From Methylobacterium sp. WL1 (GTDB lineage Bacteria; Pseudomonadota; Alphaproteobacteria; Rhizobiales; Beijerinckiaceae): a DNA stretch of 64,000 nt. Below are positions 1 to 64,000 of the stretch, in pieces; the stretch's first letter is position 1, and each line of letters starts with the position of its first letter. Location of the stretch: positions 1,240,001-1,304,000 of the forward strand of contig NZ_CP042823.1 of the NCBI RefSeq assembly GCF_008000895.1, written 5' to 3'. A program made the position numbers and the translations under genes. The notes under the pieces were generated by a model, which was not told the origin of the DNA, ran no database searches, and worked only from the letters and a program-made list of their open reading frames with translations.

Positions 1-405
1 GGCCCCGCGGCGATCCTGGTGGCGGCCGCGGATCTCGAAGAGGTCCATCGCATCATCGCCGCGCTGCCGGGCCAGCTCACCGCGACGCTGCATCTCGATC
101 GCGCGGACGAGCACATCGCCGCCGGCCTGGTCCCGGCGCTGGCCCGCAAGGTCGGCCGCATCCTGGCGAACGGCTGGCCCACCGGGGTCGAGGTCGCCCC
201 CGCGATGGTCCATGGCGGCCCGTTCCCGGCCACCTCCGACGGGCGGACCACCTCGGTCGGCACCCTGGCCATCGAGCGCTTCCTGCGACCGGTCTGCTAC
301 CAGGACCTGCCCGACGCGCTGCTGCCGCAGCCCCTGCGTCCGGACAATCCCTGGCATCTGACCCGGAGGGTCGACGGCACCATCAGCTCGGCCTTCGAGC
401 GCTGA
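1..405 (+). CDS. 2,5-dioxovalerate (alpha-ketoglutarate semialdehyde) dehydrogenase, C-terminal part
   Basis: The frame is open from the first base of the window, so this is the 3' end of a longer gene whose start lies outside. The last ~130 residues contain [27 protein letters not shown] and [12 protein letters not shown], which are typical of the C terminus of NADP-dependent alpha-ketoglutarate semialdehyde dehydrogenases of the aldehyde dehydrogenase superfamily. This enzyme oxidises 2,5-dioxopentanoate to 2-oxoglutarate, the last step of non-phosphorylative pentose or aldarate breakdown. The two genes that follow supply earlier steps of the same route, which supports the call. The catalytic Cys and Glu lie outside the window. 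Confidence 0.88.
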
Positions 406-464
406 CAGCGGCACACTTCGATTTCGAGCCGGCGCGGTCAAGACTGGCCTTGGGAGAGCACGAG

Positions 465-1445
465 ATGGGGCAATCACTCCTACAATTCCGCGTCTCGGAC
501 GGGCGACGGGGTGTGGCGGTGCTGCAGGACGGCCAGGCGCGGTCCGTGGTCGGCGTGGACAGCGTCCTGGAGCTGGCCCGGCGCGCGCTCGCGGCGGGGG
601 ACAGCCTGGTCGAGACGGCGACCCGACTCGGGTTCGGCGACGCGGTGGATCTCGACGCCGTGCGGCTGCTGCCGCCGATCAACCACACGGACCCCGCGCA
701 CCTGCTCCTGAGCGGCACCGGGCTGACGCATCTCGGCTCGGCGGAGGGGCGGGACAAGATGCACCGGGCCGCCGCGGCCGATCCGGCCCCGACCGATTCG
801 ATGCGGATGTTCCGGATGGGCGTCGAAGGCGGCAAGCCCGCCCCGGGCGAGACCGGGGTCCAGCCCGAGTGGTTCTACAAGGGCGATGGCGCCGCGATCG
901 TCGGCACCGGCGAGCCGCTCGTGTCGCCGGCCTTCGCCCTCGACGGCGGCGAGGAGCCCGAGATCGCCGGCATCTACCTGATCGACGCGGACGGCACGCC
1001 CGTGCGCCTCGGCTTCGCGCTGGCGAACGAGTTCTCCGATCACGTCACCGAGCGCGGCAACTACCTGTGGCTCGCCCACTCGAAGCTCCGTCCGGCGGCG
1101 CTCGGCCCGGAGCTGTGGCTGGGGGCGCTGCCCGCGGACGTGCGCGGCTCCAGCCGTATCCTGCGCGACGGCGCCGTGCTGTGGGAGAAGCCGTTTCTCT
1201 CGGGTGAGGCGAACATGTCCCACTCAATCGAGAACCTGGAGCGGCACCACTTCAAATACGCGCCGTTCCTCCGCCCCGGCGACCTGCACGTCCACTTCTT
1301 CGGCACCGCGACCCTGTCGTTCAGCGACGGCGTCACGGCGCGGCCCGGGGACGTGTTCGAGATCGAAGCCGCCCCGTTCACCCTACCGCTGCGCAACCCC
1401 CTGGCGGTCGCGCCCACCCGCGATCTGTCCGTGAAGGTCCTGTGA
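465..1445 (+). CDS. AraD1/GguC-family FAH-fold protein, probable 2-keto-3-deoxy-L-arabonate dehydratase
   Basis: A 326-residue protein of the fumarylacetoacetate-hydrolase-fold AraD1 family. Visible family features are LLPPINHTDP, HLLLSGTGLTHLGS, PEWFYKGDG, ALANEFSDHVTERGNYL and the C-terminal LHVHFFGTATLSFSDGV. In L-arabinose oxidation, members dehydrate 2-keto-3-deoxy-L-arabonate to alpha-ketoglutarate semialdehyde, the substrate of the dehydrogenase upstream. ATG 465 is preferred because GGAGAG lies about 8 bases before it; an upstream TTG at 450 is possible but lacks such a site. The next gene follows after one base, so the two are translationally coupled. Confidence 0.8.
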   Translation: MGQSLLQFRVSDGRRGVAVLQDGQARSVVGVDSVLELARRALAAGDSLVETATRLGFGDAVDLDAVRLLPPINHTDPAHLLLSGTGLTHLGSAEGRDKMHRAAAADPAPTDSMRMFRMGVEGGKPAPGETGVQPEWFYKGDGAAIVGTGEPLVSPAFALDGGEEPEIAGIYLIDADGTPVRLGFALANEFSDHVTERGNYLWLAHSKLRPAALGPELWLGALPADVRGSSRILRDGAVLWEKPFLSGEANMSHSIENLERHHFKYAPFLRPGDLHVHFFGTATLSFSDGVTARPGDVFEIEAAPFTLPLRNPLAVAPTRDLSVKVL

Positions 1446-1446
1446 G

Positions 1447-2382
1447 ATGTCGGCTTCGAACGGGACCATCCGCATCGGTCTGGTCGGCGTCGGCAAGATC
1501 GCCCGCGACCAGCATCTGCCGGTCATCGGCGCCTCGCCGGACTACACCCTGTCGGCCGTGGCGAGCCGCGAAGGCCGCTTCGAGGGGGTGCCGAACTACC
1601 GCACGCTCGCGGAGATGCTGGCGGCAGAGGGCGACCTCGACGCGGTCGCCCTCTGCCAGCCGCCGCAGGTCCGGTTCGCCGCCGCCCTTGCGGCGATCGA
1701 GGCCGGCCGGCACGTGTTCCTGGAAAAGCCCCCGGGGGCGACGCTCGCGGAGGTCGGGATCCTGGTCGAGGCCGCGCGGTCGCGGGGCGTCACCCTGTTC
1801 GCCAGCTGGCACTCCCGCTACGCCCCCGGGGTCGAGCCCGCGCGCCAATGGCTGTCCGGCCGCCGGATCCGGTCGGTGGCGATCGCCTGGATGGAGGATG
1901 TCCGGCACTGGCATCCGAACCAGGCCTGGATCTGGCAAGCCGGCGGCATGGGCGTATTCGATCCGGGCATCAACGCCCTGTCGATCGCGACCCACATCCT
2001 GCCGCCTTTCTTCCTCACCGGCGCGACCCTCTCGGTCCCGGAGAACCGGCAGGCGCCGATCGCCGCCGACCTGCACTTCACCGACGCCGCCGGCACCCCG
2101 ATCCAGGCGGTGTTCGACTGGCGCCAGACCGGCCCGCAGACCTGGGACATCCGCGTCGACACCGAGGACGGCCTGCTGGTGCTGTCTCAGGGCGGCGGCG
2201 TCCTCACGATCGACGGCAGTCCGCAGCCGCTGCCACCGGAGGCCGAGTATCGCGGCCTCTACGACCGATTCGCCGCCCTCGTCCGATCCGGCACGAGCGA
2301 CGTCGACCTGAACCCGCTGATCCACGTCGCCGACGCATTCCTGCGCGGCGAGCGCCGCTCCGTGGAGACCTTCACGGACTGA
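1447..2382 (+). CDS. Gfo/Idh/MocA-family L-arabinose (D-galactose) 1-dehydrogenase
   Basis: A 311-residue NAD(P)-dependent oxidoreductase. The N-terminal Rossmann motif GLVGVGKIARDQHLP is followed by the family signature EKPPGATLAEV (about residues 95-105), then TLFASWHSRYAPGVEPAR and GVFDPGINALSI. This order closely resembles the Azospirillum L-arabinose/D-galactose 1-dehydrogenase, which oxidises the aldose to its lactone, the first step of the non-phosphorylative pathway. It starts one base after the AraD1 gene ends and closes this three-gene sugar-acid cassette. Whether arabinose, galactose or fucose is preferred cannot be told from sequence. Confidence 0.85.
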   Translation: MSASNGTIRIGLVGVGKIARDQHLPVIGASPDYTLSAVASREGRFEGVPNYRTLAEMLAAEGDLDAVALCQPPQVRFAAALAAIEAGRHVFLEKPPGATLAEVGILVEAARSRGVTLFASWHSRYAPGVEPARQWLSGRRIRSVAIAWMEDVRHWHPNQAWIWQAGGMGVFDPGINALSIATHILPPFFLTGATLSVPENRQAPIAADLHFTDAAGTPIQAVFDWRQTGPQTWDIRVDTEDGLLVLSQGGGVLTIDGSPQPLPPEAEYRGLYDRFAALVRSGTSDVDLNPLIHVADAFLRGERRSVETFTD

Positions 2383-2454
2383 CCGGAGGGATCCCGGCGG
2401 AACACCAACGCGACAGAGCCAATCAGGGCCGCGCGTCTTAGGGGGAGTTATCTC

Positions 2455-3976
2455 ATGGGAAAGCACACGCGATGGGCGGCGCTCGCACTTTGCGCCACCA
2501 CATTCTCTGCGGGCATCAGCTCAGCTGAAGCTCAAATGGCAGACGCCCCGGACGGGGGGCCGTCCCTGGTCAATCCTGGCCCGAGGGCAACTCCGTCGGC
2601 CAAGGCCAAGTACCGGGCGAATCGCGCGCGGCGTCGGACGATCCGCGAGTCACGAAGTGCGGCCGGCCCGAGCAGCGCGGCGGCCTCGATCGACGTGCAG
2701 GGCAGCAGCGCCACCGCCTGGCCTGCCGCCGGGGACCCTCTATCTCGGCCACGGGATCAGCATGGTCCTGAACTATACAGGCGAGTTCGCCGCGAACCCG
2801 TCCGGCGGCATCCGCCAGGGATCGGCCTATGCCGGCCAGGTCGTGTTCGGCCTTGACGCGGACCTCAGCCGACTCGCCGGGATCGACGGCGGCTCGTTCC
2901 ATACGATCGTGACGCAGCGCCACGGGCGCAGCCTCGCGCAGGATCGTATCGGCTTCGACGGAAGCGTGCAGGAAATCTACGGTGGCGGCCAGACGGCACA
3001 CCTCTCGTCGATCTCCTACGAGCAGAAGCTGTTCGACAACCGTCTCGATATCGAGGTCGGCCGTCTTCTGGCCAATCCAAACTTCCTCGGTTCTCCGTTG
3101 TATTGCAACTTCCAGAATAACGCAACCTGCGGCGCGCCGAAATCGATCTTCAAGCTGACGAACTTCACGTATTGGCCGATCGCCACCTGGGGCGCCCATG
3201 CCAAGGCCTGGGTCACCGATAAGGTGTTCATCCATGCCGGCGTCTACGAGGTGAATCCCCGCGATCAGCAGGCCAACCAGAACGGCATCGACTGGTCGAC
3301 CCGGGGCGCCACCGGCGTCCTGATCCCGGTGGAGGCCGGCTACTCGACCAACTTCGGCAACGATCCACTGCCGCGCAACTACAGCATCGGCGTGGTCTTC
3401 GATCAGTCCGACTACAAGGATCCGGTCTACGACGTGCGCGGACGGCTTCGGGCCTTCAGCGATCTCGATCCGCTGACCCGGTTCGGCCGGTCGGCGGTCT
3501 ATGCCCGCTTCGACCAGATGGTGTGGCGTCCGGACCCGAACGGCGTCCAGGGCCTGTCGGTGTTCGGGGTCGCGCTCGGCGGCACCGGCGGACGGCAGTT
3601 CCAGGACTTCTTCCTTGAGGGCGGCGCCGTGCTGACCGGCACCTTCCCGGGCCGGCCCTACGACACGCTCGGGTTCGTGTTCGCCATGGAGAAGCTGTCG
3701 CCCCTGGGCACGGCCAACATCCGGGCCGCGCGGGCCTCGTACGGGCTCAGCAGCCGCAACGTCGACACCCTGCAGACCATCCTGGAACTCAGCTACGGGA
3801 TCCAGCTCACCCCGGCGGTCCGGCTGATGCCGAACCTGCAATACGTGATCGGCCCGGACCAGACCCGCTTCCCGCTCCGCCCGAAGCCGATCCCCAATGC
3901 CTTCGTCATCGGCGCGAAGCTCTCGGTCGACCTGTTCACGCTGGGCGGCTTGGCCAAGGGCCCGGGAAGCCTCTGA
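2455..3976 (+). CDS. OprB-family carbohydrate-selective porin (frameshifted in this sequence)
   Basis: The start at 2455 gives a good Sec signal peptide (basic MGKHTR, a hydrophobic stretch, then SSAEAQ). About 90 residues later the OprB-like sequence continues in another frame: GTLYLGHGISMVLNYTGEF, NPSGGIRQGSAYAG, GLDADLSRLAG, SIGVVFDQSDY and a C-terminal beta-barrel ending SVDLFTLGGLAKGPG. Removing one G from the GGGG run at 2731-2734 rejoins the two halves. OprB porins admit sugars across the outer membrane, which fits a position just after the aldose-oxidation genes. Either a sequencing error or a true pseudogene is possible. Family assignment is firm; integrity is not. Confidence 0.75.
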
Positions 3977-3984
3977 CTGCACGT

Positions 3985-4014
3985 CCCGCGCGCCCACCTT
4001 GGTGGGTGCGCGGG
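3985..4014 (+). terminator. Hairpin after the porin gene
   Basis: Two 14-base arms (CCCGCGCGCCCACC and GGTGGGTGCGCGGG, one G-T pair) separated by two bases lie just after the porin stop. There is no U-tract, so this is a terminator-like or transcript-stabilising hairpin. Confidence 0.5.
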
Positions 4015-4237
4015 CGGAAGAATCGCCAGAATCGGCGCGCGCGGAATCTCCGCGCGCGCCGATCGCATTTCAGCGGCCGGGTCGTCCTGCGGCCGACGCT
4101 GAAGCTTCCATGAATTCAGAAAGCTGCGGCCCTCGCGGGAACCGCCCGTCCGGCGATCGGTTGACCAGCAGATTGTAGCTGTTCTAATTCGCAAGAGAGA
4201 ACGGCAGGCAGCCGAACCGACACGGGAGAATCGAGAC

Positions 4238-4438
4238 ATGGCCAGCGCGAACTGCGAGAGCTGCAAGTTCTTCGATGAGCACAAGGGCAACGGTGCGAGC
4301 GCCCAGGGCGATGCCGGCCTGTGCCGCTTCAACCCGCCGGTGAGCCAGCCCGCACCCGAGTCCAAGGGCCTGTGGCCGGTCGTGGCCACCAACGACTGGT
4401 GCGGTCACTTCACCGCCGAGATGACCGCAGCGGAGTAA
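4238..4438 (+). CDS. Small cysteine-containing conserved protein
   Basis: A 66-residue protein with an N-terminal CESCKFF (Cys-x2-Cys), a third Cys in AGLCRF and a fourth in NDWCGHF. Four cysteines in this spacing suggest a small metal- or Fe-S-binding fold, but no function is known to me. The start has a purine-rich GGGAGA about 8 bases upstream. The gene stands alone, flanked by a hairpin upstream and a strong terminator downstream. Short Cys-rich proteins ending with a WCGHF-like motif are common as uncharacterised proteins in Hyphomicrobiales. Confidence 0.75.
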   Translation: MASANCESCKFFDEHKGNGASAQGDAGLCRFNPPVSQPAPESKGLWPVVATNDWCGHFTAEMTAAE

Positions 4439-4502
4439 TCCCGAGCGCGCGCACCGCCTAACCGGCGACGCGCGCGACGCATGAGGATCGTCGAACGATG
4501 CA

Positions 4503-4530
4503 GGGTCAGCCGCCACGGCTGGCCCTTTTT
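4503..4530 (+). terminator. Rho-independent terminator
   Basis: GGGTCAGCCG and CGGCTGGCCC form a 10-bp stem (one G-T pair) with a CCA loop, followed directly by TTTTT. It serves the small gene at 4238-4438. Confidence 0.85.
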
Positions 4531-4992
4531 CGTTCGCCCCCGGATCCGAACCGGGACGCCTGTTTCGGAGCCTGTGTATCCACGCGGCTTCACCCGGCCG
4601 GCCCGAATTGTACGAACCGATGCCCTTGCGAAGGGTTGTGGCCACCGCCCGGCGACACAATCATCCCCGCAAGACGATCCTTCTCCCGATACGTCGATCC
4701 GAACGCTTTTCCTCTCCATCCGTCAGAACGGCGAGACTGATTGCGCGCCAAAATCAAATTTTTTCTCCTGCCGAGCGGGGGCCTGTACCGCACCCGGATC
4801 GCGAGATGAAATCGCGCTCTGAACCGCCTTTTTCGAGCAGAACGTTTTTCTATTCCAGATGAATTAGAAAACCCGTTTCATTGACGTCGCACAGCGCAGT
4901 CAGCAATTCTACTGCTCTATTCGGATATCCGGTTGCGCCGCCGCCATTCGCCATCGCGCAGGGCGGCCCGGTCTTATCGCAAGGCTACTGCA
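4531..4992. other. Intergenic region before the sulfonate operon
   Basis: No convincing gene. Base composition becomes more A+T-rich from about 4740 to 4930, as expected for the promoter of the operon starting at 4993. I saw no clear riboswitch or named operator. Confidence 0.4.
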
Positions 4993-5570
4993 ATGACACG
5001 ACCGAGACTCGTCGGGCTGAGCGCGAATGTTCAGCGTCCGTCCAAGACCCGCACGCTGGTTGACGCCGTGCTGCACGAGGCCTGCGCCCAGGCAGCCTTC
5101 GACGGGCGGATCTTCGACTTCGTCGATGCCGGCTCCGGGTTGGGAGCGGCCTGGACGCGCGACCAGCTGCCGCTGCCGGCCCGCCGCGTGCTCGATGCGA
5201 TCGAGGAGGCTGATGGGCTCGTCGTCGGCTCGCCGGTCTACAAGGGTGCCTATACCGGCCTGTTCAAGCACCTGTTCGACCTGGTCGATCCGACCGCGCT
5301 GGCCGGCAAGCCTGTGGCCATCGTGGCCACAGGTGGCGGGACGCGCCACGCCCTGGTGGTCGAGCACGCTTTCCGGCCGCTCTTCGGCTTCTTCGGCGCG
5401 CTGCAGATCCCGACTGCGGTCTACGCGTCCGATGCGGATTTCAGCGACGGTGTCCTGACCGACGCTGGCGTGCGGGCCCGCGCCGCCGAGGCTGGCGCCC
5501 AGCTCGCCGCCCTTCTGCTGCACCGGGCTGCGGCGGCGACCGGCCCGCCGAACTCGCCGCCGCCGAATGA
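4993..5570 (+). CDS. msuE: NADPH-dependent FMN reductase of the sulfonate operon (3' end disturbed)
   Basis: Flavodoxin-like FMN reductase. Visible features are RLVGLSANVQRPSKTRTLV (phosphate loop region), GLVVGSPVYKGAYTGLFKHL and VAIVATGGGTRHAL, as in MsuE/SsuE proteins that supply reduced flavin to the two-component monooxygenase SsuD. Normal length is about 190 residues. Here the frame has no stop near the expected end and stays open to 8319. A TGA at 5568-5570, in another frame, overlaps the ssuA ATG in the usual ATGA fashion; reaching it needs one frameshift, probably in the GCGGCGGCG tract around 5531-5540. I therefore give 5570 as the natural end. Confidence 0.78.
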
Positions 5571-6529
5571 GCCGCGCGATGCTCGACCGACGCACCTTCC
5601 TGGCCGCATCCCTTGCGGCCGTCCCGGCCCTGCGCGGCGCGCGGGCGGCCGAGCCCGGCGTGCTGCGCATCGGCTACCAGAAGAACGGCATCCTGGTGGT
5701 GGCCAAGCAGCAAGGGATCATCGAGCGACGCCTTGCGGCCCTGGGTCATACGGTGCGCTGGGTGGAGTTCTCGCTCGGGCCGCCCTTGGTCGAGGCTCTG
5801 TCCCTCGACGGGATCGATTTCGGCCAAACCGGCGACGCACCGCCAATCTTCGCCCAGGCGGCGCGCTCCAGCCTCGTCTACGTAGCCGCCCAGGAAGCCG
5901 GCGGCTCCGGGGCCGGGATCCTGCTGCCCAAGGGTTCGACCTTGCGGAGCCTCGCGGATCTCAAGGGAAGGCGCGTCGCCTTCGGCAAGGCAACGAGCGC
6001 ACACAACCTTACGGTGGCGGCTCTGGAGAAAGCGGGTCTCAGCTACGCCGATATCGAGCCGGTGCTGCTGGCACCAGCCGACGCGGCGGCAGCCTTCGCC
6101 CGCGGCAGCGTCGACGCCTGGGTGATCTGGGATCCTTATCTCGCCATCGCCGAGGCGGGGGAGGGCGTGCGCGTGCTGGCCTTCGCCACCGAGATCACGC
6201 CACAGAACAATTTCTTCCTGGCGAGCCGTGCCTTTGCGGAAGCACACGGCCCGGTGCTGGTCGCGGCGATCGACGCGCTGAGCGAGGTCGCCGCCTGGTG
6301 CCGGGAGAACCGCGGCGCGGTCGCGGCGCTCCTGTCGCAGGGCACCGGCGTGCCGCTGCCGGCCACCCGCCGGGCGGTGGATCGCAACGATTACGTGATC
6401 GGCCCGATGACGGCGCGCGTCACTGCCGAGCAGCAGGCCGTCGCCGACCGTTTCCACGCCCTCAAGCTGATTCCCCAACCGATCCGCATCACCGACGCGG
6501 TCTGGACACCGCCCGCCCGCAACGGCTGA
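5567..6529 (+). CDS. ssuA: Aliphatic sulfonate ABC transporter substrate-binding protein (first copy)
   Basis: A 320-residue periplasmic binding protein with an RRTFLAAS twin-arginine-like signal and cleavage after ARA. The SsuA/NrtA/TauA-like fold shows in VLRIGYQKNGILVVAKQQG, PPLVEAL, IDFGQTGDAPPIFAQA, GRRVAFGKATSAHN and DAWVIWDPYLAIAE. It binds alkanesulfonates for the SsuBC importer encoded downstream. The ATG overlaps the presumed msuE stop. It is followed after a few bases by a second ssuA, so the operon encodes two binding proteins for one permease. Confidence 0.92.
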   Translation: MSRAMLDRRTFLAASLAAVPALRGARAAEPGVLRIGYQKNGILVVAKQQGIIERRLAALGHTVRWVEFSLGPPLVEALSLDGIDFGQTGDAPPIFAQAARSSLVYVAAQEAGGSGAGILLPKGSTLRSLADLKGRRVAFGKATSAHNLTVAALEKAGLSYADIEPVLLAPADAAAAFARGSVDAWVIWDPYLAIAEAGEGVRVLAFATEITPQNNFFLASRAFAEAHGPVLVAAIDALSEVAAWCRENRGAVAALLSQGTGVPLPATRRAVDRNDYVIGPMTARVTAEQQAVADRFHALKLIPQPIRITDAVWTPPARNG

Positions 6530-6535
6530 GATCTC

Positions 6536-7537
6536 ATGACCGACCGAACCTTCCGCATAGCCGGGTCCGGGCTTGCCCCGCACCGCCGAAAGCTCCTGTC
6601 CGTGGGCCTCGGCCTGGCGGCGACCGGCGTCCTGCGGCCTGCCCGGGCCGCAGGCGGCACCGTCCGGGTCGGCTACCAGAAATACGGGTCGCTCGTGCTG
6701 CTGAAGGCCCGCGGCACCCTCGAGACGGCGCTGAAGCCGCTGGGCTACGCGGTGACGTGGTCGGAATTCCCGTCCGGCCCGCCCCTGATGGAGGCCCTGA
6801 ATGCCGGGGCGATCGATTTCGGCACGGCCGGCGAGGCGCCGCCGATCTTCGCGCAGGCGGCAAGCCCGGACTTCCGCTACGTGGCGACCGAGCCGCCGGC
6901 CCCGCGGGGCGAGGCGATCCTCGTGCCCAGGGACAGCCCGGTGCGCAGCGTCGCCGACCTGCGCGGCCGGACGCTGGCGCTCAACAAGGGCTCGAACGTT
7001 CACTTCCTGGTGGTGCGGGCGCTGGAGCAGGCCGGCCTGCCCTACGACGCGGTGAAGTTCGCCTTCCTGGCGCCAGCGGATGCCAACGCCGCCTTCGTGC
7101 GCGGCGCCGTGGATGCCTGGGCGATCTGGGATCCCTATCTCGCCGCCGCCGAGCGCGCCACCGGCGCCCGCGTGCTAGCGGACGGGCGGGGGATCGCACC
7201 CAACCGCGAGTTCTATCTCTCGCGTCGCGGCTTCACGGAAGCCAGCCCGGAGATCATCGCGGCCGTGCTGACGGCGATCGGGGCGATCGACACCTGGGCG
7301 GCGGGCCACGCCGAGACCGTGGCGGCGGAACTCGCGCCCTCCGTCGGCATCCCGGCGCCGGTCCTCAAGATCGCCCTCGAACGCCAATCCTACGGGGCCG
7401 CCCCCCTGGACGCCGCTGCGATCGCCGACCAGCAGCGGGTGGCGGACGCCTTCCACGGCCTCGGCCTGCTGCCGAAGCCGATCCGCGTGGCCGACGCGGT
7501 CTGGACACAGCCCGAACGCCGGGCGGAGAGCCGATGA
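6536..7537 (+). CDS. ssuA: Aliphatic sulfonate ABC transporter substrate-binding protein (second copy)
   Basis: A 333-residue paralogue of the preceding gene. It shares VRVGYQKYGSLVLLKARG, FPSGPPLMEALNAGAIDFG, GEAPPIFAQA, LNKGSNVHFLVVRALEQAG, DAWAIWDPYLAAAE and the terminal PKPIRVADAVWTQPE. The N terminus has an HRRK motif and an alanine-rich signal ending ARAAG. The two copies clearly differ in the central and C-terminal domains, which suggests different ligand preferences, though this is inference. Its stop overlaps the ssuC start (ATGA at 7534-7537). Confidence 0.92.
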   Translation: MTDRTFRIAGSGLAPHRRKLLSVGLGLAATGVLRPARAAGGTVRVGYQKYGSLVLLKARGTLETALKPLGYAVTWSEFPSGPPLMEALNAGAIDFGTAGEAPPIFAQAASPDFRYVATEPPAPRGEAILVPRDSPVRSVADLRGRTLALNKGSNVHFLVVRALEQAGLPYDAVKFAFLAPADANAAFVRGAVDAWAIWDPYLAAAERATGARVLADGRGIAPNREFYLSRRGFTEASPEIIAAVLTAIGAIDTWAAGHAETVAAELAPSVGIPAPVLKIALERQSYGAAPLDAAAIADQQRVADAFHGLGLLPKPIRVADAVWTQPERRAESR

Positions 7538-8319
7538 TGCGCCCCACCCCCCTCGCACGCCTGCGCGACACGGCGCTGCCGTGGCTCCTGCCGATCGCGA
7601 TCCTGCTGGGCTGGCAGGCTGCGGTGTCGGCCGGCCTCGTCTCGAACCGGTTCATGCCGGCCCCCCTGGACGTGGTCCGGGCCGGCTGGGAGGCCGGGCG
7701 CACCGGCGAACTTTGGACCAACCTTTGGGTCAGCACCCTGCGGGCCCTCTCGGGCTTCGTTGTGGGCGGCGGCATCGGCTTCGCCCTCGGGTTGGCCAAC
7801 GGCCTCTCCCGCGTGTCGGAGCAGCTGACCGACACCTCCGTCCAGATGGTGCGCAACGTGCCCCACCTGTCGCTGATCCCGCTGGTGATCCTGTGGTTCG
7901 GCATCGGCGAGGAGGCCAAGCTGTTCCTGGTGGCGCTCGGCGTGTTCTTCCCGATCTACGCCAACACCCTGCACGGGATCCGCTCGGTGGACCCGGCGCT
8001 GGTGGAGATGGGCCGCGTCTACGGCATGTCGCGCACGGAGCTGTTCACCAAGGTGGTGCTACCCGGCGCCCTGCCGTCGATCTTCGTCGGCCTGCGCTAC
8101 GCGCTCGGCATCATGTGGTTGACGTTGATCGTCGCCGAGACGATCTCCGCCTCCTCGGGGCTTGGCTACATGGCCATGCAGGCGCGTGAGTTCATGCTGG
8201 TCGACGTCGTGGTGCTGGCGATCCTGATCTACGCCGCCCTGGGCAAGCTCGCGGACGCGCTGACGCGCCAGCTCGAGCGTGCCTGCCTCGCCTGGAACCC
8301 CGCCTACAGGAGCGCCTGA
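7534..8319 (+). CDS. ssuC: Aliphatic sulfonate ABC transporter permease
   Basis: A 261-residue integral inner-membrane protein with about six transmembrane segments. The EAA loop of binding-protein-dependent permeases is visible as [68 protein letters not shown] is typical of the SsuC/TauC family. It pairs with SsuB, encoded immediately downstream with a one-base overlap (TGATG). It is in the same frame as msuE, so a naive translation runs the two together through non-coding sequence. Confidence 0.94.
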
Positions 8320-9176
8320 TGCTGCTCGACGCCCTTCGCCGAGAGGCTCCGGCCGATCCCGTCCCCGAGACCCGGAGCGCCGACGCGGGCTCGCTGCCGC
8401 CGCCCCATCAGCCGGCGCCGGCCGCCGGCCGCGGCATCGCCGTAACCGCCCGCGATCTCAGAAAGAGTTTCGACGGCCATGCCGTCATCGAGGGGCTCGA
8501 CCTCTACCTGCCGGCCGGCGGGTTCACCGCCGTGGTCGGGCGCTCCGGCTGCGGCAAGAGCACCCTGCTGCGGCTGATCCTGGGGCTCGAGGCGCCAACG
8601 GGCGGCCGGATCGTGCTGGAGGGCCCCGAGACCGGCCCGCGCCGGAGCGATCCGCCCAAGCGCATCATGTTCCAGGAGCCGCGGCTGCTGCCCTGGGCCC
8701 GCGTGGTCGACAACGTCACGGTCGGCCTGTCGGGCCAGGGCTCCCGGGCCGAGCGCCGGGACAAGGCGCTCGCGGCCCTGGCCGAGGTTGGCCTCGCCGA
8801 GAAGGCGGGGCACTGGCCCGCGACCCTGTCGGGCGGCCAGCGCCAGCGCGTCGCGCTGGCCCGGGCACTGGTCGGCCGGCCGGGCCTGCTGGCCCTGGAC
8901 GAGCCGCTCGGCGCCCTCGACGCGCTCACCCGCATCGGCATGCAGGACCTGATCGAGCGGATCTGGCTGGCCCAGGGCTTCACCGCCCTGCTGGTCACCC
9001 ACGACGTCTCCGAGGCGGTGGCGCTGGCCGACCGCATCCTGGTGGTCGAGGCCGGCCGCATCGCCCTCGACCTGCGGGTCGACGTGCCGCGCCCGCGTCG
9101 GCGTGGGGATCCGGATCTGGCGCGTCTCGAAGGGCGTATTCTCGATCATCTGCTCGGCGCCGAGCCGAACGTCTGA
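8319..9176 (+). CDS. ssuB: Aliphatic sulfonate ABC transporter ATP-binding protein
   Basis: A 285-residue ABC ATPase. Walker A is GRSGCGKST (about residues 74-82), the Q-loop [10 protein letters not shown], signature LSGGQRQR, Walker [13 protein letters not shown] and switch histidine VTHDVSEA. The [11 protein letters not shown]-loop is typical of nitrate/sulfonate/taurine importers. About 40 poorly conserved Pro/Ala-rich residues precede the ATPase core, a common SsuB extension. It powers uptake through SsuC. The reading frame overlaps ssuC by one base. Confidence 0.94.
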
Positions 9177-9228
9177 CGCCGGGTCGCCGTTTCCTTGAAG
9201 CGGCGGCCTGCCCTAGCTCTTGGTGATC

Positions 9229-9269
9229 GCCGGATGCGAAAAGTCGGATCCGGCTTTTCCGCATCCGGC
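9229..9269. repeat. Long hairpin inside the ssu operon
   Basis: Arms GCCGGATGCGAAAAG and CTTTTCCGCATCCGGC form a nearly perfect stem of about 15 bp with one bulged C and a 10-base spacer containing GGATCC. It sits in the only sizeable gap of the operon, between ssuB and ssuD, and could attenuate or protect the transcript. Confidence 0.6.
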
Positions 9270-9292
9270 CCATAGCCGCAATGGAGACCCCG

Positions 9293-10468
9293 ATGACCGC
9301 GACGAATGACGGGCGCGCCGACGTCCTCTGGTTCCTGCCGACCCACGGCGACGGGCGCTATCTCGGCGCCCAGGAAGGGGCTCGCGACGTCTCGATCAGC
9401 TACCTTCGGCAGATCGCCCAGGGCGCCGACGAACTCGGCTATTACGGCGTGCTGCTGCCCACCGGACGCTCCTGCGAGGATTCCTGGATCATCGCCTCGG
9501 CGCTGGCGCCGCTGACCAAGCGTCTGCGCTTCCTGGTGGCGGTGCGGCCGGGCCTGATGGAGCCGTCCGCGGCCGCCCGCATGACCGCGACCCTCGACCG
9601 GATCTCGGACGGGCGCCTCCTGATCAACGTCGTCACCGGCGGCGATCCGGTGGAGCTGGCCGGCGACGGCGTGTTCCTGTCCCACGACGCGCGCTACGCC
9701 GTCACCGACGAGTTCCTGACGATCTGGCGCGGCCTGCTCTCGGGCGAGACCGTGACCTTCCAGGGCCAGCACCTGCGCACCGAGAACGGACGAGTAATCT
9801 TCCCGCCCGTGCAGAAGCCCTACCCACCGCTCTATTTCGGCGGCTCCTCCCCCGCCGGCATGGAGGTCGCGGCCGAGCATTGCGACGTGTACCTCACCTG
9901 GGGCGAGCCCCCGGCCCAGGTCGCGGAGAAGATCGCCGCCGCCCGGCAGGCCGCGGAGGCCAAGGGCAAGGAATTCTCCTACGGCATCCGCCTGCACGTG
10001 ATTGCCCGGGAGACCGAGGCCGAGGCCTGGGACGCCGCGGAGAAGCTGATCTCGAAGCTCGACGACGCCACCATCGCCAAGGCGCAGGAGACCCTCAAGC
10101 GGCAGGATTCGGTCGGCCAGAGCCGCATGATGGCGCTCCACGGCGGCTCCCGCGAAAAGCTCGTGGTCTCGCCCAACCTCTGGGCCGGGGTCGGGCTGGT
10201 GCGCGGCGGCGCCGGAACGGCGCTGGTCGGCTCGGCCGATCAGGTCGCCGACCGGATGAAGGAATACATCGATCTCGGGATCGACCGCTTCATCCTCTCG
10301 GGCTACCCGCATCTTGAGGAGGCCTACCGCTTCGCCGAGCTGGTCTTCCCGAAGCTGCCGCTGCGCGCCACCACGGGCCGGCCGGCGGGCAATGCCCGCA
10401 ACGACGGACCGTTCGGCGAGATCATCGCCAACGACCTCGTGCCCGCCCGCCGGGTCGGCGCGCACTGA
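9293..10468 (+). CDS. ssuD: FMNH2-dependent alkanesulfonate monooxygenase
   Basis: A 391-residue luciferase-like monooxygenase of the SsuD family. It releases sulfite from alkanesulfonates using FMNH2 from MsuE/SsuE. Diagnostic stretches are [65 protein letters not shown] and [16 protein letters not shown] 9293 is preferred because GGAG ends about 6 bases before it; an in-frame ATG at 9281 lacks that spacing. It is separated from ssuB by a 116-bp gap holding a long hairpin, so expression may be partly uncoupled. Confidence 0.95.
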
Positions 10469-10545
10469 GACGGTATTCCGGCCCGGCTCGCCGCACCCGG
10501 GATGCCCGCGCCATCGGCCGGATGGCGGGCAAGACATCAGGGTTT

Positions 10546-10568
10546 CCGGAGGGCCTGTCGCCCTCCGG
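10546..10568 (+). terminator. Hairpin after ssuD
   Basis: CCGGAGGGC and GCCCTCCGG form a perfect 9-bp stem around a CTGTC loop, 80 bases after the ssuD stop. No U-tract follows, but position and strength suggest the end of the sulfonate operon. Confidence 0.55.
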
Positions 10569-10822
10569 CAGCGTTCGGGACGCGCAGCCCGGCAGGCCCG
10601 GCGACGCCCTGCCGCATGGCCGTGCCGGCACCGGAAGAGGGCCCATCACCTTCAGAAGACAGGATTTTCCCCGACATCGTCGCACAATGACGATGGAAAG
10701 AACGGGGGATGGCGCAGGTTCGGCACATCCGCGCCAAAGTCACGCCATCCTTGACGCTCAGGTGCCGCGGCTATCACCGCGCGGCTCGATCGCGCGATCA
10801 TCGCACAGCGACAAGGACATCC

Positions 10823-11092
10823 ATGACTTCGACCAAGGCGGTCCTCCTGACCCTCGGTCTCTGCCTCGGCCCGGCCGCGGCGCTGGCCGAGCAATCCCCG
10901 GCCCGCGAGGCGCTCAAGCAGCACTGCACCGGCGACTACATGGATTATTGCAGCGCCTACGCGCCCGGCGGCCCGGAGGTCGAGGCCTGCTTCAAGGCGA
11001 ACATGAAGAACCTGTCGCCCGGCTGCTCGGCGGCGATCACCGCCTACAAGCAGGAGAAGAAGGCGACCAAGCGCGTCAGCGAGGTGCGCTGA
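10823..11092 (+). CDS. Small exported cysteine-rich protein
   Basis: An 89-residue protein. A signal peptide (MTSTKAVLLTLGLCLGPAA, cleavage near ALA) is followed by a mature part with four cysteines: HCTGDYMDYC, VEACFKANM and LSPGCSAAI. The pattern C-x7-C-x12-C-x11-C resembles the cysteine-rich (FGFR/Golgi-type Cys-rich) repeat found in many periplasmic proteins of Rhizobiales. Disulfides are likely in the periplasm. The function is unknown. ATG 10823 fits the signal peptide; the longer open frame upstream is not needed. Confidence 0.78.
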   Translation: MTSTKAVLLTLGLCLGPAAALAEQSPAREALKQHCTGDYMDYCSAYAPGGPEVEACFKANMKNLSPGCSAAITAYKQEKKATKRVSEVR

Positions 11093-11489
11093 GACCGACT
11101 CCGAGGCGCCTGTCCGGTAGCCATCCCGTCATCGCGCGCGTCGCGAAGCAACACAGCGTGGCGCGGCGGTTGGCCGTGTCGTGCTGGCCCGGGTCACTGC
11201 GCTCCTCTGGTGATGACGGTGCGGGTGACGTTTTTTGAGCGCGCTGCGGTGCCCGCAGCGTGTGATGAAAACCGGGACATATGCTGCGTTTATTTCAGAT
11301 CAGCTCACAATAAAGCAGTTCATACGCCTACGATTAGTGAAATACGTTTTACTTATCAGCTATATTGCCTGCGTTTTACTTTTTAGGTATTACAAGATAT
11401 CGCGAAACATCGCAGGCGTGACATTCCTGCACTTTCCGAAGCCGGGCGCGGCATTAGCCTCCGCCATGCCGCAAATCGGAGATTGCCTC
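11093..11489. other. A+T-rich intergenic region with a hairpin
   Basis: No convincing gene. An 8-bp perfect stem (CGCTGCGG and CCGCAGCG) lies near 11241-11259, preceded by T6. From about 11270 to 11420 the sequence is clearly more A+T-rich than its surroundings and probably holds the promoter of the lipoprotein at 11490. Confidence 0.4.
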
Positions 11490-11621
11490 GTGTCCACTGC
11501 ACGTTGTTTCGCAAAGAATCCTCTCACGCGCGTTCTGGTCCTGGCCGTGCTGGCTGCCAGCGTCGCCGCCTGCGCGACCAAGCCGCCGGCTGAGCCGGTG
11601 CCGCTGATCAAGAAGGGCTGA
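11490..11621 (+). CDS. Small lipoprotein
   Basis: A 43-residue protein with a lipoprotein signal: basic N terminus, VLVLAVLAASVAAC lipobox with the Cys near residue 27, and a short mature tail TKPPAEPVPLIKKG. GTG 11490 has GGAG about 8 bases upstream; the in-frame ATG at 11466 has no such site. Tiny lipoproteins of this type are widespread in Methylobacteriaceae and of unknown role, perhaps envelope stabilisation. Confidence 0.65.
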   Translation: MSTARCFAKNPLTRVLVLAVLAASVAACATKPPAEPVPLIKKG

Positions 11622-11706
11622 GCACCGCGTCCCGACAGGCGCGGGTTCGCCTTCAGGACGATACCCCAGCACCGTCCCGAATCCGGAGCGGCGCGTTCGG
11701 CCGGCC

Positions 11707-13097
11707 TCACCGCACGGCGATCCCCAGCGGAGCGCCGCGGCAATTGAGATGGGCCGGGTTTGTGGAGACCACGCCTGCGTTGCAGCCGCCCTGCAGCCCG
11801 ACATAGAGCGGCGTCCCGCTCGCACCGGTGGCCGCCAGGTATCCGATCGGCCGCGTGCCGGCGTCGAGATGGCGCGGGTTGTTGGTGACCAGGCCGGAAT
11901 CGAGCCCGGCCGTGGTGCCGGCGTAGACCGGCGCGTCGGCGGCCGAGGATGGCTGCGTCAGGGTCGCGCCGATCGGAGCCGTGGTGCACCCCTTGTAACC
12001 GGGGTCGATCGTCACTTCGCCGGCATTGCAGCCCGGCTGCGTCCCGACATAGAGCGCCACGCCCGGCGCCCGCGCCGCCGGCGGAGCAGCGGCTGCCAGG
12101 GTGCCGGGGCCGGGTTGGCGGGGAGGGAGCCGCCTGCCCGCCGGTCAGGGCCGCCCGCAGGGCGACGAGGCCCGCGCGGACGTCCTGCAGGGTGCCGACC
12201 ACCACGTAGCAGGTGTAGCTGTGCGCCCCCGCGGGGACGTTGTTCTCCCGGAAGACGCAGTTCCACTTCACGGTGGCGTTGCCCGGGCCCGGCAGGGTCG
12301 CGAAGTTGAACCGGCCATAACCGGCATTCGGAACGGTCGGCTGGGGGGAGGGCGGGGCTGTAGACGCCCATCGCCCGGGAGCCGTCGGGGGTGGCCAGGA
12401 TCACCGGCACGCCCTGCTCGCCCGGCCCGGCCGAGAGCGGCGCGGACTGACCGGTCGCCGAGTCGAGGTTCCAGAAGGCCGTGAAGTCCGGCGGCATGTA
12501 GGCGGTCGCCGCCTCGAAGGTCGCCGATTCGTGGGGTTGCGCGGTGATGTAGGTGGCGCGGTACGCGATGGCGTTGGCCACGCCCGCGGCGCCCAGGGTG
12601 ACGGTCTTGGCCAGGACGTCGTCGGACCGGGGTCCGGCATGGGGGCCGGGTCCCTTCGGGCAGCTGCCGGTGACGCGGCCCGGCTCGATCCAGTAGGCCA
12701 TCTGCGATCGCGTCTGGAGCGTGTCCGGTCCGCGTTTCAGCTCCGTCAGCAGGGTCGTGCTGCGCGGACCCGTACCATCGGAGTCGCTGCCGGCCTCGGT
12801 GGGGTTCAGGCACTCGCCGTAGCCGTCGTAGGACGAGGCCGATTGCAGTTCGCGGCCGTGATCGTGGGCGTTGATGAACTGCGTGCCGCCCCAGGTCAGG
12901 CTGTCGATCGCGCCGCCGGTGCGGGACGAGACCCCGACCGTGATCGGGGATCCGTTGAAGGCCCGGCTGATCGTCGCCCGGCCGCCGGGCTCGGGCCAGG
13001 CGATCGACGGCGCATCCTCGGCCTGCGCGGCCCCCGCGAGGCCGGCAAGCAGGAGCGCGGCGCGCACGGGACGGGGCAGGCGGGTCGAGGCGGGCAT
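11707..13097 (-). pseudogene. Exported cysteine-repeat protein, broken by two frameshifts
   Basis: The gene starts at 13097 with a signal peptide (ALLLAGLAGAAQA). A ~250-residue domain containing SLTWGGTQFINAHDHGREL and SYDGYGECLNPTEAGS follows. Near 12343-12348 (six G on the plus strand) the frame changes, giving NAGYGRFNFATLPGPGNATV and VKWNCVFRENNVPAGAHSYTCYVVVGTL. Near 12120 it changes again into imperfect repeats (ALYVGTQPGCNAGEV, PVYAGTTAGLDSGLV, PLYVGLQGGCNAGVV). Each shift is repaired by removing one base from a G/C run. The repeats end NCRGAPLGIAVR. The domain family is unknown to me; a secreted or surface protein is likely. Confidence 0.65.
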
Positions 13098-13429
13098 CGG
13101 CGGTTCCTGTTTGCAGCCGGCTTAGAGCATGACGCCGGGGAGAGGAATCCGTCTCCCGAATCGCCAGGCCCGGCAGAGGGATAGCTCCGGATGCCCAGCC
13201 GAAACCGCATTCCCGCAGGGTTCGAGCCGCAGCGGATTCGGTTGAAACTTGAACAACACCGTCGCCCGCCCCTTGCTGCCGGTACGATAATTTAAGCCCC
13301 GGGCTGCCATCGGGTTAGAAAGCTGCGGCCAAGCCTGATTCCCGCACGTCCGCGCTGCCTGTGCATGCGGCGGCCGGGGATCTGCTGCTCCGGCCGGGAA
13401 CACATCTTCGGAATGTGGAAACCGTACCG

Positions 13430-15682
13430 ATGACAACCACCGATATGGCCTCCGCCGGCAGTGGGCGGCCGACCGAGGGACGCGAGGCGCTGGTGCGCAC
13501 GGCGCGCACGATCGCGGCCGCCGCAGTCGCCACCATGGTCCTGCTGCTCGACCTGATCAGCTTCTCGCAGCTGATCTTTTCCGGCCCGCTCGCGGAGAGC
13601 CGCGTCGCCGGGATGTCGGCGATGCTGGCGGCCTACGTGCTGGGCAGCCTCGTCTTCGTCGCGCTGCGGCGAACCGTGGTGGTGTCGCTGTCCTTCATCG
13701 GGGCGGCCGCGATCGTGCAGGCGGCGATCGCCGCCGCGGTGGCCGGGGAACTCCGCGACAGCGGCATCACCGATCCCGCCACGGTCGGCCGGATCGTGCT
13801 GGTCGCCTGCGGCGTCTCGACCTTCGCCACCGGCCTCGTCTTCGCCCTGCTCGGCACGCTGCGCGCCTCGCTGCTGGCGCAGCTCCTGCCCTACCCGGTC
13901 CTGACCGGCTTCCTCGGCGGCGTCGGCCTGCTGTTCCTGAAGAGCGGCCTGCAGATCGGCGCGCATCTCGACGATCCCGCCGCGGCGATGCTGAACCTGC
14001 TCGAGCCGGCGGCCCTCGACCCGAGCCTCCTCGATCCCGGGGTGCTCGGACGCATCGTCCTGACCTTCGTCATCGGCTTCTGCGCCTTCTACCTGCCCCG
14101 GCGCATCAGGCATTGGGGCACCTACCCGACGGTCATCCTGGTCAGCCTCGTCGGCGTGCATCTCGGCCTTGCCGTGCAGGGCATCGACACGGCCGCCGCG
14201 CAGGCGGCCGGATGGCTGATCGAGGCGCTGCCGACGGGATCGATGCTGCAGGCCCCGGCCGCGATGGCGCTCCAGGCCCTCGACCCCGCCCTGCTCCTGC
14301 CGATCCTGCCCCGGATCGCCACCGAGATCATCGTCGCGATCATCATCCAGATCCTCTACGTCATCAGCGTCGAATTGGAGATGCGGCGCGATCTCAACAT
14401 CGACCGGATGTTCGTCGCGTCGGGGGCGGCCAACCTGGTCGGCAGCCTGTTCGGCAGCCCCGCCATGGGTTTCGGCCGGACCTCGACGCTGCTGCTGCAC
14501 AATATCGGCGGCAGCCACTGGCTCGGCTGGTGGCTCACGCTCGCCGTGATGGCAGCGCTGCTGGTGTTCGGCGCGAGCCCGCTGGCGCTGCTGCCCCGCC
14601 CGCTGGCCGGCGGCGCCCTGATCGCCATCGGCCTCGGGCTGCTTATCAACCTCGCGCTGGCCTGCCGGACCTTCCCGGTGTGGGAGACCGGCATCGCCCT
14701 GGCGGTGTGCGCGGCGGCGGCCCTGTTCGGCGCCACCACGGGCTTTTTGGTCGGCGTCGTGCTGGCGATCCTGATCTTCGCGGTCCAGTACGGCCAGATC
14801 CCGGCGGTACGCCGGTCGCTGTCCGGTTCGGAGCGGCGCAGCAGCATCATCCGCGCGCCCGACACCGCCGAGCTGCTGCGCGAATCCGGGGACCGGACGC
14901 GGATCTACGCGCTGCAGGGCTACCTGTTCTTCCTCAACGCCCAGACGATCTATCGCCGGGCCGCCGCGGAGCCCGGCACCCTGCGCACCCTGATCCTGGA
15001 CTTCCGCGATTGCGTCGGGCTCGACAGCTCGGCCCTGATCGCGTTCCGCAAGATCGGGCAGCTCGCCGAGCAGCGCGGCTTCGACGTGCTGCTGGTCCAT
15101 CTGGGGGCCGCGGCGCTCAGGCAGATCGAGCGCGGCGGTCTCGCCGGTCTGCGGCTGCGGACGCGCCACACCCTGGACGAGGCCCTGCGCGAGGCCGAGA
15201 CGCTGCTGCTCACCGAGACCGGCTCAGCCGGGGAGGGGGCCGTCGCGCTCTTTGCCGAGCACATGGCCGACCGTCTCGGTTGCAGTCTCGCGCAGGCCGA
15301 TTTCGCGCCGTATCTCAGCGTCCGCACCCTGGCGGCCGGCGAGGCGCTGCTCCGCCAGGGCGAGGCGGCCGACACCCTGTACTTCCTCGAGCAGGGCGTC
15401 GTGTCCATCGAGATGGAGGTGTCCGGCCGGCCCAACCTCCGCCTGCGCACCACGACGGCCGGCACGGTGATCGGCGAGATCGGACTGGTGAAGGGCGGGC
15501 GGCGCACCGCCACCGCCCTCGCCGAGAGCCCCTGCCGGGTGATCGGCGTCGACCGGGCCGCGCTGGCTCGGATGGAGCGCGAGCGCCCCGACCTCGCCCT
15601 CGCGCTCCAGCGCTTCCTGATCCTGGAGCTCGCCGGCAAGGTCGCCGACACCAACCTGCTGCTCGAGGCCGAGCTGACCTGA
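13430..15682 (+). CDS. SulP-family anion transporter with STAS and cyclic-nucleotide-binding domains
   Basis: A ~750-residue protein in three parts. First is a SulP membrane domain of about ten segments (LLDLISFSQLIFSGPLAE near the N terminus, GFGRTSTLLLHNIGGS in the middle). Next, at about residues 480-590, is a STAS domain (RIYALQGYLFFLNAQTIYRR, LILDFRDCVGLDSSALIAF). Last, at about 600-745, is a cNMP-binding domain (LRQGEAADTLYFLEQGVVSIE, GTVIGEIGLVKGGRRTATALAE). Family members move sulfate, bicarbonate or other anions; substrate is not predictable here. The SulP-STAS-cNMP order is known in proteobacteria. ATG 13430 is chosen; ATG 13445 is an alternative. Confidence 0.88.
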   Translation: MTTTDMASAGSGRPTEGREALVRTARTIAAAAVATMVLLLDLISFSQLIFSGPLAESRVAGMSAMLAAYVLGSLVFVALRRTVVVSLSFIGAAAIVQAAIAAAVAGELRDSGITDPATVGRIVLVACGVSTFATGLVFALLGTLRASLLAQLLPYPVLTGFLGGVGLLFLKSGLQIGAHLDDPAAAMLNLLEPAALDPSLLDPGVLGRIVLTFVIGFCAFYLPRRIRHWGTYPTVILVSLVGVHLGLAVQGIDTAAAQAAGWLIEALPTGSMLQAPAAMALQALDPALLLPILPRIATEIIVAIIIQILYVISVELEMRRDLNIDRMFVASGAANLVGSLFGSPAMGFGRTSTLLLHNIGGSHWLGWWLTLAVMAALLVFGASPLALLPRPLAGGALIAIGLGLLINLALACRTFPVWETGIALAVCAAAALFGATTGFLVGVVLAILIFAVQYGQIPAVRRSLSGSERRSSIIRAPDTAELLRESGDRTRIYALQGYLFFLNAQTIYRRAAAEPGTLRTLILDFRDCVGLDSSALIAFRKIGQLAEQRGFDVLLVHLGAAALRQIERGGLAGLRLRTRHTLDEALREAETLLLTETGSAGEGAVALFAEHMADRLGCSLAQADFAPYLSVRTLAAGEALLRQGEAADTLYFLEQGVVSIEMEVSGRPNLRLRTTTAGTVIGEIGLVKGGRRTATALAESPCRVIGVDRAALARMERERPDLALALQRFLILELAGKVADTNLLLEAELT

Positions 15683-15690
15683 GGATTGGA

Positions 15691-15788
15691 GCATCGTCCC
15701 GAAAGGTGGCCGCCGCCTTTCGGAAAGAGACGATGCGAAGCGAAGACCTCGCGCATCGTGCCGGTGCCGATATCCGGCACGATGCGCT
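15691..15788. repeat. Interspersed palindromic repeat, copy A
   Basis: Two linked hairpins. The first pairs GCATCGTCCCGAAAGG with CCTTTCGGAAAGAGACGATGC. The second pairs GCGCATCGTGCCGG with CCGGCACGATGCGC around GATATC-type sequence. A very similar unit lies at 60261-60349. This is the layout of a REP-like intergenic repeat. Confidence 0.8.
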
Positions 15789-16182
15789 AGGCCGCGGCCA
15801 ACACGGCGGCGAGACCGATATGGGTGACCTGGTGGAGGAACTGATCGACCCCGATCAGCCACCAGAACCGTGCGTCCGAAGCCGGGAAGCGGGTCCGCTG
15901 GCCGATCAGCGCCTTGCCCCGGTCGATCCCCGTGTGGATCGCGAAATCCACGAGCGCCAGCCACCACAGGCCCGGCTCGACCGCCAGGGCGATCAGCAGC
16001 GTCCCGAAACCGTGCAGGCCGGTATGGGCGCAGAGCGGCCAAGCCCAAGCCGAGGCCCGGTCCTTGCCATGGGCCATCCAGTTGGTCTGGAGGAAGAAAT
16101 CCGCCGCGAGGTGCTTCACCGCGAAGGCGACAAGCAGGAGCGCGAAGGTGCCCACAGGAACGGGCGTGTCGACGGACGGCAT
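15787..16182 (-). CDS. DUF3307-like membrane protein
   Basis: A 131-residue protein starting MPSVDTPVPVGTF, with about four hydrophobic segments. Conserved features are VKHLAADFFLQTNWMAHGK, PLCAHTGLHGFGTLLIAL, VDFAIHTGIDRGKALIGQR and a final LIGVDQFLHQVTHIGLAAVL. Histidines and aspartates in these motifs match the DUF3307 family, of unknown function. A start at 16182 is preferred over the longer Arg-rich frame extending to 16302. Its stop codon lies at the end of the palindromic repeat. Confidence 0.75.
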   Translation of the reverse strand: MPSVDTPVPVGTFALLLVAFAVKHLAADFFLQTNWMAHGKDRASAWAWPLCAHTGLHGFGTLLIALAVEPGLWWLALVDFAIHTGIDRGKALIGQRTRFPASDARFWWLIGVDQFLHQVTHIGLAAVLAAA

Positions 16183-16379
16183 TCCGGCCCTGTCACTCCT
16201 GGCGCGCCCCTGGCGCGACCGCGCGGGACGATCCGCTCCGAGCGTCGAATCGTGCACCGTCCCATACACCCGTCCCGCGATTCGGGCAGCGCGACGCCGC
16301 ACGCGGGCTGTCGATCGACACGCGGAAAACCGGGTTTCCGACGGATCCGCAGCCCTCGGTCGAAGCGGGGCGGAAGGCT

Positions 16380-17354
16380 CTAAACCGTAAGGATGACGCT
16401 GCCCGTGGTCAGGCCGCCCTCCAGGGCGGCATGCGCGCGGGCGGCGTCCCGGAGGTCGTAGGCGGCTCCGATCGGGTTGATCAGGCCGACCTCCAGGGCG
16501 GCGATCAGGTCCGCGGCGCCGCGGCGATACAGGTCCGGATCGTTGGCGTAGGCCATCACGCTCGGTCGCATCAACGCGACCGACCGCCCGCCTCCCAGCG
16601 TCTCGACGCGGACAGGCGGGATCGGCCCGGCCGGCTGGCCGAGGCTCGCCACGGTCCCGAACGGCCGGACCGCCGCGAAGGTCCGTGCCAGCATGCCGCC
16701 GCCGATGCCGTCGATCGCCAGATGCACGCCCTGCCCATCCGCCAGGGACCGCGCCCGCTCGGCCCAGTTATCCGCGCCGTGCAGGAGCACCGCGTCCGCA
16801 CCGGCCTCCAGGGCCGGCGCGCGCTTGCCCTCGGAACCGACCGTGCCGATGACATGCGCGCCGAGGCGCTTCGCCCAGCGGGTGACGATCTGGCCGAGCC
16901 CGCCCGCGGCGGCGTGGACCAGGATCCAGTCGCCGGGCCCGACCGCCCGGACCTTGTGCAGCAGCATGTGGGCGGTCAGGCCGCGCAGCATCGTGCCGCC
17001 CATCAGACGGTCGGGGAGGGTGGCGGGCAGCAGCACGAGGCGTTCCGCCGGTAGGATACGCGCCTCGGCATAGGCGCCCATCGGGGCGCCGTGATAGGCG
17101 ACCCGGTCGCCAGGGCTCGCCGACACGACCCCCGGGCCGACGGCCTCCACCGTCCCGGCCGCCTCGAAACCGAGCACCGCCGGATAGGCGGCGACCGGAT
17201 AGAGGCCGGTCCGGAAGTAGATGTCGACGAAGTTCACGCCGATCACGGATTGCCGGATGCGGACTTCGCCTGCACCGGGTTCACCGATGTCGATCTCGGC
17301 CGCCGTCAGGACATCCGGCGCGCCGGGCCGGGTCATCGTCATCACTGTCGTCAT
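16380..17354 (-). CDS. Zinc-independent quinone oxidoreductase (MDR superfamily)
   Basis: A 324-residue NADPH:quinone reductase-like protein. The N-terminal GroES-like domain shows GVNFVDIYFRTGLYP and LGFEAAGTVEAVGPGV. The Rossmann part shows VHAAAGGLGQIVTRWAKRLGAHVIGTV. It lacks the structural-zinc cysteine cluster, as in the QOR branch, which reduces quinones with NADPH. AGGAGG lies 6 bases before the ATG at 17354, deciding the start. It is transcribed divergently from the LysR regulator across an 88-bp gap, so that regulator probably controls it. Confidence 0.9.
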   Translation of the reverse strand: MTTVMTMTRPGAPDVLTAAEIDIGEPGAGEVRIRQSVIGVNFVDIYFRTGLYPVAAYPAVLGFEAAGTVEAVGPGVVSASPGDRVAYHGAPMGAYAEARILPAERLVLLPATLPDRLMGGTMLRGLTAHMLLHKVRAVGPGDWILVHAAAGGLGQIVTRWAKRLGAHVIGTVGSEGKRAPALEAGADAVLLHGADNWAERARSLADGQGVHLAIDGIGGGMLARTFAAVRPFGTVASLGQPAGPIPPVRVETLGGGRSVALMRPSVMAYANDPDLYRRGAADLIAALEVGLINPIGAAYDLRDAARAHAALEGGLTTGSVILTV

Positions 17355-17442
17355 GATCAACCTCCTGTCCCGACAGAGAACCGCGTTTTAGTCTGTGGGA
17401 GAATTCGGTGTCTCTTCACGGGCCTCGTGCGAAACTTCACCG

Positions 17443-18354
17443 ATGATCGATTGGCAGGATCTCCACCACTTCGCGGTGCTCGCCCGGACCGGCTCGCTCT
17501 CGGCTGCGGCGCGGGACCTCGGGGTCGATCACGCGACGATCGGCCGGCGGGTCGCGTCCCTGGAGGACGCCCTGGCGCTGCGGCTGGTGGAGCGCCTGCC
17601 GCGCCGGGTCGCGCTGACTCCGGAGGGGACCGCCATCGCGGCCCTGGCGGCGGAGATCGTCCGAACCGTACAGGCGATCGAGCGCCGCGCCCTTGGCTAC
17701 GCGGCGGCACCGGTCGCCACGGTCCGGATCAGCGCTCCGCCGGCCGTGGCAGCCCGCCTCATCGCCCCGCAGGTCGCGCGTTTCCACCGGGCGCATCCCG
17801 GCATCACCCTGGTCCTGTCCGGTGCCGCCCGGATCGCCGCCCTCGACCGCGGAGAGGCGGAGATCGCCGTGCGTCTGACCCGCCCCGACGACCCGGATCT
17901 CCTGATCCGCCGCATCGGGGTGATGCGGTTCGCCCTCTACGCAAGCCCGGACCAGGCCGCGCGGCCGCCGGCGGATTGGACCTTCATCGGCTACGATTCC
18001 GCGCTGGACCACGTTCCCCAGCAGATCTGGCTGCGGACCCTGCTGGGGAGCCGTCCGATCGTATTCCAGGCCAGCGACCTGTTCGGCCAGCAGGAGGCGG
18101 CCCGGGCCGGCCTGGGCGCCGTCGTCCTGCCCCGTTTCCTGGGCGATGCCGACGGGGTCCTGGCCCGCCTGCCGGCCCAGCCGGAACCGCCGAACCGGGA
18201 TGTCTGGCTTGCGACCTATCCCGACCTCACGCGCTCGCCCGTGATCCGCGCGGCGCTGGATTTTCTGGCTCGGGTGATCGGCCTGGGATGCCCGATTGCC
18301 GCACCGGCGGATCCGGGTCGCGCCGCCGCGCCTGAGAACGCGGTCTCGCCGTAG
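17443..18354 (+). CDS. LysR-family transcriptional regulator
   Basis: A 303-residue LysR protein. The N-terminal winged helix-turn-helix is DLHHFAVLARTGSLSAAARDLGVDHATIGRRVASLE, and the C-terminal part is a periplasmic-binding-like effector domain. The ATIGRRV and RALGYAA-type features resemble regulators that sit beside quinone reductases or dehydrogenases. It is divergent from the quinone oxidoreductase gene, the classic LysR layout, and likely represses or activates it and itself from the shared 88-bp interval. The ligand is unknown. Confidence 0.9.
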   Translation: MIDWQDLHHFAVLARTGSLSAAARDLGVDHATIGRRVASLEDALALRLVERLPRRVALTPEGTAIAALAAEIVRTVQAIERRALGYAAAPVATVRISAPPAVAARLIAPQVARFHRAHPGITLVLSGAARIAALDRGEAEIAVRLTRPDDPDLLIRRIGVMRFALYASPDQAARPPADWTFIGYDSALDHVPQQIWLRTLLGSRPIVFQASDLFGQQEAARAGLGAVVLPRFLGDADGVLARLPAQPEPPNRDVWLATYPDLTRSPVIRAALDFLARVIGLGCPIAAPADPGRAAAPENAVSP

Positions 18355-18393
18355 CCGAGCGGGGGTGATCCGGTCGAGGATCGGCGCGCAGCG

Positions 18394-19182
18394 TCATGGG
18401 CGCAGGCCCCAGGCCGCGGCGTGGAGCCCGCGCAGGCTGCCCGCCGGGACCGCGGCGCGCTTCCGGGGCGCGGGCGGGGCCGGGTCGAGCGCGACCAGGC
18501 GGATCACCTCGGCGGCCAGCCGGATGTAGTCCGCCAGGTGTACGCCGTCCGGGTCGAGGCCCGTGCGGGCGAGACCCGTGCAGGCGAGACCCGTGCAGGC
18601 GCATCCCGGACCGCCGTCGCGCAAGCCCGCGAACGGGTCGAAGAAGCTGTGGCCGCCGGCCCGGCAGAGGCCTTCGAGGCGGTCCGAGAAGGCTGCGACT
18701 GCGGCGGGGTCCCGGCCGGTCGTCCAGGCGCCGATCGGCGGGACGGACGCGACGAAGACCTGGGCCGCCCAGGCGTCCAGAACCCGCAGGATGCGCCGGA
18801 CCGCAGCCTCGAACCGGCGCTCCGTACCCACCCGCTCCGGATGCCGCCAGCGCATGATGTCATTGGTGCCGATGATCAGGATTGCGGCCGCGCAGCGGGC
18901 CGGGGCCCGGAGGCCCGCGAGGTACGTCGCGCAATCGGCCGCGGTGCTGCCGCCGAGGCCGAGATTGATGCTGGGCCGGCCACCGAAATCCGGATGCCCG
19001 AGGAACTCGGCATGCGAGTTCCCGACCAGCAGCACGCTCTCGGGAGTGGCTTTGCGGAGTGCCGCCTGCAGGGCCGGGCCGCGCTCGGCCAGACGATTGC
19101 GGACGATTCGCCCGTGCCGCCACTGCCGGGCGGAGGTCTCGATCCATGACTCGATCCGTGTCCCGATCCGTGGCGCGTACAT
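18394..19182 (-). CDS. SGNH/GDSL-family hydrolase
   Basis: A 262-residue protein with the SGNH blocks: block I as VLLVGNSHAEFLG (Ser in GNSH), block II NLGLGGSTAADC (Gly), block III IGTNDIMRW (Asn) and block V DPDGVHLADY (Asp and His). Such enzymes are serine esterases or acyl hydrolases, often acting on polysaccharide acetyl groups. No clear signal peptide is present. AGGA lies 5 bases before the ATG. Between blocks III and V a short tandem repeat encodes TGLAC-type pentapeptides, an unusual insertion in a variable loop. Confidence 0.85.
   Translation of the reverse strand: MYAPRIGTRIESWIETSARQWRHGRIVRNRLAERGPALQAALRKATPESVLLVGNSHAEFLGHPDFGGRPSINLGLGGSTAADCATYLAGLRAPARCAAAILIIGTNDIMRWRHPERVGTERRFEAAVRRILRVLDAWAAQVFVASVPPIGAWTTGRDPAAVAAFSDRLEGLCRAGGHSFFDPFAGLRDGGPGCACTGLACTGLARTGLDPDGVHLADYIRLAAEVIRLVALDPAPPAPRKRAAVPAGSLRGLHAAAWGLRP
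18561..18605. repeat. 15-bp tandem repeat inside the SGNH hydrolase gene
   Basis: Three units of 15 bp (consensus CCGTGCAGGCGAGAC); the middle unit differs from the first by one base and the last diverges at its end. The period keeps the reading frame and adds pentapeptides with Cys. Confidence 0.85.
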
Positions 19183-19500
19183 GGTGGTCCTGAGCAGGCA
19201 TGAGGGATCGGCCGCCCGCGGGAGGGCCCGGGCACGGGGGACATATTGGATCGTATCGAGACCTAGTCTTCGGCCAAATTTTTCGTCTTAAGGCCGCAGA
19301 AACACTTCGTTACTTTCGATCATGCGCGCAAAAACAGAGTAGAGAACCGCGCTCTGACACCCGATGACCTTCATCTAAATATGTGGGAATTATTCACACG
19401 TCAATGGTGAAGCTGGTCCGGGGCGACGTCGTCGGGCCGGCCTTCCGGACTTCACGATCCCGCGCTACGCCGGGCCTCCGACACACCCGGGGGAGCCAGG
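19183..19500. other. Divergent intergenic region
   Basis: No gene seen. The stretch 19260-19400 is A+T-richer than its surroundings and probably holds promoters for the SGNH hydrolase (minus) and the SDR gene (plus). Confidence 0.4.
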
Positions 19501-20265
19501 ATGATCAAGGATCGCGTCTACATCGTCACCGGTGCCGGCTCAGGGCTCGGCGCCGCCGTGGCGCGCAGCCTCGTCGCGGCCGGCGCCAGCGTCGTGGTGG
19601 CGGACATCGCCCGGGAGGCCGGGGCCGGGGTGGCGGCGGAGCTAGGCGCGCGGGCGCGCTTCGCGGCCACCGACGTCACCAGCGAGGCGGACGGGCAGGC
19701 GGCGGTCCAGGCGGCGCTGGACGCGTTCGGGCACCTGCACGGGCTCATCAACTGCGCGGGGATCGCACCGGGCGAGAAGGTGGTCGGCCGCGACGGCCCG
19801 CACCGGCTGGACAGCTTCGCCCGGGCGGTGACGGTCAACCTGGTCGGCACATTCAACATGATCCGGCTGGCCTCTGCGGCGATCGCCCAGGAGGCGCCCG
19901 ACGCGGAAGGCGCCCGCGGCGTCATCGTCAACACCGCCTCGGTCGCGGCGTTCGACGGCCAGATCGGACAGGCGGCCTATGCGGCCTCGAAGGGCGGCGT
20001 CGTCGCGATGACCCTGCCGATCGCCCGGGAGTTGGCCCGGCACGGCATCCGGGTCGTCACCATCGCGCCGGGGATCTTCGAGACGCCCATGATGGCGGGG
20101 ATGCCGCAGGAGGTGCAGGACGCGCTCGGCCAGAGCGTGCCGTTCCCGCCCCGGCTCGGCCGCCCGTCGGAATATGCCGACCTCGTCCGGCACATCTGCG
20201 AGAACCCGATGCTCAACGGCGAGACGATCCGCCTGGACGGGGCGCTGCGGATGCCGCCCCGCTGA
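19501..20265 (+). CDS. Short-chain dehydrogenase/reductase, 3-hydroxyacyl-CoA dehydrogenase type
   Basis: A 254-residue SDR. The cofactor motif TGAGSGLG is at residues 10-17, with an Asp after the second strand (VVADIA) indicating NAD(H). NCAG appears near residue 85, and the active site is [23 protein letters not shown] (Ser, Tyr, Lys). The sequence around it, with [17 protein letters not shown] near the C terminus, resembles type-2 3-hydroxyacyl-CoA (3-hydroxy-2-methylbutyryl-CoA) dehydrogenases of fatty acid and isoleucine degradation. The gene stands alone, so the pathway is not confirmed by neighbours. A purine-rich GGGGGAGCCAGG precedes the start. Confidence 0.82.
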
Positions 20266-20308
20266 GCGCAGCTCAAGTCCGTCCGCCGAGTCGGTCCTTG
20301 TCGCTCGG

Positions 20309-20335
20309 ACGTGACGCACGTATATTTTCACGTAT
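20309..20335 (+). promoter_or_regulatory. Probable operator/promoter of the toxin-antitoxin operon
   Basis: Two direct CACGTAT repeats (20317-20323 and 20329-20335, 12 bp apart) and an inverted pair ACGTGA/TCACGT flank a TATATTTT box, 20-45 bases before prlF. Antitoxins of this class autoregulate by binding repeats at such positions; binding here is inference. Confidence 0.5.
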
Positions 20336-20354
20336 CACGAGACCGGAGGCGGAG

Positions 20355-20720
20355 ATGAGGCGAGTCGAGTTCAAAGGGTCGATCACGACGACCGGACGCT
20401 CCGAGGCGCTGCGGCTCGATAAGGCGTTGTTCAAGGCACATCCGGAGTTTCGGCAGAGGGCGAAGATCCGGGCACACGTCATCGGTCCGGGAACGATGCT
20501 CGTCACCCTCGACCCCGACGCGCAGACGCCGGAGGAGGCCGAGACGGTGGACCGCGACCCCGTCGTGTCGGCCTACCTCGCCTTCCTGGAGCGGGACATG
20601 ACGGCGCATCCCGAGCGGCTGCGGCCGTTCACCGAGGATGCGCTCGCGCAACTGGAGGCCCTGACCCGGGACGTGACGGTATCCGATGATGACGTCATCC
20701 CGGATGACGTCACGCTGTGA
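20355..20720 (+). CDS. prlF: PrlF-family type II antitoxin
   Basis: A 121-residue protein with an N-terminal AbrB/SpoVT-like swapped-hairpin domain (GSITTTGRSEALRLDKALFK) followed by AKIRAHVIGPGTMLVTLDP. An acidic C-terminal part (RDPVVSAYLAFLERDM, ending DDDVIPDDVTL) probably wraps the toxin. Match to PrlF/SohA antitoxins is supported by the adjacent YhaV toxin gene, which overlaps it by four bases (GTGA). GGAGGCGGAG precedes the ATG. It should neutralise YhaV and repress the operon. Confidence 0.85.
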   Translation: MRRVEFKGSITTTGRSEALRLDKALFKAHPEFRQRAKIRAHVIGPGTMLVTLDPDAQTPEEAETVDRDPVVSAYLAFLERDMTAHPERLRPFTEDALAQLEALTRDVTVSDDDVIPDDVTL

Positions 20721-21184
20721 CGCCGCCCGGACGCCATTTCTCCGAGCGCAACGGATGGAGGCTCTACCAGGCACGCGCCTTCGTAGCGAGCCTTGCTCCC
20801 CTCGCCGCGGAGGTCGAGCGCCTGGCAGAGGCGGACCCGGGCGGCTACGCGGCGCATCCGAAAGCCAAGCTCCTGACCCGCATTCGTCAACTCATCGCCG
20901 ACGAGATTCCGCGCGATCCGAACGCACATGCCTACGCGCTCGGCAACACGCTCGGGCCGCAGCATAGACACTGGCGACGGGCAAAGTTCCTGCAGCGATT
21001 CCGGCTCTTCTTTCGCTTCGACAGTGCGAGCCGCATCATCGTCTATGCCTGGGTCAACGACGAAAACACCTTGCGGAAAGCGGGCTCGCGCAGCGACCCC
21101 TATGCGGTGTTCGCGCAGCGCCTGAACGCCGGGGATCCGCCCGACGGCTGGGAAGACCTCCTCGCGGATGCGCACAGCATCTAA
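20717..21184 (+). CDS. yhaV: YhaV-family type II toxin, RelE-like ribonuclease
   Basis: A 155-residue protein starting at GTG 20717. It aligns by eye with E. coli YhaV over its length: NGWRLYQARAF, LAAEVERLAEADPGGY, KLLTRIRQLI, WRRAKFLQRFRLFFRF, IIVYAWVNDENTLRKAGS, DPYAVFAQRL and PPDGWEDLL. YhaV is a ribosome-associated mRNA interferase of the RelE superfamily. The four-base overlap with prlF gives the usual antitoxin-first coupling. The conserved Arg, Asn-Asp-Glu and Tyr motifs are present, so the toxin looks intact. Confidence 0.9.
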   Translation: MTPPGRHFSERNGWRLYQARAFVASLAPLAAEVERLAEADPGGYAAHPKAKLLTRIRQLIADEIPRDPNAHAYALGNTLGPQHRHWRRAKFLQRFRLFFRFDSASRIIVYAWVNDENTLRKAGSRSDPYAVFAQRLNAGDPPDGWEDLLADAHSI

Positions 21185-21258
21185 ACCGAGGCGCCAGACG
21201 CACCGTGAACCGTCCGGCCGCGTCGGATCGAGGATTTGCGGGTGAGGCCAATCACAAC

Positions 21259-21334
21259 GGGGTCGAGGACGACCCCATCGCCTCACCCTGGAAATGGGGG
21301 TCGAGGACGACCCCATCGCCTCACCCTGGAAATG
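21259..21334. repeat. Perfect 38-bp tandem duplication
   Basis: Two identical 38-bp units (21259-21296 and 21297-21334) follow the toxin gene. Each begins with a hairpin GGGGTCG-AGGA-CGACCCC. The region does not code for a recognisable protein. Confidence 0.9.
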
Positions 21335-21414
21335 GATCCCGGGGCGATGCAAAAGGCCTTGGACTTCGCATCGCCTCATCCCGGACGCCGGCAACCCCCA
21401 TCCGGAGCGCGACT

Positions 21415-21663
21415 CTAACCGATCGAGACGCTGGTCAGGAGTTCGGCGGCCCGGCGCACCTCGGTGACGATCAGTTCCTCGCTCGGCCCCTCGATCGGCA
21501 TGTCGGACAGGATCGCGGCGACGTCGCGCTTCACGTCCTCGCGGATCTCCGGGTTCTCCTCGGACAGGCGCCCGATCAGGACGCCCAGGACGATCTCCAG
21601 CGCGGAGAGCTTCGCGTGCACGCGGGTGAAGTCGTCCAGCGGTTCCGGCTCGTTCGCGTTCAT
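21415..21663 (-). CDS. Small conserved protein, probably helical
   Basis: An 82-residue acidic protein (MNANEPEPLDDFTRVHAKL at the start). The sequence SALEIVLGVLIGRL, EENPEIREDVKRDVAAILSD and LIVTEVRRAAELLTSV suggests three amphipathic helices. I do not recognise a named family. It ends 107 bp downstream of pucG on the same strand and could be cotranscribed with it. Confidence 0.62.
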   Translation of the reverse strand: MNANEPEPLDDFTRVHAKLSALEIVLGVLIGRLSEENPEIREDVKRDVAAILSDMPIEGPSEELIVTEVRRAAELLTSVSIG

Positions 21664-21770
21664 GAGGTGCTCCCGGTGTCGAGGCACCGCACCGTCCGGA
21701 TGGCGGGCGACGCCTCGGGCCAGCCATACGCTCCCGCGGCCCGCCGGGTCGATCCCGGGACGCGCCGCGA

Positions 21771-23036
21771 TCAGGCGGCCGGGCTCTCGTTCCAGGCGGC
21801 CAGGGCCGCCGCGACGCCGGCGCCCGGCGGAACGGTGAAGCCTTCCGCCCGCAGGACAGCCTCCAGGGCACCCAGGGTGATCAGCACCTTGTGCTTGCGG
21901 GCGTTGTAGCCCATCGCGCCGATCCGCCAGACCTTGCCGGCCAGGGGCCCGAAGGCGGTGCCGATCTCGATCTCGAAATCCTCCCGCATCCGGCGCCGCA
22001 CCGCCTCGCCGTCGATCCCGTCCGGGATGTACAGCGCGGTGACGTTGGTCATCCGGTACCGGTCGTCGCCGAACACGGTGAGCCCCATCGCCCGGATGCC
22101 GGCCGCGACCGCGCGACCGGCGGCCGCGTGCCGGCGATAGCAGGCCGCCAGACCCTCGCCGAGCAGGACCCGGGCGCATTCGCGCGCGCCGTACAGCATG
22201 GTGGTCGCCTCGGTGTGGTGGTTGAGGCGCTTCTCGGACCAGTAATCCATGATCATGGCGAGGTCGAAGTAGTTCGAGCCGATCCGCACGCCTAAGCCGT
22301 CGTCGATGTCGTCCCGGCGGATGCCGTGCTCGACGTGGCGCCGGGAGAAGATCCGCTCGGCCGCCGCCGGCGAGACGGTGATGGGCGACGAGCCCGACGG
22401 GCCGCCGAGGCATTTCTGCAGGCCGCCGGTCACCACGTCGATGCCCCAACGGTCGGCGGCGATCTCCATGCCCCCGATGGTCGCGGTGGCGTCGACGTAC
22501 GAGAGGGCGCCGGCCCGGCGGCAGAGGTCGCCGAGCCCGTCGAGGGGCTGGGCCATGGTGGTCGAGGTGTCGCCATGCACAGTGGCCACGACCTTCGGGC
22601 CGAAGCGCTCAACCGCGGCGGCGATCGCCTCCAGGGGCACGACCTCGCCCCAGGGCGCATCCACGGTCTCGACCACGGCGCCGACCCGCTCCAGGATCTC
22701 GGTGAGCAGCAGGCCGAACCGGCCGAAATTGACCACCAGCACCCGCTCGCCGGGGGCGACCAGGCTCACCAGGGCGGCCTCGATCCCGGCCCGCGCCGTG
22801 CCGTCGACCAGGAAGGTCCAACGGTTCTCGGTGCCGAAGACCGGGCGATAGAGCGCCATCACCTCGTTCATGTAGGCGGTCATCTCGGGGTCGAACTGCC
22901 CGAGCAGGTCGGCCGACATGGCGCGCAGTACGCGCGGATGGGCATTGACGGGGCCCGGCCCCATCAGGAGCCGCTGGGGCGGGTCGATCTCGCCGATCTG
23001 CTCAAGCACGGGCTGGCTTCCTTCGCTGTCGCGCAT
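21771..23036 (-). CDS. pucG: (S)-ureidoglycine-glyoxylate aminotransferase
   Basis: A 421-residue class-V PLP aminotransferase. LLMGPGPVNAHPRVLRAM and GTARAGIEAALVSL open the fold. VHGDTSTTMAQPLDGLG and YVDATATIGGMEI follow, and the PLP lysine lies in GGLQKCLGGPSG. SNYFDLAMIMDYWSEKRLNHHTEATTMLYGARE and FGPLAGKVWRIGAMGYNARK match B. subtilis PucG closely. PucG moves the amino group of ureidoglycine to glyoxylate in purine (allantoin) breakdown, giving glycine and oxalurate. No other purine gene is beside it here. A more general alanine/serine-glyoxylate aminotransferase is the alternative. Confidence 0.82.
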   Translation of the reverse strand: MRDSEGSQPVLEQIGEIDPPQRLLMGPGPVNAHPRVLRAMSADLLGQFDPEMTAYMNEVMALYRPVFGTENRWTFLVDGTARAGIEAALVSLVAPGERVLVVNFGRFGLLLTEILERVGAVVETVDAPWGEVVPLEAIAAAVERFGPKVVATVHGDTSTTMAQPLDGLGDLCRRAGALSYVDATATIGGMEIAADRWGIDVVTGGLQKCLGGPSGSSPITVSPAAAERIFSRRHVEHGIRRDDIDDGLGVRIGSNYFDLAMIMDYWSEKRLNHHTEATTMLYGARECARVLLGEGLAACYRRHAAAGRAVAAGIRAMGLTVFGDDRYRMTNVTALYIPDGIDGEAVRRRMREDFEIEIGTAFGPLAGKVWRIGAMGYNARKHKVLITLGALEAVLRAEGFTVPPGAGVAAALAAWNESPAA

Positions 23037-23228
23037 TCCGGGCGGGCCGACGCAATCCTTCGGCCAGCCGCCTCCGCCCTGTCGCCTCCGACCCTGCAGC
23101 GGTCGAGAGTGGTGCTAGGGACCCGCGGCGCTTCGATCAAGCCAAGCGTTTTTCCTCAGGGCCGGAAACCCCATCCGGGCCGCGGCGTTTCACGGTCCCG
23201 AGACAGAACCCGCAAAGGGAAACACGCC

Positions 23229-23798
23229 ATGATCAACCGCCTCGCCACCGCGGCCGGCCTGCTCGCGCTCTCGACGAGCTTCGCCCTGGCCCAGACCGCA
23301 ACGCCCGCGCCGGCTCAGCCGGCGACCCAGACCGACAGCAGCATGAAGGAGTGGCAAGTCGCCAAGGTCGCCAAGGTCGGCCTCGCCCAGGCCCTGACGA
23401 CCGCCCAGGCGCAGGGCGACGAGAAGGGCGGCCGCGCCATCGACGCCGATTTCGAGAAGGCCGACAGCAAGAACCCGGCGCACTACGCCATCAAGGTCGT
23501 CTACCCGAGCGGCAAGCTGGTGGAATACGGCATCAACGCCGATACCGGCGCCCTGTACAAGACCGAGAACCAGCCGATCGAGCGCTACTTCACCCGGCTG
23601 AAGCCCGCCGACTTCCAGAACGCCAAGACCCCGTTGAAGGACGCGCTCTCCATCGCCGAGCAGAAGGCCGGCGGCGGCAAGGCCTACGAGGCCGAGGTCG
23701 AGAAGGACGGCTCGACGGTCCAGTACGAGATCAAGGTGGCTGGCGCCGACAAGGAGCAGACGGTGAAGGTCGGCCCGGACGGCAAGGTGGTCGACTGA
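23229..23798 (+). CDS. Exported PepSY-domain protein
   Basis: A 189-residue protein with a signal peptide cleaved near FALAQT, then a Pro/Thr/Gln-rich linker and two PepSY-like units. The first contains LAQALTTAQAQGDEKGGRAIDADFEK, HYAIKVVYPSGKLVEYGINADTGAL. The second contains LKDALSIAEQKAGGGKAYEAEVEKDG, VQYEIKVAG. PepSY modules are periplasmic and often inhibit peptidases or modulate partners; the target is unknown. A strong hairpin at 23821 ends the transcript. Confidence 0.82.
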   Translation: MINRLATAAGLLALSTSFALAQTATPAPAQPATQTDSSMKEWQVAKVAKVGLAQALTTAQAQGDEKGGRAIDADFEKADSKNPAHYAIKVVYPSGKLVEYGINADTGALYKTENQPIERYFTRLKPADFQNAKTPLKDALSIAEQKAGGGKAYEAEVEKDGSTVQYEIKVAGADKEQTVKVGPDGKVVD

Positions 23799-23820
23799 TC
23801 CCGTAGGGGTGCCATCCGAA

Positions 23821-23852
23821 GCGGCGGGGCCGCTCCAAGACCGCCCCGCCGC
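23821..23852 (+). terminator. Hairpin after the PepSY gene
   Basis: GCGGCGGGGC and GCCCCGCCGC form a perfect 10-bp stem with a 12-base loop, about 20 bases after the stop codon. No U-tract. Confidence 0.6.
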
Positions 23853-23942
23853 TGCACGGTGTCGCCCCGCCGCCCGGTCGCGGAGCCGGGCGGCCGCTTC
23901 GGCGATTGCTTCCGGGTGAGACTGCGGACCGGGAGCGCGAAC

Positions 23943-26216
23943 ATGAAATCAGGCACGCAAGACTCCCGAAAAATCCTCGGAACGGCCCATACCCGGGTCG
24001 AGGGGGCCGACAAGGTCACCGGCCGGGCGCTCTACGCTTCCGACCGGCCCGGCCCGGAGGCGACCGCCCACGCCGCCCTGGTCACCAGCACCATCGCCCG
24101 GGGTCGGATCATCGGGTTCGATCTCGCCGCAGCCGAGCGGGTGCCGGGGGTGCTGGCGATCTTCACCCACCAAACGTTTGCCGGGGCGGTGGCGCCGGTG
24201 AAGCACCTGATGGCCGGCGGCTACGCCAACAGTTCGCACCGGCCCCTCGACTCCGATGCGGTGGCGTATGCCGGCCAGATCGTCGCGTTGGTAGTGGCCG
24301 AGACCCAGGAGGCGGCCGAGGAGGCGGCCGGCGCGGTTCGGGTCTCCTACGCGGAGGAGCCGGCCTCCGGCGGCTTCGACGCCCCCGGGGCCGAGACGGT
24401 CCGGCTTGCGGACCTCAAGGCCCAGCACGCCGACATCGCCCGGGGCGACGCCGAGGCCGGGATGCGGGAGGCCACGATCCGGGTCGAGGCGCGCTACGAG
24501 ACCCCGATCCAGCACCACAACCCGATCGAGCTGTTCACCACCCGGGCGGCCTGGGACGGCGACCGCCTCACGGTGCACGAGCCGACCCGCTACGTCGGCG
24601 CCGTGCAGCACGGGCTCGCCGCGCAGCTCGGCCTCGATCCCGCACAGGTGCGGGTGGTGTCGGGGCTGATCGGCGGCCATTTCGGCTCGAAGTTCGCGCT
24701 GTCGCAGCACACGGCCCTGGTCGCCCTGGCGGCCCGCCGCATCGGCCGGCCGGTGTCGCTGGTGCCGACCCGGCGGCAATGCTTCACCATCGCCAATTAC
24801 CGGCCGGAATCGCGCCATGCCATCCGGCTCGGCGCCGACCGGACGGGGCGGTTCACCGCCCTGGTGCACGAGGCCGAGACCGTGACCTCGCGGTTCGATC
24901 CGTTCGTCATGGAGGGGGCCGAGGTGACCGCGGGCCTCTACGCCTGCCCGAACATCCGGACCGAGGAGCGGGCCGTGCGGGTCGACCGCAACACCCCCGG
25001 GCCGATGCGGGCGCCCCCGGAGGTGCCGTTCCTGTTCGCCCTGGAAAGCGCCGTCGACGAGGTGGCGGTGGCCCTCGGAATGGATCCGATCGCCCTGCGT
25101 CGGATCAACGACACCGCGGTGGATCCCGTCTCCGGCAAGCCGTTCTCGACGCGGCCGCTGATGGCCTGCTTCGATGCCGGGGCGCGGGCCTTCGGCTGGT
25201 CGCGCCGGGATCCGCGCCCCGGGGCAATGCGCGACGGCCCCTGGCGGGTGGGCCTGGGCTGCGCGGCCTCGGTGCGGCCGGTGAAGATCGCCGCCGCGAC
25301 CCTGCGGGTGCGGCTCGCTCCGGACGGCAGCGCGGAGGTCGCCTGCGCGCATCACGAGATCGGCAACGGCATCACCACGCTGCTCGCCATGGGCGCGGCC
25401 GAGGGCCTCGGCATTCCGGTGGAGCGGGTCGCGGTCCGGCTCGGCGACACGGCGCTGCCGGCGGCCGGCATCTCCGGCGGATCGAGCACGACGACCAGCC
25501 TGATGAACGCCCTCGCGCTCGGCTGCGGTCAGATCCGCGAGGCCCTGGCGCAGGCTGCGACGGGGCAGGGCGGTCGCCTAGCCGGCCGGGATCCGGGCAC
25601 CTTGCGCCTCGCGAGCGGGCGGCTCGCGGCCCCGGACGGGAGCGGAATCGCGCTGGCCGAGGCGGTCGGCCCCGAGGGCGTCGAGACGCTCGCCGCGTTC
25701 GTACCCGCGGGGGCCGACCGGGAGAAGGCGCTGGCGGCCCTGCGGCAGGGTCATATCGGGCTGACCCTCGGCGGGGGCGGGCACGCCGTGTCCTGGGGTT
25801 TCGGCGCGCAGTTCGCGGAGGTCCACGTCCACGCCGAGACCGGCGAGATCCGGGTGCCCCGCCTCACCGGCGCCTTCGCGGCGGGGCGGATCCTCAACCC
25901 GCTGACCGCCCGGAGCCAGCTCATCGGCGGGATGATCTGGGGCCTCGGCTCGGCGCTCCTGGAGGAGACGGTTCTGGACGGCGCCGCCTACCGCAACCCG
26001 GATCTCGCCGAGTACCTCGTCCCGACCTCGGCCGACGCCCCTGCGGTCGAGGCGGTGCTGGTGCCGGACCCCGACGATCAGGTCGACGCCCTCGGGCTGA
26101 AGGGGCTTGGCGAACTCGGCATCATCGGGGTCAACGCAGCCATCGCCAACGCCGTCCACCACGCCACCGGGCGCCGGATCCGCAAGCTGCCGATCCGGCT
26201 GGAGGATGTGGCGTGA
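23943..26216 (+). CDS. Xanthine dehydrogenase-family molybdopterin-binding subunit (PaoC-like), orphan
   Basis: A 757-residue molybdenum hydroxylase large subunit. HTRVEGADKVTGRALYASD opens the a/b hammerhead domain. QHHNPIELFTTRAAWDGD, GGHFGSKFALSQHTALVALAAR, MRAPPEVPFLFALESAVDEVA and the C-terminal GLKGLGELGIIGVNAAIANA follow; the Glu of GLGELG matches the catalytic glutamate of this family. The nearest type is periplasmic aldehyde oxidoreductase PaoC. Such enzymes need a 2Fe-2S subunit and usually an FAD subunit, but neither is adjacent: PepSY lies upstream and an opposing aldo/keto reductase downstream. No Tat signal is visible on this subunit. Confidence 0.88.
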   Translation: MKSGTQDSRKILGTAHTRVEGADKVTGRALYASDRPGPEATAHAALVTSTIARGRIIGFDLAAAERVPGVLAIFTHQTFAGAVAPVKHLMAGGYANSSHRPLDSDAVAYAGQIVALVVAETQEAAEEAAGAVRVSYAEEPASGGFDAPGAETVRLADLKAQHADIARGDAEAGMREATIRVEARYETPIQHHNPIELFTTRAAWDGDRLTVHEPTRYVGAVQHGLAAQLGLDPAQVRVVSGLIGGHFGSKFALSQHTALVALAARRIGRPVSLVPTRRQCFTIANYRPESRHAIRLGADRTGRFTALVHEAETVTSRFDPFVMEGAEVTAGLYACPNIRTEERAVRVDRNTPGPMRAPPEVPFLFALESAVDEVAVALGMDPIALRRINDTAVDPVSGKPFSTRPLMACFDAGARAFGWSRRDPRPGAMRDGPWRVGLGCAASVRPVKIAAATLRVRLAPDGSAEVACAHHEIGNGITTLLAMGAAEGLGIPVERVAVRLGDTALPAAGISGGSSTTTSLMNALALGCGQIREALAQAATGQGGRLAGRDPGTLRLASGRLAAPDGSGIALAEAVGPEGVETLAAFVPAGADREKALAALRQGHIGLTLGGGGHAVSWGFGAQFAEVHVHAETGEIRVPRLTGAFAAGRILNPLTARSQLIGGMIWGLGSALLEETVLDGAAYRNPDLAEYLVPTSADAPAVEAVLVPDPDDQVDALGLKGLGELGIIGVNAAIANAVHHATGRRIRKLPIRLEDVA

Positions 26217-26247
26217 GGCGACGCACGGCGTGTCCCTCGGGGAGCGG

Positions 26248-27372
26248 CTACTCCATCGTCGGCGCCAGCTTCTTCACGCTCTGCACGTCCTCGCCCAGCC
26301 AGGCAGCGTTCTTGGCGGTGCCGTCGAAGGTCGCGCTCGTCTTGAACAGCTCGTACTTGCCCTCCAGCGCGTAGGGCTTGGAGCGCGACAGCAATTCTGC
26401 GACCGTGGCCTTGTCCATCGGCTTGAACGTCTTCACCGCCTCGATCGCCTGATCGAGGTCGCGCTGATTCTGGATGCCGGTGATCACCACCGAGACCGGC
26501 AGGTTCAGCGAGAAGTGCAGGTATTCCAGCGGCTTGATCGGCGCGTCGGCCTTCAGGATCACCCCGTCGCCGAAGGTCTTCATGGCGAGCGGCGCGATGC
26601 CCTCGGCCACGAGGTGCGGCAGCACGAGATGGCCGAACGAGCGGAAATGCGCATCCATCACGTTGAGCGGCATCTGGCAGGAATCGAAGTGGAAGCCGCG
26701 CTCCTGCGCCACCGCCAGCATCTGCAGGTGGATGCGCGGGTCCTTGTGGCCGGTGAAGCCGATGTAGCGCAGCTTGCCCTGCTTCTTGGCCTCCAGGAAT
26801 CCCTCCATGGCCCCGCCTTCGGCGAAGACGCGGTCGGGATCGTCGTAGCGCAGGATCTCGTGGTGCTGGACGAGGTCGATCCGGTCGGTGCGCAGACGCA
26901 GGAGCGACTGGTCGATCTGCTTGAGCGCCTCCTCCTTGGTCCGCCCGTCCATCTTGGACATCAGGAAGACCTTGTCGCGGTAGCCGCCCTCGGCCAGGGC
27001 CGCGCCCATGCGCAGTTCGGAGCGGCCGTCGTTGTAGTCCCAGCAATTGTCCATGAAGGTGATGCCGCGATCGACGCCTTCGTGGATCAGCCGCGTCGCC
27101 TCGGCATCCGTCACCGCGCTCTTGCCGAGGTGGAACCCGCCCATCCCGATCGCGGAGATCTTTTCGGACGTCCGCCCGAACGGGCGGTAGAGCATCTCGC
27201 CCCGGAGTTCGCCGGGATCGGTGACCAGCGGCAGGTCGGCCGGGTCCTGCGGCCGGGTGTTCGGCAGCGGCGGGACGCTCACGGCCGCACCCGCGCTGCC
27301 GGCGCCGGCGAGACCGGTGCCCGTAAGCCCCGCGCCGAGCACGGCGCCCTGGATGAAGCTGCGGCGTTCCAT
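26248..27372 (-). CDS. Tat-exported aldo/keto reductase
   Basis: A 374-residue protein. The N terminus MERRSFIQGAVLGAG is a twin-arginine signal followed by a hydrophobic Gly/Ala stretch ending GAAVS. The AKR barrel starts at GRTSEKISAIGMGGFHLG. The catalytic tetrad is visible as Asp and Tyr in ITFMDNCWDYNDG, Lys in FLMSKMDGRT and His in LVQHHEILR. Substrate is unknown; periplasmic AKRs of this kind resemble 'YghZ/general stress protein 69' types. It converges with the molybdenum hydroxylase gene and its start faces away from larB, 55 bp downstream of that operon's end. Confidence 0.87.
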   Translation of the reverse strand: MERRSFIQGAVLGAGLTGTGLAGAGSAGAAVSVPPLPNTRPQDPADLPLVTDPGELRGEMLYRPFGRTSEKISAIGMGGFHLGKSAVTDAEATRLIHEGVDRGITFMDNCWDYNDGRSELRMGAALAEGGYRDKVFLMSKMDGRTKEEALKQIDQSLLRLRTDRIDLVQHHEILRYDDPDRVFAEGGAMEGFLEAKKQGKLRYIGFTGHKDPRIHLQMLAVAQERGFHFDSCQMPLNVMDAHFRSFGHLVLPHLVAEGIAPLAMKTFGDGVILKADAPIKPLEYLHFSLNLPVSVVITGIQNQRDLDQAIEAVKTFKPMDKATVAELLSRSKPYALEGKYELFKTSATFDGTAKNAAWLGEDVQSVKKLAPTME

Positions 27373-27427
27373 CGGATATCTCCGTTCGGGAAGGTGTCTG
27401 GTTCGAACGGTAACGGGTGGCGGGACA

Positions 27428-28108
27428 TCATCGTTCGGCCTCCTGGGCGAGGCGGCTCGCCGCGTTGAGCAGGCGCAGGGCCGCGCAGGCGGCCCCGTAG
27501 CCGTTGTCGATATTGACCACCACGATCCCGGGGGCGCAGCTCGCCAGCACCGCGTCCAGGGCTGTGCGCCCCCCTGCGGCGACGCCGTAGCCCACGGAGG
27601 TCGGGACCGCGATCACCGCCCCGGCGACGAGGCCGCCGACCACGCTCGGCAGCGCCGCATCCATGCCGGCCGCGACGATCACCACCGGATGCGCCCGGAT
27701 CTCCTCCAGACGCGTGGTCAGCCGCCACAGGCCGGCGACACCGACATCGGCGAACAGCGTCGCGGATCGTCCGGCATAGCCGAGCGTCCGTAAGGCTTCC
27801 CGGGCGACCGGGACGTCCGAGGTGCCGGCCGCGACCACGGCCACCCGGGCCGGACCGGCAACCGGCGGGCCCTGCCCGAACACCGCCGTGCGCGAGACCG
27901 GACAGTAATCGAGCCGCGCCGCGTGCCCGAGCCGGGAGAACTTCTCCGGGTCGAGCCGGGTCAGGAGCAGCGAGGCACCCCGCTCGCGTGCGGCCGCCAG
28001 GATCGCGTCGATCTGCTCGGGGCTCTTGCCGGCGCAGAAGATGGCCTCCTCCAGGCCGATCCGCTCGGGCCGGGCGAAGTCGAGGGTGAATTCGTCCGCC
28101 ACGCTCAT
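27428..28108 (-). CDS. larB: Nickel-pincer cofactor biosynthesis protein LarB (NaAD carboxylase/hydrolase)
   Basis: A 226-residue protein of the PurE-like LarB family. Visible features are RPERIGLEEAIFCAGKSPEQI, RLDYCPVSRTAVFG, VAVVAAGTSDVPVAREA, VIVAAGMDAALPSVVGGL, VPTSVGYG and VVNIDNGYGAA. LarB carboxylates the pyridinium ring of nicotinic acid adenine dinucleotide and cleaves the phosphoanhydride, the first step of nickel-pincer nucleotide synthesis. The start overlaps the larE stop (ATGA). It is the last gene of larC-larE-larB. Confidence 0.92.
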   Translation of the reverse strand: MSVADEFTLDFARPERIGLEEAIFCAGKSPEQIDAILAAARERGASLLLTRLDPEKFSRLGHAARLDYCPVSRTAVFGQGPPVAGPARVAVVAAGTSDVPVAREALRTLGYAGRSATLFADVGVAGLWRLTTRLEEIRAHPVVIVAAGMDAALPSVVGGLVAGAVIAVPTSVGYGVAAGGRTALDAVLASCAPGIVVVNIDNGYGAACAALRLLNAASRLAQEAER

Positions 28109-28920
28109 GCGGGGAATGCTCCGGTCAGGAAGGCGCTGCCGACCCGGTAGGGTGCGAACCGGACGGCGCCTGAGAGGCGCGGCGGCGCGATCTCCCGGAT
28201 GCCGGATCCCAGGGCGGCGCGGCGCTCCGCGTCGAGGGCGGCGAGGCTGCCGGGGTCGAGCTCCACGACCACGCCCTCGGCACGCACCCGGCAGCGAACC
28301 GCCCGCTTGGGGCCCGCCCCGGCATCGAGGGCGCCGCCGACCAGACGCTCGACCGCGTGGATGAAGGCCAAGGTCTCCGGCTCGATCGGGATGCCGGTCT
28401 CGACCCGGCTCGACAGGCAAGGCGCGGCCGGCAACTCGGCCACCGCGCCGAGACCGAGGTCGCGGGCCAGCGCCCGCACGGCCGCCTTGTCGAACCCGGC
28501 CTCGACATAGGGGTGGCGCACCGCATGCTCCCGGGCGGCGTCGAGGCCGGGTCGGTACTCGCCGAGGTCGTCGCGATTGGCACCCGACAGGATCTGCCGG
28601 TCGGTGACGTGCCGGACCGCGCCGTACAGATTGGTCTTGCAGAAGAAGCAGCGGTTCACGGGATTGGCCCGGTAGGCCGGGTCGGCGAACTCGCCGGCTT
28701 CGATCACCTGCAGGTCCCAGCCCTCCCGGGCGGCCTCGGCCCGGACCCGCGCGGTCGCCTCCCCGGGCACGGCCGGGGAGACCGCGTGGACCACGAGGGT
28801 CGCGGCCGGTGCCAGCCGGTGAGCGAGGGTGGCCAGCGTCAGGCTGTCGACCCCGCCGCTCACCGCCACCGCGACGGGACCGAGCCCCGCCAGCACGGCT
28901 TCGAGATGCGCGCGCGTCAC
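28105..28920 (-). CDS. larE: LarE, sulfur-inserting enzyme of nickel-pincer cofactor synthesis
   Basis: A 271-residue PP-loop ATPase. The ATP-binding motif VAVSGGVDSLTLATLAHRL is at the N terminus; SGANRDDLGEYRPGLDAARE and the Cys of LPAAPCLSSRVETGIPI follow. LarE AMPylates the LarB product and installs sulfur. In the Lactobacillus enzyme a single cysteine is sacrificed, while other LarE proteins hold an Fe-S cluster on three cysteines. Here NRCFFCKTN gives a Cys-x2-Cys besides the PCLSSR cysteine, compatible with the cluster type. It starts at GTG 28920, overlapping the larC stop by four bases. Confidence 0.9.
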   Translation of the reverse strand: MTRAHLEAVLAGLGPVAVAVSGGVDSLTLATLAHRLAPAATLVVHAVSPAVPGEATARVRAEAAREGWDLQVIEAGEFADPAYRANPVNRCFFCKTNLYGAVRHVTDRQILSGANRDDLGEYRPGLDAAREHAVRHPYVEAGFDKAAVRALARDLGLGAVAELPAAPCLSSRVETGIPIEPETLAFIHAVERLVGGALDAGAGPKRAVRCRVRAEGVVVELDPGSLAALDAERRAALGSGIREIAPPRLSGAVRFAPYRVGSAFLTGAFPA

Positions 28921-30224
28921 CGCTCCTCCTTCGTGGTCTCTCGCAGGGCGAGGCGTTCGGCCTCGCGGCGCACATGCGCCCGGGCAGTGTGATCTCCCTG
29001 GCCCAGCGTATCGTCGGCCTCGGCCTTGGCGGTGCGCCCGCCCGGCCGGTCGACCACCTTCACCCGCACCGGCCGGCCCTCCGGCGCGACCGTGACGGCC
29101 TCCCGGCCGAGCACCGCGCGCGCGACCCGGTGGTGGCGCAGCCCGATCGTGGTGGTCTCGCGGAAGCAGGCCGCGATCGCCGCCTCCAGGTTCTCGGGCT
29201 GCACCAGGGCCTGGATATGGGCCATCATCCGGCCCTTCTTGCCCAGCACCGGCATCTGCACGACGTCGCGCATGCCGGGCTCCGCGCGCAGGCGGTCGAG
29301 GCCCATCGCCAAATCCTCCCCCGACTGGTCGTCGATCTCGAACGCGATCACCACCAGGTCGTCCCGGCCGGGATGAGCGGCGGGCGCCTCCTCCAGCACG
29401 AGGGCGCGCAGGCAATTGCTCAGGCCCGGCAGGACCCTCGTGCCGAAACCGATCCCGCTGGGCCCGAGCGTGCCGGCGGGCCGGCCGCGCCCGGGCGCCT
29501 CACCGCAGAGATGGCGCAGGATCGCCGCGCCGGTGGGGGTCACGCGCTCCCCCGGGATCCCATCGTCGAGGGTCGGAAAGCCTTCGAGCAGGAGCGTGGT
29601 GGCGGGGGCCGGCACCGGCAGGGGGCCGTGCTGGGTCCGGACCCGGCCCGAGCCCAGCGGCAGGGCCGAGACGCTCCAGTTGCGCACCTCGAGGGCGGCG
29701 ATCAGGTAGGCGGCGGCGACGATGTCGGCGATCGAATCGAAGGCGCCGACCTCGTGGAACGCCACCGCGTCGACCGCGATGCCGTGGACCTGGGCTTCGG
29801 CCTCGGCGAGGTGCCCGAAGATCGCCAGCGCATGCGCCCGGACGGCCAGCGCAAGGTTCGCCCGGTCGAGATCCCCGCGGATCTCGGACCAGGGCCGGTG
29901 GCCGTGATGCGGCAGGTGGTCCGCGTGCCCGTGCGTCGGGTCGTGGGCGTGATCGTGCGTGGCATGGTGATCGTGGCGGTCCGGATGGGCCGAGTGGCCG
30001 CCGTGCCGATGCGGCGCAGGCATCTCAGCCTCGGGGGCCGAGACCGCGAAGCGCAGGCCCCGCAGGATGCCGTCGTTGTGCTGCGACGTGGTGCAGGCGA
30101 TGCGCGGATCGACGGCCCGCACGCTGGCGCGCACGCCCTCGAGATGCTCGGGAAAAGCATCCAGCAACGCGGCGGCGAACATGTCGCCGGCGACGCCGCC
30201 GAGTGCGTCGAGATGGATGTGCAT
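28917..30224 (-). CDS. larC: LarC, nickel insertase of the nickel-pincer cofactor
   Basis: A 435-residue protein. MHIHLDALGGVAGDMFAAALLDA is the LarC N terminus; HEVGAFDSIADIVAAAYLI, PVPAPATTLLLEG, ERVTPTGAAILRHL and DDLVVIAFEIDDQSGEDLAMGLDRL follow. A His/Asp-rich segment (about residues 73-110, with HRHGGHSAHPDRHDHH) probably binds nickel. LarC inserts Ni into the bis-thiocarboxylate precursor using CTP. In Lactobacillus it is made by a frameshift between two ORFs; here it is one continuous gene. First gene of the larCEB operon. Confidence 0.92.
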   Translation of the reverse strand: MHIHLDALGGVAGDMFAAALLDAFPEHLEGVRASVRAVDPRIACTTSQHNDGILRGLRFAVSAPEAEMPAPHRHGGHSAHPDRHDHHATHDHAHDPTHGHADHLPHHGHRPWSEIRGDLDRANLALAVRAHALAIFGHLAEAEAQVHGIAVDAVAFHEVGAFDSIADIVAAAYLIAALEVRNWSVSALPLGSGRVRTQHGPLPVPAPATTLLLEGFPTLDDGIPGERVTPTGAAILRHLCGEAPGRGRPAGTLGPSGIGFGTRVLPGLSNCLRALVLEEAPAAHPGRDDLVVIAFEIDDQSGEDLAMGLDRLRAEPGMRDVVQMPVLGKKGRMMAHIQALVQPENLEAAIAACFRETTTIGLRHHRVARAVLGREAVTVAPEGRPVRVKVVDRPGGRTAKAEADDTLGQGDHTARAHVRREAERLALRETTKEER

Positions 30225-30467
30225 GGTCTGTCGGTCGGCTCGAACCGGTTGCCTGATGCGGTTCAGATCGGCCGCCGCCGGCCGAAGGCAAGGGACGCGG
30301 ACCCATCGCTGCGACGCGGCGTATCGCCGTCGGTCCGGGCGGAGCCGTCGTCCGTCAGCGCGGCGGCTCCGGATTACGCGCCGCGGAGCGGTTGGAGGGG
30401 CCCACCGAGGGTGAGCTCCGGCCGACGCGTCCTGTAGAACCGGGCCGCTGAGGCCTGACGATCCATC

Positions 30468-31058
30468 TCAGTTCGGGACCAGCCGCCTTATCGTCTTCGC
30501 GGGCACGCCACCGACCAAGACTCCCGCCTCGACATCCTTGGTCACGACAGATCCAGCCGCAACTATAGATTGTTCTCCGATCGTAACGCCGCACAAAATG
30601 ATTGCCCCGGCTCCGATCCAGACACCGTCATGCACGATGATGTCTTTGTGGAATGTCTGACGCGTTATGCTTGTTCTATCGTGGAACGCGTCGATGACGA
30701 GATCATGCGTCGATGTTTCGAAGCTTACCCTGGAACCGACCATGCATCGATTACCGATCTCGATCCGCGCGCTCCGGCAGGCAAATCGGACATCGGAATT
30801 GATGAATGTTTGATACCCAATCGTAAGACCTCTTATAGCCTCGTCGTTGAGACTTTGTTCAAAAATGATGGGACTGGAAATATGTGATTTTGCTCCGATT
30901 CGGACGCCAATATTGCGCAACAGCGCTCGCCGCGCGCCGTTGAGCCCGTAGAAATTCGGAATCCGGTTATATACGATTAGTATAAAATAACTATATAACC
31001 GCAATAAGTAGAGCACACTCAATTCAATCGCCCATATATATCCGCCGATTGACGGCAT
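30468..31058 (-). CDS. Hexapeptide-repeat acyltransferase (maltose O-acetyltransferase-like)
   Basis: A ~196-residue left-handed beta-helix acyltransferase. Hydrophobic N-terminal part ([20 protein letters not shown]), then [77 protein letters not shown] and [11 protein letters not shown]. The catalytic His is probably that in STHDL. Such enzymes O-acetylate sugars or polysaccharides. The start is uncertain: the frame is open to 31196, but residues before MPSIGGYIW look spurious. The gene is markedly A+T-richer than its surroundings, suggesting transfer. Confidence 0.75.
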
Positions 31059-31206
31059 TTGGTTAAATACTATCCTGAAAATCAATCTTTGAGCAAGCGT
31101 ATCCCGCCATGGCTCAGGCGCGGATCCCGGCAGCCGCCGCGTCCGAGCGCATGTTACAGCCGCCGGCGGGGGTCCGGGCCGGTACGCCGGTCTCATGCCA
31201 GGTGTC

Positions 31207-31917
31207 TCAGGCCAGATGCAGGTAGGCTGGGTCGAACAGGCCGCGCTCCATCAACCCGTCAAGGTCGTGGATCGTCAGGCGCCGGCCCCGCAGAGCGATG
31301 AGGCCGCCGGTGCGCAGCGCCTTCAGGGTACGGTTGATATGCACGCTGGTCTGGCCGAGGGCGTCGGCGAGGTCGGGTTGGGTGATCGGCATCGGGATCG
31401 TGTTTCCCTCGGCGAGGCCGACCCGGGCGAGCCGCAGGTACAGCTCGCAGAACAGGTGCGCGAGGCGCTCGATCGCCGAACGGCGCCCGACGCTGGCGAT
31501 CCACTCGCGCTGGAGCGCCGTGGTGTCGCGCATCTCGCGCCACAGGCACTCCTCCACCGCCGGCCGGGTCCGGATCGCCTCGCCGATCTGGTCCGGCGCG
31601 ATCCGGGCGACCGTGACCGGCGTGATCGCCCCGATGGCGTGGTCAAGGCGAGGCCAGCGGGCCGGGGAGGGGTCGCACAGGTCGCCCGGCAGGAGCAGCG
31701 AGACGATCGCTCGCCGACCGTCCGGAAACTGCTTGTAGCGGCAGGCCCAGCCGTCGAGGATCAGGTGGGTGTGGTGCGGGTCTTCGTGCTGCCCGACGAT
31801 GTCCTGACGCGGCGCGACGGGGCGGATATGCTGTCGGGCGAGGCCGTCGAGGGCGGCGCGGTCCTCGGGACCGAGCCGGACGTGCCGCTCCATCTTCCGC
31901 ACGAACGGGTTGTTCAC
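31207..31917 (-). CDS. Crp/Fnr-family transcriptional regulator
   Basis: A 236-residue protein with an N-terminal cNMP-binding-like domain ([34 protein letters not shown]) and a C-terminal helix-turn-helix ([30 protein letters not shown]). There is no cluster of N-terminal cysteines, so it is not a classic oxygen-sensing Fnr. GTG 31917 is preceded by GGAGG at 6 bases. Similar proteins are numerous in Methylobacterium. No target is evident; the acyltransferase gene follows on the same strand. Confidence 0.88.
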
Positions 31918-32228
31918 GGCGGCCTCCGGTCAGAGGCCGCAATGCCGATGCGGTTCCGAACCGTCCGTCCATCCGTAGCTGGATCGTCCCGCCCGCGGCC
32001 GGCACGCGGCGGGCGGGCGGGCGTGGAAAGAGGGATCCGAGCAGTCGCGGCGCGCCCCAAACCACGCGACGACGCTGCCGATGGATGCCCACCGCACGAA
32101 GACGACTGTTGTCACAGGTATATTGCGGCCCGAGCGTCGAAGTCTGGTTGCACGCGACGGCTTATGCCGCGACCGGGCGTGCCCGCGCTAACCTGTGTTA
32201 ACCACCGCTGAGCCCTTTGGCCGCCCCG
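31918..32228. other. Intergenic region upstream of the Crp/Fnr gene
   Basis: No gene is supported on either strand. It holds the promoter of the Crp/Fnr gene and the 3' flank of the YihY-family gene. Confidence 0.35.
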
Positions 32229-33421
32229 TCACGCGGCGGCGGCTCCCACGGAATCGGCCATCTGGGCGCGTCGCGTGCCCAGGGGCTGCGGCTCACCCAC
32301 GGTGGTGTCCTCGGCGGTCTGATGCTCCATCTCGGCGTTCAGCTGGGCACCGGCGAGCACGATCATGGTCGAGATCCAGATCCAGGTCATGAAGCCGATG
32401 GCCGCGCCGAGGGAGCCGTAGGTCTTGTTGTAGCTGCCGAAATGGGCGACGTACCAGGAGAACAGCAGCGACGCGACGAGCCACAGCAGGGCCGCCGCGG
32501 CGCCCCCGGGGGTGACCCAGCGCCAGCGCGGCGCGTCCCGGCTCGGACCGTAGCGGTAGAGCAGGGCGAGCCCGAGCAGGACTGCCACGAGCAGCGCCGG
32601 CCAGCGCAGCAGGGTCAGCCACCAGGCATCGGTCCCGAGCCCGACATAGGTCAGCACCACCGGCAGCACCACGACCGCGGCCAGAGCCAGGATCAGGAAC
32701 GCCAGCGCCCCCGCGGTGAAGCCGAGGGAGACGACGTTGAGCAGGACGAAATTGCGCTTCTCGCGCTCGTTGTAGACGATGTTGAGGGCGTCGAAGACGT
32801 GCTTCACGCCGCCGTTGGCGCTCCAGACCGACAGGACGATGCTGACGACCAGGCTCAGGCCCAGCGCGGTGTTGCCCTTCTCGTTCAGGCGCTTGACTTG
32901 GTCGCCGATGATCTCAAGGGCGCCCTGGGGCAGGACGCCCTGAAGGCTGGCGAGTTGGTCGTTGATGGTCGAGGCGTCGGCCACGAGGCCGTAGCAGGAG
33001 ACCAGCGCGGCGACGGCCGGGAAGATCGCCAGCAGGGTGAAGAAGGTGACGCCGGCCGCGATCAGCGACAGGCGGTTCTCGCCGATGTCCCGGTAGGTGC
33101 GCAGCGCGATGTCCTTCCAGCCCTTGGCGGGAATTTCGGCCGGATGGCTGGCGCCCCGCCCGCGATCGGCCTGGCGGCTCGCGACCGCCGGGCCTCGCCG
33201 CCCTCGTGCGCGGGCGCGGGTTCCGAGGAGCCCGCGAAGGCGGACCAGCGGCCCGGCTCCGCGCCGGCCGGGGCGGAGGCAGGAGCCGGGGCGGCAGACC
33301 GCCGCGGGAACGCAACCAGGCCGACGAGCGCGGTGGCCAGCGCCAGGGTCCAGACCGTCGAGGCGTGCCCCCCGGTGTCGCGGGGCACGGTGCGATCGGG
33401 ATCGGGGGAAGCCATCGACAC
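32229..33421 (-). CDS. YihY/BrkB-family inner-membrane protein (frameshifted in this sequence)
   Basis: The C-terminal ~310 residues are a clear YihY/BrkB family protein: EIPAKGWKDIALRTYRDIGEN, LIAAGVTFFTLLAIFPAVAAL, NGGVKHVFDALNIVYNEREK, WRWVTPGGAAAALLWLVASLLF and SYNKTYGSLGAAIGFMTWIW. The likely N terminus (MSMASPDPDRTVPRDTG with a hydrophobic WTLALATALVGLVAF helix) is in another frame, from 33421. The frames join if one base is added in the CCCC run at 33154-33157. Function of the family is unresolved despite its old RNase BN label. The C terminus is a ~40-residue soluble tail. Confidence 0.78.
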
Positions 33422-33681
33422 GCCTCGCTACGGGTTCAGGAACCAAGTCCGGTCGGCCTCCGGAAGGAGACGGATCCGACAGGGAACGCCGTTGCGAGCC
33501 CGCCGGTTCGCGGGTCCGTTCGTCTTCGGCCCCGACACCTCGGCCCGTCACGCTTGCTTGTATTGGTTCGTCTCAGTGTCGCGGCAACACGGTCTAAACC
33601 CATGTTGGCGCGAGAGCCGCGTGGGCGCGCCACAAGCGAATGCGACGGGCGCGATAGGCCCGCCGTCGATGCCCGGACCTG

Positions 33682-34443
33682 ATGCCAGACACCGAAGGCC
33701 ACACCCTGCCCGATCCGGCCCGCGACATCCGGCATGGCCTGCCGGACGCGATCCGCATCCACCTCGGGACGCTGCTCGGCCTGACCTACGACGCGGTCGG
33801 CCCGACTCCGGCGGCTGCCTCGGATCGCTTTGCCGACCTGTTGGCGCGCCTGGACGCCGCGCTCGCCAAGGACCAGGCCTCAGAGCCGGTCTCGGGGGAG
33901 GTCGAACGGGAGGCCGACTTCCGCGCCGGCCTGCTGAAGGTGGTGCCGGCCCTACACCGCTTCGCCGTCTCGTTGACCCGAGACCCCGCCGCGGCTGATG
34001 ACCTCGTGCAGGACACGCTGCTGCGGGGCTGGCGCGGACGAGCCGGCTTCACCCCCGGGTCCAACCTGGAGGCTTGGCTTTTCACGATCCTGCGCAACGT
34101 GTTCTACAGCCAGCACCGCAAGCAGGGTCGCGAGGTCGCGGACACCGACGGCAGCTACGCTGAGCGGTTGACCAGCGTGCCGGAGCAGGGCGGCCATCTC
34201 GACCTGCAGGACGTGCGCGCCGCCCTCGACCGGCTCGCCCCGGTGATGCGCGAGGCACTGGTCCTCGTGGCGATCGAGAACCTCAGCTACGAGGAAGCCG
34301 CAGCCGTCATGCAATGTCAGATCGGCACCGTGAAGAGCCGGGTGTGGCGTGCCCGCGAGCAGCTCGCCCGGATGCTGGGCTACACCGGTGCCGAGATCGG
34401 CAACGACGGGGTGATGCTGTCGGTGACCGGGACGTCGGCCTGA
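33682..34443 (+). CDS. EcfG-type RNA polymerase sigma factor with a NepR-like N-terminal extension
   Basis: A 253-residue protein in two parts. Residues ~20-62 (DAIRIHLGTLLGLTYDAV, DRFADLLARLDAAL) resemble the two helices of the anti-sigma factor NepR. From ~75 it is an ECF sigma factor: region 2 with ALHRFAVSLTRDPAAADDLVQDTLLRGW and LEAWLFTILRNVFYSQHRK, region 4 with LDRLAPVMREALVLVAIENLSYEEAAAVMQ and IGTVKSRVWRAREQLARML. The sigma part matches EcfG general-stress sigma factors. A stand-alone nepR lies convergently 204 bp downstream. Whether the extension inhibits its own sigma domain in cis is inference. Confidence 0.83.
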   Translation: MPDTEGHTLPDPARDIRHGLPDAIRIHLGTLLGLTYDAVGPTPAAASDRFADLLARLDAALAKDQASEPVSGEVEREADFRAGLLKVVPALHRFAVSLTRDPAAADDLVQDTLLRGWRGRAGFTPGSNLEAWLFTILRNVFYSQHRKQGREVADTDGSYAERLTSVPEQGGHLDLQDVRAALDRLAPVMREALVLVAIENLSYEEAAAVMQCQIGTVKSRVWRAREQLARMLGYTGAEIGNDGVMLSVTGTSA

Positions 34444-34647
34444 CGCCGCAGCCACGCTCTCCACCGACGAATACCCATCTTCGTCACATCACCCTCTGTA
34501 TTCGACAGAAAATTTGACTTAGGTGAAGGCGCCCGGGGTCGTTCCTGGGCGACATAGGACGGGTTGGGTCGATTCGTCGTCCCGGCTCAGCTCCCGTCGG
34601 TGTGACATCCCCCCGATCCATCGACGGGAGCCCCATCCCGGATCCCC

Positions 34648-34875
34648 TCAGCGTCCGGTCTCGTCCGCGCGATCGGCGTCGAGCTGCTGCAGCAGCTCCG
34701 CCAGCCTCGGATCCAGCACCTCATCGATCACCGGGTCATAGAGCGCGCGCAGCTGGCGCCCCAGGCGCGTCCGCGTCTGCGCATCGAGGACCGGGGCCTC
34801 GCTTGAGACCGGGAAGACCCGCAGGGCTGTGGGGGCGGATCGCGGGGCGGCGTGCTGGTGATCGGGACGTGGCAT
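34648..34875 (-). CDS. nepR: NepR-family anti-sigma factor
   Basis: A ~75-residue protein. After a variable N terminus comes the NepR core TRTRLGRQLRALYDPVIDEV and PRLAELLQQLDAD, the two amphipathic helices that clamp EcfG and are released by PhyR-P. ATG 34875 is preferred because a candidate EcfG promoter (34909-34932) would overlap a start further upstream at GTG 34914. It converges with the sigma factor gene. No phyR is in the window, so this is probably an accessory stress locus of the kind reported as paralogues in Methylobacterium. Confidence 0.8.
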   Translation of the reverse strand: MPRPDHQHAAPRSAPTALRVFPVSSEAPVLDAQTRTRLGRQLRALYDPVIDEVLDPRLAELLQQLDADRADETGR

Positions 34876-34908
34876 TCCACCTACATCGGCCTGGACCGGC
34901 GCGACGGC

Positions 34909-34932
34909 AACCACACGCCGTTACGAAGTCCC
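34909..34932 (-). promoter_or_regulatory. Candidate EcfG-dependent promoter of nepR
   Basis: On the minus strand GGGAC is followed after 16 bases by GTT, one mismatch from the EcfG consensus GGAAC-N16/17-GTT, 34 bp before the nepR start. Autoregulation of nepR by EcfG is common; this site is an inference. Confidence 0.45.
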
Positions 34933-34999
34933 GGGCGGCACGCGATTCCGGCGCATCGTCTTCGTCCGAACGCCGGCGGCTACGGTTCGGGACGAGGCT

Positions 35000-35287
35000 T
35001 CAAGCGTCGTCCTCCGGGGCGAACACTTCGCCCTGCTCGGCCAGCACGGCGTCGGCCTCGTCATGACCGAGGACATCCGGATCGGCCCGGTCCAGGGCCC
35101 GGGCCAGCGCGCGCTCCCAATCCGGCGGCGGGGGGCTGCCCTGCGCGGTCAGGATCTCGGCGGCGCGGGCGCGCAGCCGCGCCCAGGATTCCGCATCCAG
35201 CTCGGCAAAACTGCTCCCGAGCCCGAGATCGGCGGCGGCTCGCGCGGCGGCGGCCGTCCAGGCGGGCGGAGCAAGGGGTTCGGTCAT
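35000..35287 (-). CDS. Small acidic protein of unknown function
   Basis: A 95-residue protein, MTEPLAPPAWTAAAARAAA at the start, then FAELDAESWARLRARAAEIL, WERALARALDRADPDVLGHDEADAVLAEQ and an acidic tail. Mostly helical by composition. I do not recognise the family. It stands alone between nepR and the phosphoesterase on the minus strand. Confidence 0.6.
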   Translation of the reverse strand: MTEPLAPPAWTAAAARAAADLGLGSSFAELDAESWARLRARAAEILTAQGSPPPPDWERALARALDRADPDVLGHDEADAVLAEQGEVFAPEDDA

Positions 35288-35385
35288 AGCGGCCTCCCGT
35301 GGCGATCGCGATCCGCTCCGGCACATAGGGCGGCCACACGAAACGACGCGGCCCGGAATTGAGATCGCGGTGCCCTCCGCGGAGG

Positions 35386-35943
35386 TCAGCGCAGCCCGTG
35401 CCGGGCGATCTCCTCCGGCACCAGCTCGGCCGCGTCCTGGCGCGCCAGGATGGCGTCGAGGCCGACCGGGGTGTCGTCCCAGGCATCGACGCCGACATCG
35501 CAGGAGCGGCTGGTATCGGGCAGCCAGCCGTGGCTGTGCCCGTAGAGGTGGCGGGTCTCCCGCCACAGGCCCGGCCAGGCCCGGTGCGCGTAGTGCGACA
35601 GGAACAGGCGGTGCTGCCGGCCCTGGGAATCCAGGGCCGAGATCCGGGCGCTGTCCACGGGCGGGTCCGCCCAGGGCAGATCGAGCACGCGGTTAGAATC
35701 GTGGTTGCCCCGGATCAGCCGCTTGGTGCCGTTGAGCTGGGCGAACATCGCCGCGCAATGCTCCCGGCTCGCCCCCGCGGCGAAATCGCCGAGATGCCAG
35801 ACCGCGTCGTCGGGGCCGACCACGGCGTTCCAGGCCGCGACCAGGGCCGCGTCATGCGCCGCGACGCTGTCGTACCGCGCCCGGCGGTGGCGGAGGATGT
35901 GCGGATCGCCGAAATGCGTGTCCGCGGTGAAGAAGAGCGCCAT
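35386..35943 (-). CDS. Calcineurin-like metallophosphoesterase
   Basis: A 185-residue phosphoesterase. Metal-binding motifs are FFTADTHFGDPHIL (D-x-H), DAVWHLGDFAAG (GD), RLIRGNHDSNRVL (GNHD), FLSHYAHRAWPG (H) and RHLYGHSHGWLPD (GHSH). The short, compact architecture resembles the phage-type or 'metallophosphoesterase family' proteins with D-T-H-F start, possibly a 2',3'-cyclic phosphodiesterase. ATG 35943 places MALFFTADTHFGD at the N terminus as in homologues. No neighbour suggests a substrate. Confidence 0.85.
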   Translation of the reverse strand: MALFFTADTHFGDPHILRHRRARYDSVAAHDAALVAAWNAVVGPDDAVWHLGDFAAGASREHCAAMFAQLNGTKRLIRGNHDSNRVLDLPWADPPVDSARISALDSQGRQHRLFLSHYAHRAWPGLWRETRHLYGHSHGWLPDTSRSCDVGVDAWDDTPVGLDAILARQDAAELVPEEIARHGLR

Positions 35944-36222
35944 ACCGTGAGCTGTCACCGCATCCGAGGGCGCCGTCCATCATGCCCGCCTTCGCGTCCG
36001 ACGCCGCTCCGAAGTGGATCGGGGCGGGCGCCCAGCAAGGCGCGCGCGGCATCGTGCCCGCCGCCGGGGGGGATCGCACCGATCGCCGCATCGGCGGCCG
36101 GTCCCTCGGCGCCGCTCCAGATCGCGTTGCAATCGGGACCGGCTCTCAATCCTTGTCTCAACGCGCTCGCTTGCGCCGAACCGGTCTCCACTTCGGCGGC
36201 GCGCGCTCTAATCTTCGCCGCG

Positions 36223-36897
36223 ATGCTCGACCCCACCGCCTACGCGCACCTGCTGGACGCCGCCCGGGCGCATCCACGCCTGGAGGCCGCCATCCGGCAG
36301 GCCGGCCCGCTCCGGATCGACCCGCCGCCGCACGCCTGCGTGGCCGACCGTCTGTTCGTCGAGGTCGTGAACCAGCAGCTCTCGACCCGGGCCGCGGCGG
36401 CGATCTGGTCGCGGGTCGAGGCCGCCGCGACGGCGGCGGGGTCGAGCCCGCGCGGGCTGTTCGAGGCCGGAGACCCGGCGCTGCTGCGGGGCTGCGGGAT
36501 CTCGGGCAACAAGGTCCGCGCCCTTCAGGCGATCGTCGCCGCCGAGGCGGCGGGCCTGCTCGGCCCCGAACTCGCCGGACTGCAGCACACCGAGCGCGCC
36601 GCGATCCTGTGCGGCATCCGGGGCGTCGGCCCCTGGACCGCCGACATGGTCGGGATCTTCCACTTCCACGACCCGGACATCTGGCCCGAGGGCGACGTGG
36701 CGGCGGTGGGCTGCCTGCGCCGGCTCACCGACAGCACCGACACGCGCGCCGTTGCGGCCGCTTTCGCGCCGTACCGCTCGATCCTGGCCCGCACCCTGTG
36801 GCGGATCAAGGACACCACCCCGGTGGAGCCCGCAAGTCCGACTGCAAGTCTGCCCGCGCCCGCCCCGGCGCCCCGCGCTTCGACGAAATCCGGGTGA
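36223..36897 (+). CDS. DNA-3-methyladenine glycosylase II-like (AlkA family)
   Basis: A 224-residue HhH-GPD base-excision glycosylase. Visible are FVEVVNQQLSTRAAAAIWSRV, GISGNKVRALQAIVAAE, the helix-hairpin-helix CGIRGVGPWTADMVGIFHFHD and a catalytic Asp in WPEGDVAAVG. It removes alkylated purines from DNA. There is no extra N-terminal AlkA domain, so it belongs to the short DNA glycosylase branch. A Pro/Ala/Ser-rich tail follows the domain. ATG 36223 begins MLDPTAYAHLLDAARAHP; the longer open frame upstream has no support. Confidence 0.85.
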   Translation: MLDPTAYAHLLDAARAHPRLEAAIRQAGPLRIDPPPHACVADRLFVEVVNQQLSTRAAAAIWSRVEAAATAAGSSPRGLFEAGDPALLRGCGISGNKVRALQAIVAAEAAGLLGPELAGLQHTERAAILCGIRGVGPWTADMVGIFHFHDPDIWPEGDVAAVGCLRRLTDSTDTRAVAAAFAPYRSILARTLWRIKDTTPVEPASPTASLPAPAPAPRASTKSG

Positions 36898-36936
36898 CGG
36901 GCGCCCCCCGATCGGCTATCCGTTCGAGTGGGCGCA

Positions 36937-37012
36937 GGGCCTGTAGCTCAATGGTTAGAGCCGACCGCTCATAACGGTCTGGTTGCAGGTTCGAGTCCTG
37001 CCGGGCCCACCA
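36937..37012 (+). tRNA. tRNA with CAU anticodon, probably tRNA-Ile2
   Basis: A complete 76-nt cloverleaf: acceptor GGGCCTG pairs CGGGCCC, D arm GCTC/GAGC, anticodon stem GACCG/CGGTC with loop CTCATAA (anticodon CAT at 36970-36972), T arm GCAGG-TTCGAGT-CCTGC, discriminator A and encoded CCA. The short D loop (AATGGTTA) and variable loop (TGGTT) are more like the E. coli lysidine-modified tRNA-Ile2 than elongator tRNA-Met, so it probably reads AUA after TilS modification. Met remains possible. Confidence 0.93.
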
Positions 37013-37259
37013 TCCGTCCCGCGGAACCTTGCGGCCCGACAGCCTTTTCGGCCCCCTCGCGCAACCAGCTGTGTCAGCCTCGCCCGGCATCGGCACGGTT
37101 TCCAAGGCACGGGCCGGACCATCTGCGACCCTGAGACAACATCCGCCCGCGGGGCGATCGGAGTGCTCCGGCGTTGGATCAGGGCCTGCACCGAAACCCG
37201 ATCGCTGCCGGCCCACCTCTCTCGCTGCGGGCACGGGGTGAGGTGTCGCCCGGCAAACC

Positions 37260-37709
37260 ATGAGCGCTGATCCGATGAGCTCCGACCTGACCGTCTACTA
37301 CGATGGCGGCTGCCCGCTCTGCCGGGCCGAGATCGGCCATTACCGCGACTGCCGCGGGGCCGAGCGGATCGCCTTCGTCGATGTCGGGCGCGATGCGCCG
37401 GCGGCCGGCCTGGGGCCGGATCTCGACCAGGGCGACGCCCTGCGGCGCTTCCACGTGCGCGGCGCGGACGGCCGGCTCGTGTCGGGGGCGGCGGCGTTCG
37501 CGCGGCTGTGGCGCGTCCTGCCGAACTGGCGCTGGCTCGGCCGCCTCGTCGAGCTGCGCGTCTTCGGGCTGCGGCCCATCCTGCCCGTCGCGGAGGCGGC
37601 CTACCGGTTGTCCCTGCCCCTGCGGCCGCGGCTGGCGCGGCTGATCACCCGCCGAGGACGCTCAGACTGCGCGCGCGACCCGCGCGAACCGGCATCGGAT
37701 CGCCGGTGA
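37260..37709 (+). CDS. DUF393 thiol-disulfide oxidoreductase-like (DCC family) protein
   Basis: A 149-residue protein with the DCC signature VYYDGGCPLCRAEIGHYR (Cys-x2-Cys in a thioredoxin-like position), then RIAFVDVGRDAP, RRFHVRGADGRLVSGAAAFARLWRVLP and LPVAEAAYRL. Members are predicted thiol-disulfide oxidoreductases. An alternative start at ATG 37275 (MSSDLTVYY) is equally reasonable. The next ORF starts at GTG 37706 overlapping the stop, so this gene may be cotranscribed with the metal-resistance genes. Confidence 0.82.
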   Translation: MSADPMSSDLTVYYDGGCPLCRAEIGHYRDCRGAERIAFVDVGRDAPAAGLGPDLDQGDALRRFHVRGADGRLVSGAAAFARLWRVLPNWRWLGRLVELRVFGLRPILPVAEAAYRLSLPLRPRLARLITRRGRSDCARDPREPASDRR

Positions 37710-38245
37710 ACGATGAGGCGCTTCCGCCTCGCCCAGAAAGCTGGCATCCTGACACCGTGATCCCCTGGCTGGCCCTTCGGCGGCTGCTTCCGCTCCTGGC
37801 GGTTCTCAGCCTCGCCCTGCTTCCGGTCGCCGCCCCTGCGGCGGTCGCCGGCATGCATGCGCCGACGATGGCCCGAGCGGAGCGGGCCGCGCCGCATGAG
37901 CACGGCCACGCGATGGCGCAGAAGGACTTGGCGCAGAAGGACTTGGCGCAAAAGGACTTGGCGCAAAAGGACAACATGGCGGGCGCCGCCATGGACGCCA
38001 TGCCCTGCTGCCCGCCCGAGGCCGCGACGCCGCCGGACCAGCAGCCCGGGGACGGGGACGGGTCCACGGGCTGTCTCAAGGGCTGCCCGCTGATGGCCCT
38101 GTGCCTCGCCGGCCTCGCCTCCTTGCCGCCGTCCGGGGTCGGCCTGCCGGTGCCGTTCGCCACCGGAGCGCCTCTGTTCGCCCGGAAGGCGGCACGGTTC
38201 GCCAGCGTGACCGGAACGCCGCCGCCCGAGCCGCCCCGAGCCTGA
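37706..38245 (+). CDS. Exported Met/His/Cys-rich protein at the head of a metal-efflux operon
   Basis: A 179-residue product from GTG 37706; GTG 37757 would begin directly at the signal peptide MIPWLALRRLLPLLAVLSLA. The mature part has HEHGHAMAQKDL, then four tandem AQKD pentapeptides, MAGAAMDAMPCCPPEA and GCLKGCPLMALC. Met, His and Cys clusters suggest soft-metal binding in the periplasm, in keeping with the FixH/YtkA-like protein and Cus-type pump encoded next. I know no named family. Repeat number may vary between strains. Confidence 0.65.
   Translation: MNDEALPPRPESWHPDTVIPWLALRRLLPLLAVLSLALLPVAAPAAVAGMHAPTMARAERAAPHEHGHAMAQKDLAQKDLAQKDLAQKDNMAGAAMDAMPCCPPEAATPPDQQPGDGDGSTGCLKGCPLMALCLAGLASLPPSGVGLPVPFATGAPLFARKAARFASVTGTPPPEPPRA
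37916..37975 (+). repeat. Four 15-bp tandem repeats within a coding region
   Basis: Four consecutive units (first GCGCAGAAGGACTTG; a G-to-A change in the third and fourth; the fourth ends GACAAC) encode AQKDL three times and AQKDN once. Confidence 0.92.
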
Positions 38246-38322
38246 ACCCGATGCCGCGGGCCATGACGCCCGCGTGAGGCTGCACGCTCGTGCGGCCGGC
38301 CATCGTGTTCAGGAGATTCTGT

Positions 38323-38742
38323 GTGACCTTCCAATCCGTTGCCCAATCCGTTGCCCTATCCTTGGCGCGCGCCTGCACGGCCGCGCTCGTCGGCACTGCC
38401 CTGTGCGCCCCGGCCCGCGCCGCGCCGGCGGATTACCGGTTCGAACTCGTCACCCGGGAGGCCAAGGTCGGCGAGGCGGTCCTGACGGTCCGCCTGGTCG
38501 ACACGCGCAGCGGCCAGCCGGTCACCGACGCGGTGATCTTCGCCAAGCGCATCGACATGGCCCCGGACAGCATGGACGAGATGACCTCGACCCTCGCGCA
38601 GCTCCCGTCCACGGAGCCGGGCCTCTACCGGTTCAGGACCAAGCTCACCATGGCGGGGGGCTGGCGGCTGTCGCTGGGCGCGAAGGTCCAGGGCGAGGCC
38701 GGCACCGTCAGCGACAAGCTCGTCTTCCAGGCCGTGCCGTGA
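38323..38742 (+). CDS. FixH/YtkA-like periplasmic protein
   Basis: A 139-residue protein. GTG 38323 is preceded by AGGAG at 7 bases, which decides the start. Signal peptide ends near APARAAPAD. The mature domain (YRFELVTREAKVGEAVLTVRL, DAVIFAKRIDMAPDSMDEM, GLYRFRTKLTMAGGWRLSL) is the YtkA/FixH-type beta domain. The Met residues (MAPDSMDEM) may bind copper. It commonly precedes CusB/CusA-type genes. It overlaps the next gene by four bases (GTGA). Confidence 0.82.
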   Translation: MTFQSVAQSVALSLARACTAALVGTALCAPARAAPADYRFELVTREAKVGEAVLTVRLVDTRSGQPVTDAVIFAKRIDMAPDSMDEMTSTLAQLPSTEPGLYRFRTKLTMAGGWRLSLGAKVQGEAGTVSDKLVFQAVP

Positions 38743-40168
38743 GCCGCCCGGTTTGGCTGGCCGGAACCGTCGCCGCCCTGGCGGCGGGGGGCGCCGGCTA
38801 TGGGGCGGGACGCATGGCGGCCCCGATCCGGTCCCGCTGTTCGCGCGGGCCTGGGCGGGCTTCGCCGCCGAGCCGTCCGCCGCCACCGGGCCGGTGGTCT
38901 ATTACCAGGATCCGGACGGCAAGCCGGTCTATTCCCTGTCGCCGATGATGACCGAGGACGGGCGCCTGTTCCGGGCCGTCCAGGCCAGCGAGGATCTCCG
39001 ATTCGACCGGCCCGCCACGGAGGACGTTCCGGGTCGGGCCGGGCCGGGGGAGGGCGACGGGCCAAAAAAAGATCCCGGCCGGACGGTGCGCTACTACCGC
39101 AACCCGATGGGCCTGCCCGACACCTCGCCGATACCCAAGAAGGATTCGATGGGGATGGACTACATCCCGGTCTACGCCGGCGGCGACCCGGACCCGGACC
39201 CGGACACCGTCACGGTCTCGCCGGGCCGGATCCAGCGCACCGGCGTGCGCAGCGCCGTGGTCGAGCGCCGGGTCGTGTCCCGGCCGGTGCGGGTGCCGGG
39301 CACGGTGGCGCTCGACGAGCGCCGGGTCACCGTGGTGGCGACCCGCGCGGACGCCTATGTCGACCATGTCGAGGACGTCACCACCGGCGACCGGGTCCGG
39401 AAGGGGCAGAATCTGGTCTCGGTCTACGCGCCGGAGATCAACGCCGCCGCCGCGCAGCTCATCGCCAATCCGGGCTTCGACGGCGCCCGGCGCCGCATCC
39501 GCAACCTGAACGTCTCCGAGGCCGTGATCGCCGAGATGGAGCGCACCCGGACGGTGCCGCGGGCGATCACCTGGGCCTCGCCCCGGGACGGGCTGGTCCT
39601 GGAGCGCCGGGCCGTGGAGGGCATGAAGGCCGCGGCCGGCGACACCCTGTTCCGGATCGCCGACCTGTCGCAGGTCTGGGTGCTGGCCGACGTGCCGGAG
39701 CGCGATCTCGCCGGCATCCGCGTGGGCCAGGCCGCGACCGTGCGGGTGCCCGGCCGGACTGCCACCGGCCAGGTCGGGATGATCTACCCGCAGGTGAACC
39801 GCGAGACCCGCGCGACCCGCATCCGCATCGCGCTGCCGAACCCGGACGGGCTGCTCCTGCCCGACATGTACGCCGATGTGGAGATCGCCACGGGCTCCAC
39901 CGAGCCGGTGGTGGCGGTGCCCGAGGGGGCCGTGATCGAGACCGGCGCGCGCCAGGCGGTGCTGATCGAGGCCGGGGAGGGGCGGTTCGCGCCCCGCGCG
40001 GTCGAGATCGGGCGGCGCGGCGAGGGCTACGTCGAGATCCGCGCGGGCCTCCGGGCCGGCGAGCGGGTCGTCACCGCGGCGAATTTTCTGATCGACGCCG
40101 AGAGCAACCTGAAGGCGGCGCTGGCAAGCCTCGCCGCCCCGCCGGCCGACGGGGAGGCCGGGCGATGA
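38739..40168 (+). CDS. Cu(I)/Ag(I)-type RND efflux periplasmic adaptor (CusB-like; frameshifted in this sequence)
   Basis: The N terminus from GTG 38739 gives a membrane/signal helix (RPVWLAGTVAALAAGG). At 38821-38824 (CCCC) adding one base restores the frame to DPVPLFARAWAGFAAEP. Then come two metal-domain-like stretches (VVYYQDPDGKPVYSLSPMM; YRNPMGLPDTSPIPKKDSMGMDYIPVY, the heavy-metal-binding motif). The adaptor core follows: GDRVRKGQNLVSVYAPEI, ITWASPRDGLVLERRAVEGM, VWVLADVPERDL, FLIDAESNLKAAL. It links the inner-membrane pump to an outer-membrane channel. It overlaps cusA by ATGA. Confidence 0.85.
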
Positions 40169-43100
40169 TCGCCCGGCTGATCGCCTGGTCGGCGCGCAAC
40201 CTCGTGCTCGTGCTGATCGGCACCGTCTTCGCGGTAGCGGCGGGAGTCCAGGCCCTGCGCACCCTGCCGCTGGACGCGATCCCGGATCTCTCGGACGTGC
40301 AGACCATCGTCTACACCGAGTATCCGGGCCAGGCGCCGCAGGTGGTCGAGGACCAGGTCACCTACCCGCTGACCACCGCGATGCTGACCGTGCCGCGCGC
40401 CAAGGTCGTGCGCGGGGTCTCGATGTTCGGGGTCTCGTTCGTCACCGTCATCTCCGCAGACGGCACCGACCCGTATTGGGCGCGCTCGCGGGTGCTCGAG
40501 ATCCTCAACGGCGCCGGCGGCCGCCTGCCCGCCGGGGTGATCCCGACGCTCGGGCCCGACGCCACCGGGATCGGCTGGGTCTACCAATACGTGATCCTGG
40601 CCCGGCAGCGGACGCTCGCCGAGCTGCGCTCCCTACAGGATTGGGTGGTCCGGTTCGCGGCCTCGCGCGGGGAGGGGGTGGCGGAGGTCGCCCCGGTGGG
40701 CGGCTTCGTCAAGCAGTACACCGTGGTGGTCGACCCGAACCGCCTGCGGGCGCAGGGCATCAGCCTGAACCGCCTGCGCGAGGCCATCCGGGCGAGCAAC
40801 GCCGATGTCGGCGGCCGCACGGTCGAGCTGTCCGAGTTCGAGGTGGTGGTGCGCGGCCGGGGCTACCTCAAGGGCACCGCAGACATCGGCGCCGTCGTGC
40901 TCAAGACCGACAACGGCACGCCGGTGCGGGTGCGCGACGTCGCCCGGGTCGAGATCGGGCCCGACGAGCGGCGCGGGATCGCCGAACTCGACGGGGCCGG
41001 CGAGGTCGCGGGCGGCATCGTGGTGCAGCGCTTCGCCGCCAACGCCCGCGCCGTCATCGCGAGCGTCAAGGATCGCCTCGACGAGATCGCCAGGAGCCTG
41101 CCGTCGGGCACCGAGATCGTGCCGGTCTACGACCGGTCGCAACTCATCGACGCCGCGATCGCGACGCTGACCCACACCCTGGTCGAGGAATGCGCGATCG
41201 TCGCGCTGGTCTGCGTCGTGTTCCTGCTGCACCTGCGCAGCGCGCTGGTGGCGATCCTGATGCTGCCGGTGGGGATCCTGATGGCGTTCGCGGCGATGCG
41301 GGCGCTCGGGCTCGGCGCCGACATCATGAGCCTGGGCGGCATCGCCATCGCGGTCGGGGCGATGATCGACGCCGCCATCGTGATGATCGAGAACGCCCAC
41401 AAGCACCTGGAGCGCGCGCCGCCGGGCCGGCCGCGCGCCGAGATCCTGGTCGGGGCCGCCGCCGAGGTCGGGCCGTCGCTGTTCCTGTCGCTCCTGGTGA
41501 TCACCGTCTCGTTCCTGCCGATCTTCAGCCTGGAGAGCCAGGAGGGCCGGCTGTTCGGGCCGCTCGCCGTCACCAAGACCTTCGCGATGGCGGCGGCGGC
41601 GCTGCTGTCGGTGACCCTGGTGCCGGCGCTGATGATCCTGTTCGTGCGCGGCCGGATCGTCCCGGAGCACCGCAACCCGGTGAATCGGCTGCTGATCGGG
41701 GTTTACCGGCCGCTGATCGCCGCGGTGCTGCGGGCGCGGATCCTGACGCTCGTCCTGGCGCTCGGGATGCTGGCCGCCACGATCTGGCCGGCGCGCCAGC
41801 TCGGCTCGGAATTCATGCCCGAGCTCAACGAGGGCACGCTGCTCTACATGCCCACGACCCTGCCGGGCCTCTCCATCACCAAGGCGGCCGAGCTGCTGGC
41901 GACCCAGGACCGGATCATCAAGACGTTCCCGGAGGTCGCCTCGGTCTACGGCAAGGCGGGACGCGCCGGCACCGCGACCGACCCGGCGCCGCTGGAGATG
42001 TTCGAGACGATCATCCGGCTCAAGGCCCCGGAGGCGTGGCGGCCCGGGGTGACGCTGGCGAGCCTGCGGGCCGAGATGGACAAGGCCCTGCAGTTTCCCG
42101 GCGTGTCCAACGCCTGGACCCAGCCGATCCGGGCCCGGATCGACATGCTGGCCACCGGCATCCGCACCCCCGTGGGCGTCAAGCTGTTCGGCCCGGACCT
42201 CGCCGCCCTGGAACCGGTCGCCCGGACGGTCGAGGCGGCAATCCGCACGGTCCCGGGCACCGCGAGCGCCTATGCCGAGCGGGTGGTGGGCGGCACCTTC
42301 CTCGACATCACCCCCGATCGGGAGGCGCTCGGCCGCTACGGGCTTACCGTCGGCGACGTCCAGGACGTCGTTGCCACCGCGCTCGGCGCCGCGACCGTCA
42401 CCACAACCGTTGAGGGGCGCGAGCGCTACGGCGTCAGCGTGCGCTACCCGCGGGCCCTGCGGTCCGACCCGCAGGCGATCGCCGATGACGTCCAGGTGGC
42501 GCTCCCGGGCGGGGGGACCGTGCCGCTGGGGGCGGTCGCGACGATCCAGCTCGTACGCGGGCCGACGTCGATCCGGAGCGAGAACGGGCGGCCCGCGCTC
42601 TACCTCTACGTCGACGTCGCCGGGCGCGACCTCGGCGGCTACGTCGCGGAGGCGCGGGACGTGGTGGCGCGCGCGGTACCGCTGCCCGAGGGCGTGACGC
42701 TCCAGTGGAGCGGCCAGTTCGAGGCCCTGGAGCGGGCCGAGGCCCGGCTGCGGATCGTCGTCCCGGCGACCCTGCTGGTGATCGTGCTGCTGCTCTACCT
42801 CGTGTTCCGCCGGGTGACCGAGACGCTGATCGTGCTGCTGTCGCTGCCCTTCGCGCTGGTCGGCGGCGTCTGGCTGATGTGGGCGATGGGGTTCCACCTG
42901 TCGGTCGCCGTGGCGGTGGGCTTCATCGCGCTGGCCGGCGTCGCCGCCGAGACCGGGATCCTGATGCTGGTCTATCTCGACCAGGCGCTCGCCGAGCGGC
43001 GCGGCGGAGCAGCCCGCGCCGGGCGGCCCCTCACCCGAGCGGACCTGCGCGCGGCCATCATGGTCGGGGCGGTGGAGCGGGTCCGCCCGAAGATGATGAC

Positions 43101-43374
43101 CGTCGTGGCGATCATGGCCGGCCTCCTGCCGATCCTGTGGAGCACCGGCGCGGGCTCCGAGGTGATGCAGCGGATCGCCGTGCCGATGATCGGCGGCATG
43201 GCCTCCTCGACGCTCCTGACCCTGATCGTGATCCCGGCGGTCTACGGCCTGGTCAAGGGCAGGGGCCTGCCGGCCGAGTCCGACCTACAAGCTGAGTCCG
43301 GCCTACAAGCTGAGTCCGACCTGCCGGGCTCGGCCGGGGCCGCGGCCCGCTCGGCCCTCCCGAAGCGCGCGTAG
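40165..43374 (+). CDS. cusA: Cu(I)/Ag(I)-type RND efflux pump (CusA-like)
   Basis: A 1069-residue heavy-metal RND transporter. The N terminus ARNLVLVLIGTVFAV, LPLDAIPDLSDVQTIVYTEY and proton-relay GGIAIAVGAMIDAAIVMIENAHK in TM4 are typical. The periplasmic methionines of Cu/Ag pumps are seen in EGTLLYMPTTLPGLSI and RARIDMLATGIRTPVGVK, favouring Cu/Ag over Zn/Co. The C terminus ends in a low-complexity tail containing three 18-bp repeats and overlaps the opposing czcA-like gene by 133 bp. It works with the adaptor upstream; an outer-membrane channel is not in the window. Confidence 0.92.
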   Translation: MIARLIAWSARNLVLVLIGTVFAVAAGVQALRTLPLDAIPDLSDVQTIVYTEYPGQAPQVVEDQVTYPLTTAMLTVPRAKVVRGVSMFGVSFVTVISADGTDPYWARSRVLEILNGAGGRLPAGVIPTLGPDATGIGWVYQYVILARQRTLAELRSLQDWVVRFAASRGEGVAEVAPVGGFVKQYTVVVDPNRLRAQGISLNRLREAIRASNADVGGRTVELSEFEVVVRGRGYLKGTADIGAVVLKTDNGTPVRVRDVARVEIGPDERRGIAELDGAGEVAGGIVVQRFAANARAVIASVKDRLDEIARSLPSGTEIVPVYDRSQLIDAAIATLTHTLVEECAIVALVCVVFLLHLRSALVAILMLPVGILMAFAAMRALGLGADIMSLGGIAIAVGAMIDAAIVMIENAHKHLERAPPGRPRAEILVGAAAEVGPSLFLSLLVITVSFLPIFSLESQEGRLFGPLAVTKTFAMAAAALLSVTLVPALMILFVRGRIVPEHRNPVNRLLIGVYRPLIAAVLRARILTLVLALGMLAATIWPARQLGSEFMPELNEGTLLYMPTTLPGLSITKAAELLATQDRIIKTFPEVASVYGKAGRAGTATDPAPLEMFETIIRLKAPEAWRPGVTLASLRAEMDKALQFPGVSNAWTQPIRARIDMLATGIRTPVGVKLFGPDLAALEPVARTVEAAIRTVPGTASAYAERVVGGTFLDITPDREALGRYGLTVGDVQDVVATALGAATVTTTVEGRERYGVSVRYPRALRSDPQAIADDVQVALPGGGTVPLGAVATIQLVRGPTSIRSENGRPALYLYVDVAGRDLGGYVAEARDVVARAVPLPEGVTLQWSGQFEALERAEARLRIVVPATLLVIVLLLYLVFRRVTETLIVLLSLPFALVGGVWLMWAMGFHLSVAVAVGFIALAGVAAETGILMLVYLDQALAERRGGAARAGRPLTRADLRAAIMVGAVERVRPKMMTVVAIMAGLLPILWSTGAGSEVMQRIAVPMIGGMASSTLLTLIVIPAVYGLVKGRGLPAESDLQAESGLQAESDLPGSAGAAARSALPKRA

Positions 43375-46300
43375 AGGGCCGGCAGGACCACCAGGGTCAG
43401 CAGGGTCGCGCTGATCAGGCCGCCGATCACCACGGTGGCGAGCGGCCGCTGCACCTCGGCGCCCGTTCCGGCGGCGAGCGCCATCGGGACGAAGCCCAGG
43501 GACGCGACCAGGGCGGTCATCGCCACGGGCCGCAGGCGGGTCACGGCCCCCTCCAGGATCGCCGCCCGCAGGGGCCGGCCCTCGGCGACGAGCTGCTTGA
43601 TGAAGCTCAGCATCACCAGGCCGTTCAGCACCGCGACGCCCGAGAGCGCGATGAACCCGACCGCGGCCGGCACCGACAGCGGCATGCCCCGCAGCCACAG
43701 GGCCGCGATCCCGCCGGTGAGCGCCAGCGGCACCGCGGAGAACACCAGGAGCGCGTCGCGCGCGCTGCCGAGCGCCGAGGTCAGCAGCAGGAAGATCAGG
43801 CCGAAGCAGACCGGCACCACCAGGGTCAGGCGCCGCCGGGCCGAGGCGAGGTTCTCGAACTGGCCACCCCAGGTCACGTAGGAGCCGGCCGGCAGCGCGA
43901 CCTGCTCGGCGACCTTCGCCTGCGCTTCGTCCACCAGCGAACCGATGTCCCGGCCGCGCACGTTGGCGGTGACGACGACACGCCGCTGGCCGTTCTCCCG
44001 CGAGATCTGGTTCGGCCCCTCGGTCACCGAGAAGCTGGCGACCTGCCGCAGCAGCACGGAGGCGACCTTGCCGTTCGGTCCCGGGGGGAGGGGGACGGGC
44101 AGGTTCTCCAGGGCCTCGCGGTCCTCCCGGACGGCGTCGGTCAGGCGCACCACGATCGGGACGCGCCGGTCGCCCTCGAACACGGAACCGGCCTCCCGGC
44201 CGCCGATCGCGGCGCCGATCACCTCCTGGATCGCTCCGGTGCTGAGGCCCAGCCGCGCCGCCTCGGTCCGGTCGATCCCGATCTCGAAGACCGGCAGGCC
44301 GGCGATCTGCTCGACCTTCACGTCGTCGGCCCCGTCGATGCCACGCAGGATCGCGGCGATCTGGTTGGCGGTCTTGAGCATCGGCTCGAACGCGTCGCCG
44401 AACACCTTGACGGCGAGGTCGCCCCGGGTCCCGGCCAGCAGCTCGTTGAAGCGCAGCTGGATCGGCTGGGAGAACTCGTAGATGTTGCCGGCGAGTTCGC
44501 CCACGGCCGCCTCGATCTGCGCCTGCAGGGCCGCCTTGGTGAGCGTGGGATCGGGCCACTCCGCCTGCGGCTTCAGGATCACGAAGGTGTCCGAGGCGCT
44601 CGGCGGCATCGGGTCGGAGGCGATCTCGGCTGTGCCGGTCTTCGAGAACACGGTGGCCACCTGCGGGAAGCCAGCCACGACCTCCTCGACCTTGAGCTGC
44701 ATCGCCTGCGACTGGGTCAGAGAGGTCGAGGGGATCCGGCTGGCGTTGAGCGCGATGCTCTTCTCGTCAAGGAGCGGGATGAACTCGGTGCCGAGCCGGG
44801 CCGCCAGCAGGCCGGCCCCGGCCAGCAGCAGCAGGGCCGCCCCCAGGAACGGCGCCGGCGCCCGGATCGCCGCGGCGAGCAGCGGCCGGTAGGCCGCCTT
44901 CAGGCCCCGGATCAGCGGGTTGTCGGCCTCGGTGACCCGGCCGGTGATCACGATGGCGATCATGGCCGGCACGAAGGTCAGCGACAGGACGAACGCGCAG
45001 GCCAGCGCGAGGATCACGGTCAGCGCCATCGGCTCGAACATCTTGCCCTCGACCCCCGTGAAGGTCAGGAGCGGCCCGTAGACCAGGATGATGATCGCCT
45101 GCCCGTACAGCGACGGCCGGATCATCTCCTCGGCCGAGGCCCGGACCGTCTGCAGGCGCTCCTCCAGGGTGAGTCCGCGGCCCAGCGCCTGCTGGCGCTC
45201 GGCGAGGTGGCGCAGCGCGTTCTCGGTGATGATCACCGCGCCGTCGACGATCAGGCCGAAATCCAGGGCGCCGAGGCTCATCAGGTTGGCCGAGATTCTG
45301 GCCTCGACCATGCCGGTCACCGTCATCAGCATGGCGACCGGGATCACCAGGGCCGTGACCAGGGCCGCCCGGATGTTGCCGAGCAGCAGGAACAGGACCG
45401 CGATCACCAGGGCCGCGCCCTCGGCGAGGTTCCGGGCCACCGTGCGGATCGTGGCCTCGACCAGGACCGTCCGGTCGAGCACCGTCCACACCACGATCCC
45501 GGGCGGCAGCGTCCGCCGGATCTGAGCCATGCGGGCCTCGACCGCGGCCGCGACCGTGCGGCTGTTCTCGCCGATCCGCATCAGGGCGGTGCCGATCACG
45601 GCCTCCCGGCCGTCCATGCTGCCCGAGCCGGTGCGCAATTCGCGCCCGAACCGCAGGGCTGCCACGTCCCGGACCCGCACCGGCACGCCACCCCGCGTGG
45701 CCACCACCACGTCGGCGATCGCCTCCATGCTCTCCAGCCGGCCCGCGGCGCGCACGACGTAGCCCTCACCGTTATCCTCGAGGTAGCGGGCGCCCTGGTT
45801 GGCGTTGTTGGCCTCGAGCGCCCGGACGACGTCGCCGAAGGACAGGTCGAGAGCGGTCAGCTTCGTCGGGTCCGGCTGGACGTGGTACTGCTTCTCGTAG
45901 CCACCGATGCCGTCGACCCCGGCCACCCCCGGCACGGTGCGGATCTGGGGCCGGATGATCCAGTCCTGCACGGTGCGCAGGTAGGCGTTCCGCTCCAGCT
46001 CGGTGGCGAGACTCTGGCCCTCCGGGGTCAGGTAGCTCCCGTCCGGTTGCCAGCCCGGCCGGCCCGCGGGGGCGACCGTCCGGCCGCCGGGCTTGGCGTA
46101 CTGGACCGACCACATGGTGATCTCGCCCAGCCCCGTGGAGATCGGGCCCATATGCGGCTCGGCGCCGGGCGGCAGGTCGCCCTTCACCTGCGACAGGCGC
46201 TCGGCGACCTGCTGGCGGGCGAAGTAGATGTCGAGCCGCTCGTCGAAGACCGCGGTGACCTGCGAGAAGCCGTTGCGCGAGAGCGAGCGGGTGTGGTCGA

Positions 46301-46535
46301 GCCCCTTGATGCCGGCGAGCGCGGTCTCGACCGGATAGGTCACCTGACGCTCGATATCGACCGGCGACAGCGACGGCGCCAGGGTGTTGATCTGCACCTG
46401 GTTGTTGGTGATGTCGGGCACCGCGTCGATCGGCAGCCTGGTCAGCGCCGTGGCGCCGAAGCCGGCCGCCAGCAGCACGAGGAGCAGGACCAGCCAGCGC
46501 TGGCGGATCGCGACGTCGAGGATGCGGCTGAGCAT
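43242..46535 (-). CDS. czcA: CzcA-type heavy-metal RND efflux pump
   Basis: A 1097-residue RND pump. VLLLVLLAAGFGATALTRLPIDAVPDITNNQVQINT and LSPVDIERQVTYPVETALAG are typical of CzcA/CnrA. The TM4 proton-relay motif ALDFGLIVDGAVIITENALRHLAE carries two Asp residues and a Glu, as in CzcA (Co/Zn/Cd). SVTEGPNQISRENGQRRVVVTANVRGRD supports the call. The C terminus (RSDSACRPDSACRSDSAGRP) is encoded by the 18-bp repeat shared with cusA. The adaptor gene lies 10 bp upstream. Confidence 0.92.
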   Translation of the reverse strand: MLSRILDVAIRQRWLVLLLVLLAAGFGATALTRLPIDAVPDITNNQVQINTLAPSLSPVDIERQVTYPVETALAGIKGLDHTRSLSRNGFSQVTAVFDERLDIYFARQQVAERLSQVKGDLPPGAEPHMGPISTGLGEITMWSVQYAKPGGRTVAPAGRPGWQPDGSYLTPEGQSLATELERNAYLRTVQDWIIRPQIRTVPGVAGVDGIGGYEKQYHVQPDPTKLTALDLSFGDVVRALEANNANQGARYLEDNGEGYVVRAAGRLESMEAIADVVVATRGGVPVRVRDVAALRFGRELRTGSGSMDGREAVIGTALMRIGENSRTVAAAVEARMAQIRRTLPPGIVVWTVLDRTVLVEATIRTVARNLAEGAALVIAVLFLLLGNIRAALVTALVIPVAMLMTVTGMVEARISANLMSLGALDFGLIVDGAVIITENALRHLAERQQALGRGLTLEERLQTVRASAEEMIRPSLYGQAIIILVYGPLLTFTGVEGKMFEPMALTVILALACAFVLSLTFVPAMIAIVITGRVTEADNPLIRGLKAAYRPLLAAAIRAPAPFLGAALLLLAGAGLLAARLGTEFIPLLDEKSIALNASRIPSTSLTQSQAMQLKVEEVVAGFPQVATVFSKTGTAEIASDPMPPSASDTFVILKPQAEWPDPTLTKAALQAQIEAAVGELAGNIYEFSQPIQLRFNELLAGTRGDLAVKVFGDAFEPMLKTANQIAAILRGIDGADDVKVEQIAGLPVFEIGIDRTEAARLGLSTGAIQEVIGAAIGGREAGSVFEGDRRVPIVVRLTDAVREDREALENLPVPLPPGPNGKVASVLLRQVASFSVTEGPNQISRENGQRRVVVTANVRGRDIGSLVDEAQAKVAEQVALPAGSYVTWGGQFENLASARRRLTLVVPVCFGLIFLLLTSALGSARDALLVFSAVPLALTGGIAALWLRGMPLSVPAAVGFIALSGVAVLNGLVMLSFIKQLVAEGRPLRAAILEGAVTRLRPVAMTALVASLGFVPMALAAGTGAEVQRPLATVVIGGLISATLLTLVVLPALYARFGRAERAAAPAEPGRSDSACRPDSACRSDSAGRPLPLTRP
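43276..43329. repeat. 18-bp tandem repeat in the overlap of two convergent pump genes
   Basis: Units 43276-43293 and 43294-43311 differ at one base (GAGTCCGACCTACAAGCT type); a third partial unit runs to 43329. The repeat is translated on both strands. Confidence 0.9.
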
Positions 46536-46545
46536 GTCCGGCGCC

Positions 46546-47898
46546 TCAATCGTCGTGGCCGGCTTCGGCCTTGCCGAGCTCGGCCTTCAGCAGGAAGGTG
46601 TTGCCGACCGCGATCTCGGTGCCGGCTGCGAGGCCCGCGGTGACCGCGTAGGATTCGTCGTCGGAGCGCCCGAGCTCGACCGAGCGCATCGCGAAGCCCT
46701 CCGGCGTGCGGACGAAGACCACACGCGCACCCGCCACGGTCTGGAGCGCCGCCTTGGGCACCCGGACCGGCACGGGATCCCGGTCGATCTCGATCTCGGC
46801 GGTGACGAAGGTACCGGGGCGCCAGGCCAGGTCGGCGTTGGGCAGGGCGACCACGACCCGGGCCGAGCGGGTCTCCGGGTTGAGGAACGGGCTCACGAAG
46901 ATCACCCGGCCCTCCTGGTGGCGGCCGCCGCCCTCCCGGCCCGGGGTGACGGTGACGCGGGCGCCCTCCTGCACCCGGGCGAGGTCGAGGGTCGGCACCG
47001 ACAATTCGATCCAGACGGTGGAGAGGTCGGCCACCAGGTAGATCTCGGCCGGGTCGCCCTCCTTGCCGACCGCCGAGCCGACATCGACCTTCCGCTCGAC
47101 CACGCGACCGGCGAACGGAGCGCGCAGCTCGTAGCGGCGCAGGGTCGAGAGCGTCGGGGTCGCCTCGTCGCGCTTCTGCGCGGCCGCGACCGCGGTGGCG
47201 TCGAGCCCCAGCGCCGACAGCTTCTGGCGCGCCAGGTCGGCCCGCAGCCGGGTCTCGAGGAACGCCGCGCGGGCGCTCTGGAACGCCGATTCCGAGGCCG
47301 AGCGCGAGGCCAGCAGCTTCTGCTGGCGCTCGAAGTTGATCGTCTGGAGTTCGACCTGGACCAGGGCGGTCAGGTACTCGCTCTTGGCGTCGGCGACCTC
47401 CCGGCTGTCGAGCACGGCCACGACCTCGTCCTTCTGGACGGCGTCGCCCAGGCGCTTGCGCATCTCCGCGACGGTCCCGACCACCCGGGCGGGAACCCGG
47501 GCGATCCGGTCGGTATCGGGGGTGATGGTGCCGGGGACGAGGAGGTGTCGGGCCAGCGTGCCGCCGGTGACCGGCGCGACCGCGATGCCCTGCGCCGCGA
47601 CCTGTTCGGGCCGCATCCGGATCACGCCCGCCTCGGCGTGCTCGTGGTCCGGATGCCCTTCACTCTGGTGCGCCTGGTTCTGGAATTCTCGCCCTTCCGG
47701 CGCGGCGGCCCGCGTCGGGCCATGATCGTGATCGTGCCCGGCGGGCTCGGAGCCGGGATGGCCGGTGGCTCGGGGCAGGCCGACCGCCCCGAGGCTGTCC
47801 CGGACGAAGCCGGACACGCCCGGAACCGCGGCCCCGACGACGATGCCGGCGGCCAGGAGGAGAGCGGAGAGGAGGAGAACGGACATACGGAGACGCAT
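46546..47898 (-). CDS. czcB: CzcB-type RND efflux periplasmic adaptor
   Basis: A 450-residue adaptor. An N-terminal helix (VLLLSALLLAAGIVVGAAVPG) is followed by a His-rich metal-binding segment (GHDHDHGPTRA, HQSEGHPDHEHAE), then the core: VPGTITPDTDRIARVPARVVGTV, LGDAVQKDEVVAVLDSREVADAKSEYL, a helical hairpin rich in Ala/Gln, LRAPFAGRVVERKVDVGSAV and VFVRTPEGFAMRSVELG. It couples CzcA to the outer membrane. The His-rich segment fits Zn/Co/Cd/Ni handling. ATG 47898 is chosen; the frame is open far upstream, but that region belongs to another gene. Confidence 0.88.
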   Translation of the reverse strand: MRLRMSVLLLSALLLAAGIVVGAAVPGVSGFVRDSLGAVGLPRATGHPGSEPAGHDHDHGPTRAAAPEGREFQNQAHQSEGHPDHEHAEAGVIRMRPEQVAAQGIAVAPVTGGTLARHLLVPGTITPDTDRIARVPARVVGTVAEMRKRLGDAVQKDEVVAVLDSREVADAKSEYLTALVQVELQTINFERQQKLLASRSASESAFQSARAAFLETRLRADLARQKLSALGLDATAVAAAQKRDEATPTLSTLRRYELRAPFAGRVVERKVDVGSAVGKEGDPAEIYLVADLSTVWIELSVPTLDLARVQEGARVTVTPGREGGGRHQEGRVIFVSPFLNPETRSARVVVALPNADLAWRPGTFVTAEIEIDRDPVPVRVPKAALQTVAGARVVFVRTPEGFAMRSVELGRSDDESYAVTAGLAAGTEIAVGNTFLLKAELGKAEAGHDD

Positions 47899-47956
47899 GG
47901 AGGCCTGCTCGGCCGGGACCGCGGCGCGCCGCTCGGCGGCGTCCGGGGAATCCCGT

Positions 47957-48395
47957 TCAGATGACGCGTGAGGGCGAGCCCCGGACGCCCGCGCGGGCAG
48001 GTTGGCCAGGACGCGCGCCGAGACCGGCGGCGTCGGCTCAGGCGCGGGGGGCCGGGGCAGGCGGTCGGGCACGACCGAGGGAGGGCGCCGGAGATCCGGA
48101 CCGCGACCGGACGGACGGGAACCACCGGCGGCGCCAGGGCTCCGGTCTCCAGGGGCGCGACCTGGTGGCAGCCGCAATGGAGGTGCTCCGTCACGCCGGG
48201 ATCGACGCTGGTGCCGGCCTCCGCGAGCGATGGCCCGTCGACGCGGTCGTGATGGCCGCCGGCATGGAACGCCAGGTCCGCCGCGAGGCCGACGCCCGGT
48301 CCGGCCAGGCAGAGGGTCAAGACGAGCGCGAGCATGCGGGCGGCGATCGCCCACCAGCCGCGCCCCGAGCGCCCGTGCCGAATCCGAGACTTCAT
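47957..48395 (-). CDS. Small exported protein upstream of czcB, 3' end unclear
   Basis: From 48395: MKSRIRHGRSGRGWWAIAAR then a hydrophobic signal (MLALVLTLCLAGPGVGLA) and DLAFHAGGHHDRVDGPS, EHLHCGCHQVAPLETGA. The His/Cys cluster (HLHCGCH) suggests metal binding, like small CzcI-type proteins that precede czc genes. After about residue 100 the frame becomes Arg/Cys-rich (LPRSCPTACPG), whereas another frame reads SVVPDRLPRPPAPEPTPPV, so a one-base shift near 48080-48090 is likely. The true stop is therefore uncertain; 47957 is the nearest stop on this strand in the third frame. Confidence 0.5.
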
Positions 48396-48495
48396 TGGGG
48401 TCGTTATGGGCGATCCGGCCCCGGGCGCACAAGGGCCGGCGCGATCGAGGTACCGTTCGGCCGTCCCGCGCCCCGAAGGAGCGGGGCGAGGCGGC

Positions 48496-49563
48496 TCACG
48501 CCGACAGCCGCAGGATCCAGTCGTAGAAGTCGGCCCAGCCCTGGCGCGCCGGGAGCGGGGCGGGCGGCGCGCCGGCTTGGATCTGGGCGCGGGTCTGGGC
48601 GCGGACGTCCCGGGGGGCGCAACCGAACGCGTCCCGGAAGGCCTGCGTGAAATGCGCGGGGTTCTCGAAATGCCACCGGTAGGCGACCTCCGAGATCCGC
48701 GCGAAGCGGCCGTCCCCGGGGCGGGCGAGGTCCCGGTAGGCGCGGTCGAGCCGGCGCTGGCGGATGTAGCCGGCCACGCCGCCCATCGGGGCGAACAGGC
48801 GGTAGAGCGTGCTGCGCGAGACGCCGAACCGCCCGCAGAGCGCCTCGGCGGTCAGGCCCGGGTTGGCCAACTCGGCCTCGATCACCCGCCGGATGACGAG
48901 GAGGATCGGTGCGCGCTCCGGCGCCCGGTCGGTCCGCTCGCCTCCGGACAGGCGCGGCACGGCAGCGCCGAGCAGCGTCGCGGTCGCTTCCGCGGCCGCC
49001 CGGGCCTCGCGTTCCGAGAACCCGTCGGCATGGGCGCTGAGCGAGCGGAGATGGTCTGCGAGCAACTTGCCGAACGGCGTCGTGCCGTGCAGGACCGTCC
49101 CGTGCAGCGTGTCGAGATCGACCGCCCCCGCGCCGAACAGCGGCCGCGGCAGGACCAGCGTCAGGGCGCGGTAATCCGTGGAGCGGGCCGCCAGGGGCCG
49201 GGACAGGTCGAACAGGCAGATATCGCCGGGCCCGCAATCGTATTCGCTGCCGTCGATCTCGATCCGGGAGCGGCCGGAGACGCGGACATGCGCCAGGATG
49301 TGATCGACGCCCATCCGGGCGACCAGGGCGCGCGAGCGCTCGAACCGCAAACCGGAGGCCCCCGCCCGGCACAGGATGGCGTTGCCCAGATGCCGGACCT
49401 GCGACTGCCCGCGGAAGTCGGCGACATCCTCCGGCCGGATGGCGAACTCCCAGAACGGCGCCACGGCCTCACGCCAGGCCGCGGCTTGAAGCAGACCAGG
49501 TCCGTCTCCGCCCATCTCCAGGACTGATTTCGACCGCATCGCCTGAGTCGTGCATCCCGACAT
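48496..49563 (-). CDS. AraC-family transcriptional regulator
   Basis: A 355-residue regulator. The N-terminal part is an AraC-binding-like cupin domain (RIEIDGSEYDCGPGDICLFDLSRP, RALTLVLPRPLF). The C-terminal two-HTH domain reads GLTAEALCGRFGVSRSTLYRLFAPMGGVAGYIRQRRL and ISEVAYRWHFENPAHFTQAFRDAFGCAPRDV. It lies upstream of czcB on the same strand but with a 100-bp gap and probably separate transcription; a link to metal resistance is not shown. A later start at MRSKSVLEMGG (49539) is possible. Confidence 0.88.
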   Translation of the reverse strand: MSGCTTQAMRSKSVLEMGGDGPGLLQAAAWREAVAPFWEFAIRPEDVADFRGQSQVRHLGNAILCRAGASGLRFERSRALVARMGVDHILAHVRVSGRSRIEIDGSEYDCGPGDICLFDLSRPLAARSTDYRALTLVLPRPLFGAGAVDLDTLHGTVLHGTTPFGKLLADHLRSLSAHADGFSEREARAAAEATATLLGAAVPRLSGGERTDRAPERAPILLVIRRVIEAELANPGLTAEALCGRFGVSRSTLYRLFAPMGGVAGYIRQRRLDRAYRDLARPGDGRFARISEVAYRWHFENPAHFTQAFRDAFGCAPRDVRAQTRAQIQAGAPPAPLPARQGWADFYDWILRLSA

Positions 49564-49869
49564 GCGCGTGCGCAGCCGGCCACGTGCTGATGTCAGGTGC
49601 TGGTTTGCAGATGAAAGGTCAAGCTTCCACGATTGGGATACCGGATTTATGCGGCGATACCAGGACGTAGAATATAATCCTCAAGAACGCCGGCATCTAA
49701 GGGATCGAACCTCAGTCCATCGCGCAAGACAAGCGAGCCTTCGTGTCACGGATTCCGAATTCGGGCCGATCTCTATCGGGAGCCGACGGGCGCTCGCTCG
49801 CTTCCGCAGGCGGATGGTCTCGCGGCGTGTCACGCCAGGCGCGCTCCACTCCTCCGGGGCCGGCGCACG
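49564..49869. other. Intergenic region upstream of the AraC gene
   Basis: No gene seen. A+T-richer around 49590-49700, consistent with the AraC promoter. Confidence 0.35.
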
Positions 49870-49903
49870 AAAAACCCCGCGGACCCGGTCGGGCTGCGGG
49901 GTT
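49870..49903 (-). terminator. Rho-independent terminator
   Basis: On the minus strand AACCCCGC pairs with GCGGGGTT around a 15-base GC-rich loop and runs into TTTTT. It ends the small exported-protein gene at 49976-50155. Confidence 0.85.
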
Positions 49904-49975
49904 GAAGGCGGCACGGTCGTCGGAGCAGGGGGCTCCGGGATCGACGATTACATGGCGCTCAGGGTCGAGGCCGGG

Positions 49976-50155
49976 TCACTTTCCGCTGGGCGCCGCACCG
50001 CTGCCCGTGGCCCCGTTCCCGGTGCTGTTGCTGCCGGCCGGCGAGCCGGAGGTCGAGGTGTTGCCGTTGGGCGTGCTCTGGGCGGCCGCCATCCCGGCGC
50101 TGCCCGCGACGAGGGCGAGGGCGAGAAGCGTGGACTGAAGGGTACGGCTGGTCAT
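49976..50155 (-). CDS. Small exported Gly/Ser/Thr/Asn-rich protein
   Basis: A 59-residue protein with a signal peptide (STLLALALVAGSAGMAAAQS) and a short low-complexity tail of Gly, Ser, Thr, Asn and Pro ending APSGK. The terminator directly downstream supports a real transcript. The function is unknown; such short secreted tails are frequent in Methylobacterium. Confidence 0.65.
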   Translation of the reverse strand: MTSRTLQSTLLALALVAGSAGMAAAQSTPNGNTSTSGSPAGSNSTGNGATGSGAAPSGK

Positions 50156-50473
50156 GAAACGCTCACATCCCGAAGGACCGGCCGGGGCCGGCATGACCTG
50201 GACAACGGTGACGGCGCCGGGGCTGTTCCAGGCCCCCGCCCCCCGCCGCAGGGCACGGACCCGCAGCGCGGCGGCTCTGACGGGCTTGCGTAGCGGGCAG
50301 CCGTTCTGCGCAGCACGGAATCCCGCCGAGGCCGGGTAGACTGCCCGGCGCGCCCGCATGATCGAGCCGAGCGGTCGGAGCGCCGCCAGCCCGTACCACG
50401 GGCTGAAGACGGGGCCGTCCGTCGTCCAGGCCCGAAAACCCCGTTCCGTGCCGTCCTGGCCATGTTCAACGAC

Positions 50474-50507
50474 AAACGCCCCGGGCGCGGAAGCACCCGA
50501 GGCGTTT
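50474..50507 (-). terminator. Hairpin downstream of the porin, distal
   Basis: AAACGCCCCGGG and CCCGAGGCGTTT form a 12-bp stem with one mismatch and a 10-base loop; the A/T ends give a short U-tract on the minus strand. Confidence 0.65.
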
Positions 50508-50520
50508 GCCGGCACAATGT

Positions 50521-50545
50521 CCGCCCGGCCTGATCGGCCGGGCGG
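50521..50545 (-). terminator. Hairpin immediately after the porin gene
   Basis: CCGCCCGGCC and GGCCGGGCGG form a perfect 10-bp stem around TGATC, beginning about 10 bases after the porin stop. Confidence 0.7.
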
Positions 50546-50553
50546 CGTTGGTC

Positions 50554-51387
50554 CTAGTACGAGCCGAACTTGTAGTTCAGGCCGGCGCGGACGACGGCGA
50601 ACTCGTCGTCGCGGCGGCCGATGGCGCTGTAGAAGGCCGGGACGTTGTTGGCGGCGTTGATCACGAACGCACCCTGGTTGCGGGTGTTGCGGTCGAGGTT
50701 GACGTACAGGCCTTCGACCTTGAGCGTCACGGCCGACGAGCGGAAGAAGTTCAGGAACGAGTCGACCGGGAGGGCGTATTCCATGCCGCCGCCGACGGTC
50801 CAGCCGGTGCGGAAGCTGTCGTTGCCGGCGAAGCCGCCGAACGAACGGTCAGCGCTGCCCGAGCCGTAGGCGAAGCCGCCGGTGCCGTACACCAGGACCC
50901 GGTCGAAGGCGTAGCCGAGGCGGCCGCGCACGGTGCCGAAGAAGTCGAGGCTCGACAGGCCGCGCGGGTCGGTCACGTAGAAGCCCGGACGCAGCCCGCC
51001 ACCGGTCACGAAGGCGTTGTTCCGGCCACGGCCGAAATCGAGGTACTGGGCGTCGGCCTCGACGCCGATGACCACGCCCGAACCCGGGGTGAACTGGTAG
51101 TTGTAGCCGACCTGGCCACCGCCGGAGAAGCCTTCCTGGTTCCGCTGGCTGAAGTTCGCCGTGGCGACGCCGGTGGCGAACGCGGCCGGGATGCCGAAGC
51201 TAGAGGTGCTGTTGCTGCTGGCGTCGAAGGCGTAGCCGGCGTTGATACCGAAGTAGGCGCCGGTCCAGGTGAACACGGGCACCGGGGTGAAGATCGGCGG
51301 CGGGGCGGCGCGGCGCGGCAGGTCGGCGGCCGAGGCGGCGGCGGTCAGGGCAGTAAAGGCGGCCAACGAGGCCAGAAGCGTCTTCAT
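50554..51387 (-). CDS. Omp25/RopB-like outer-membrane beta-barrel protein (copy 1)
   Basis: A 277-residue porin-like protein. Signal peptide ends ASAADLPRR, then the family start PPIFTPVPVFTWTGAYFGINAGYAF. The barrel strands include VGYNYQFTPGSGVVIGVEADAQYL, GTVRGRLGYAFDRVLVYGTGGFAYG and the final AVVRAGLNYKFGSY with the C-terminal aromatic typical of BamA substrates. It is very similar to the protein at 53916-54752, transcribed in the opposite direction 2.5 kb away, pointing to a duplication. Confidence 0.9.
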   Translation of the reverse strand: MKTLLASLAAFTALTAAASAADLPRRAAPPPIFTPVPVFTWTGAYFGINAGYAFDASSNSTSSFGIPAAFATGVATANFSQRNQEGFSGGGQVGYNYQFTPGSGVVIGVEADAQYLDFGRGRNNAFVTGGGLRPGFYVTDPRGLSSLDFFGTVRGRLGYAFDRVLVYGTGGFAYGSGSADRSFGGFAGNDSFRTGWTVGGGMEYALPVDSFLNFFRSSAVTLKVEGLYVNLDRNTRNQGAFVINAANNVPAFYSAIGRRDDEFAVVRAGLNYKFGSY

Positions 51388-51588
51388 AACTGGTCTTTCC
51401 CCAGCGAATGTTCCTATCGAGCGGGAAATTACCCGGTTTTCCACACTCAAGCTGTATCGCCACGGCCACAGGTGCCGCGGAAGGGAATTTTGGCGCCATC
51501 GGGCCGCCGACCTGAACCATCCTGCCACCGGCCCGTTGGCGCCGGACGCTCTCGGGAACGACGGTGCGTCGCCCCACGCGGAGGCCCC

Positions 51589-51831
51589 ATGACGAAGCTG
51601 TTCATCGCTCAGATTCGCGACGCGGACGGAGACAAGCCCCTCGTGACGGTGCGGGCGGAGGCCGAGGGCGAGGCGCGCCTGTTCCTGGCGGCGGCCTACC
51701 CGGAAGCGGAGATCGCCGGCCTCACCGAGCCCAGCGACTGGACCAGCGACGCCGATACCGGGTCCCGGGCCGGCGACATCCGCGAGCATCCCGGCACCGC
51801 CTGGCAGACGCCCTCCAGCCTGGCGGATTGA
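51589..51831 (+). CDS. Small protein of unknown function
   Basis: An 80-residue acidic protein starting MTKLFIAQIRDADGDKPLVTVRAE, then EARLFLAAAYPEAEIAGLTEPSDW. GGAGG 5 bases before the ATG supports it. It lies divergent from the porin gene. The alternation of strands resembles a small alpha/beta fold, but I recognise no family. Confidence 0.65.
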   Translation: MTKLFIAQIRDADGDKPLVTVRAEAEGEARLFLAAAYPEAEIAGLTEPSDWTSDADTGSRAGDIREHPGTAWQTPSSLAD

Positions 51832-51892
51832 CTCGCATTCGAGTGATTCCTTTCACCGGCCGTCAGCCCGCCTCAGTGAGGATGGAGCGGTG

Positions 51893-52213
51893 ATGTCCGG
51901 TGATCCCACGCCCCGGCTGCTCGCGGCCGCTTCCGCCCTCACGGGCGCCGCCTCCCTGATGGTCCGGTCGGAACCGTCCTGGACGGGCGTGCTGGTCGGC
52001 CTGTCGTGCCTGGCGCTCTGGGCCGCCGGCACCCTGGCGTCGAGACCCGGCAAGCCGCTCGCCCTGACCAAGTCCGCCCGACCGGTGGTATTGGAGGCGG
52101 TGATCGTCGAGCGGCCCCGGCCGCCGCTGCTGCCGCCGCCGCCCCCTCGGTTGGCGGATGGGCATGCGGCGGATGTTGGGCAGGTGTCGACGCGTCGCCG
52201 AACCCGCGGCTAG
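51893..52213 (+). CDS. Small protein with hydrophobic segment and proline tract
   Basis: A 106-residue protein. The N-terminal 50 residues hold two hydrophobic stretches (LLAAASALTGAASLMV, GVLVGLSCLALWAAG), then SARPVVLEAVIVERPRPP and LLPPPPPRLADG. GGAG is 5 bases before ATG 51893. Probably membrane-anchored with a cytoplasmic or periplasmic tail. No family recognised. Confidence 0.55.
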   Translation: MSGDPTPRLLAAASALTGAASLMVRSEPSWTGVLVGLSCLALWAAGTLASRPGKPLALTKSARPVVLEAVIVERPRPPLLPPPPPRLADGHAADVGQVSTRRRTRG

Positions 52214-52310
52214 CGTTGGCCCCGCTCCGCGCGGCGCCATCAACGCGAGCTTCTGCCGCAGCACCAAGGCTCGAGGATCCGCGTTGCCCGCAGCCAACAC
52301 GGAGACAGGC

Positions 52311-52511
52311 ATGGCCGACACCGCTGACGTGACCACCTACACCATCAAGCAGGCGCTGGCCGCCCAGGTCGGGGACCATATCGAAATCGCGGTCGAGGCC
52401 GAGGACGGCACCAAGCTGAAGCTGAAGGCCACCGCCGACCAGCTCGACGCCCTGGTGGGCGACCTGGAGACCATCCTGGACGCGGACGATTCGGACGGCG
52501 AATCCGCCTGA
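52311..52511 (+). CDS. Small acidic conserved protein
   Basis: A 66-residue protein, MADTADVTTYTIKQALAA, then GDHIEIAVEAEDGTKLKLKATADQLDALVGDLETILDAD. Looks like a compact beta-hairpin plus helix. GGAGACAGGC precedes the ATG and a clear terminator follows, so it is a real monocistronic gene. The function is unknown. Confidence 0.72.
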   Translation: MADTADVTTYTIKQALAAQVGDHIEIAVEAEDGTKLKLKATADQLDALVGDLETILDADDSDGESA

Positions 52512-52522
52512 CCCAACACGCG

Positions 52523-52546
52523 GGGCCGCCGGCCTTTCGGCGGCCC
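52523..52546 (+). terminator. Hairpin between convergent small genes
   Basis: GGGCCGCCG and CGGCGGCCC form a perfect 9-bp stem with a GCCTTT loop, lying between convergent genes that end at 52511 and 52563. Confidence 0.7.
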
Positions 52547-52562
52547 TCCCGGCGATCCGGGC

Positions 52563-52763
52563 CTATCGCTTCGCTTCGAGGGCCGGCGCCTCGATCAGCG
52601 GGATCAACGGCTTCAGGTCGATGACCGGTCCGCCGATGTCGAAGTAGTCGTTCTCGCAGGCCAGTTCCTCGTCCTCGTCCCGCCGCCCGGACGGCAGGAT
52701 GGACGACAGCATTCCGAGGCACAAAGCACCGGCGATGAGGGCAACAAGGATCGCGACGCTCAT
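52563..52763 (-). CDS. Small single-pass membrane protein
   Basis: A 66-residue protein. The N terminus MSVAILVALIAGALCLGMLSS is a membrane helix. The rest is charged (GRRDEDEELACENDYFDIGG) and ends in PVIDLKPLIPLIEAPAL. No family is recognised. It converges with the small acidic-protein gene. Confidence 0.62.
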   Translation of the reverse strand: MSVAILVALIAGALCLGMLSSILPSGRRDEDEELACENDYFDIGGPVIDLKPLIPLIEAPALEAKR

Positions 52764-52856
52764 GGCGGAACACTCGGACGAAGCGGACGCGTAGAATCAG
52801 GCACCCTCGAGATTAAGACGAAGTTCCTTTGCCGTGCAATGCGAAAGACGAGCCGG

Positions 52857-53339
52857 TCACGATTGGGCCGGGACCTTGTCCTGCTGGTGCTCGACTTCGT
52901 CGCGCACGCCGTGACCCGCCATCAGGATCTCGGTCATGAACGCCCCGATCGCAGCGACCGTGCAGACCAGTGCCGCACCGAAGCAGGCGAACAGGATCGA
53001 GGCGGTCGCCGCATCGCGCATCGCTCCGACGAACAGCGTCAGCACCGCCATCCCGATCAGGCAAGCGCCGAGCGAGGCGAGGACCACGGCGACATCAAGC
53101 ACGAAGGAGCGCCGCCGCAGGAAGGTCAGCCTGCGGGACAGGCGCGCGGCCTCCATGTCGGTCGCCTTGGCGATCTGTCCCGAGAGGGCATCGACCTTGT
53201 CGGAGATTCGGCCGAGACGGGCGGAGAACACGTTCAGCAGGGTTGCGAGCGCCGACAGGAGGAAAGCCGGCGCCAGGGCGACCTGGATGATGTGGGCGAT
53301 GCTGTCGGGCTCGGTGGAGCTCAAGGAGAAGCCGAACAT
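52857..53339 (-). CDS. DUF2721-like membrane protein
   Basis: A 160-residue membrane protein starting MFGFSLSSTEPDSIAHIIQVALAP. It has about three hydrophobic segments (AFLLSALATLLNVF, FVLDVAVVLASLGACLIGMAVLTLF, ILFACFGAALVCTVAAIGAF) with a charged loop RLGRISDKVDALSGQIAKATDMEAARLSRRL between the first two. This pattern matches the DUF2721 family of unknown function. The longer frame to 53369 has no better start. Confidence 0.75.
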   Translation of the reverse strand: MFGFSLSSTEPDSIAHIIQVALAPAFLLSALATLLNVFSARLGRISDKVDALSGQIAKATDMEAARLSRRLTFLRRRSFVLDVAVVLASLGACLIGMAVLTLFVGAMRDAATASILFACFGAALVCTVAAIGAFMTEILMAGHGVRDEVEHQQDKVPAQS

Positions 53340-53915
53340 GGGCGCGCTACGCTCGCGGACGTGGCGCAACCGCCCGGTCTCTGGCGCCGCCCCGCGCGAC
53401 GGCGGATGATCTCGGGTTCAGCATGCCGGGAGCGTCACCACAGGATGGCGTCCGAGCGCAACCCGCGGACCACGCCGCGGGGCCGGGGCATGCCCGCGCC
53501 ACGCAGACTGTTCGCGGGATGGCGGTTATTCGCCGAGGGTTTACAGCCCCCGCACAGGCGGCAGGGGGCGTTAATTAATCTTAACACCCATCAATAGTCC
53601 CGGACGGGCTTGCGAGGCGCCGGCCACTCCGATCTAAGTGAGCACGAAGCTTCCTGGTTGGTCCTGGGAATGTTCTCGAGCAAACTAAAGCCCCGTCTGC
53701 CTCGTGCGGCGGGGTTTTTTGCTGCCGGAAACGTCGAGATACAAATCTTCGGGCTCAAGTGGCATTCTTGGGCGCGGGATGTGCTCAATCGCACGGACCC
53801 AACCACCGGTCCGGGACCCTGGAGGCGCTGTTGCAGCGCTGCACTATCGCGTTTCCCCGACCTGCCGTCTCTGTTGCCGGGCACACATCCCGCCGAACGG
53901 GAGACAGAGGACCCG
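53340..53915. other. Long leader region with a strong internal terminator
   Basis: Between the DUF2721 gene and porin copy 2 lie about 575 bases without a convincing protein gene. A+T-richer sequence at 53565-53600, a strong terminator at 53687-53720 and a further ~195 bases before the porin ATG suggest a small RNA or a leader with attenuation. Confidence 0.45.
53600..53720 (+). ncRNA. Candidate small RNA or porin leader ending in a rho-independent terminator
   Basis: AAAGCCCCG pairs with CGGGGTTTT (53687-53695 with 53710-53718) and continues in a run of six T (53715-53720), a textbook terminator on the plus strand with no upstream plus-strand gene for over 1 kb. An A+T-rich, promoter-like stretch lies near 53565-53595. 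The 5' end is a guess. Confidence 0.4.
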
Positions 53916-54752
53916 ATGATCAAGAAGCTTCTTCTCGCGAGCGCCGCCACGGCCCTCCTGACCGGCGCCGCCTCGGCCGCCGACCTGCCGCGCCGCGCCG
54001 CCCCGCCGCCGATCTTCACCCCGGTGCCCGTGTTCACCTGGACCGGCGCTTACTTCGGTATCAACGCCGGCTACGCCTTCGACGCCAGCAGCCGCTCCAA
54101 CAATTCGGTCTTCGGCATCCCGGCCCCCTACGCCGCCGTCGGCACCACCGCCACCTTCCGCGACCGCAGCCAGGACGGCTTCTCGGGCGGCGCCCAGGTC
54201 GGCTACAACTATCAGTTCACCCCGGGCTCGGGCGTGGTCGTCGGCATCGAGGCCGACGCCCAGTACCTCGACTTCGGCCGCAACCGGAACAACGCCTTCA
54301 TCAGCGGCGCCGTCGCCCCGGGCTACTACGTCACCGACCCACGCGGCCTGTCGAGCCTCGACTATTTCGGCACCGTGCGCGGCCGCCTCGGCTACGCCTT
54401 CGATCGCACCCTCGTGTACGGCACCGGCGGCTTCGCCTACGGCTCGGGCAGCGCTGACCGCTCGTTCGGCGGCTACGCCGGCAACGACAGCTTCCGCACC
54501 GGCTACGCCGTCGGCGGCGGCATCGAGTACGCGCTCCCCACAGACTCGTTCCTGAACTTCTTCCGTTCGAGCGCCGTGACGCTCAAGGTCGAAGGCCTGT
54601 ACGTCAACCTTGATCGCGGCAACCGCAACCAGGGTGCCCTAGTGGTCAACGCCGCCAACCTCGTCCCGGCCTACTACAGCCCGATCGGTCGTCGCGACGA
54701 CGAGTTCGCCGTCGTCCGCGCCGGCCTGAACTACAAGTTCGGCTCGTACTGA
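53916..54752 (+). CDS. Omp25/RopB-like outer-membrane beta-barrel protein (copy 2)
   Basis: A 278-residue paralogue of the protein at 50554-51387. It has MIKKLLLASAATALLTG as signal, the same PPIFTPVPVFTWTGAYFGIN start, GTVRGRLGYAFDRTLVYGTGGFAYG and an identical C terminus AVVRAGLNYKFGSY. The copies differ mainly in an exposed-loop segment after YAFDASS. AGAGGA lies 5 bases before the ATG. Its leader carries a terminator (53687-53720), hinting at separate regulation from copy 1. Confidence 0.92.
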   Translation: MIKKLLLASAATALLTGAASAADLPRRAAPPPIFTPVPVFTWTGAYFGINAGYAFDASSRSNNSVFGIPAPYAAVGTTATFRDRSQDGFSGGAQVGYNYQFTPGSGVVVGIEADAQYLDFGRNRNNAFISGAVAPGYYVTDPRGLSSLDYFGTVRGRLGYAFDRTLVYGTGGFAYGSGSADRSFGGYAGNDSFRTGYAVGGGIEYALPTDSFLNFFRSSAVTLKVEGLYVNLDRGNRNQGALVVNAANLVPAYYSPIGRRDDEFAVVRAGLNYKFGSY

Positions 54753-54820
54753 GCAGCGCCGCCGAAACCCCTTGACCTAAGCATCCCCAGCCCGATCAGA
54801 CTGGCCGCTTGGTCGAGAAG

Positions 54821-54845
54821 CGTCCCGGGATCACATCCCGGGACG
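54821..54845. terminator. Hairpin between convergent genes
   Basis: CGTCCCGGGA and TCCCGGGACG form a perfect 10-bp stem with a TCACA loop between porin copy 2 and the gene ending at 54867; it could serve both. Confidence 0.75.
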
Positions 54846-54866
54846 TCTTCATCTGTGCGGTCCCGG

Positions 54867-55373
54867 TCAGGCTTGGACGGCGTGCTCCAGTTCGGCCTTC
54901 GACATCCGCGAGCGGCCGGAGACGTTCTGCGCCCTGGCCTTGCGCATCAGCTCCGCCTTCGTGGTGCCTTCGCGGCCGCCCTTGCGCGCCGCCGCCGCCT
55001 TCTCGGCCGCGGCCTTGGGCTGCTTCGAGAACTGCTTACCATTGCGCGTGTCCGCGCGCTTCTTGGCGGTGCTGGCCGCATATTCCGCATCGGTCAGGCT
55101 CTCGCGGGCCTTCCTGGGCAGGTAGCGCTCACCGGTCTCGCCGCTCTCGGCGCCGGACTTCGTGCCCCATTCCTCCTCGGTCCACTGCGTGAGGTGGTTG
55201 TCGGACGCCTTCTTGCCGGCGTAGCCGCCGCCTTCCTTCTTGTATTCCGCGGTCGCCATCTGAGCCTTGCGGGCCGACCATTGACCGGGCTTGCCGCCCT
55301 TGTCGGATTCGGTGACCGCGTGCTTGACCGTCTCCCACAGCTTCGGATCTGTCTTCTTGGCGGTTCCTGACAT
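54867..55373 (-). CDS. DUF5872-like, lysine-rich stress-type protein
   Basis: A 168-residue basic, hydrophilic protein with almost no hydrophobic core. Motifs are DPKLWETVKHAVTESDKGGK, WSARKAQMATAEYKKEGGGY, HLTQWTEEEWGTKSGAE and RYLPRKARESLTDAEYAAS. The C-terminal segment TTKAELMRKARAQNVSGRSRMSKAELEHAV resembles a SAP-like or Rho-N-like nucleic-acid-binding helix pair. The first part is like DUF5872 proteins. A candidate EcfG promoter precedes it, suggesting a general-stress gene, perhaps DNA-associated. The exact role is unknown. Confidence 0.78.
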   Translation of the reverse strand: MSGTAKKTDPKLWETVKHAVTESDKGGKPGQWSARKAQMATAEYKKEGGGYAGKKASDNHLTQWTEEEWGTKSGAESGETGERYLPRKARESLTDAEYAASTAKKRADTRNGKQFSKQPKAAAEKAAAARKGGREGTTKAELMRKARAQNVSGRSRMSKAELEHAVQA

Positions 55374-55405
55374 CGCTGCGCCTCGCGATTGTAGATTTGG
55401 CCGTC

Positions 55406-55430
55406 AACACCACGGCTGTCGCGGTGTTCC
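55406..55430 (-). promoter_or_regulatory. Candidate EcfG-dependent promoter
   Basis: Minus-strand GGAAC (55430-55426), 17 bases, then GTT (55408-55406) exactly match the alphaproteobacterial EcfG consensus, 33 bp before the start at 55373. Confidence 0.6.
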
Positions 55431-55555
55431 TGCATGCGCATCCGGCACGCTGCGACCGAACGTCGGGCGCGCCGCGCCGACATCCCGGCGGCCCCGGGCG
55501 AAGCGGCCGGATACCGGAGGCGTCTCGGGCGGTTGCCTCCGAAAGGGAGTCCCGC

Positions 55556-55741
55556 ATGCCCGACGGACCGACGGCCGACACGCAAGACCTCGCCGAGACC
55601 GAGTCTGACGCCCACCGCCGGGCGCGGGCGACCGCCAGACATCAGCCCGCCCCTCCGGCTGCCGCCAGCCCCGACCGGGCAGCCCCGGACGAGGGCCCGA
55701 AGGTCAGCTCGCCCGACGCGAAAGGATCCCAGCATGGCTGA
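55556..55741 (+). CDS. Small hydrophilic protein
   Basis: A 61-residue Asp/Ala/Pro-rich protein (MPDGPTADTQDLAETESDAH at the start). GGGAG sits 6 bases before the ATG. It overlaps the following small gene by 8 bases, so both are probably one transcript. Likely intrinsically disordered; no family known. Confidence 0.5.
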   Translation: MPDGPTADTQDLAETESDAHRRARATARHQPAPPAAASPDRAAPDEGPKVSSPDAKGSQHG

Positions 55742-55943
55742 CGTGCCCGCCGACACGCAGGCGCAGCGGATGCCCCACGGCAAGCCGAAGAGCGAGGGAC
55801 TGGCCAACGCCCCGCTCGATACGGCCACCGGCACGGTCAAACCCCAGGACGGCCCGATGGATCGAGCCGGCACCGAGGCGGAGGAGGCAGCCCGGGGTGG
55901 CACCAGCCTTGGAGCGGAGCGCGACAAGCCCGGCGGCCGTTAG
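55734..55943 (+). CDS. Small hydrophilic protein, probable stress type
   Basis: A 69-residue disordered-looking protein (MADVPADTQAQRMPHGKPKS, then ATGTVKPQDGPMDRAGTEAEEAARGGTSLG). AAGGA is 8 bases before the ATG. The composition (Gly, Ala, Lys, Glu, Asp) resembles hydrophilins. The partner gene upstream overlaps it. Function unknown. Confidence 0.55.
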   Translation: MADVPADTQAQRMPHGKPKSEGLANAPLDTATGTVKPQDGPMDRAGTEAEEAARGGTSLGAERDKPGGR

Positions 55944-56082
55944 GCCGGCCCCGGACCAGCGGACTCATTCATGTTTCCGGGCGGTCAAAGCGGGGGTCAG
56001 CCGGCATTCAGGCCGCAGGACCGATCTCACCCTCAGCCTGCGCCGGGCGGACCCGGCGCAGGTTTGCACAGAGGGTCTGATC

Positions 56083-56352
56083 ATGATGCACGTGAAGATG
56101 CTCGCGGCGGTTGCAGCCGTGGCCGGCGGTCTCGGCTTGGCGTCCGCAGGCGCCGCGCCGCTGGCACCGATGGCCGCCGACGCCATCACCGGCACCGCCC
56201 CGATCACAGCGATCGCCTACGGGTGCGGCCCCGGTTTCGCCCCCGGGCCCTACGGCCGCTGCCGCCCGATCTATCGCCGGCCGCGCTTCTACGGTCCCCG
56301 CTGCTTCTTCCGCCCGACGCCCTTCGGCCCGCGGCGCGTCTGCCGCTACTGA
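56083..56352 (+). CDS. Exported GCG/CRPN-like small protein
   Basis: An 89-residue protein: signal peptide (MLAAVAAVAGGLGLASAGAA), then ITAIAYGCGPGFAPGPYGRC and RPIYRRPRFYGPRCFFRP ending RRVCRY. The G-C-G-P-G-x5-G-P-Y-G-x-C-R-P core is the GCG-CRPN type motif seen in many small exported Hyphomicrobiales proteins, with disulfide-forming cysteines. Function unknown. Confidence 0.78.
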   Translation: MMHVKMLAAVAAVAGGLGLASAGAAPLAPMAADAITGTAPITAIAYGCGPGFAPGPYGRCRPIYRRPRFYGPRCFFRPTPFGPRRVCRY

Positions 56353-56488
56353 AGCTGCCGCGTGCCGGGGCTCGACGCCCCGGCCGCACCGTGACCGGGA
56401 TTTATTTCCGGCCGTCGAAAAAGCGCAGCGGCGCCGGCACCGAACCCCGGGCCGCCTCGGCGGTTGGACCTGAGGTCAGGAGTTTGTC

Positions 56489-56698
56489 ATGGCCCGGGAT
56501 CAGAGCGGCAGCGCCCAACCCTCTCCGGAGGATCGGAAGGCGAGCGCGCGCGCCGGCCGGAAACGGCTCGGCGCGAACGGCTATCCGCAGGCGGCCCCGG
56601 CCGCCGAAGGCCGGGACGCGGCCGAGGGCGGGACGGAATGCAGGGCGCCGGAACCAGCCCCCGCCGCGGTCGAGGACGGCACCGAAAAGGCGTTGTAG
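56489..56698 (+). CDS. Small hydrophilic protein
   Basis: A 69-residue Ala/Arg/Glu-rich protein (MARDQSGSAQPSPEDRKASA at the start, ending VEDGTEKAL). AGGAG is 7 bases before the ATG. Likely disordered. It sits in a run of similar small genes between 55.5 and 56.7 kb. Confidence 0.5.
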   Translation: MARDQSGSAQPSPEDRKASARAGRKRLGANGYPQAAPAAEGRDAAEGGTECRAPEPAPAAVEDGTEKAL

Positions 56699-57026
56699 CA
56701 CGTCACGCAAGCGGCCCAGGGACCGCGCGGACCGGCAACCGTCGCCCGCGGAGGCTCGTGTCCGGTCCTGCCCCGACCCTTCGGCCTCCCTCCGAGGCAG
56801 CCGAACGGAGCGACACCGGTCTGGCGCAAGGAACGCATAGAAACGCATCCCGAGGGCGCCCCGGTCGGGATCCGGGCCGTTATCGCGGCTTGGCGCGTTT
56901 CTTCCATTCGTAGCCGGTGGGCAGGCCAGGCATGACCGGGCAGTTGCGCCTCCGGCGTGGAGCCGGCTTTCGCGGAAAAGGCGTCGCAGGCCATGACGGG
57001 GCCCTGCGGCTGGGACAGGCAAACCG
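56699..57026. other. Intergenic region before sdaA
   Basis: No confident gene. On the minus strand the short stretch ending at 56880 reads PVMPGLPTGYEWKKRAKPR before a stop and could be the remnant or end of a small gene, but no start or upstream domain supports it. Confidence 0.3.
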
Positions 57027-58418
57027 ATGTTTCTGAGCGTGTTCGATGTGTTCAAACCGGGCCTCGGCCCCTCCTCGTCCCACACGATGGGGCCGATGAC
57101 GGCTGCGGCCGACTTCTTGGACCTGCTGCGCCGGCATGATTCGCACGCAGGGGCGGCCGCCCTCCGGGCGACACTGCACGGCTCGCTGGCGTTCACCGGG
57201 CGGGGACACGCCACCGACCGCGCCGTCGCGCTCGGTCTCCTCGGTTTCCGGCCGGCCGATATCCCCATGGACGACGCCGAACGTGCGCTCGAGGCACTGC
57301 GCGTCGAGAAGCGCCTCGCTCCGGCGGGCCTGCCGGTCCTCGCCTTCGATCCGGCGACGGCGATCATCTTCGATTACGGACCGCCGCTGCCCGGTCACGC
57401 GAACGGCCTGGTGATCACCGCCCTCGACGCGGCGGACGCGCCGCTCGTCTCCGAGACCTACTACTCGATCGGCGGCGGCTTCGTCGTCACCGCGGCCCAG
57501 CGCGCGGCCGATGTGCCGCCCCCCACCGCGGCCGCGGACCTGCGGCTGTGGCCGTACCCGTTCGAGACCTCGGCCGCGATGCTGCGCATGGCCCGCGACA
57601 GCGGCCTGTCGGTGGCCGCGATGAAACGTGCGAACGAGGCCGTCGGTCGCTCCGACACGGAGGTCGATGCGGGCCTCACCCGGATCTGGCAGGCCATGAA
57701 TGCCTGCGTCGAGCGGGGCCTCGCCCGCGAGGGCGAATTGCCCGGCGGCCTGCGGGTCAAGCGCCGTGCCAAGCGGATCCGGGACCAGCTCGACCGCGAG
57801 CACGGCTCGAATACCGCCCAACCCCACGTCATGGCGGACTGGCTGAGCGTCTACGCCATGGCGGTCAACGAGGAGAACGCCGCCGGAGGACAAGTCGTGA
57901 CCGCGCCGACCAACGGTGCCGCCGGCGTCGTTCCGGCGGTGATTCGGTACTACATCGACCATTGCATCGGCGCGGATCCGGGCCGGATCCCGGAGTTCCT
58001 CCTGACCGCCGCGGCCATCGGCGGGCTGATCAAGCACAACGCTTCGATCTCCGGGGCGGAGGCCGGCTGCCAGGGGGAGGTCGGCTCGGCCAGCGCCATG
58101 GCGGCGGCCGGCCTCTGCGCCGTGCTCGGCGGGACGCCCGCCCAGGTCGAGAACGCCGCCGAGATCGCCCTGGAACATCACTTGGGGATGACCTGCGACC
58201 CGGTGGCCGGCCTGGTGCAGGTGCCCTGCATCGAGCGCAACGGGATCGGTGCCACCAAGGCGGTGGCGGCGGCCTCGTTGGCGCTCCGCGGCGACGGCTC
58301 GCATTTCATGCCGCTGGACAATTGCATCGCGGCGATGCGGCAGACCGGCGAGGAGATGAGCGCGAAATACAAGGAGACGAGCCTGGCCGGGCTCGCGGTG
58401 AACCTGCCGGAATGCTGA
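57027..58418 (+). CDS. sdaA: L-serine ammonia-lyase (iron-sulfur-dependent)
   Basis: A 463-residue single-chain L-serine dehydratase converting serine to pyruvate and ammonia. The N-terminal beta domain shows [21 protein letters not shown]; the alpha domain has [51 protein letters not shown] and [23 protein letters not shown]. The three cysteines (GCQGEVG, MTCDPV, VPCIER) are the [4Fe-4S] ligands. Length is as for the E. coli SdaA type. It stands alone; the 3' end is separated from convergent small genes by 44 bp. Confidence 0.95.
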
Positions 58419-58461
58419 CCGGGCCAATCCCTAAACAAGCGGCACCCGCGTCAGGCGGCGA

Positions 58462-58707
58462 TCAGGATTTGAGATCGGCGGTGACACGGCCGGCGCTGCG
58501 CACCGGGCCGTCTCGGCCCTCGACCAGCGCGCGCAGGTCCGCCTCGTCCAGCGGCTGCCCGTCCGGCCCGGTGATGCTGATGCTGTCGTGACCGGCGGCC
58601 CGAAAATCGCCCAGCTTCTTGAGCGCCCATTCCGGCGTCGGGCAATTGTACGTCGCGGTCCCGTGGGGTTTCCTCGCCCGCACGACGAAGAGCGGTGCGG
58701 CCGTCAT
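58462..58707 (-). CDS. Small conserved protein
   Basis: An 81-residue protein (MTAAPLFVVRARKPHGTATY, then CPTPEWALKKLGDFRAAGHDSISITGPDGQPLDEADLRAL). A small alpha/beta arrangement is likely. It overlaps the stop of the preceding gene (58704-58940) by four bases, so the two are coupled. No function is known. Confidence 0.62.
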   Translation of the reverse strand: MTAAPLFVVRARKPHGTATYNCPTPEWALKKLGDFRAAGHDSISITGPDGQPLDEADLRALVEGRDGPVRSAGRVTADLKS

Positions 58708-58940
58708 TCGAGTTCGATGCCCGCCGCGCCGAGGATGACGCGCTGCTTCAGGATCGCGATTCGATGGGTCCGGATCGTGTGCTCGATCTGGGTGACGCCC
58801 GGATCGTCATCGGTGGCGTTCAGCAGCACGAGCGCGTCCGACAACGCGGCGATCGCGAACTCGTCCAACAGGATGTTGAACGCGAGGCGTTCCCGCAGGG
58901 TCGCGCAGGTGCAGTCAGGCTGGTCTTTCCGCTGCGGCAT
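58704..58940 (-). CDS. Small conserved helical protein
   Basis: A 78-residue protein starting MPQRKDQPDCTCATLRERL, then AFNILLDEFAIAALSDALVLLNAT and IEHTIRTHRIAILKQRVILG. Mostly helical. First gene of a coupled pair. Function unknown; a Cys-x-Cys near the N terminus is noted. Confidence 0.6.
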   Translation of the reverse strand: MPQRKDQPDCTCATLRERLAFNILLDEFAIAALSDALVLLNATDDDPGVTQIEHTIRTHRIAILKQRVILGAAGIELE

Positions 58941-59030
58941 GTTCGATAACGAGCGGGACCGCCGTTGGTTCTCCGGCCGTCGCCCACACACCACCCGGCC
59001 ACGCCCTGCAAGGCAGGCGAACGCAGGTGC

Positions 59031-59062
59031 GCCGGCAGCCCGCCGCAAAGCGGGCTGCCGGC
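59031..59062. terminator. Perfect 13-bp hairpin
   Basis: GCCGGCAGCCCGC and GCGGGCTGCCGGC pair perfectly around a 6-base loop, between two minus-strand genes; probable terminator of the gene at 59135-59338. Confidence 0.6.
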
Positions 59063-59134
59063 ATCGTCACCGAATCAGTGCGGCGCGCCTCAGATCAGGG
59101 ATCGTGAGGTGCCACCGCCCGGAATCATGCGTTT

Positions 59135-59338
59135 TTAGCGACGGCCGCCGTCGGCGCCCGGCTTCATGGCGCGCTCGATGGCCTCCATGGCGCTCTCGAA
59201 CGCCTTCGCCTCGCTGCGGTGCGGACGATCGGATCGCTCGATCAGCTTGCCGCTCCGGCGGATGGCCCATTGGAAATGGCCCTCCGGCTTGGCGATGGGG
59301 GAGACCTCGATGGAGTAGGGGTGTGGTACGTCTGACAT
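59135..59338 (-). CDS. Small conserved protein
   Basis: A 67-residue protein: MSDVPHPYSIEVSPIAKPEG, then HFQWAIRRSGKLIERSDR and a helix SEAKAFESAMEAIERAM. The WAIRRxGK-L-x-RSD pattern and C-terminal helix recur in small alphaproteobacterial proteins of unknown function. A strong hairpin follows it. Confidence 0.62.
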   Translation of the reverse strand: MSDVPHPYSIEVSPIAKPEGHFQWAIRRSGKLIERSDRPHRSEAKAFESAMEAIERAMKPGADGGRR

Positions 59339-59603
59339 AAGTGCCCTATGCCAGCCTTGCCGCGCGGATGCCAGTCACCTGCGGGCATTCCGCGGCGCAA
59401 TCTGTCATGGGCTGGGGGCAACGGACCGGTACGGCACCGCGGGCCCGGGCATCCGGGCGGGCGCGTCGGGCCGGGCACCGCCCCGGCGGCGGCCCCGTGG
59501 GATCCGTCTCGGTCGAGGCGGGTCACCGGGCGCCGTCCTGTGCTACACACCCTGAAACCACGCCGGCGATCCGGCATCGATCACGTTCTTAAGGAGAGTT
59601 GCA

Positions 59604-59990
59604 GTGGCGCGTCCGGACCTTGGTACAAAGCGGATCTGCCCGACGACGGGGAAGAAGTTCTACGACCTCAACAAGGATCCCGTCGTCTCCCCCTACTCGG
59701 GCGAAGTCGTCCCGACCGCGGTCGCGACCTCGTTCGGCCGGACGGCCGCGCCGGTCGTCGCCCGCAAGGAGGCGCCGGTCGAAGAGGAGGACGAGGCCGA
59801 GGGCCCCGAGCTCGTGTCCCTCGATGAGGTCGAGGCCGAGGAGGCCGACAAGGACACCGATACCGAGGGCGACGACGCCCTGGACATCGAGGACGACGGC
59901 GAGACGGTCGAGGACGACACCCTCGTGGTCGACGAGGACGACGACAACACCTCCGACCTCGTCGAGGTCAACGACGACGACGACGAGTAG
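59604..59990 (+). CDS. TIGR02300-family acidic protein
   Basis: A 128-residue protein starting at GTG 59604 (AAGGAGAG about 8 bases upstream). The N-terminal ARPDLGTKRICPTTGKKFYDL and KDPVVSPYSGEVVP are diagnostic of the TIGR02300 family, an alphaproteobacterial protein of unknown function with a very acidic tail; here the last 65 residues are mostly Asp, Glu and Val. The Cys in RICPTTG is conserved. A perfect bidirectional hairpin follows. Confidence 0.9.
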   Translation: MARPDLGTKRICPTTGKKFYDLNKDPVVSPYSGEVVPTAVATSFGRTAAPVVARKEAPVEEEDEAEGPELVSLDEVEAEEADKDTDTEGDDALDIEDDGETVEDDTLVVDEDDDNTSDLVEVNDDDDE

Positions 59991-60002
59991 GATCGTCCGA
60001 AC

Positions 60003-60029
60003 GCGATGACGCCGTCGGGGCGTCATCGC
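60003..60029. terminator. Bidirectional terminator
   Basis: GCGATGACGCC and GGCGTCATCGC form a perfect 11-bp stem around GTCGG between convergent genes; it overlaps the last codons of the minus-strand gene. Confidence 0.75.
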
Positions 60030-60211
60030 GTCGTGGCCGGCGCGAAGGCGTGCACCATGTCGGCCGCGGCCGGATCCGGGACGTGATCCGGCCCCGAGGC
60101 TTGCGTCCGCGTCGCGGGCTCCGCGAAATAGGCGTCGACCGCACGGCCGACCGCCTCCATCGCGATGCGCTCGTCGGTCACCAGGTCCCGGAGCGTGGCC
60201 GTGCCGGGCAT
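60023..60211 (-). CDS. Small hypothetical protein
   Basis: A 62-residue protein, MPGTATLRDLVTDERIAMEA then VGRAVDAYFAEPATRTQA. An amphipathic helix is likely in the first half. The start at 60211 is chosen because the longer frame upstream is Arg-rich and crosses the palindromic repeat. Support is modest. Confidence 0.45.
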   Translation of the reverse strand: MPGTATLRDLVTDERIAMEAVGRAVDAYFAEPATRTQASGPDHVPDPAAADMVHAFAPATTR

Positions 60212-60260
60212 CGGCAAGGTCCTGCACCGCGGGCGGTGAGTCCGACACGTAAGCGACGTT

Positions 60261-60349
60261 CCGAAAGGAGGCCCCCGCCTTTCGGAAGAAGACGATGCGG
60301 ATCGAGGCGCTCGCGCATCGTGCCGGGTCCGATATCCGGCACGATGCGC
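60261..60349. repeat. Interspersed palindromic repeat, copy B
   Basis: Same two-hairpin unit as at 15691-15788: CCGAAAGG with CCTTTCGG, a spacer with AAGACGATGCG, then GCGCATCGTGCCGG with CCGGCACGATGCGC around GATATC-type sequence. Confidence 0.8.
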
Positions 60350-60931
60350 GATGTCGCAGCCCGGGCGGCCGTGCCTGCGGCACCCGCCCCCGACAGGATC
60401 GACAGCGATGGCAATTCCGGCCACGGCACCCCGCGCTTGACGGTCCCGCACGCCACGGGAGCGCTCGTTCCCGGCCGGTCCTGCGGATCATGCACGGCCT
60501 GCTGCCGCATCCTGGAGATCAAGGCCCTGGCCAAACCGGCGGGAATCCTGTGCCGGCACAATTCCGGCCGGGACTGCGGGATCTACCCCGAGCGTCCCGA
60601 GGCCTGCGTGCAATGGCACTGCCTCTGGCGCCGGATCGCGGCCCTGCCGGATGCGCTGAGGCCGGATCGCGCAGGCGTCGTCTTCGCGCTCGAGCGTCGC
60701 AATCCCGGCGCGTCTCCTGGCAAGCGACCTGGCGCGGACGCCCCGGAGGGCGCCTGTATCGTGGGTCGTGCCCTGGACGGCGCGGACGCGTTCGAGCGCT
60801 GGGAGGCGATCGAGGCCTTCGCGATGTTCGTTCGGGAGGGTTCGTTGCCGGTGTGGAAGGCGCATGACCGGCACGCGACCTTGCTCTACCGGGGTCCGGC
60901 GGTCGCCCATTCGTCCGAGGACGAGACGTGA
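60344..60931 (+). CDS. YkgJ-family cysteine-cluster protein
   Basis: A ~195-residue protein with CGSCTACCRIL (C-x2-C-x2-CC), ILCRHNSGRDCGIYPERPEAC and WHCLWR, the eight-cysteine pattern of YkgJ/UPF0153 proteins predicted to bind Zn or Fe-S. The start is uncertain: ATG 60344 lies within the palindromic repeat, and GTG 60371 is an alternative; the first ~40 residues are poorly conserved in character. Function unknown. Confidence 0.75.
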   Translation: MRDVAARAAVPAAPAPDRIDSDGNSGHGTPRLTVPHATGALVPGRSCGSCTACCRILEIKALAKPAGILCRHNSGRDCGIYPERPEACVQWHCLWRRIAALPDALRPDRAGVVFALERRNPGASPGKRPGADAPEGACIVGRALDGADAFERWEAIEAFAMFVREGSLPVWKAHDRHATLLYRGPAVAHSSEDET

Positions 60932-61093
60932 CACGCCCCCCCGCGCCCAGATCCGATCACCGGGCAGCGGGGAGGTCGTGGATCTCACCGGCGCGAGCCG
61001 ATACGCAACGCGGCTCGCAGGACCGGTGATAGCCGGCTCCGGTTAGCCAAAGCGCAAGCGGACGCGCGCGCTTCGGTCCCGGATCGGGAAAGC

Positions 61094-61303
61094 TCAGTCG
61101 GCCTTGAGGTTGGCCGCGCTCTCCTTGCCGCTGCGCCGATCGGCCTCGACGTCGTAGGAGATCTTCTGTCCCTCGATCAGGTTGCGCATCCCTGCGCGCT
61201 CGACAGCCGAGATGTGGACGAAAACGTCCTTGCCGCCATCATCGGGCTGGATGAAGCCGTAGCCCTTGGTCTCGTTGAACCACTTCACGGTACCGGTAGC
61301 CAT
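61094..61303 (-). CDS. cspA: Cold-shock domain protein
   Basis: A 69-residue CSD protein: MATGTVKWFNETKGYGFIQP (RNP1), DVFVHISAVERAG (RNP2), LIEGQKISYDVE. It binds single-stranded RNA/DNA as a chaperone. The divergence in the tail (ADRRSGKESAANLKAD) is usual for alphaproteobacterial CspA. The whole fold is present. Confidence 0.96.
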   Translation of the reverse strand: MATGTVKWFNETKGYGFIQPDDGGKDVFVHISAVERAGMRNLIEGQKISYDVEADRRSGKESAANLKAD

Positions 61304-61427
61304 AGAGTTGTCCTAGTCGTCTCCGGCTCGCCAAAGCGACGTGCCGCAGGGGCCGAACGAGCCGCCTCGGCCGACTGTTCCCAAAGTTCCGCACGCGCGT
61401 GACGGGCGGGCCATCGAAAACCGCCCG

Positions 61428-62090
61428 TCACGGCGCCGCCCGCCGCAGCAACCGGCCGCTGCGCGAGGTACGCGACAGGCCGTGCGGCGTCTTGTTCCAG
61501 CGCACCGGCGCGCGGACCAGCTCGATCAGGGCGAGCCAGGCGGCCAGGCTGACGAGCAGGAAATAGAGCGGCATCCAGGGGGCCGACTGCGCCAGGTCGC
61601 CCCAGCCGCGCCGGGCGCAGCCGATCAGGGTCGGCAGCACCATGGCGGCGAACCCCACGCCGAACAGCGTCATGGCGATCCCGGCCACGAGGTTGTCCGG
61701 AAAGGACGGCGCGGCCGGGATCTCCGCGACCAGGTAACGCCAGGCGGCGTAGGCGAGGCAGACGGGATAGGCGAGCGCCGAGGCCACCGTGCCGGGTACC
61801 AGCGCCGCCGCGCAGAGCGCCTCCAGGGTGCCGAGGCGGCGGGCATTGTCCAGCGGGCGGCGACCGTGGGCGAGGCTGGTCTGCATCAGGCCCTTCAGCC
61901 AGCGGGTGCGCTGGGCCAGCCAGGGGCCCAGCCGGGCCGGCGCCTCCTCGATCGTGGCGCTCGGCAGGTCGCCGACCGCGTAACCCGCCAGGGCGAGCCG
62001 CATCCCGAGGTCGGCATCCTCGGTGACGTTCCAGGGGTCCCAGCCGTGCAGCGACCGCAGCACCCGTGTGCGTAGGTGCGGCCTTATGGA
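61428..62090 (-). pseudogene. Glycosyltransferase family 2, N terminus lost at an insertion
   Basis: The remaining ~220 residues begin HLRTRVLRSLHGWDPWNVTE and contain EDADLGMRLALAGYAVGDL, EEAPARLGPWLAQRTRWLKG (the QxxRW motif of processive transferases) and several C-terminal membrane helices (LVPGTVASALAYPVCLAYAAW, FLLVSLAAWLALIELV). The donor-binding N-terminal half is missing; the sequence beyond about 62090 is part of a mobile element. It was probably a membrane polysaccharide synthase. The frame continues open to 62219, but those residues are unrelated. Confidence 0.8.
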
Positions 62091-62106
62091 GCAAATGCAC
62101 CAGATA

Positions 62107-62124
62107 TGATGGCTTACGCCATCA
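62107..62124. repeat. Perfect inverted repeat near the left end of the mobile element
   Basis: ATGATGGC and GCCATCAT surround TTAC. The right arm continues as GCCATCATATGCGGTGC, a motif recurring at 63543 and 63587. Confidence 0.75.
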
Positions 62125-62228
62125 TATGCGGTGCTTAGCTGAAGGCCAAGCAGGAGAACACGAGGTGAGTTCACAGGAAGGCGTTTGGCGCACTCGCCAC
62201 GCTGGAAGTTGCGCGGCATCTTGGCCGG

Positions 62229-63290
62229 ATGCTGAAGCTCCGCAACACGGTCATCGCCGCGCTAGGGCTTGCGTTCACGGCGCTCGTTCAAGCCGTCATC
62301 GTTCCGTTGTTCAGAAAGGCGGTCGCGGCAATTTACGACACCGAGGTGCAAGACGCCTGGAAGGACGGCGCGCACCCGCTGATCGCGCACCTGTGGAGCG
62401 GTGCGGCCACCATGCTTGAGTGGCTGAACACCTTTTGGGGCGGGGCGCTTTTCACGCTTGCCATTATTTTTGTTGGCGAGATTTCGGCTGTCTTTCATCG
62501 GCGGCGGCGCGGCAAGTTAGTGACCCAGCCGCGCTTTGAGGCTGATGCCGCATCCACAGAGGCTTCTTCGGTTGCTCAGCCCGAAGCGGAGCTGCCACCC
62601 ACCGCGAGGCCAGCAGCCGACTTGATGTTGCTACCTCCGACGCGGACTTATTCCCTGGTCTGGGATGCGCCACAAGATATGCAGATAATTACAACGCCAG
62701 ATTGGCATCCGACAGAGCCAGAACAGACGACGACACGCTTGCCTGTGTTCGCACTAAAAAACCTTGGCAGCGTCGTAGCTAAAGACGTGCAGATCATATG
62801 GGAGTGCGATGAGATTAATCTCCCAGCTTTGCAAGCGGCACCCCGCATAGCTAGTTTTTACGGTCGTGCTCAGGGGCAAATGTTTATGTTGACCAGCCCC
62901 TTGGGTGAGACGATACGAGAAGCTGGGACAGCATTTCTCTCACAAATCAGTTCTAGTTTTCCGTATGTCGCCCCGCAAATCGACAATTATTCGGCTATCG
63001 CTGTAGACATGCCCTCGCAGATCTACTCATGTGCCGAGCTATTTTTTGTTGCTGTATTGCCGGATCACCAAGCGTTTAATGCAGCCGAATTTAGCTTTAG
63101 GGTAACGATCAGGTGGAAGGAAGATCTTGGCACAGCAGAAGCTCAATTTGCAGTCCAAGCAGTTCCCCATAGTTCACGAACGGGCTCACTGATTGTCATT
63201 GACGACAAACTTCGTCCTGATACCTTGGTCAAAGGCACGGTAAAATTTGCCGTGACCAGTTTACAGGAAGCCGCCCTAATCAATCCTTAG
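62229..63290 (+). CDS. Unknown membrane-anchored passenger protein
   Basis: A 353-residue protein. The first ~100 residues have two hydrophobic segments (VIAALGLAFTALVQAVIVPLF; FTLAIIFVGEISAVF) and an RRRRGK stop-transfer. A Pro/Glu/Ala linker follows, then from ~150 a beta-rich soluble domain (SLVWDAPQDMQIITTPDW, FALKNLGSVVAKDVQIIWECD, AEFSFRVTIRWKEDLGTAEAQF). I recognise no family. G+C is lower than the chromosome, and the 3' end overlaps the DUF6471 gene convergently by 15 bp. A defence or niche function as an IS passenger is possible but unproven. Confidence 0.7.
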   Translation: MLKLRNTVIAALGLAFTALVQAVIVPLFRKAVAAIYDTEVQDAWKDGAHPLIAHLWSGAATMLEWLNTFWGGALFTLAIIFVGEISAVFHRRRRGKLVTQPRFEADAASTEASSVAQPEAELPPTARPAADLMLLPPTRTYSLVWDAPQDMQIITTPDWHPTEPEQTTTRLPVFALKNLGSVVAKDVQIIWECDEINLPALQAAPRIASFYGRAQGQMFMLTSPLGETIREAGTAFLSQISSSFPYVAPQIDNYSAIAVDMPSQIYSCAELFFVAVLPDHQAFNAAEFSFRVTIRWKEDLGTAEAQFAVQAVPHSSRTGSLIVIDDKLRPDTLVKGTVKFAVTSLQEAALINP

Positions 63291-63521
63291 TTCTTTAGAG
63301 CCGACAGCCGTCAAACATTGCAGGAAAAACACTGCTGTAAATTTCCCACGAGCCATCTTGTTGCGGATGTTCGGCTCCGTCTCCTTCACGCCAACGGCTG
63401 CGAGCTTATCCACGAGCTGCGCATAGGTCACGCCCTTCCGCTTCAGCTCAGCTTTCAGGATCGCCTTCACCTTGCCGTCCCACGCCTCATCCGGCGCGTG
63501 GGTCGTGTCATCCGTCGTCAT
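63276..63521 (-). CDS. DUF6471-domain protein, IS1595 passenger
   Basis: An 81-residue protein with WDGKVKAILKAELKRKGVTY, AQLVDKLAAVGVKETEPNIRNK and ARGKFTAVFFLQCLTAVGSKEL, the DUF6471 pattern, a short HTH-like (XRE-like) fold. Such genes are regularly found next to IS1595-family transposases and may regulate them. The start at 63521 has GAGGG just upstream; a start at 63542 lacks a ribosome site. Confidence 0.8.
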   Translation of the reverse strand: MTTDDTTHAPDEAWDGKVKAILKAELKRKGVTYAQLVDKLAAVGVKETEPNIRNKMARGKFTAVFFLQCLTAVGSKELRID

Positions 63522-63542
63522 GCATCCCTCGCAATGGCTCAT

Positions 63543-63603
63543 GCCATCATACGCGATGCTTTTGCACTTGACTACGGTGCGATTATGCCATCATATGCGA
63601 TGC
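63543..63603. repeat. Two copies of a GCCATCATAYGCGRTGC motif
   Basis: Copies begin at 63543 and 63587, between the divergent DUF6471 and transposase genes; a third is at the left end (62118). Possible operators or transposase sites. Confidence 0.65.
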
Positions 63604-63624
63604 ATAAGCACCGGACGCGATGGC

Positions 63625-64000
63625 ATGTCCTCCCACTTCCTCCTCTCAGCCCAGGCCCGCACCCTCTCGCTTAAGGCGATCTACAAGGGTGGCGAGGACA
63701 CAGCTTACATGACCTTCCGGCGCCTTCGTTGGCCCGAGACGGACGGTGAGCCCGTTTGCCCGAAGTGCGGCTGCCTGGACCACTACAACATCAGCACGCG
63801 CCGCCGCTTCAAGTGCGCTGGTTGCGGCACGCAGTTCAGCGTCACGAGCGGGACAATCTTCGCCAGCCGCAAGCTGTCCTTCATGGACCTGTGCGCCGGC
63901 ATCGCGATCTTCGTGAACGCGGTGAAGGGATTGTCTGCGCTCCAGCTCGGCCGCGATCTGGACGTGTCCTACAAGACCGCCTTCGTCCTGGCGCACAAGC
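63625..64000 (+). CDS. IS1595-family transposase, N-terminal part
   Basis: The reading frame starts MSSHFLLSAQARTLSL and runs off the window after 125 residues. YMTFRRLRWPETDGEPVCPKCG and FKCAGCGTQFSVTSGTIFASRKL show the N-terminal zinc ribbon (C-x2-C ... C-x2-C) typical of IS1595/ISXO2-like transposases. The DDE catalytic domain lies beyond the window. ATG 63625 is the only sensible start. Confidence 0.9.
   Translation, partial: MSSHFLLSAQARTLSLKAIYKGGEDTAYMTFRRLRWPETDGEPVCPKCGCLDHYNISTRRRFKCAGCGTQFSVTSGTIFASRKLSFMDLCAGIAIFVNAVKGLSALQLGRDLDVSYKTAFVLAHK

Follow-up and report, generated by a model that had tools for sequence, protein, structure and literature searches.

An EcfG-type sigma factor of Methylobacterium sp. 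WL1 with a NepR-derived N-terminal extension and a convergent nepR gene

What becomes of the PhyR-NepR partner switch when a sigma factor carries a module that resembles its own anti-sigma factor, and when a stand-alone nepR gene faces this sigma factor from the opposite strand? A locus of Methylobacterium sp. WL1 raises this question. The window, i.e., the whole stretch of DNA analysed, comprises 64,000 nucleotides; the features of the locus are compiled in Table 1. A sequence-only reading had suggested that it may be one of the divergent arrangements of the genus, in which the sigma factor would inhibit itself or titrate PhyR.

Sigma factors of the EcfG/ECF15 class recognize promoters of the type GAAC-N16,17-C/GGTT and are members of the PhyR-NepR partner switch. 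In the window EcfG the Pfam families PF04542 (Sigma70_r2), PF08281 (Sigma70_r4_2), PF22029 and PF22233 (PhyR_sigma2, PhyR_sigma-like) are found above their cut-offs; a TIP120 match was dismissed, its score being below the cut-off of that family. A sequence search of the PDB returned as top match 5uxx_A, which is the EcfG-type RpoE chain in a Bartonella complex with NepR (E 2.9e-47, residues 76-232). The window protein is almost certainly an EcfG with a NepR-derived extension. A search for sigma-70 promoters and terminators between 33300 and 35100 found none.

Table 1. Features of the ecfG-nepR locus; positions are those of the window.
Feature	Position	Strand	Evidence
ecfG paralogue, ECF15/EcfG-type, 253 aa, extended at its N-terminus by a NepR-like module	33682..34443	+	Pfam and PDB sequence match
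NepR-like extension, residues 20-62 (helix 1 ~22-39, helix 2 ~43-65)	33739..33867	+	hhalign, profile, AlphaFold
Sigma region 2, residues 88-150	33943..34131	+	Pfam PF04542, E 5.4e-17
Sigma region 4, residues 176-228	34207..34365	+	Pfam PF08281, E 6.8e-13
Candidate sigma-EcfG-type promoter GGAAC-N17-CGGTT, 199 bp before the ecfG ATG	33483..33508	+	exact motif match
nepR paralogue convergent with ecfG, 75 aa if read from the conserved ATG; alternative start GTG at 34914	34648..34875	-	Pfam NepR, custom profile

Is the extension really related to NepR? The Pfam NepR family (PF18557) scores the window EcfG at 13.2 bits, residues 1-77 at 14.2 bits, and the region at 15 bits in a genome search, all below the gathering cut-off of 25.7 bits. 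The match spans helix 2 only, residues 48-60. By itself this is no proof of a resemblance to NepR, and because the extension stays under the cut-off we speak of a decayed NepR homologue rather than of a NepR domain. A custom NepR profile was assembled from 30 NepR regions, to which other genera within the order contributed 29 and Methylobacterium sp. WL1 one; at least three of the source regions sit inside long open frames. With this profile the window extension attains 18.7 bits, the maximum among 20,000 shuffles of its residues being 11.2, and the printed alignment again takes in helix 2 only (residues 48-66). At least 10 bits are reached by 134 of 137 extensions; of 2,740 shuffles 2,094 were scored, and the highest score among these was 8.1.

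Both helices are covered when family is compared with family. A profile of the extension, made from the first 68 rows of the alignment (window EcfG and homologues), was aligned to the NepR profile by hhalign with 98.1% probability and a P of 7.9e-14 over window residues 18-63. As controls, 200 column shuffles attained at most 46.8% (P 2e-4), and the reversed profile 0.5%. This bears out the NepR-like helices which had been claimed at residues 20-62; the match of the N-terminal region to NepR is significant at the level of the family. Across the 137 sequences L20, H27, L28, G29, L32, Y36, L53, and L57 are near-invariant, and G29, L32, Y36, L53, and L57 correspond to matched core positions of NepR. 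The window extension is without the invariant proline which precedes helix 2 in NepR, and its loop is 2 residues longer. An EcfG1-like paralogue of the same layout, C2:1011068, reaches 35.8 bits with Pfam NepR, i.e., it surpasses the cut-off. Taking together the family profile, the core positions, and this paralogue, the resemblance is, on sequence evidence, homology, and of the two extensions that of the window EcfG is by the same comparison the more decayed one. If two short amphipathic helices looked alike by chance, this would agree with the single-sequence Pfam score under the cut-off and its restriction to helix 2. Such a coincidence is rejected by the shuffle and profile controls, a P of 7.9e-14 standing against 2e-4 for the best column shuffle and 134 of 137 extensions against the best scored shuffle of 8.1 bits; moreover, the extension was reported independently in 2016 (PMC4814048). 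We give chance practically no credence.

Sigma factors with a NepR-like extension had already been published. Francez-Charlot et al. (2016; PMC4814048) described a NepR-like extension on the EcfG proteins of Methylobacterium extorquens as a feature of the Methylobacteriaceae, read it as a likely ancient ecfG-nepR fusion, and credited an earlier (2009) paper, their reference 4, with noticing it first. With EcfG1-EcfG6 of M. extorquens AM1 the window EcfG shares this N-terminal extension of about 55 residues; it is a member of the published kind, with the extension decayed. Hence, the NepR-like module and the Methylobacterium setting of the sequence-only reading stand, whereas the module is a published family trait and no special arrangement. 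According to the same paper the extension is absent outside the Methylobacteriaceae, including EcfG2 of C. crescentus and S. melonis, and whether it adds a feature was 'currently not known'. The passages of PMC8999054 and PMC8103513 drawn on here do not mention the Methylobacterium extension.

The biochemistry reported in PMC4814048 frames the question of function. In vitro, EcfG1 binds NepR only if truncated, and in two-hybrid assays NepR was bound by truncated EcfG1 and EcfG5 only. In vivo, both EcfG1 isoforms, the full-length protein and one shorter by 14 residues, pull down NepR and both complement. A sextuple ecfG mutant is complemented by ecfG1 as well as by ecfG2, either gene being cloned with 200 bp of upstream sequence. 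EcfG2, in the same extended set, was termed apparently constitutively active and was argued to remain under PhyR by a route not known to the authors. Two NepR paralogues of M. extorquens bind PhyR, and their binding to any EcfG was not seen; the NepR paralogue META2p0735 appears to damp the stress response.

Is the extension preserved by selection? The dN/dS ratios of 14 orthologues, a set which leaves out L108 and L109 (the start motif used is absent from them), in which some rows come from the same species and L105 is identical to L027 in the printed stretch, are 0.10 for the sigma part, 0.37 for helix 1, 0.27 for helix 2, 0.76 for the inter-helix loop, and 0.64 for the linker to sigma2. Over residues 20-62 the ratio is 0.41, a fourfold excess over the sigma part. 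These values indicate that the helices of the extension are under constraint, far less so than the sigma domains, and such constraint would fit a structural role as a partner in cis better than that of a pure relic.

The AlphaFold2 model of the window EcfG, computed with 137 sequences, has helices at residues 22-39 and 43-65, where NepR has its two; in the model of the EcfG1-like paralogue they are at 29-47 and 53-69. Both predictions thus contain the two helices, but neither model shows the closed sigma2-sigma4 clamp of 5UXX, at a pTM of 0.49-0.50. Such pTM values do not fix the relative placement of the domains, and the absence of the clamp therefore does not refute docking; for the NepR-sigma interface asked for by the sequence-only reading the models decide neither way. 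Foldseek returned 5UXX as top match for both models with a whole-chain rmsd of 16-18 angstrom, and the VIA-align superposition of the window model comprises sigma2 only (80 residues, 1.7 angstrom). Among the matches listed in the fold comparisons no NepR chain lies on the extension, all rows beginning at model residue 40 or later. The sigma part of the Bartonella quintana RpoE-NepR complex is thus the top match both by PDB sequence and by Foldseek; there NepR is a separate chain, whereas in the window EcfG the NepR-like module is fused and may or may not sit in the same place (whole-chain rmsd 16 angstrom, pTM 0.49).

The convergent gene next to ecfG is most likely a nepR, as had been claimed. 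As a protein it attains 24.3 bits with Pfam NepR, and 25.8 bits with its neighbours in the genome search (cut-off 25.7); the custom profile finds it with an E of 1.4e-10. Approximately 200 bp separate the two converging genes. The ATG at 34875 and both helices are kept in 9 of 9 named orthologous loci, and because all nine share it this ATG is a better start than the GTG at 34914. The better start is thus the one proposed from the sequence alone.

How general is this linkage? With the custom NepR profile (E <= 0.01) a convergent nepR is detected in 24 of 24 orthologous loci (window, L019-L027, L099-L112); some of these look like same-species pairs and the count does not represent 24 independent events. 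The same search finds an opposite-strand NepR match in 0 of 28 other ecfG loci (L028-L039, L069, L113-L127), of which L069 stops about 140 bp past the match, too short to show a nepR, and L039 is a partial match. The flanks searched extended up to 4 kb for named and up to 1.5 kb for unnamed loci, possibly less at contig ends (L113-L127). The Results and Discussion of PMC4814048 mention no convergent nepR in M. extorquens, in contrast to the window locus. META2p0735 resembles the window nepR insofar as both are extra stand-alone NepR-like proteins in a genome with other nepR genes. META2p0735 has an EcfG-type promoter (PMC4814048), whereas none was found upstream of the window nepR; in its relatives there are only near-matches to a looser pattern.

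The promoter pattern GGAAC-N16/17-SGTT was searched across the 64 kb. It occurs 4 times vs 1.2 expected, and because 4 of 100 shuffles reach the same count the window on its own is weak promoter evidence. Counting the window, the motif is present upstream of ecfG in 23 of 24 orthologous loci. It lies within 400 bp in 14 loci and at a distance of 1,147-1,182 bp in 9 of the other 10; the sole exception is L023, from which an exact copy is absent. The orthologous loci contain no further copies beyond those upstream of ecfG. Two of the nine loci with the distant motif, L022 and L025, were read, and in both an ORF of TGxxxGxG appearance, which we take to be short-chain dehydrogenase-like, is situated between motif and ecfG. 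Its presence in only a part of the clade means that it was gained or lost there. According to PMC4814048, no putative EcfG-type promoter is present upstream of any of the six ecfG genes of M. extorquens; in contrast, the motif is conserved in the orthologous loci described here. Compared with the published work, the convergent nepR linkage and the upstream sigma-EcfG-type motif are the additions made here, and they are modest. As a side observation, the divergent BrkB-family gene (Pfam PF03631) upstream of ecfG is broken into two reading frames at about 33150-33230, and it is one uninterrupted frame in L019, L021, and L099. The split is either a frameshift in the WL1 genome or a sequencing error.

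In a tree of 50 rows the window EcfG belongs to a clade of 22 divergent EcfGs with a support of 100/100. With its deep forks open, the tree is compatible with a single as well as a repeated origin of the fusion. Proteins at least 82% identical to it are found in 15 of 59 genus genomes, WL1 included. It seems unlikely that it is the universal EcfG1. The paralogue C2:1011068 fits better: it has the stronger NepR match, in fact the strongest among the paralogues, is 56% identical to the window EcfG, and is excluded from the 22-row clade; further, other genomes of the genus repeatedly contain matches comparable in identity and span. We infer that the name EcfG1 belongs to C2:1011068. All EcfG matches listed in the 59 genomes at E <= 1e-60, a limit which omits weaker ones, e.g., the unfused ecfG of WL1, start within query residues 1-26 and consequently include the extension.

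The unfused ecfG belongs to a gene pair at C2:5256961-5257649 (-; L003/L012), in which the nepR stop overlaps the start codon region of this extension-less ecfG; an operon arranged in this way could give rise to a nepR-ecfG fusion. A further ecfG-like stretch at C2:2846322-2846885 (L015), 44% identical to the window EcfG, contains two in-frame TGA codons and is probably a decaying paralogue. Some fused EcfGs carry the label 'NepR family anti-sigma factor' in public records (e.g., P0128, P0131). The name is taken from the extension and is misleading for sigma factors.

NepR-like domains are also attached to other proteins of the genus. PF18557 matches the WL1 genome nine times at E <= 10, a permissive threshold that yields matches in 11 of 14 control genomes as well. 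Apart from stand-alone NepRs, of which the one at C2:5749646 scores highest, and EcfG fusions, the nine include two on other proteins. In a protein of 179 aa a NepR-like domain is N-terminal to a receiver (match C2:3504507-3504608; L004/L163), and a hybrid histidine kinase of the order HisKA-HATPase-REC-REC-NepR carries one at its C-terminal end (match C2:892823-892921; L005/L157). As proteins they score 25.4 and 22.4 bits with Pfam NepR, both under the cut-off of 25.7; the custom profile finds both types in 14 loci (six relatives each plus L004 and L005) with E values from 4.5e-8 to 9.2e-7. Among the rows listed, the NepR-receiver protein has query-spanning matches in 51 of 59 genus genomes at an identity of at least 62%, and the kinase with the NepR tail has matches in 42 of 59 at an identity of at least 67%, reaching query residue 150 or beyond, with an in-frame stop in two of the matching rows. 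The kinase could tether PhyR to a kinase. Among the papers listed in the literature searches, titles and abstract openings contain no description of either type, and the word 'receiver' is absent from the main text of PMC4814048. It is possible, though less likely than not, that the NepR fold is in Methylobacterium a general docking module for PhyR and EcfG, fused to EcfG, to a receiver protein, and to a hybrid kinase. The locus would then be a self-contained sub-circuit made up of a NepR-shielded, stress-induced sigma factor and a convergent, PhyR-damping NepR.

How, then, may the locus operate? We propose a masked, stress-induced sigma factor with a linked, PhyR-damping NepR, and assign to this wiring as a whole a probability of about 0.5. 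We take the window EcfG to be a lineage-specific paralogue of the general stress response of Methylobacterium, its N-terminus a decayed NepR module from an old nepR-ecfG fusion, an event presumed here as it was in PMC4814048. To judge from what is published on EcfG1, the surface with which the sigma factor binds NepR is most likely masked by its own two helices folding back over it, and free NepR would bind poorly; the main determinant of output would in that case be how much of the window EcfG is present. Via the sigma-EcfG-type motif ecfG would be a feed-forward target of the stress response, and the convergent NepR, by analogy with META2p0735, most likely dampens this response by binding PhyR. 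Masking is consistent with the homology of the extension, with the NepR binding of truncated M. extorquens EcfG1 and EcfG5 only in two-hybrid assays and of truncated EcfG1 in vitro, and with the apparently constitutive activity of EcfG2 as a member of the extended set (PMC4814048). The wiring agrees with helices which are more constrained than loop and linker, with the motif in 23 of 24 orthologous loci and no further copies there, with a convergent nepR in 24 of 24 vs 0 of 28 loci, and with published NepR paralogues that bind PhyR and were not seen to bind EcfG. The secondary ecfG2 genes of C. crescentus and S. melonis, with transcription controlled by EcfG1 and no regulation via NepR binding (PMC4814048), have the wiring proposed here. 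However, the models place sigma2 and sigma4 unlike 5UXX and lend no structural support to docking in cis, and the window EcfG has lost the helix-2 proline and has a longer loop. Further, NepR was pulled down in vivo with either EcfG1 isoform and either one complements, and a pure shield does not account for an EcfG2 that is argued to be still under PhyR (PMC4814048). With respect to feed-forward control, the motif may originally have belonged to the dehydrogenase-like ORF which in some relatives lies between it and ecfG.

Other readings share part of this evidence. Under true autoinhibition the extension would keep the sigma factor from RNA polymerase in cis until phosphorylated PhyR releases the sigma factor by binding to the extension, a partner switch in one chain. 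That NepR binds both EcfG and PhyR, and that the helices of a NepR-like extension are under selection, would suit this scheme, but ecfG1 and ecfG2 of M. extorquens each complement the sextuple mutant and the reported effect of the extension is to block NepR binding (PMC4814048); the self-inhibition put forward in the sequence-only reading is not borne out by these data. Together with the missing proline and a predicted structure that, at low confidence, is without a clamp, this makes autoinhibition unlikely. Doubtful, too, is the view that the extension is a mere leftover of the fusion, a structural cap or simply tolerated, with no regulatory role: the fourfold higher dN/dS over residues 20-62 points in this direction, as do the sub-threshold Pfam score and the absence of NepR from the precomputed Pfam domains of 120 listed homologues, yet eight positions are near-invariant in 137 sequences, including the G, L, Y, L, L of the NepR core, and every EcfG match listed in the 59 genomes at E <= 1e-60 has retained the extension. 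Finally, extension and convergent NepR might both bind PhyR as a sponge, so that they determine the threshold at which the response starts, whatever the activity of the sigma factor itself. The two M. extorquens paralogues that bind PhyR and were not seen to bind EcfG, and a nepR kept beside ecfG in 24 of 24 loci, are compatible with a sponge; against it, the window extension is of the more decayed kind, and we found nothing in the text of PMC4814048 on whether an EcfG extension binds PhyR. We regard a sponge as quite improbable.

The role of the extension was left open in 2016. A decayed extension, a conserved stress-type promoter motif, and a nepR in permanent linkage come together in the window paralogue, which makes it well suited to testing this role. 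Should masking be true, the fusion removes sigma factors from the partner switch and places them under transcriptional control. This would help to explain how many EcfG paralogues can exist side by side in one genome.
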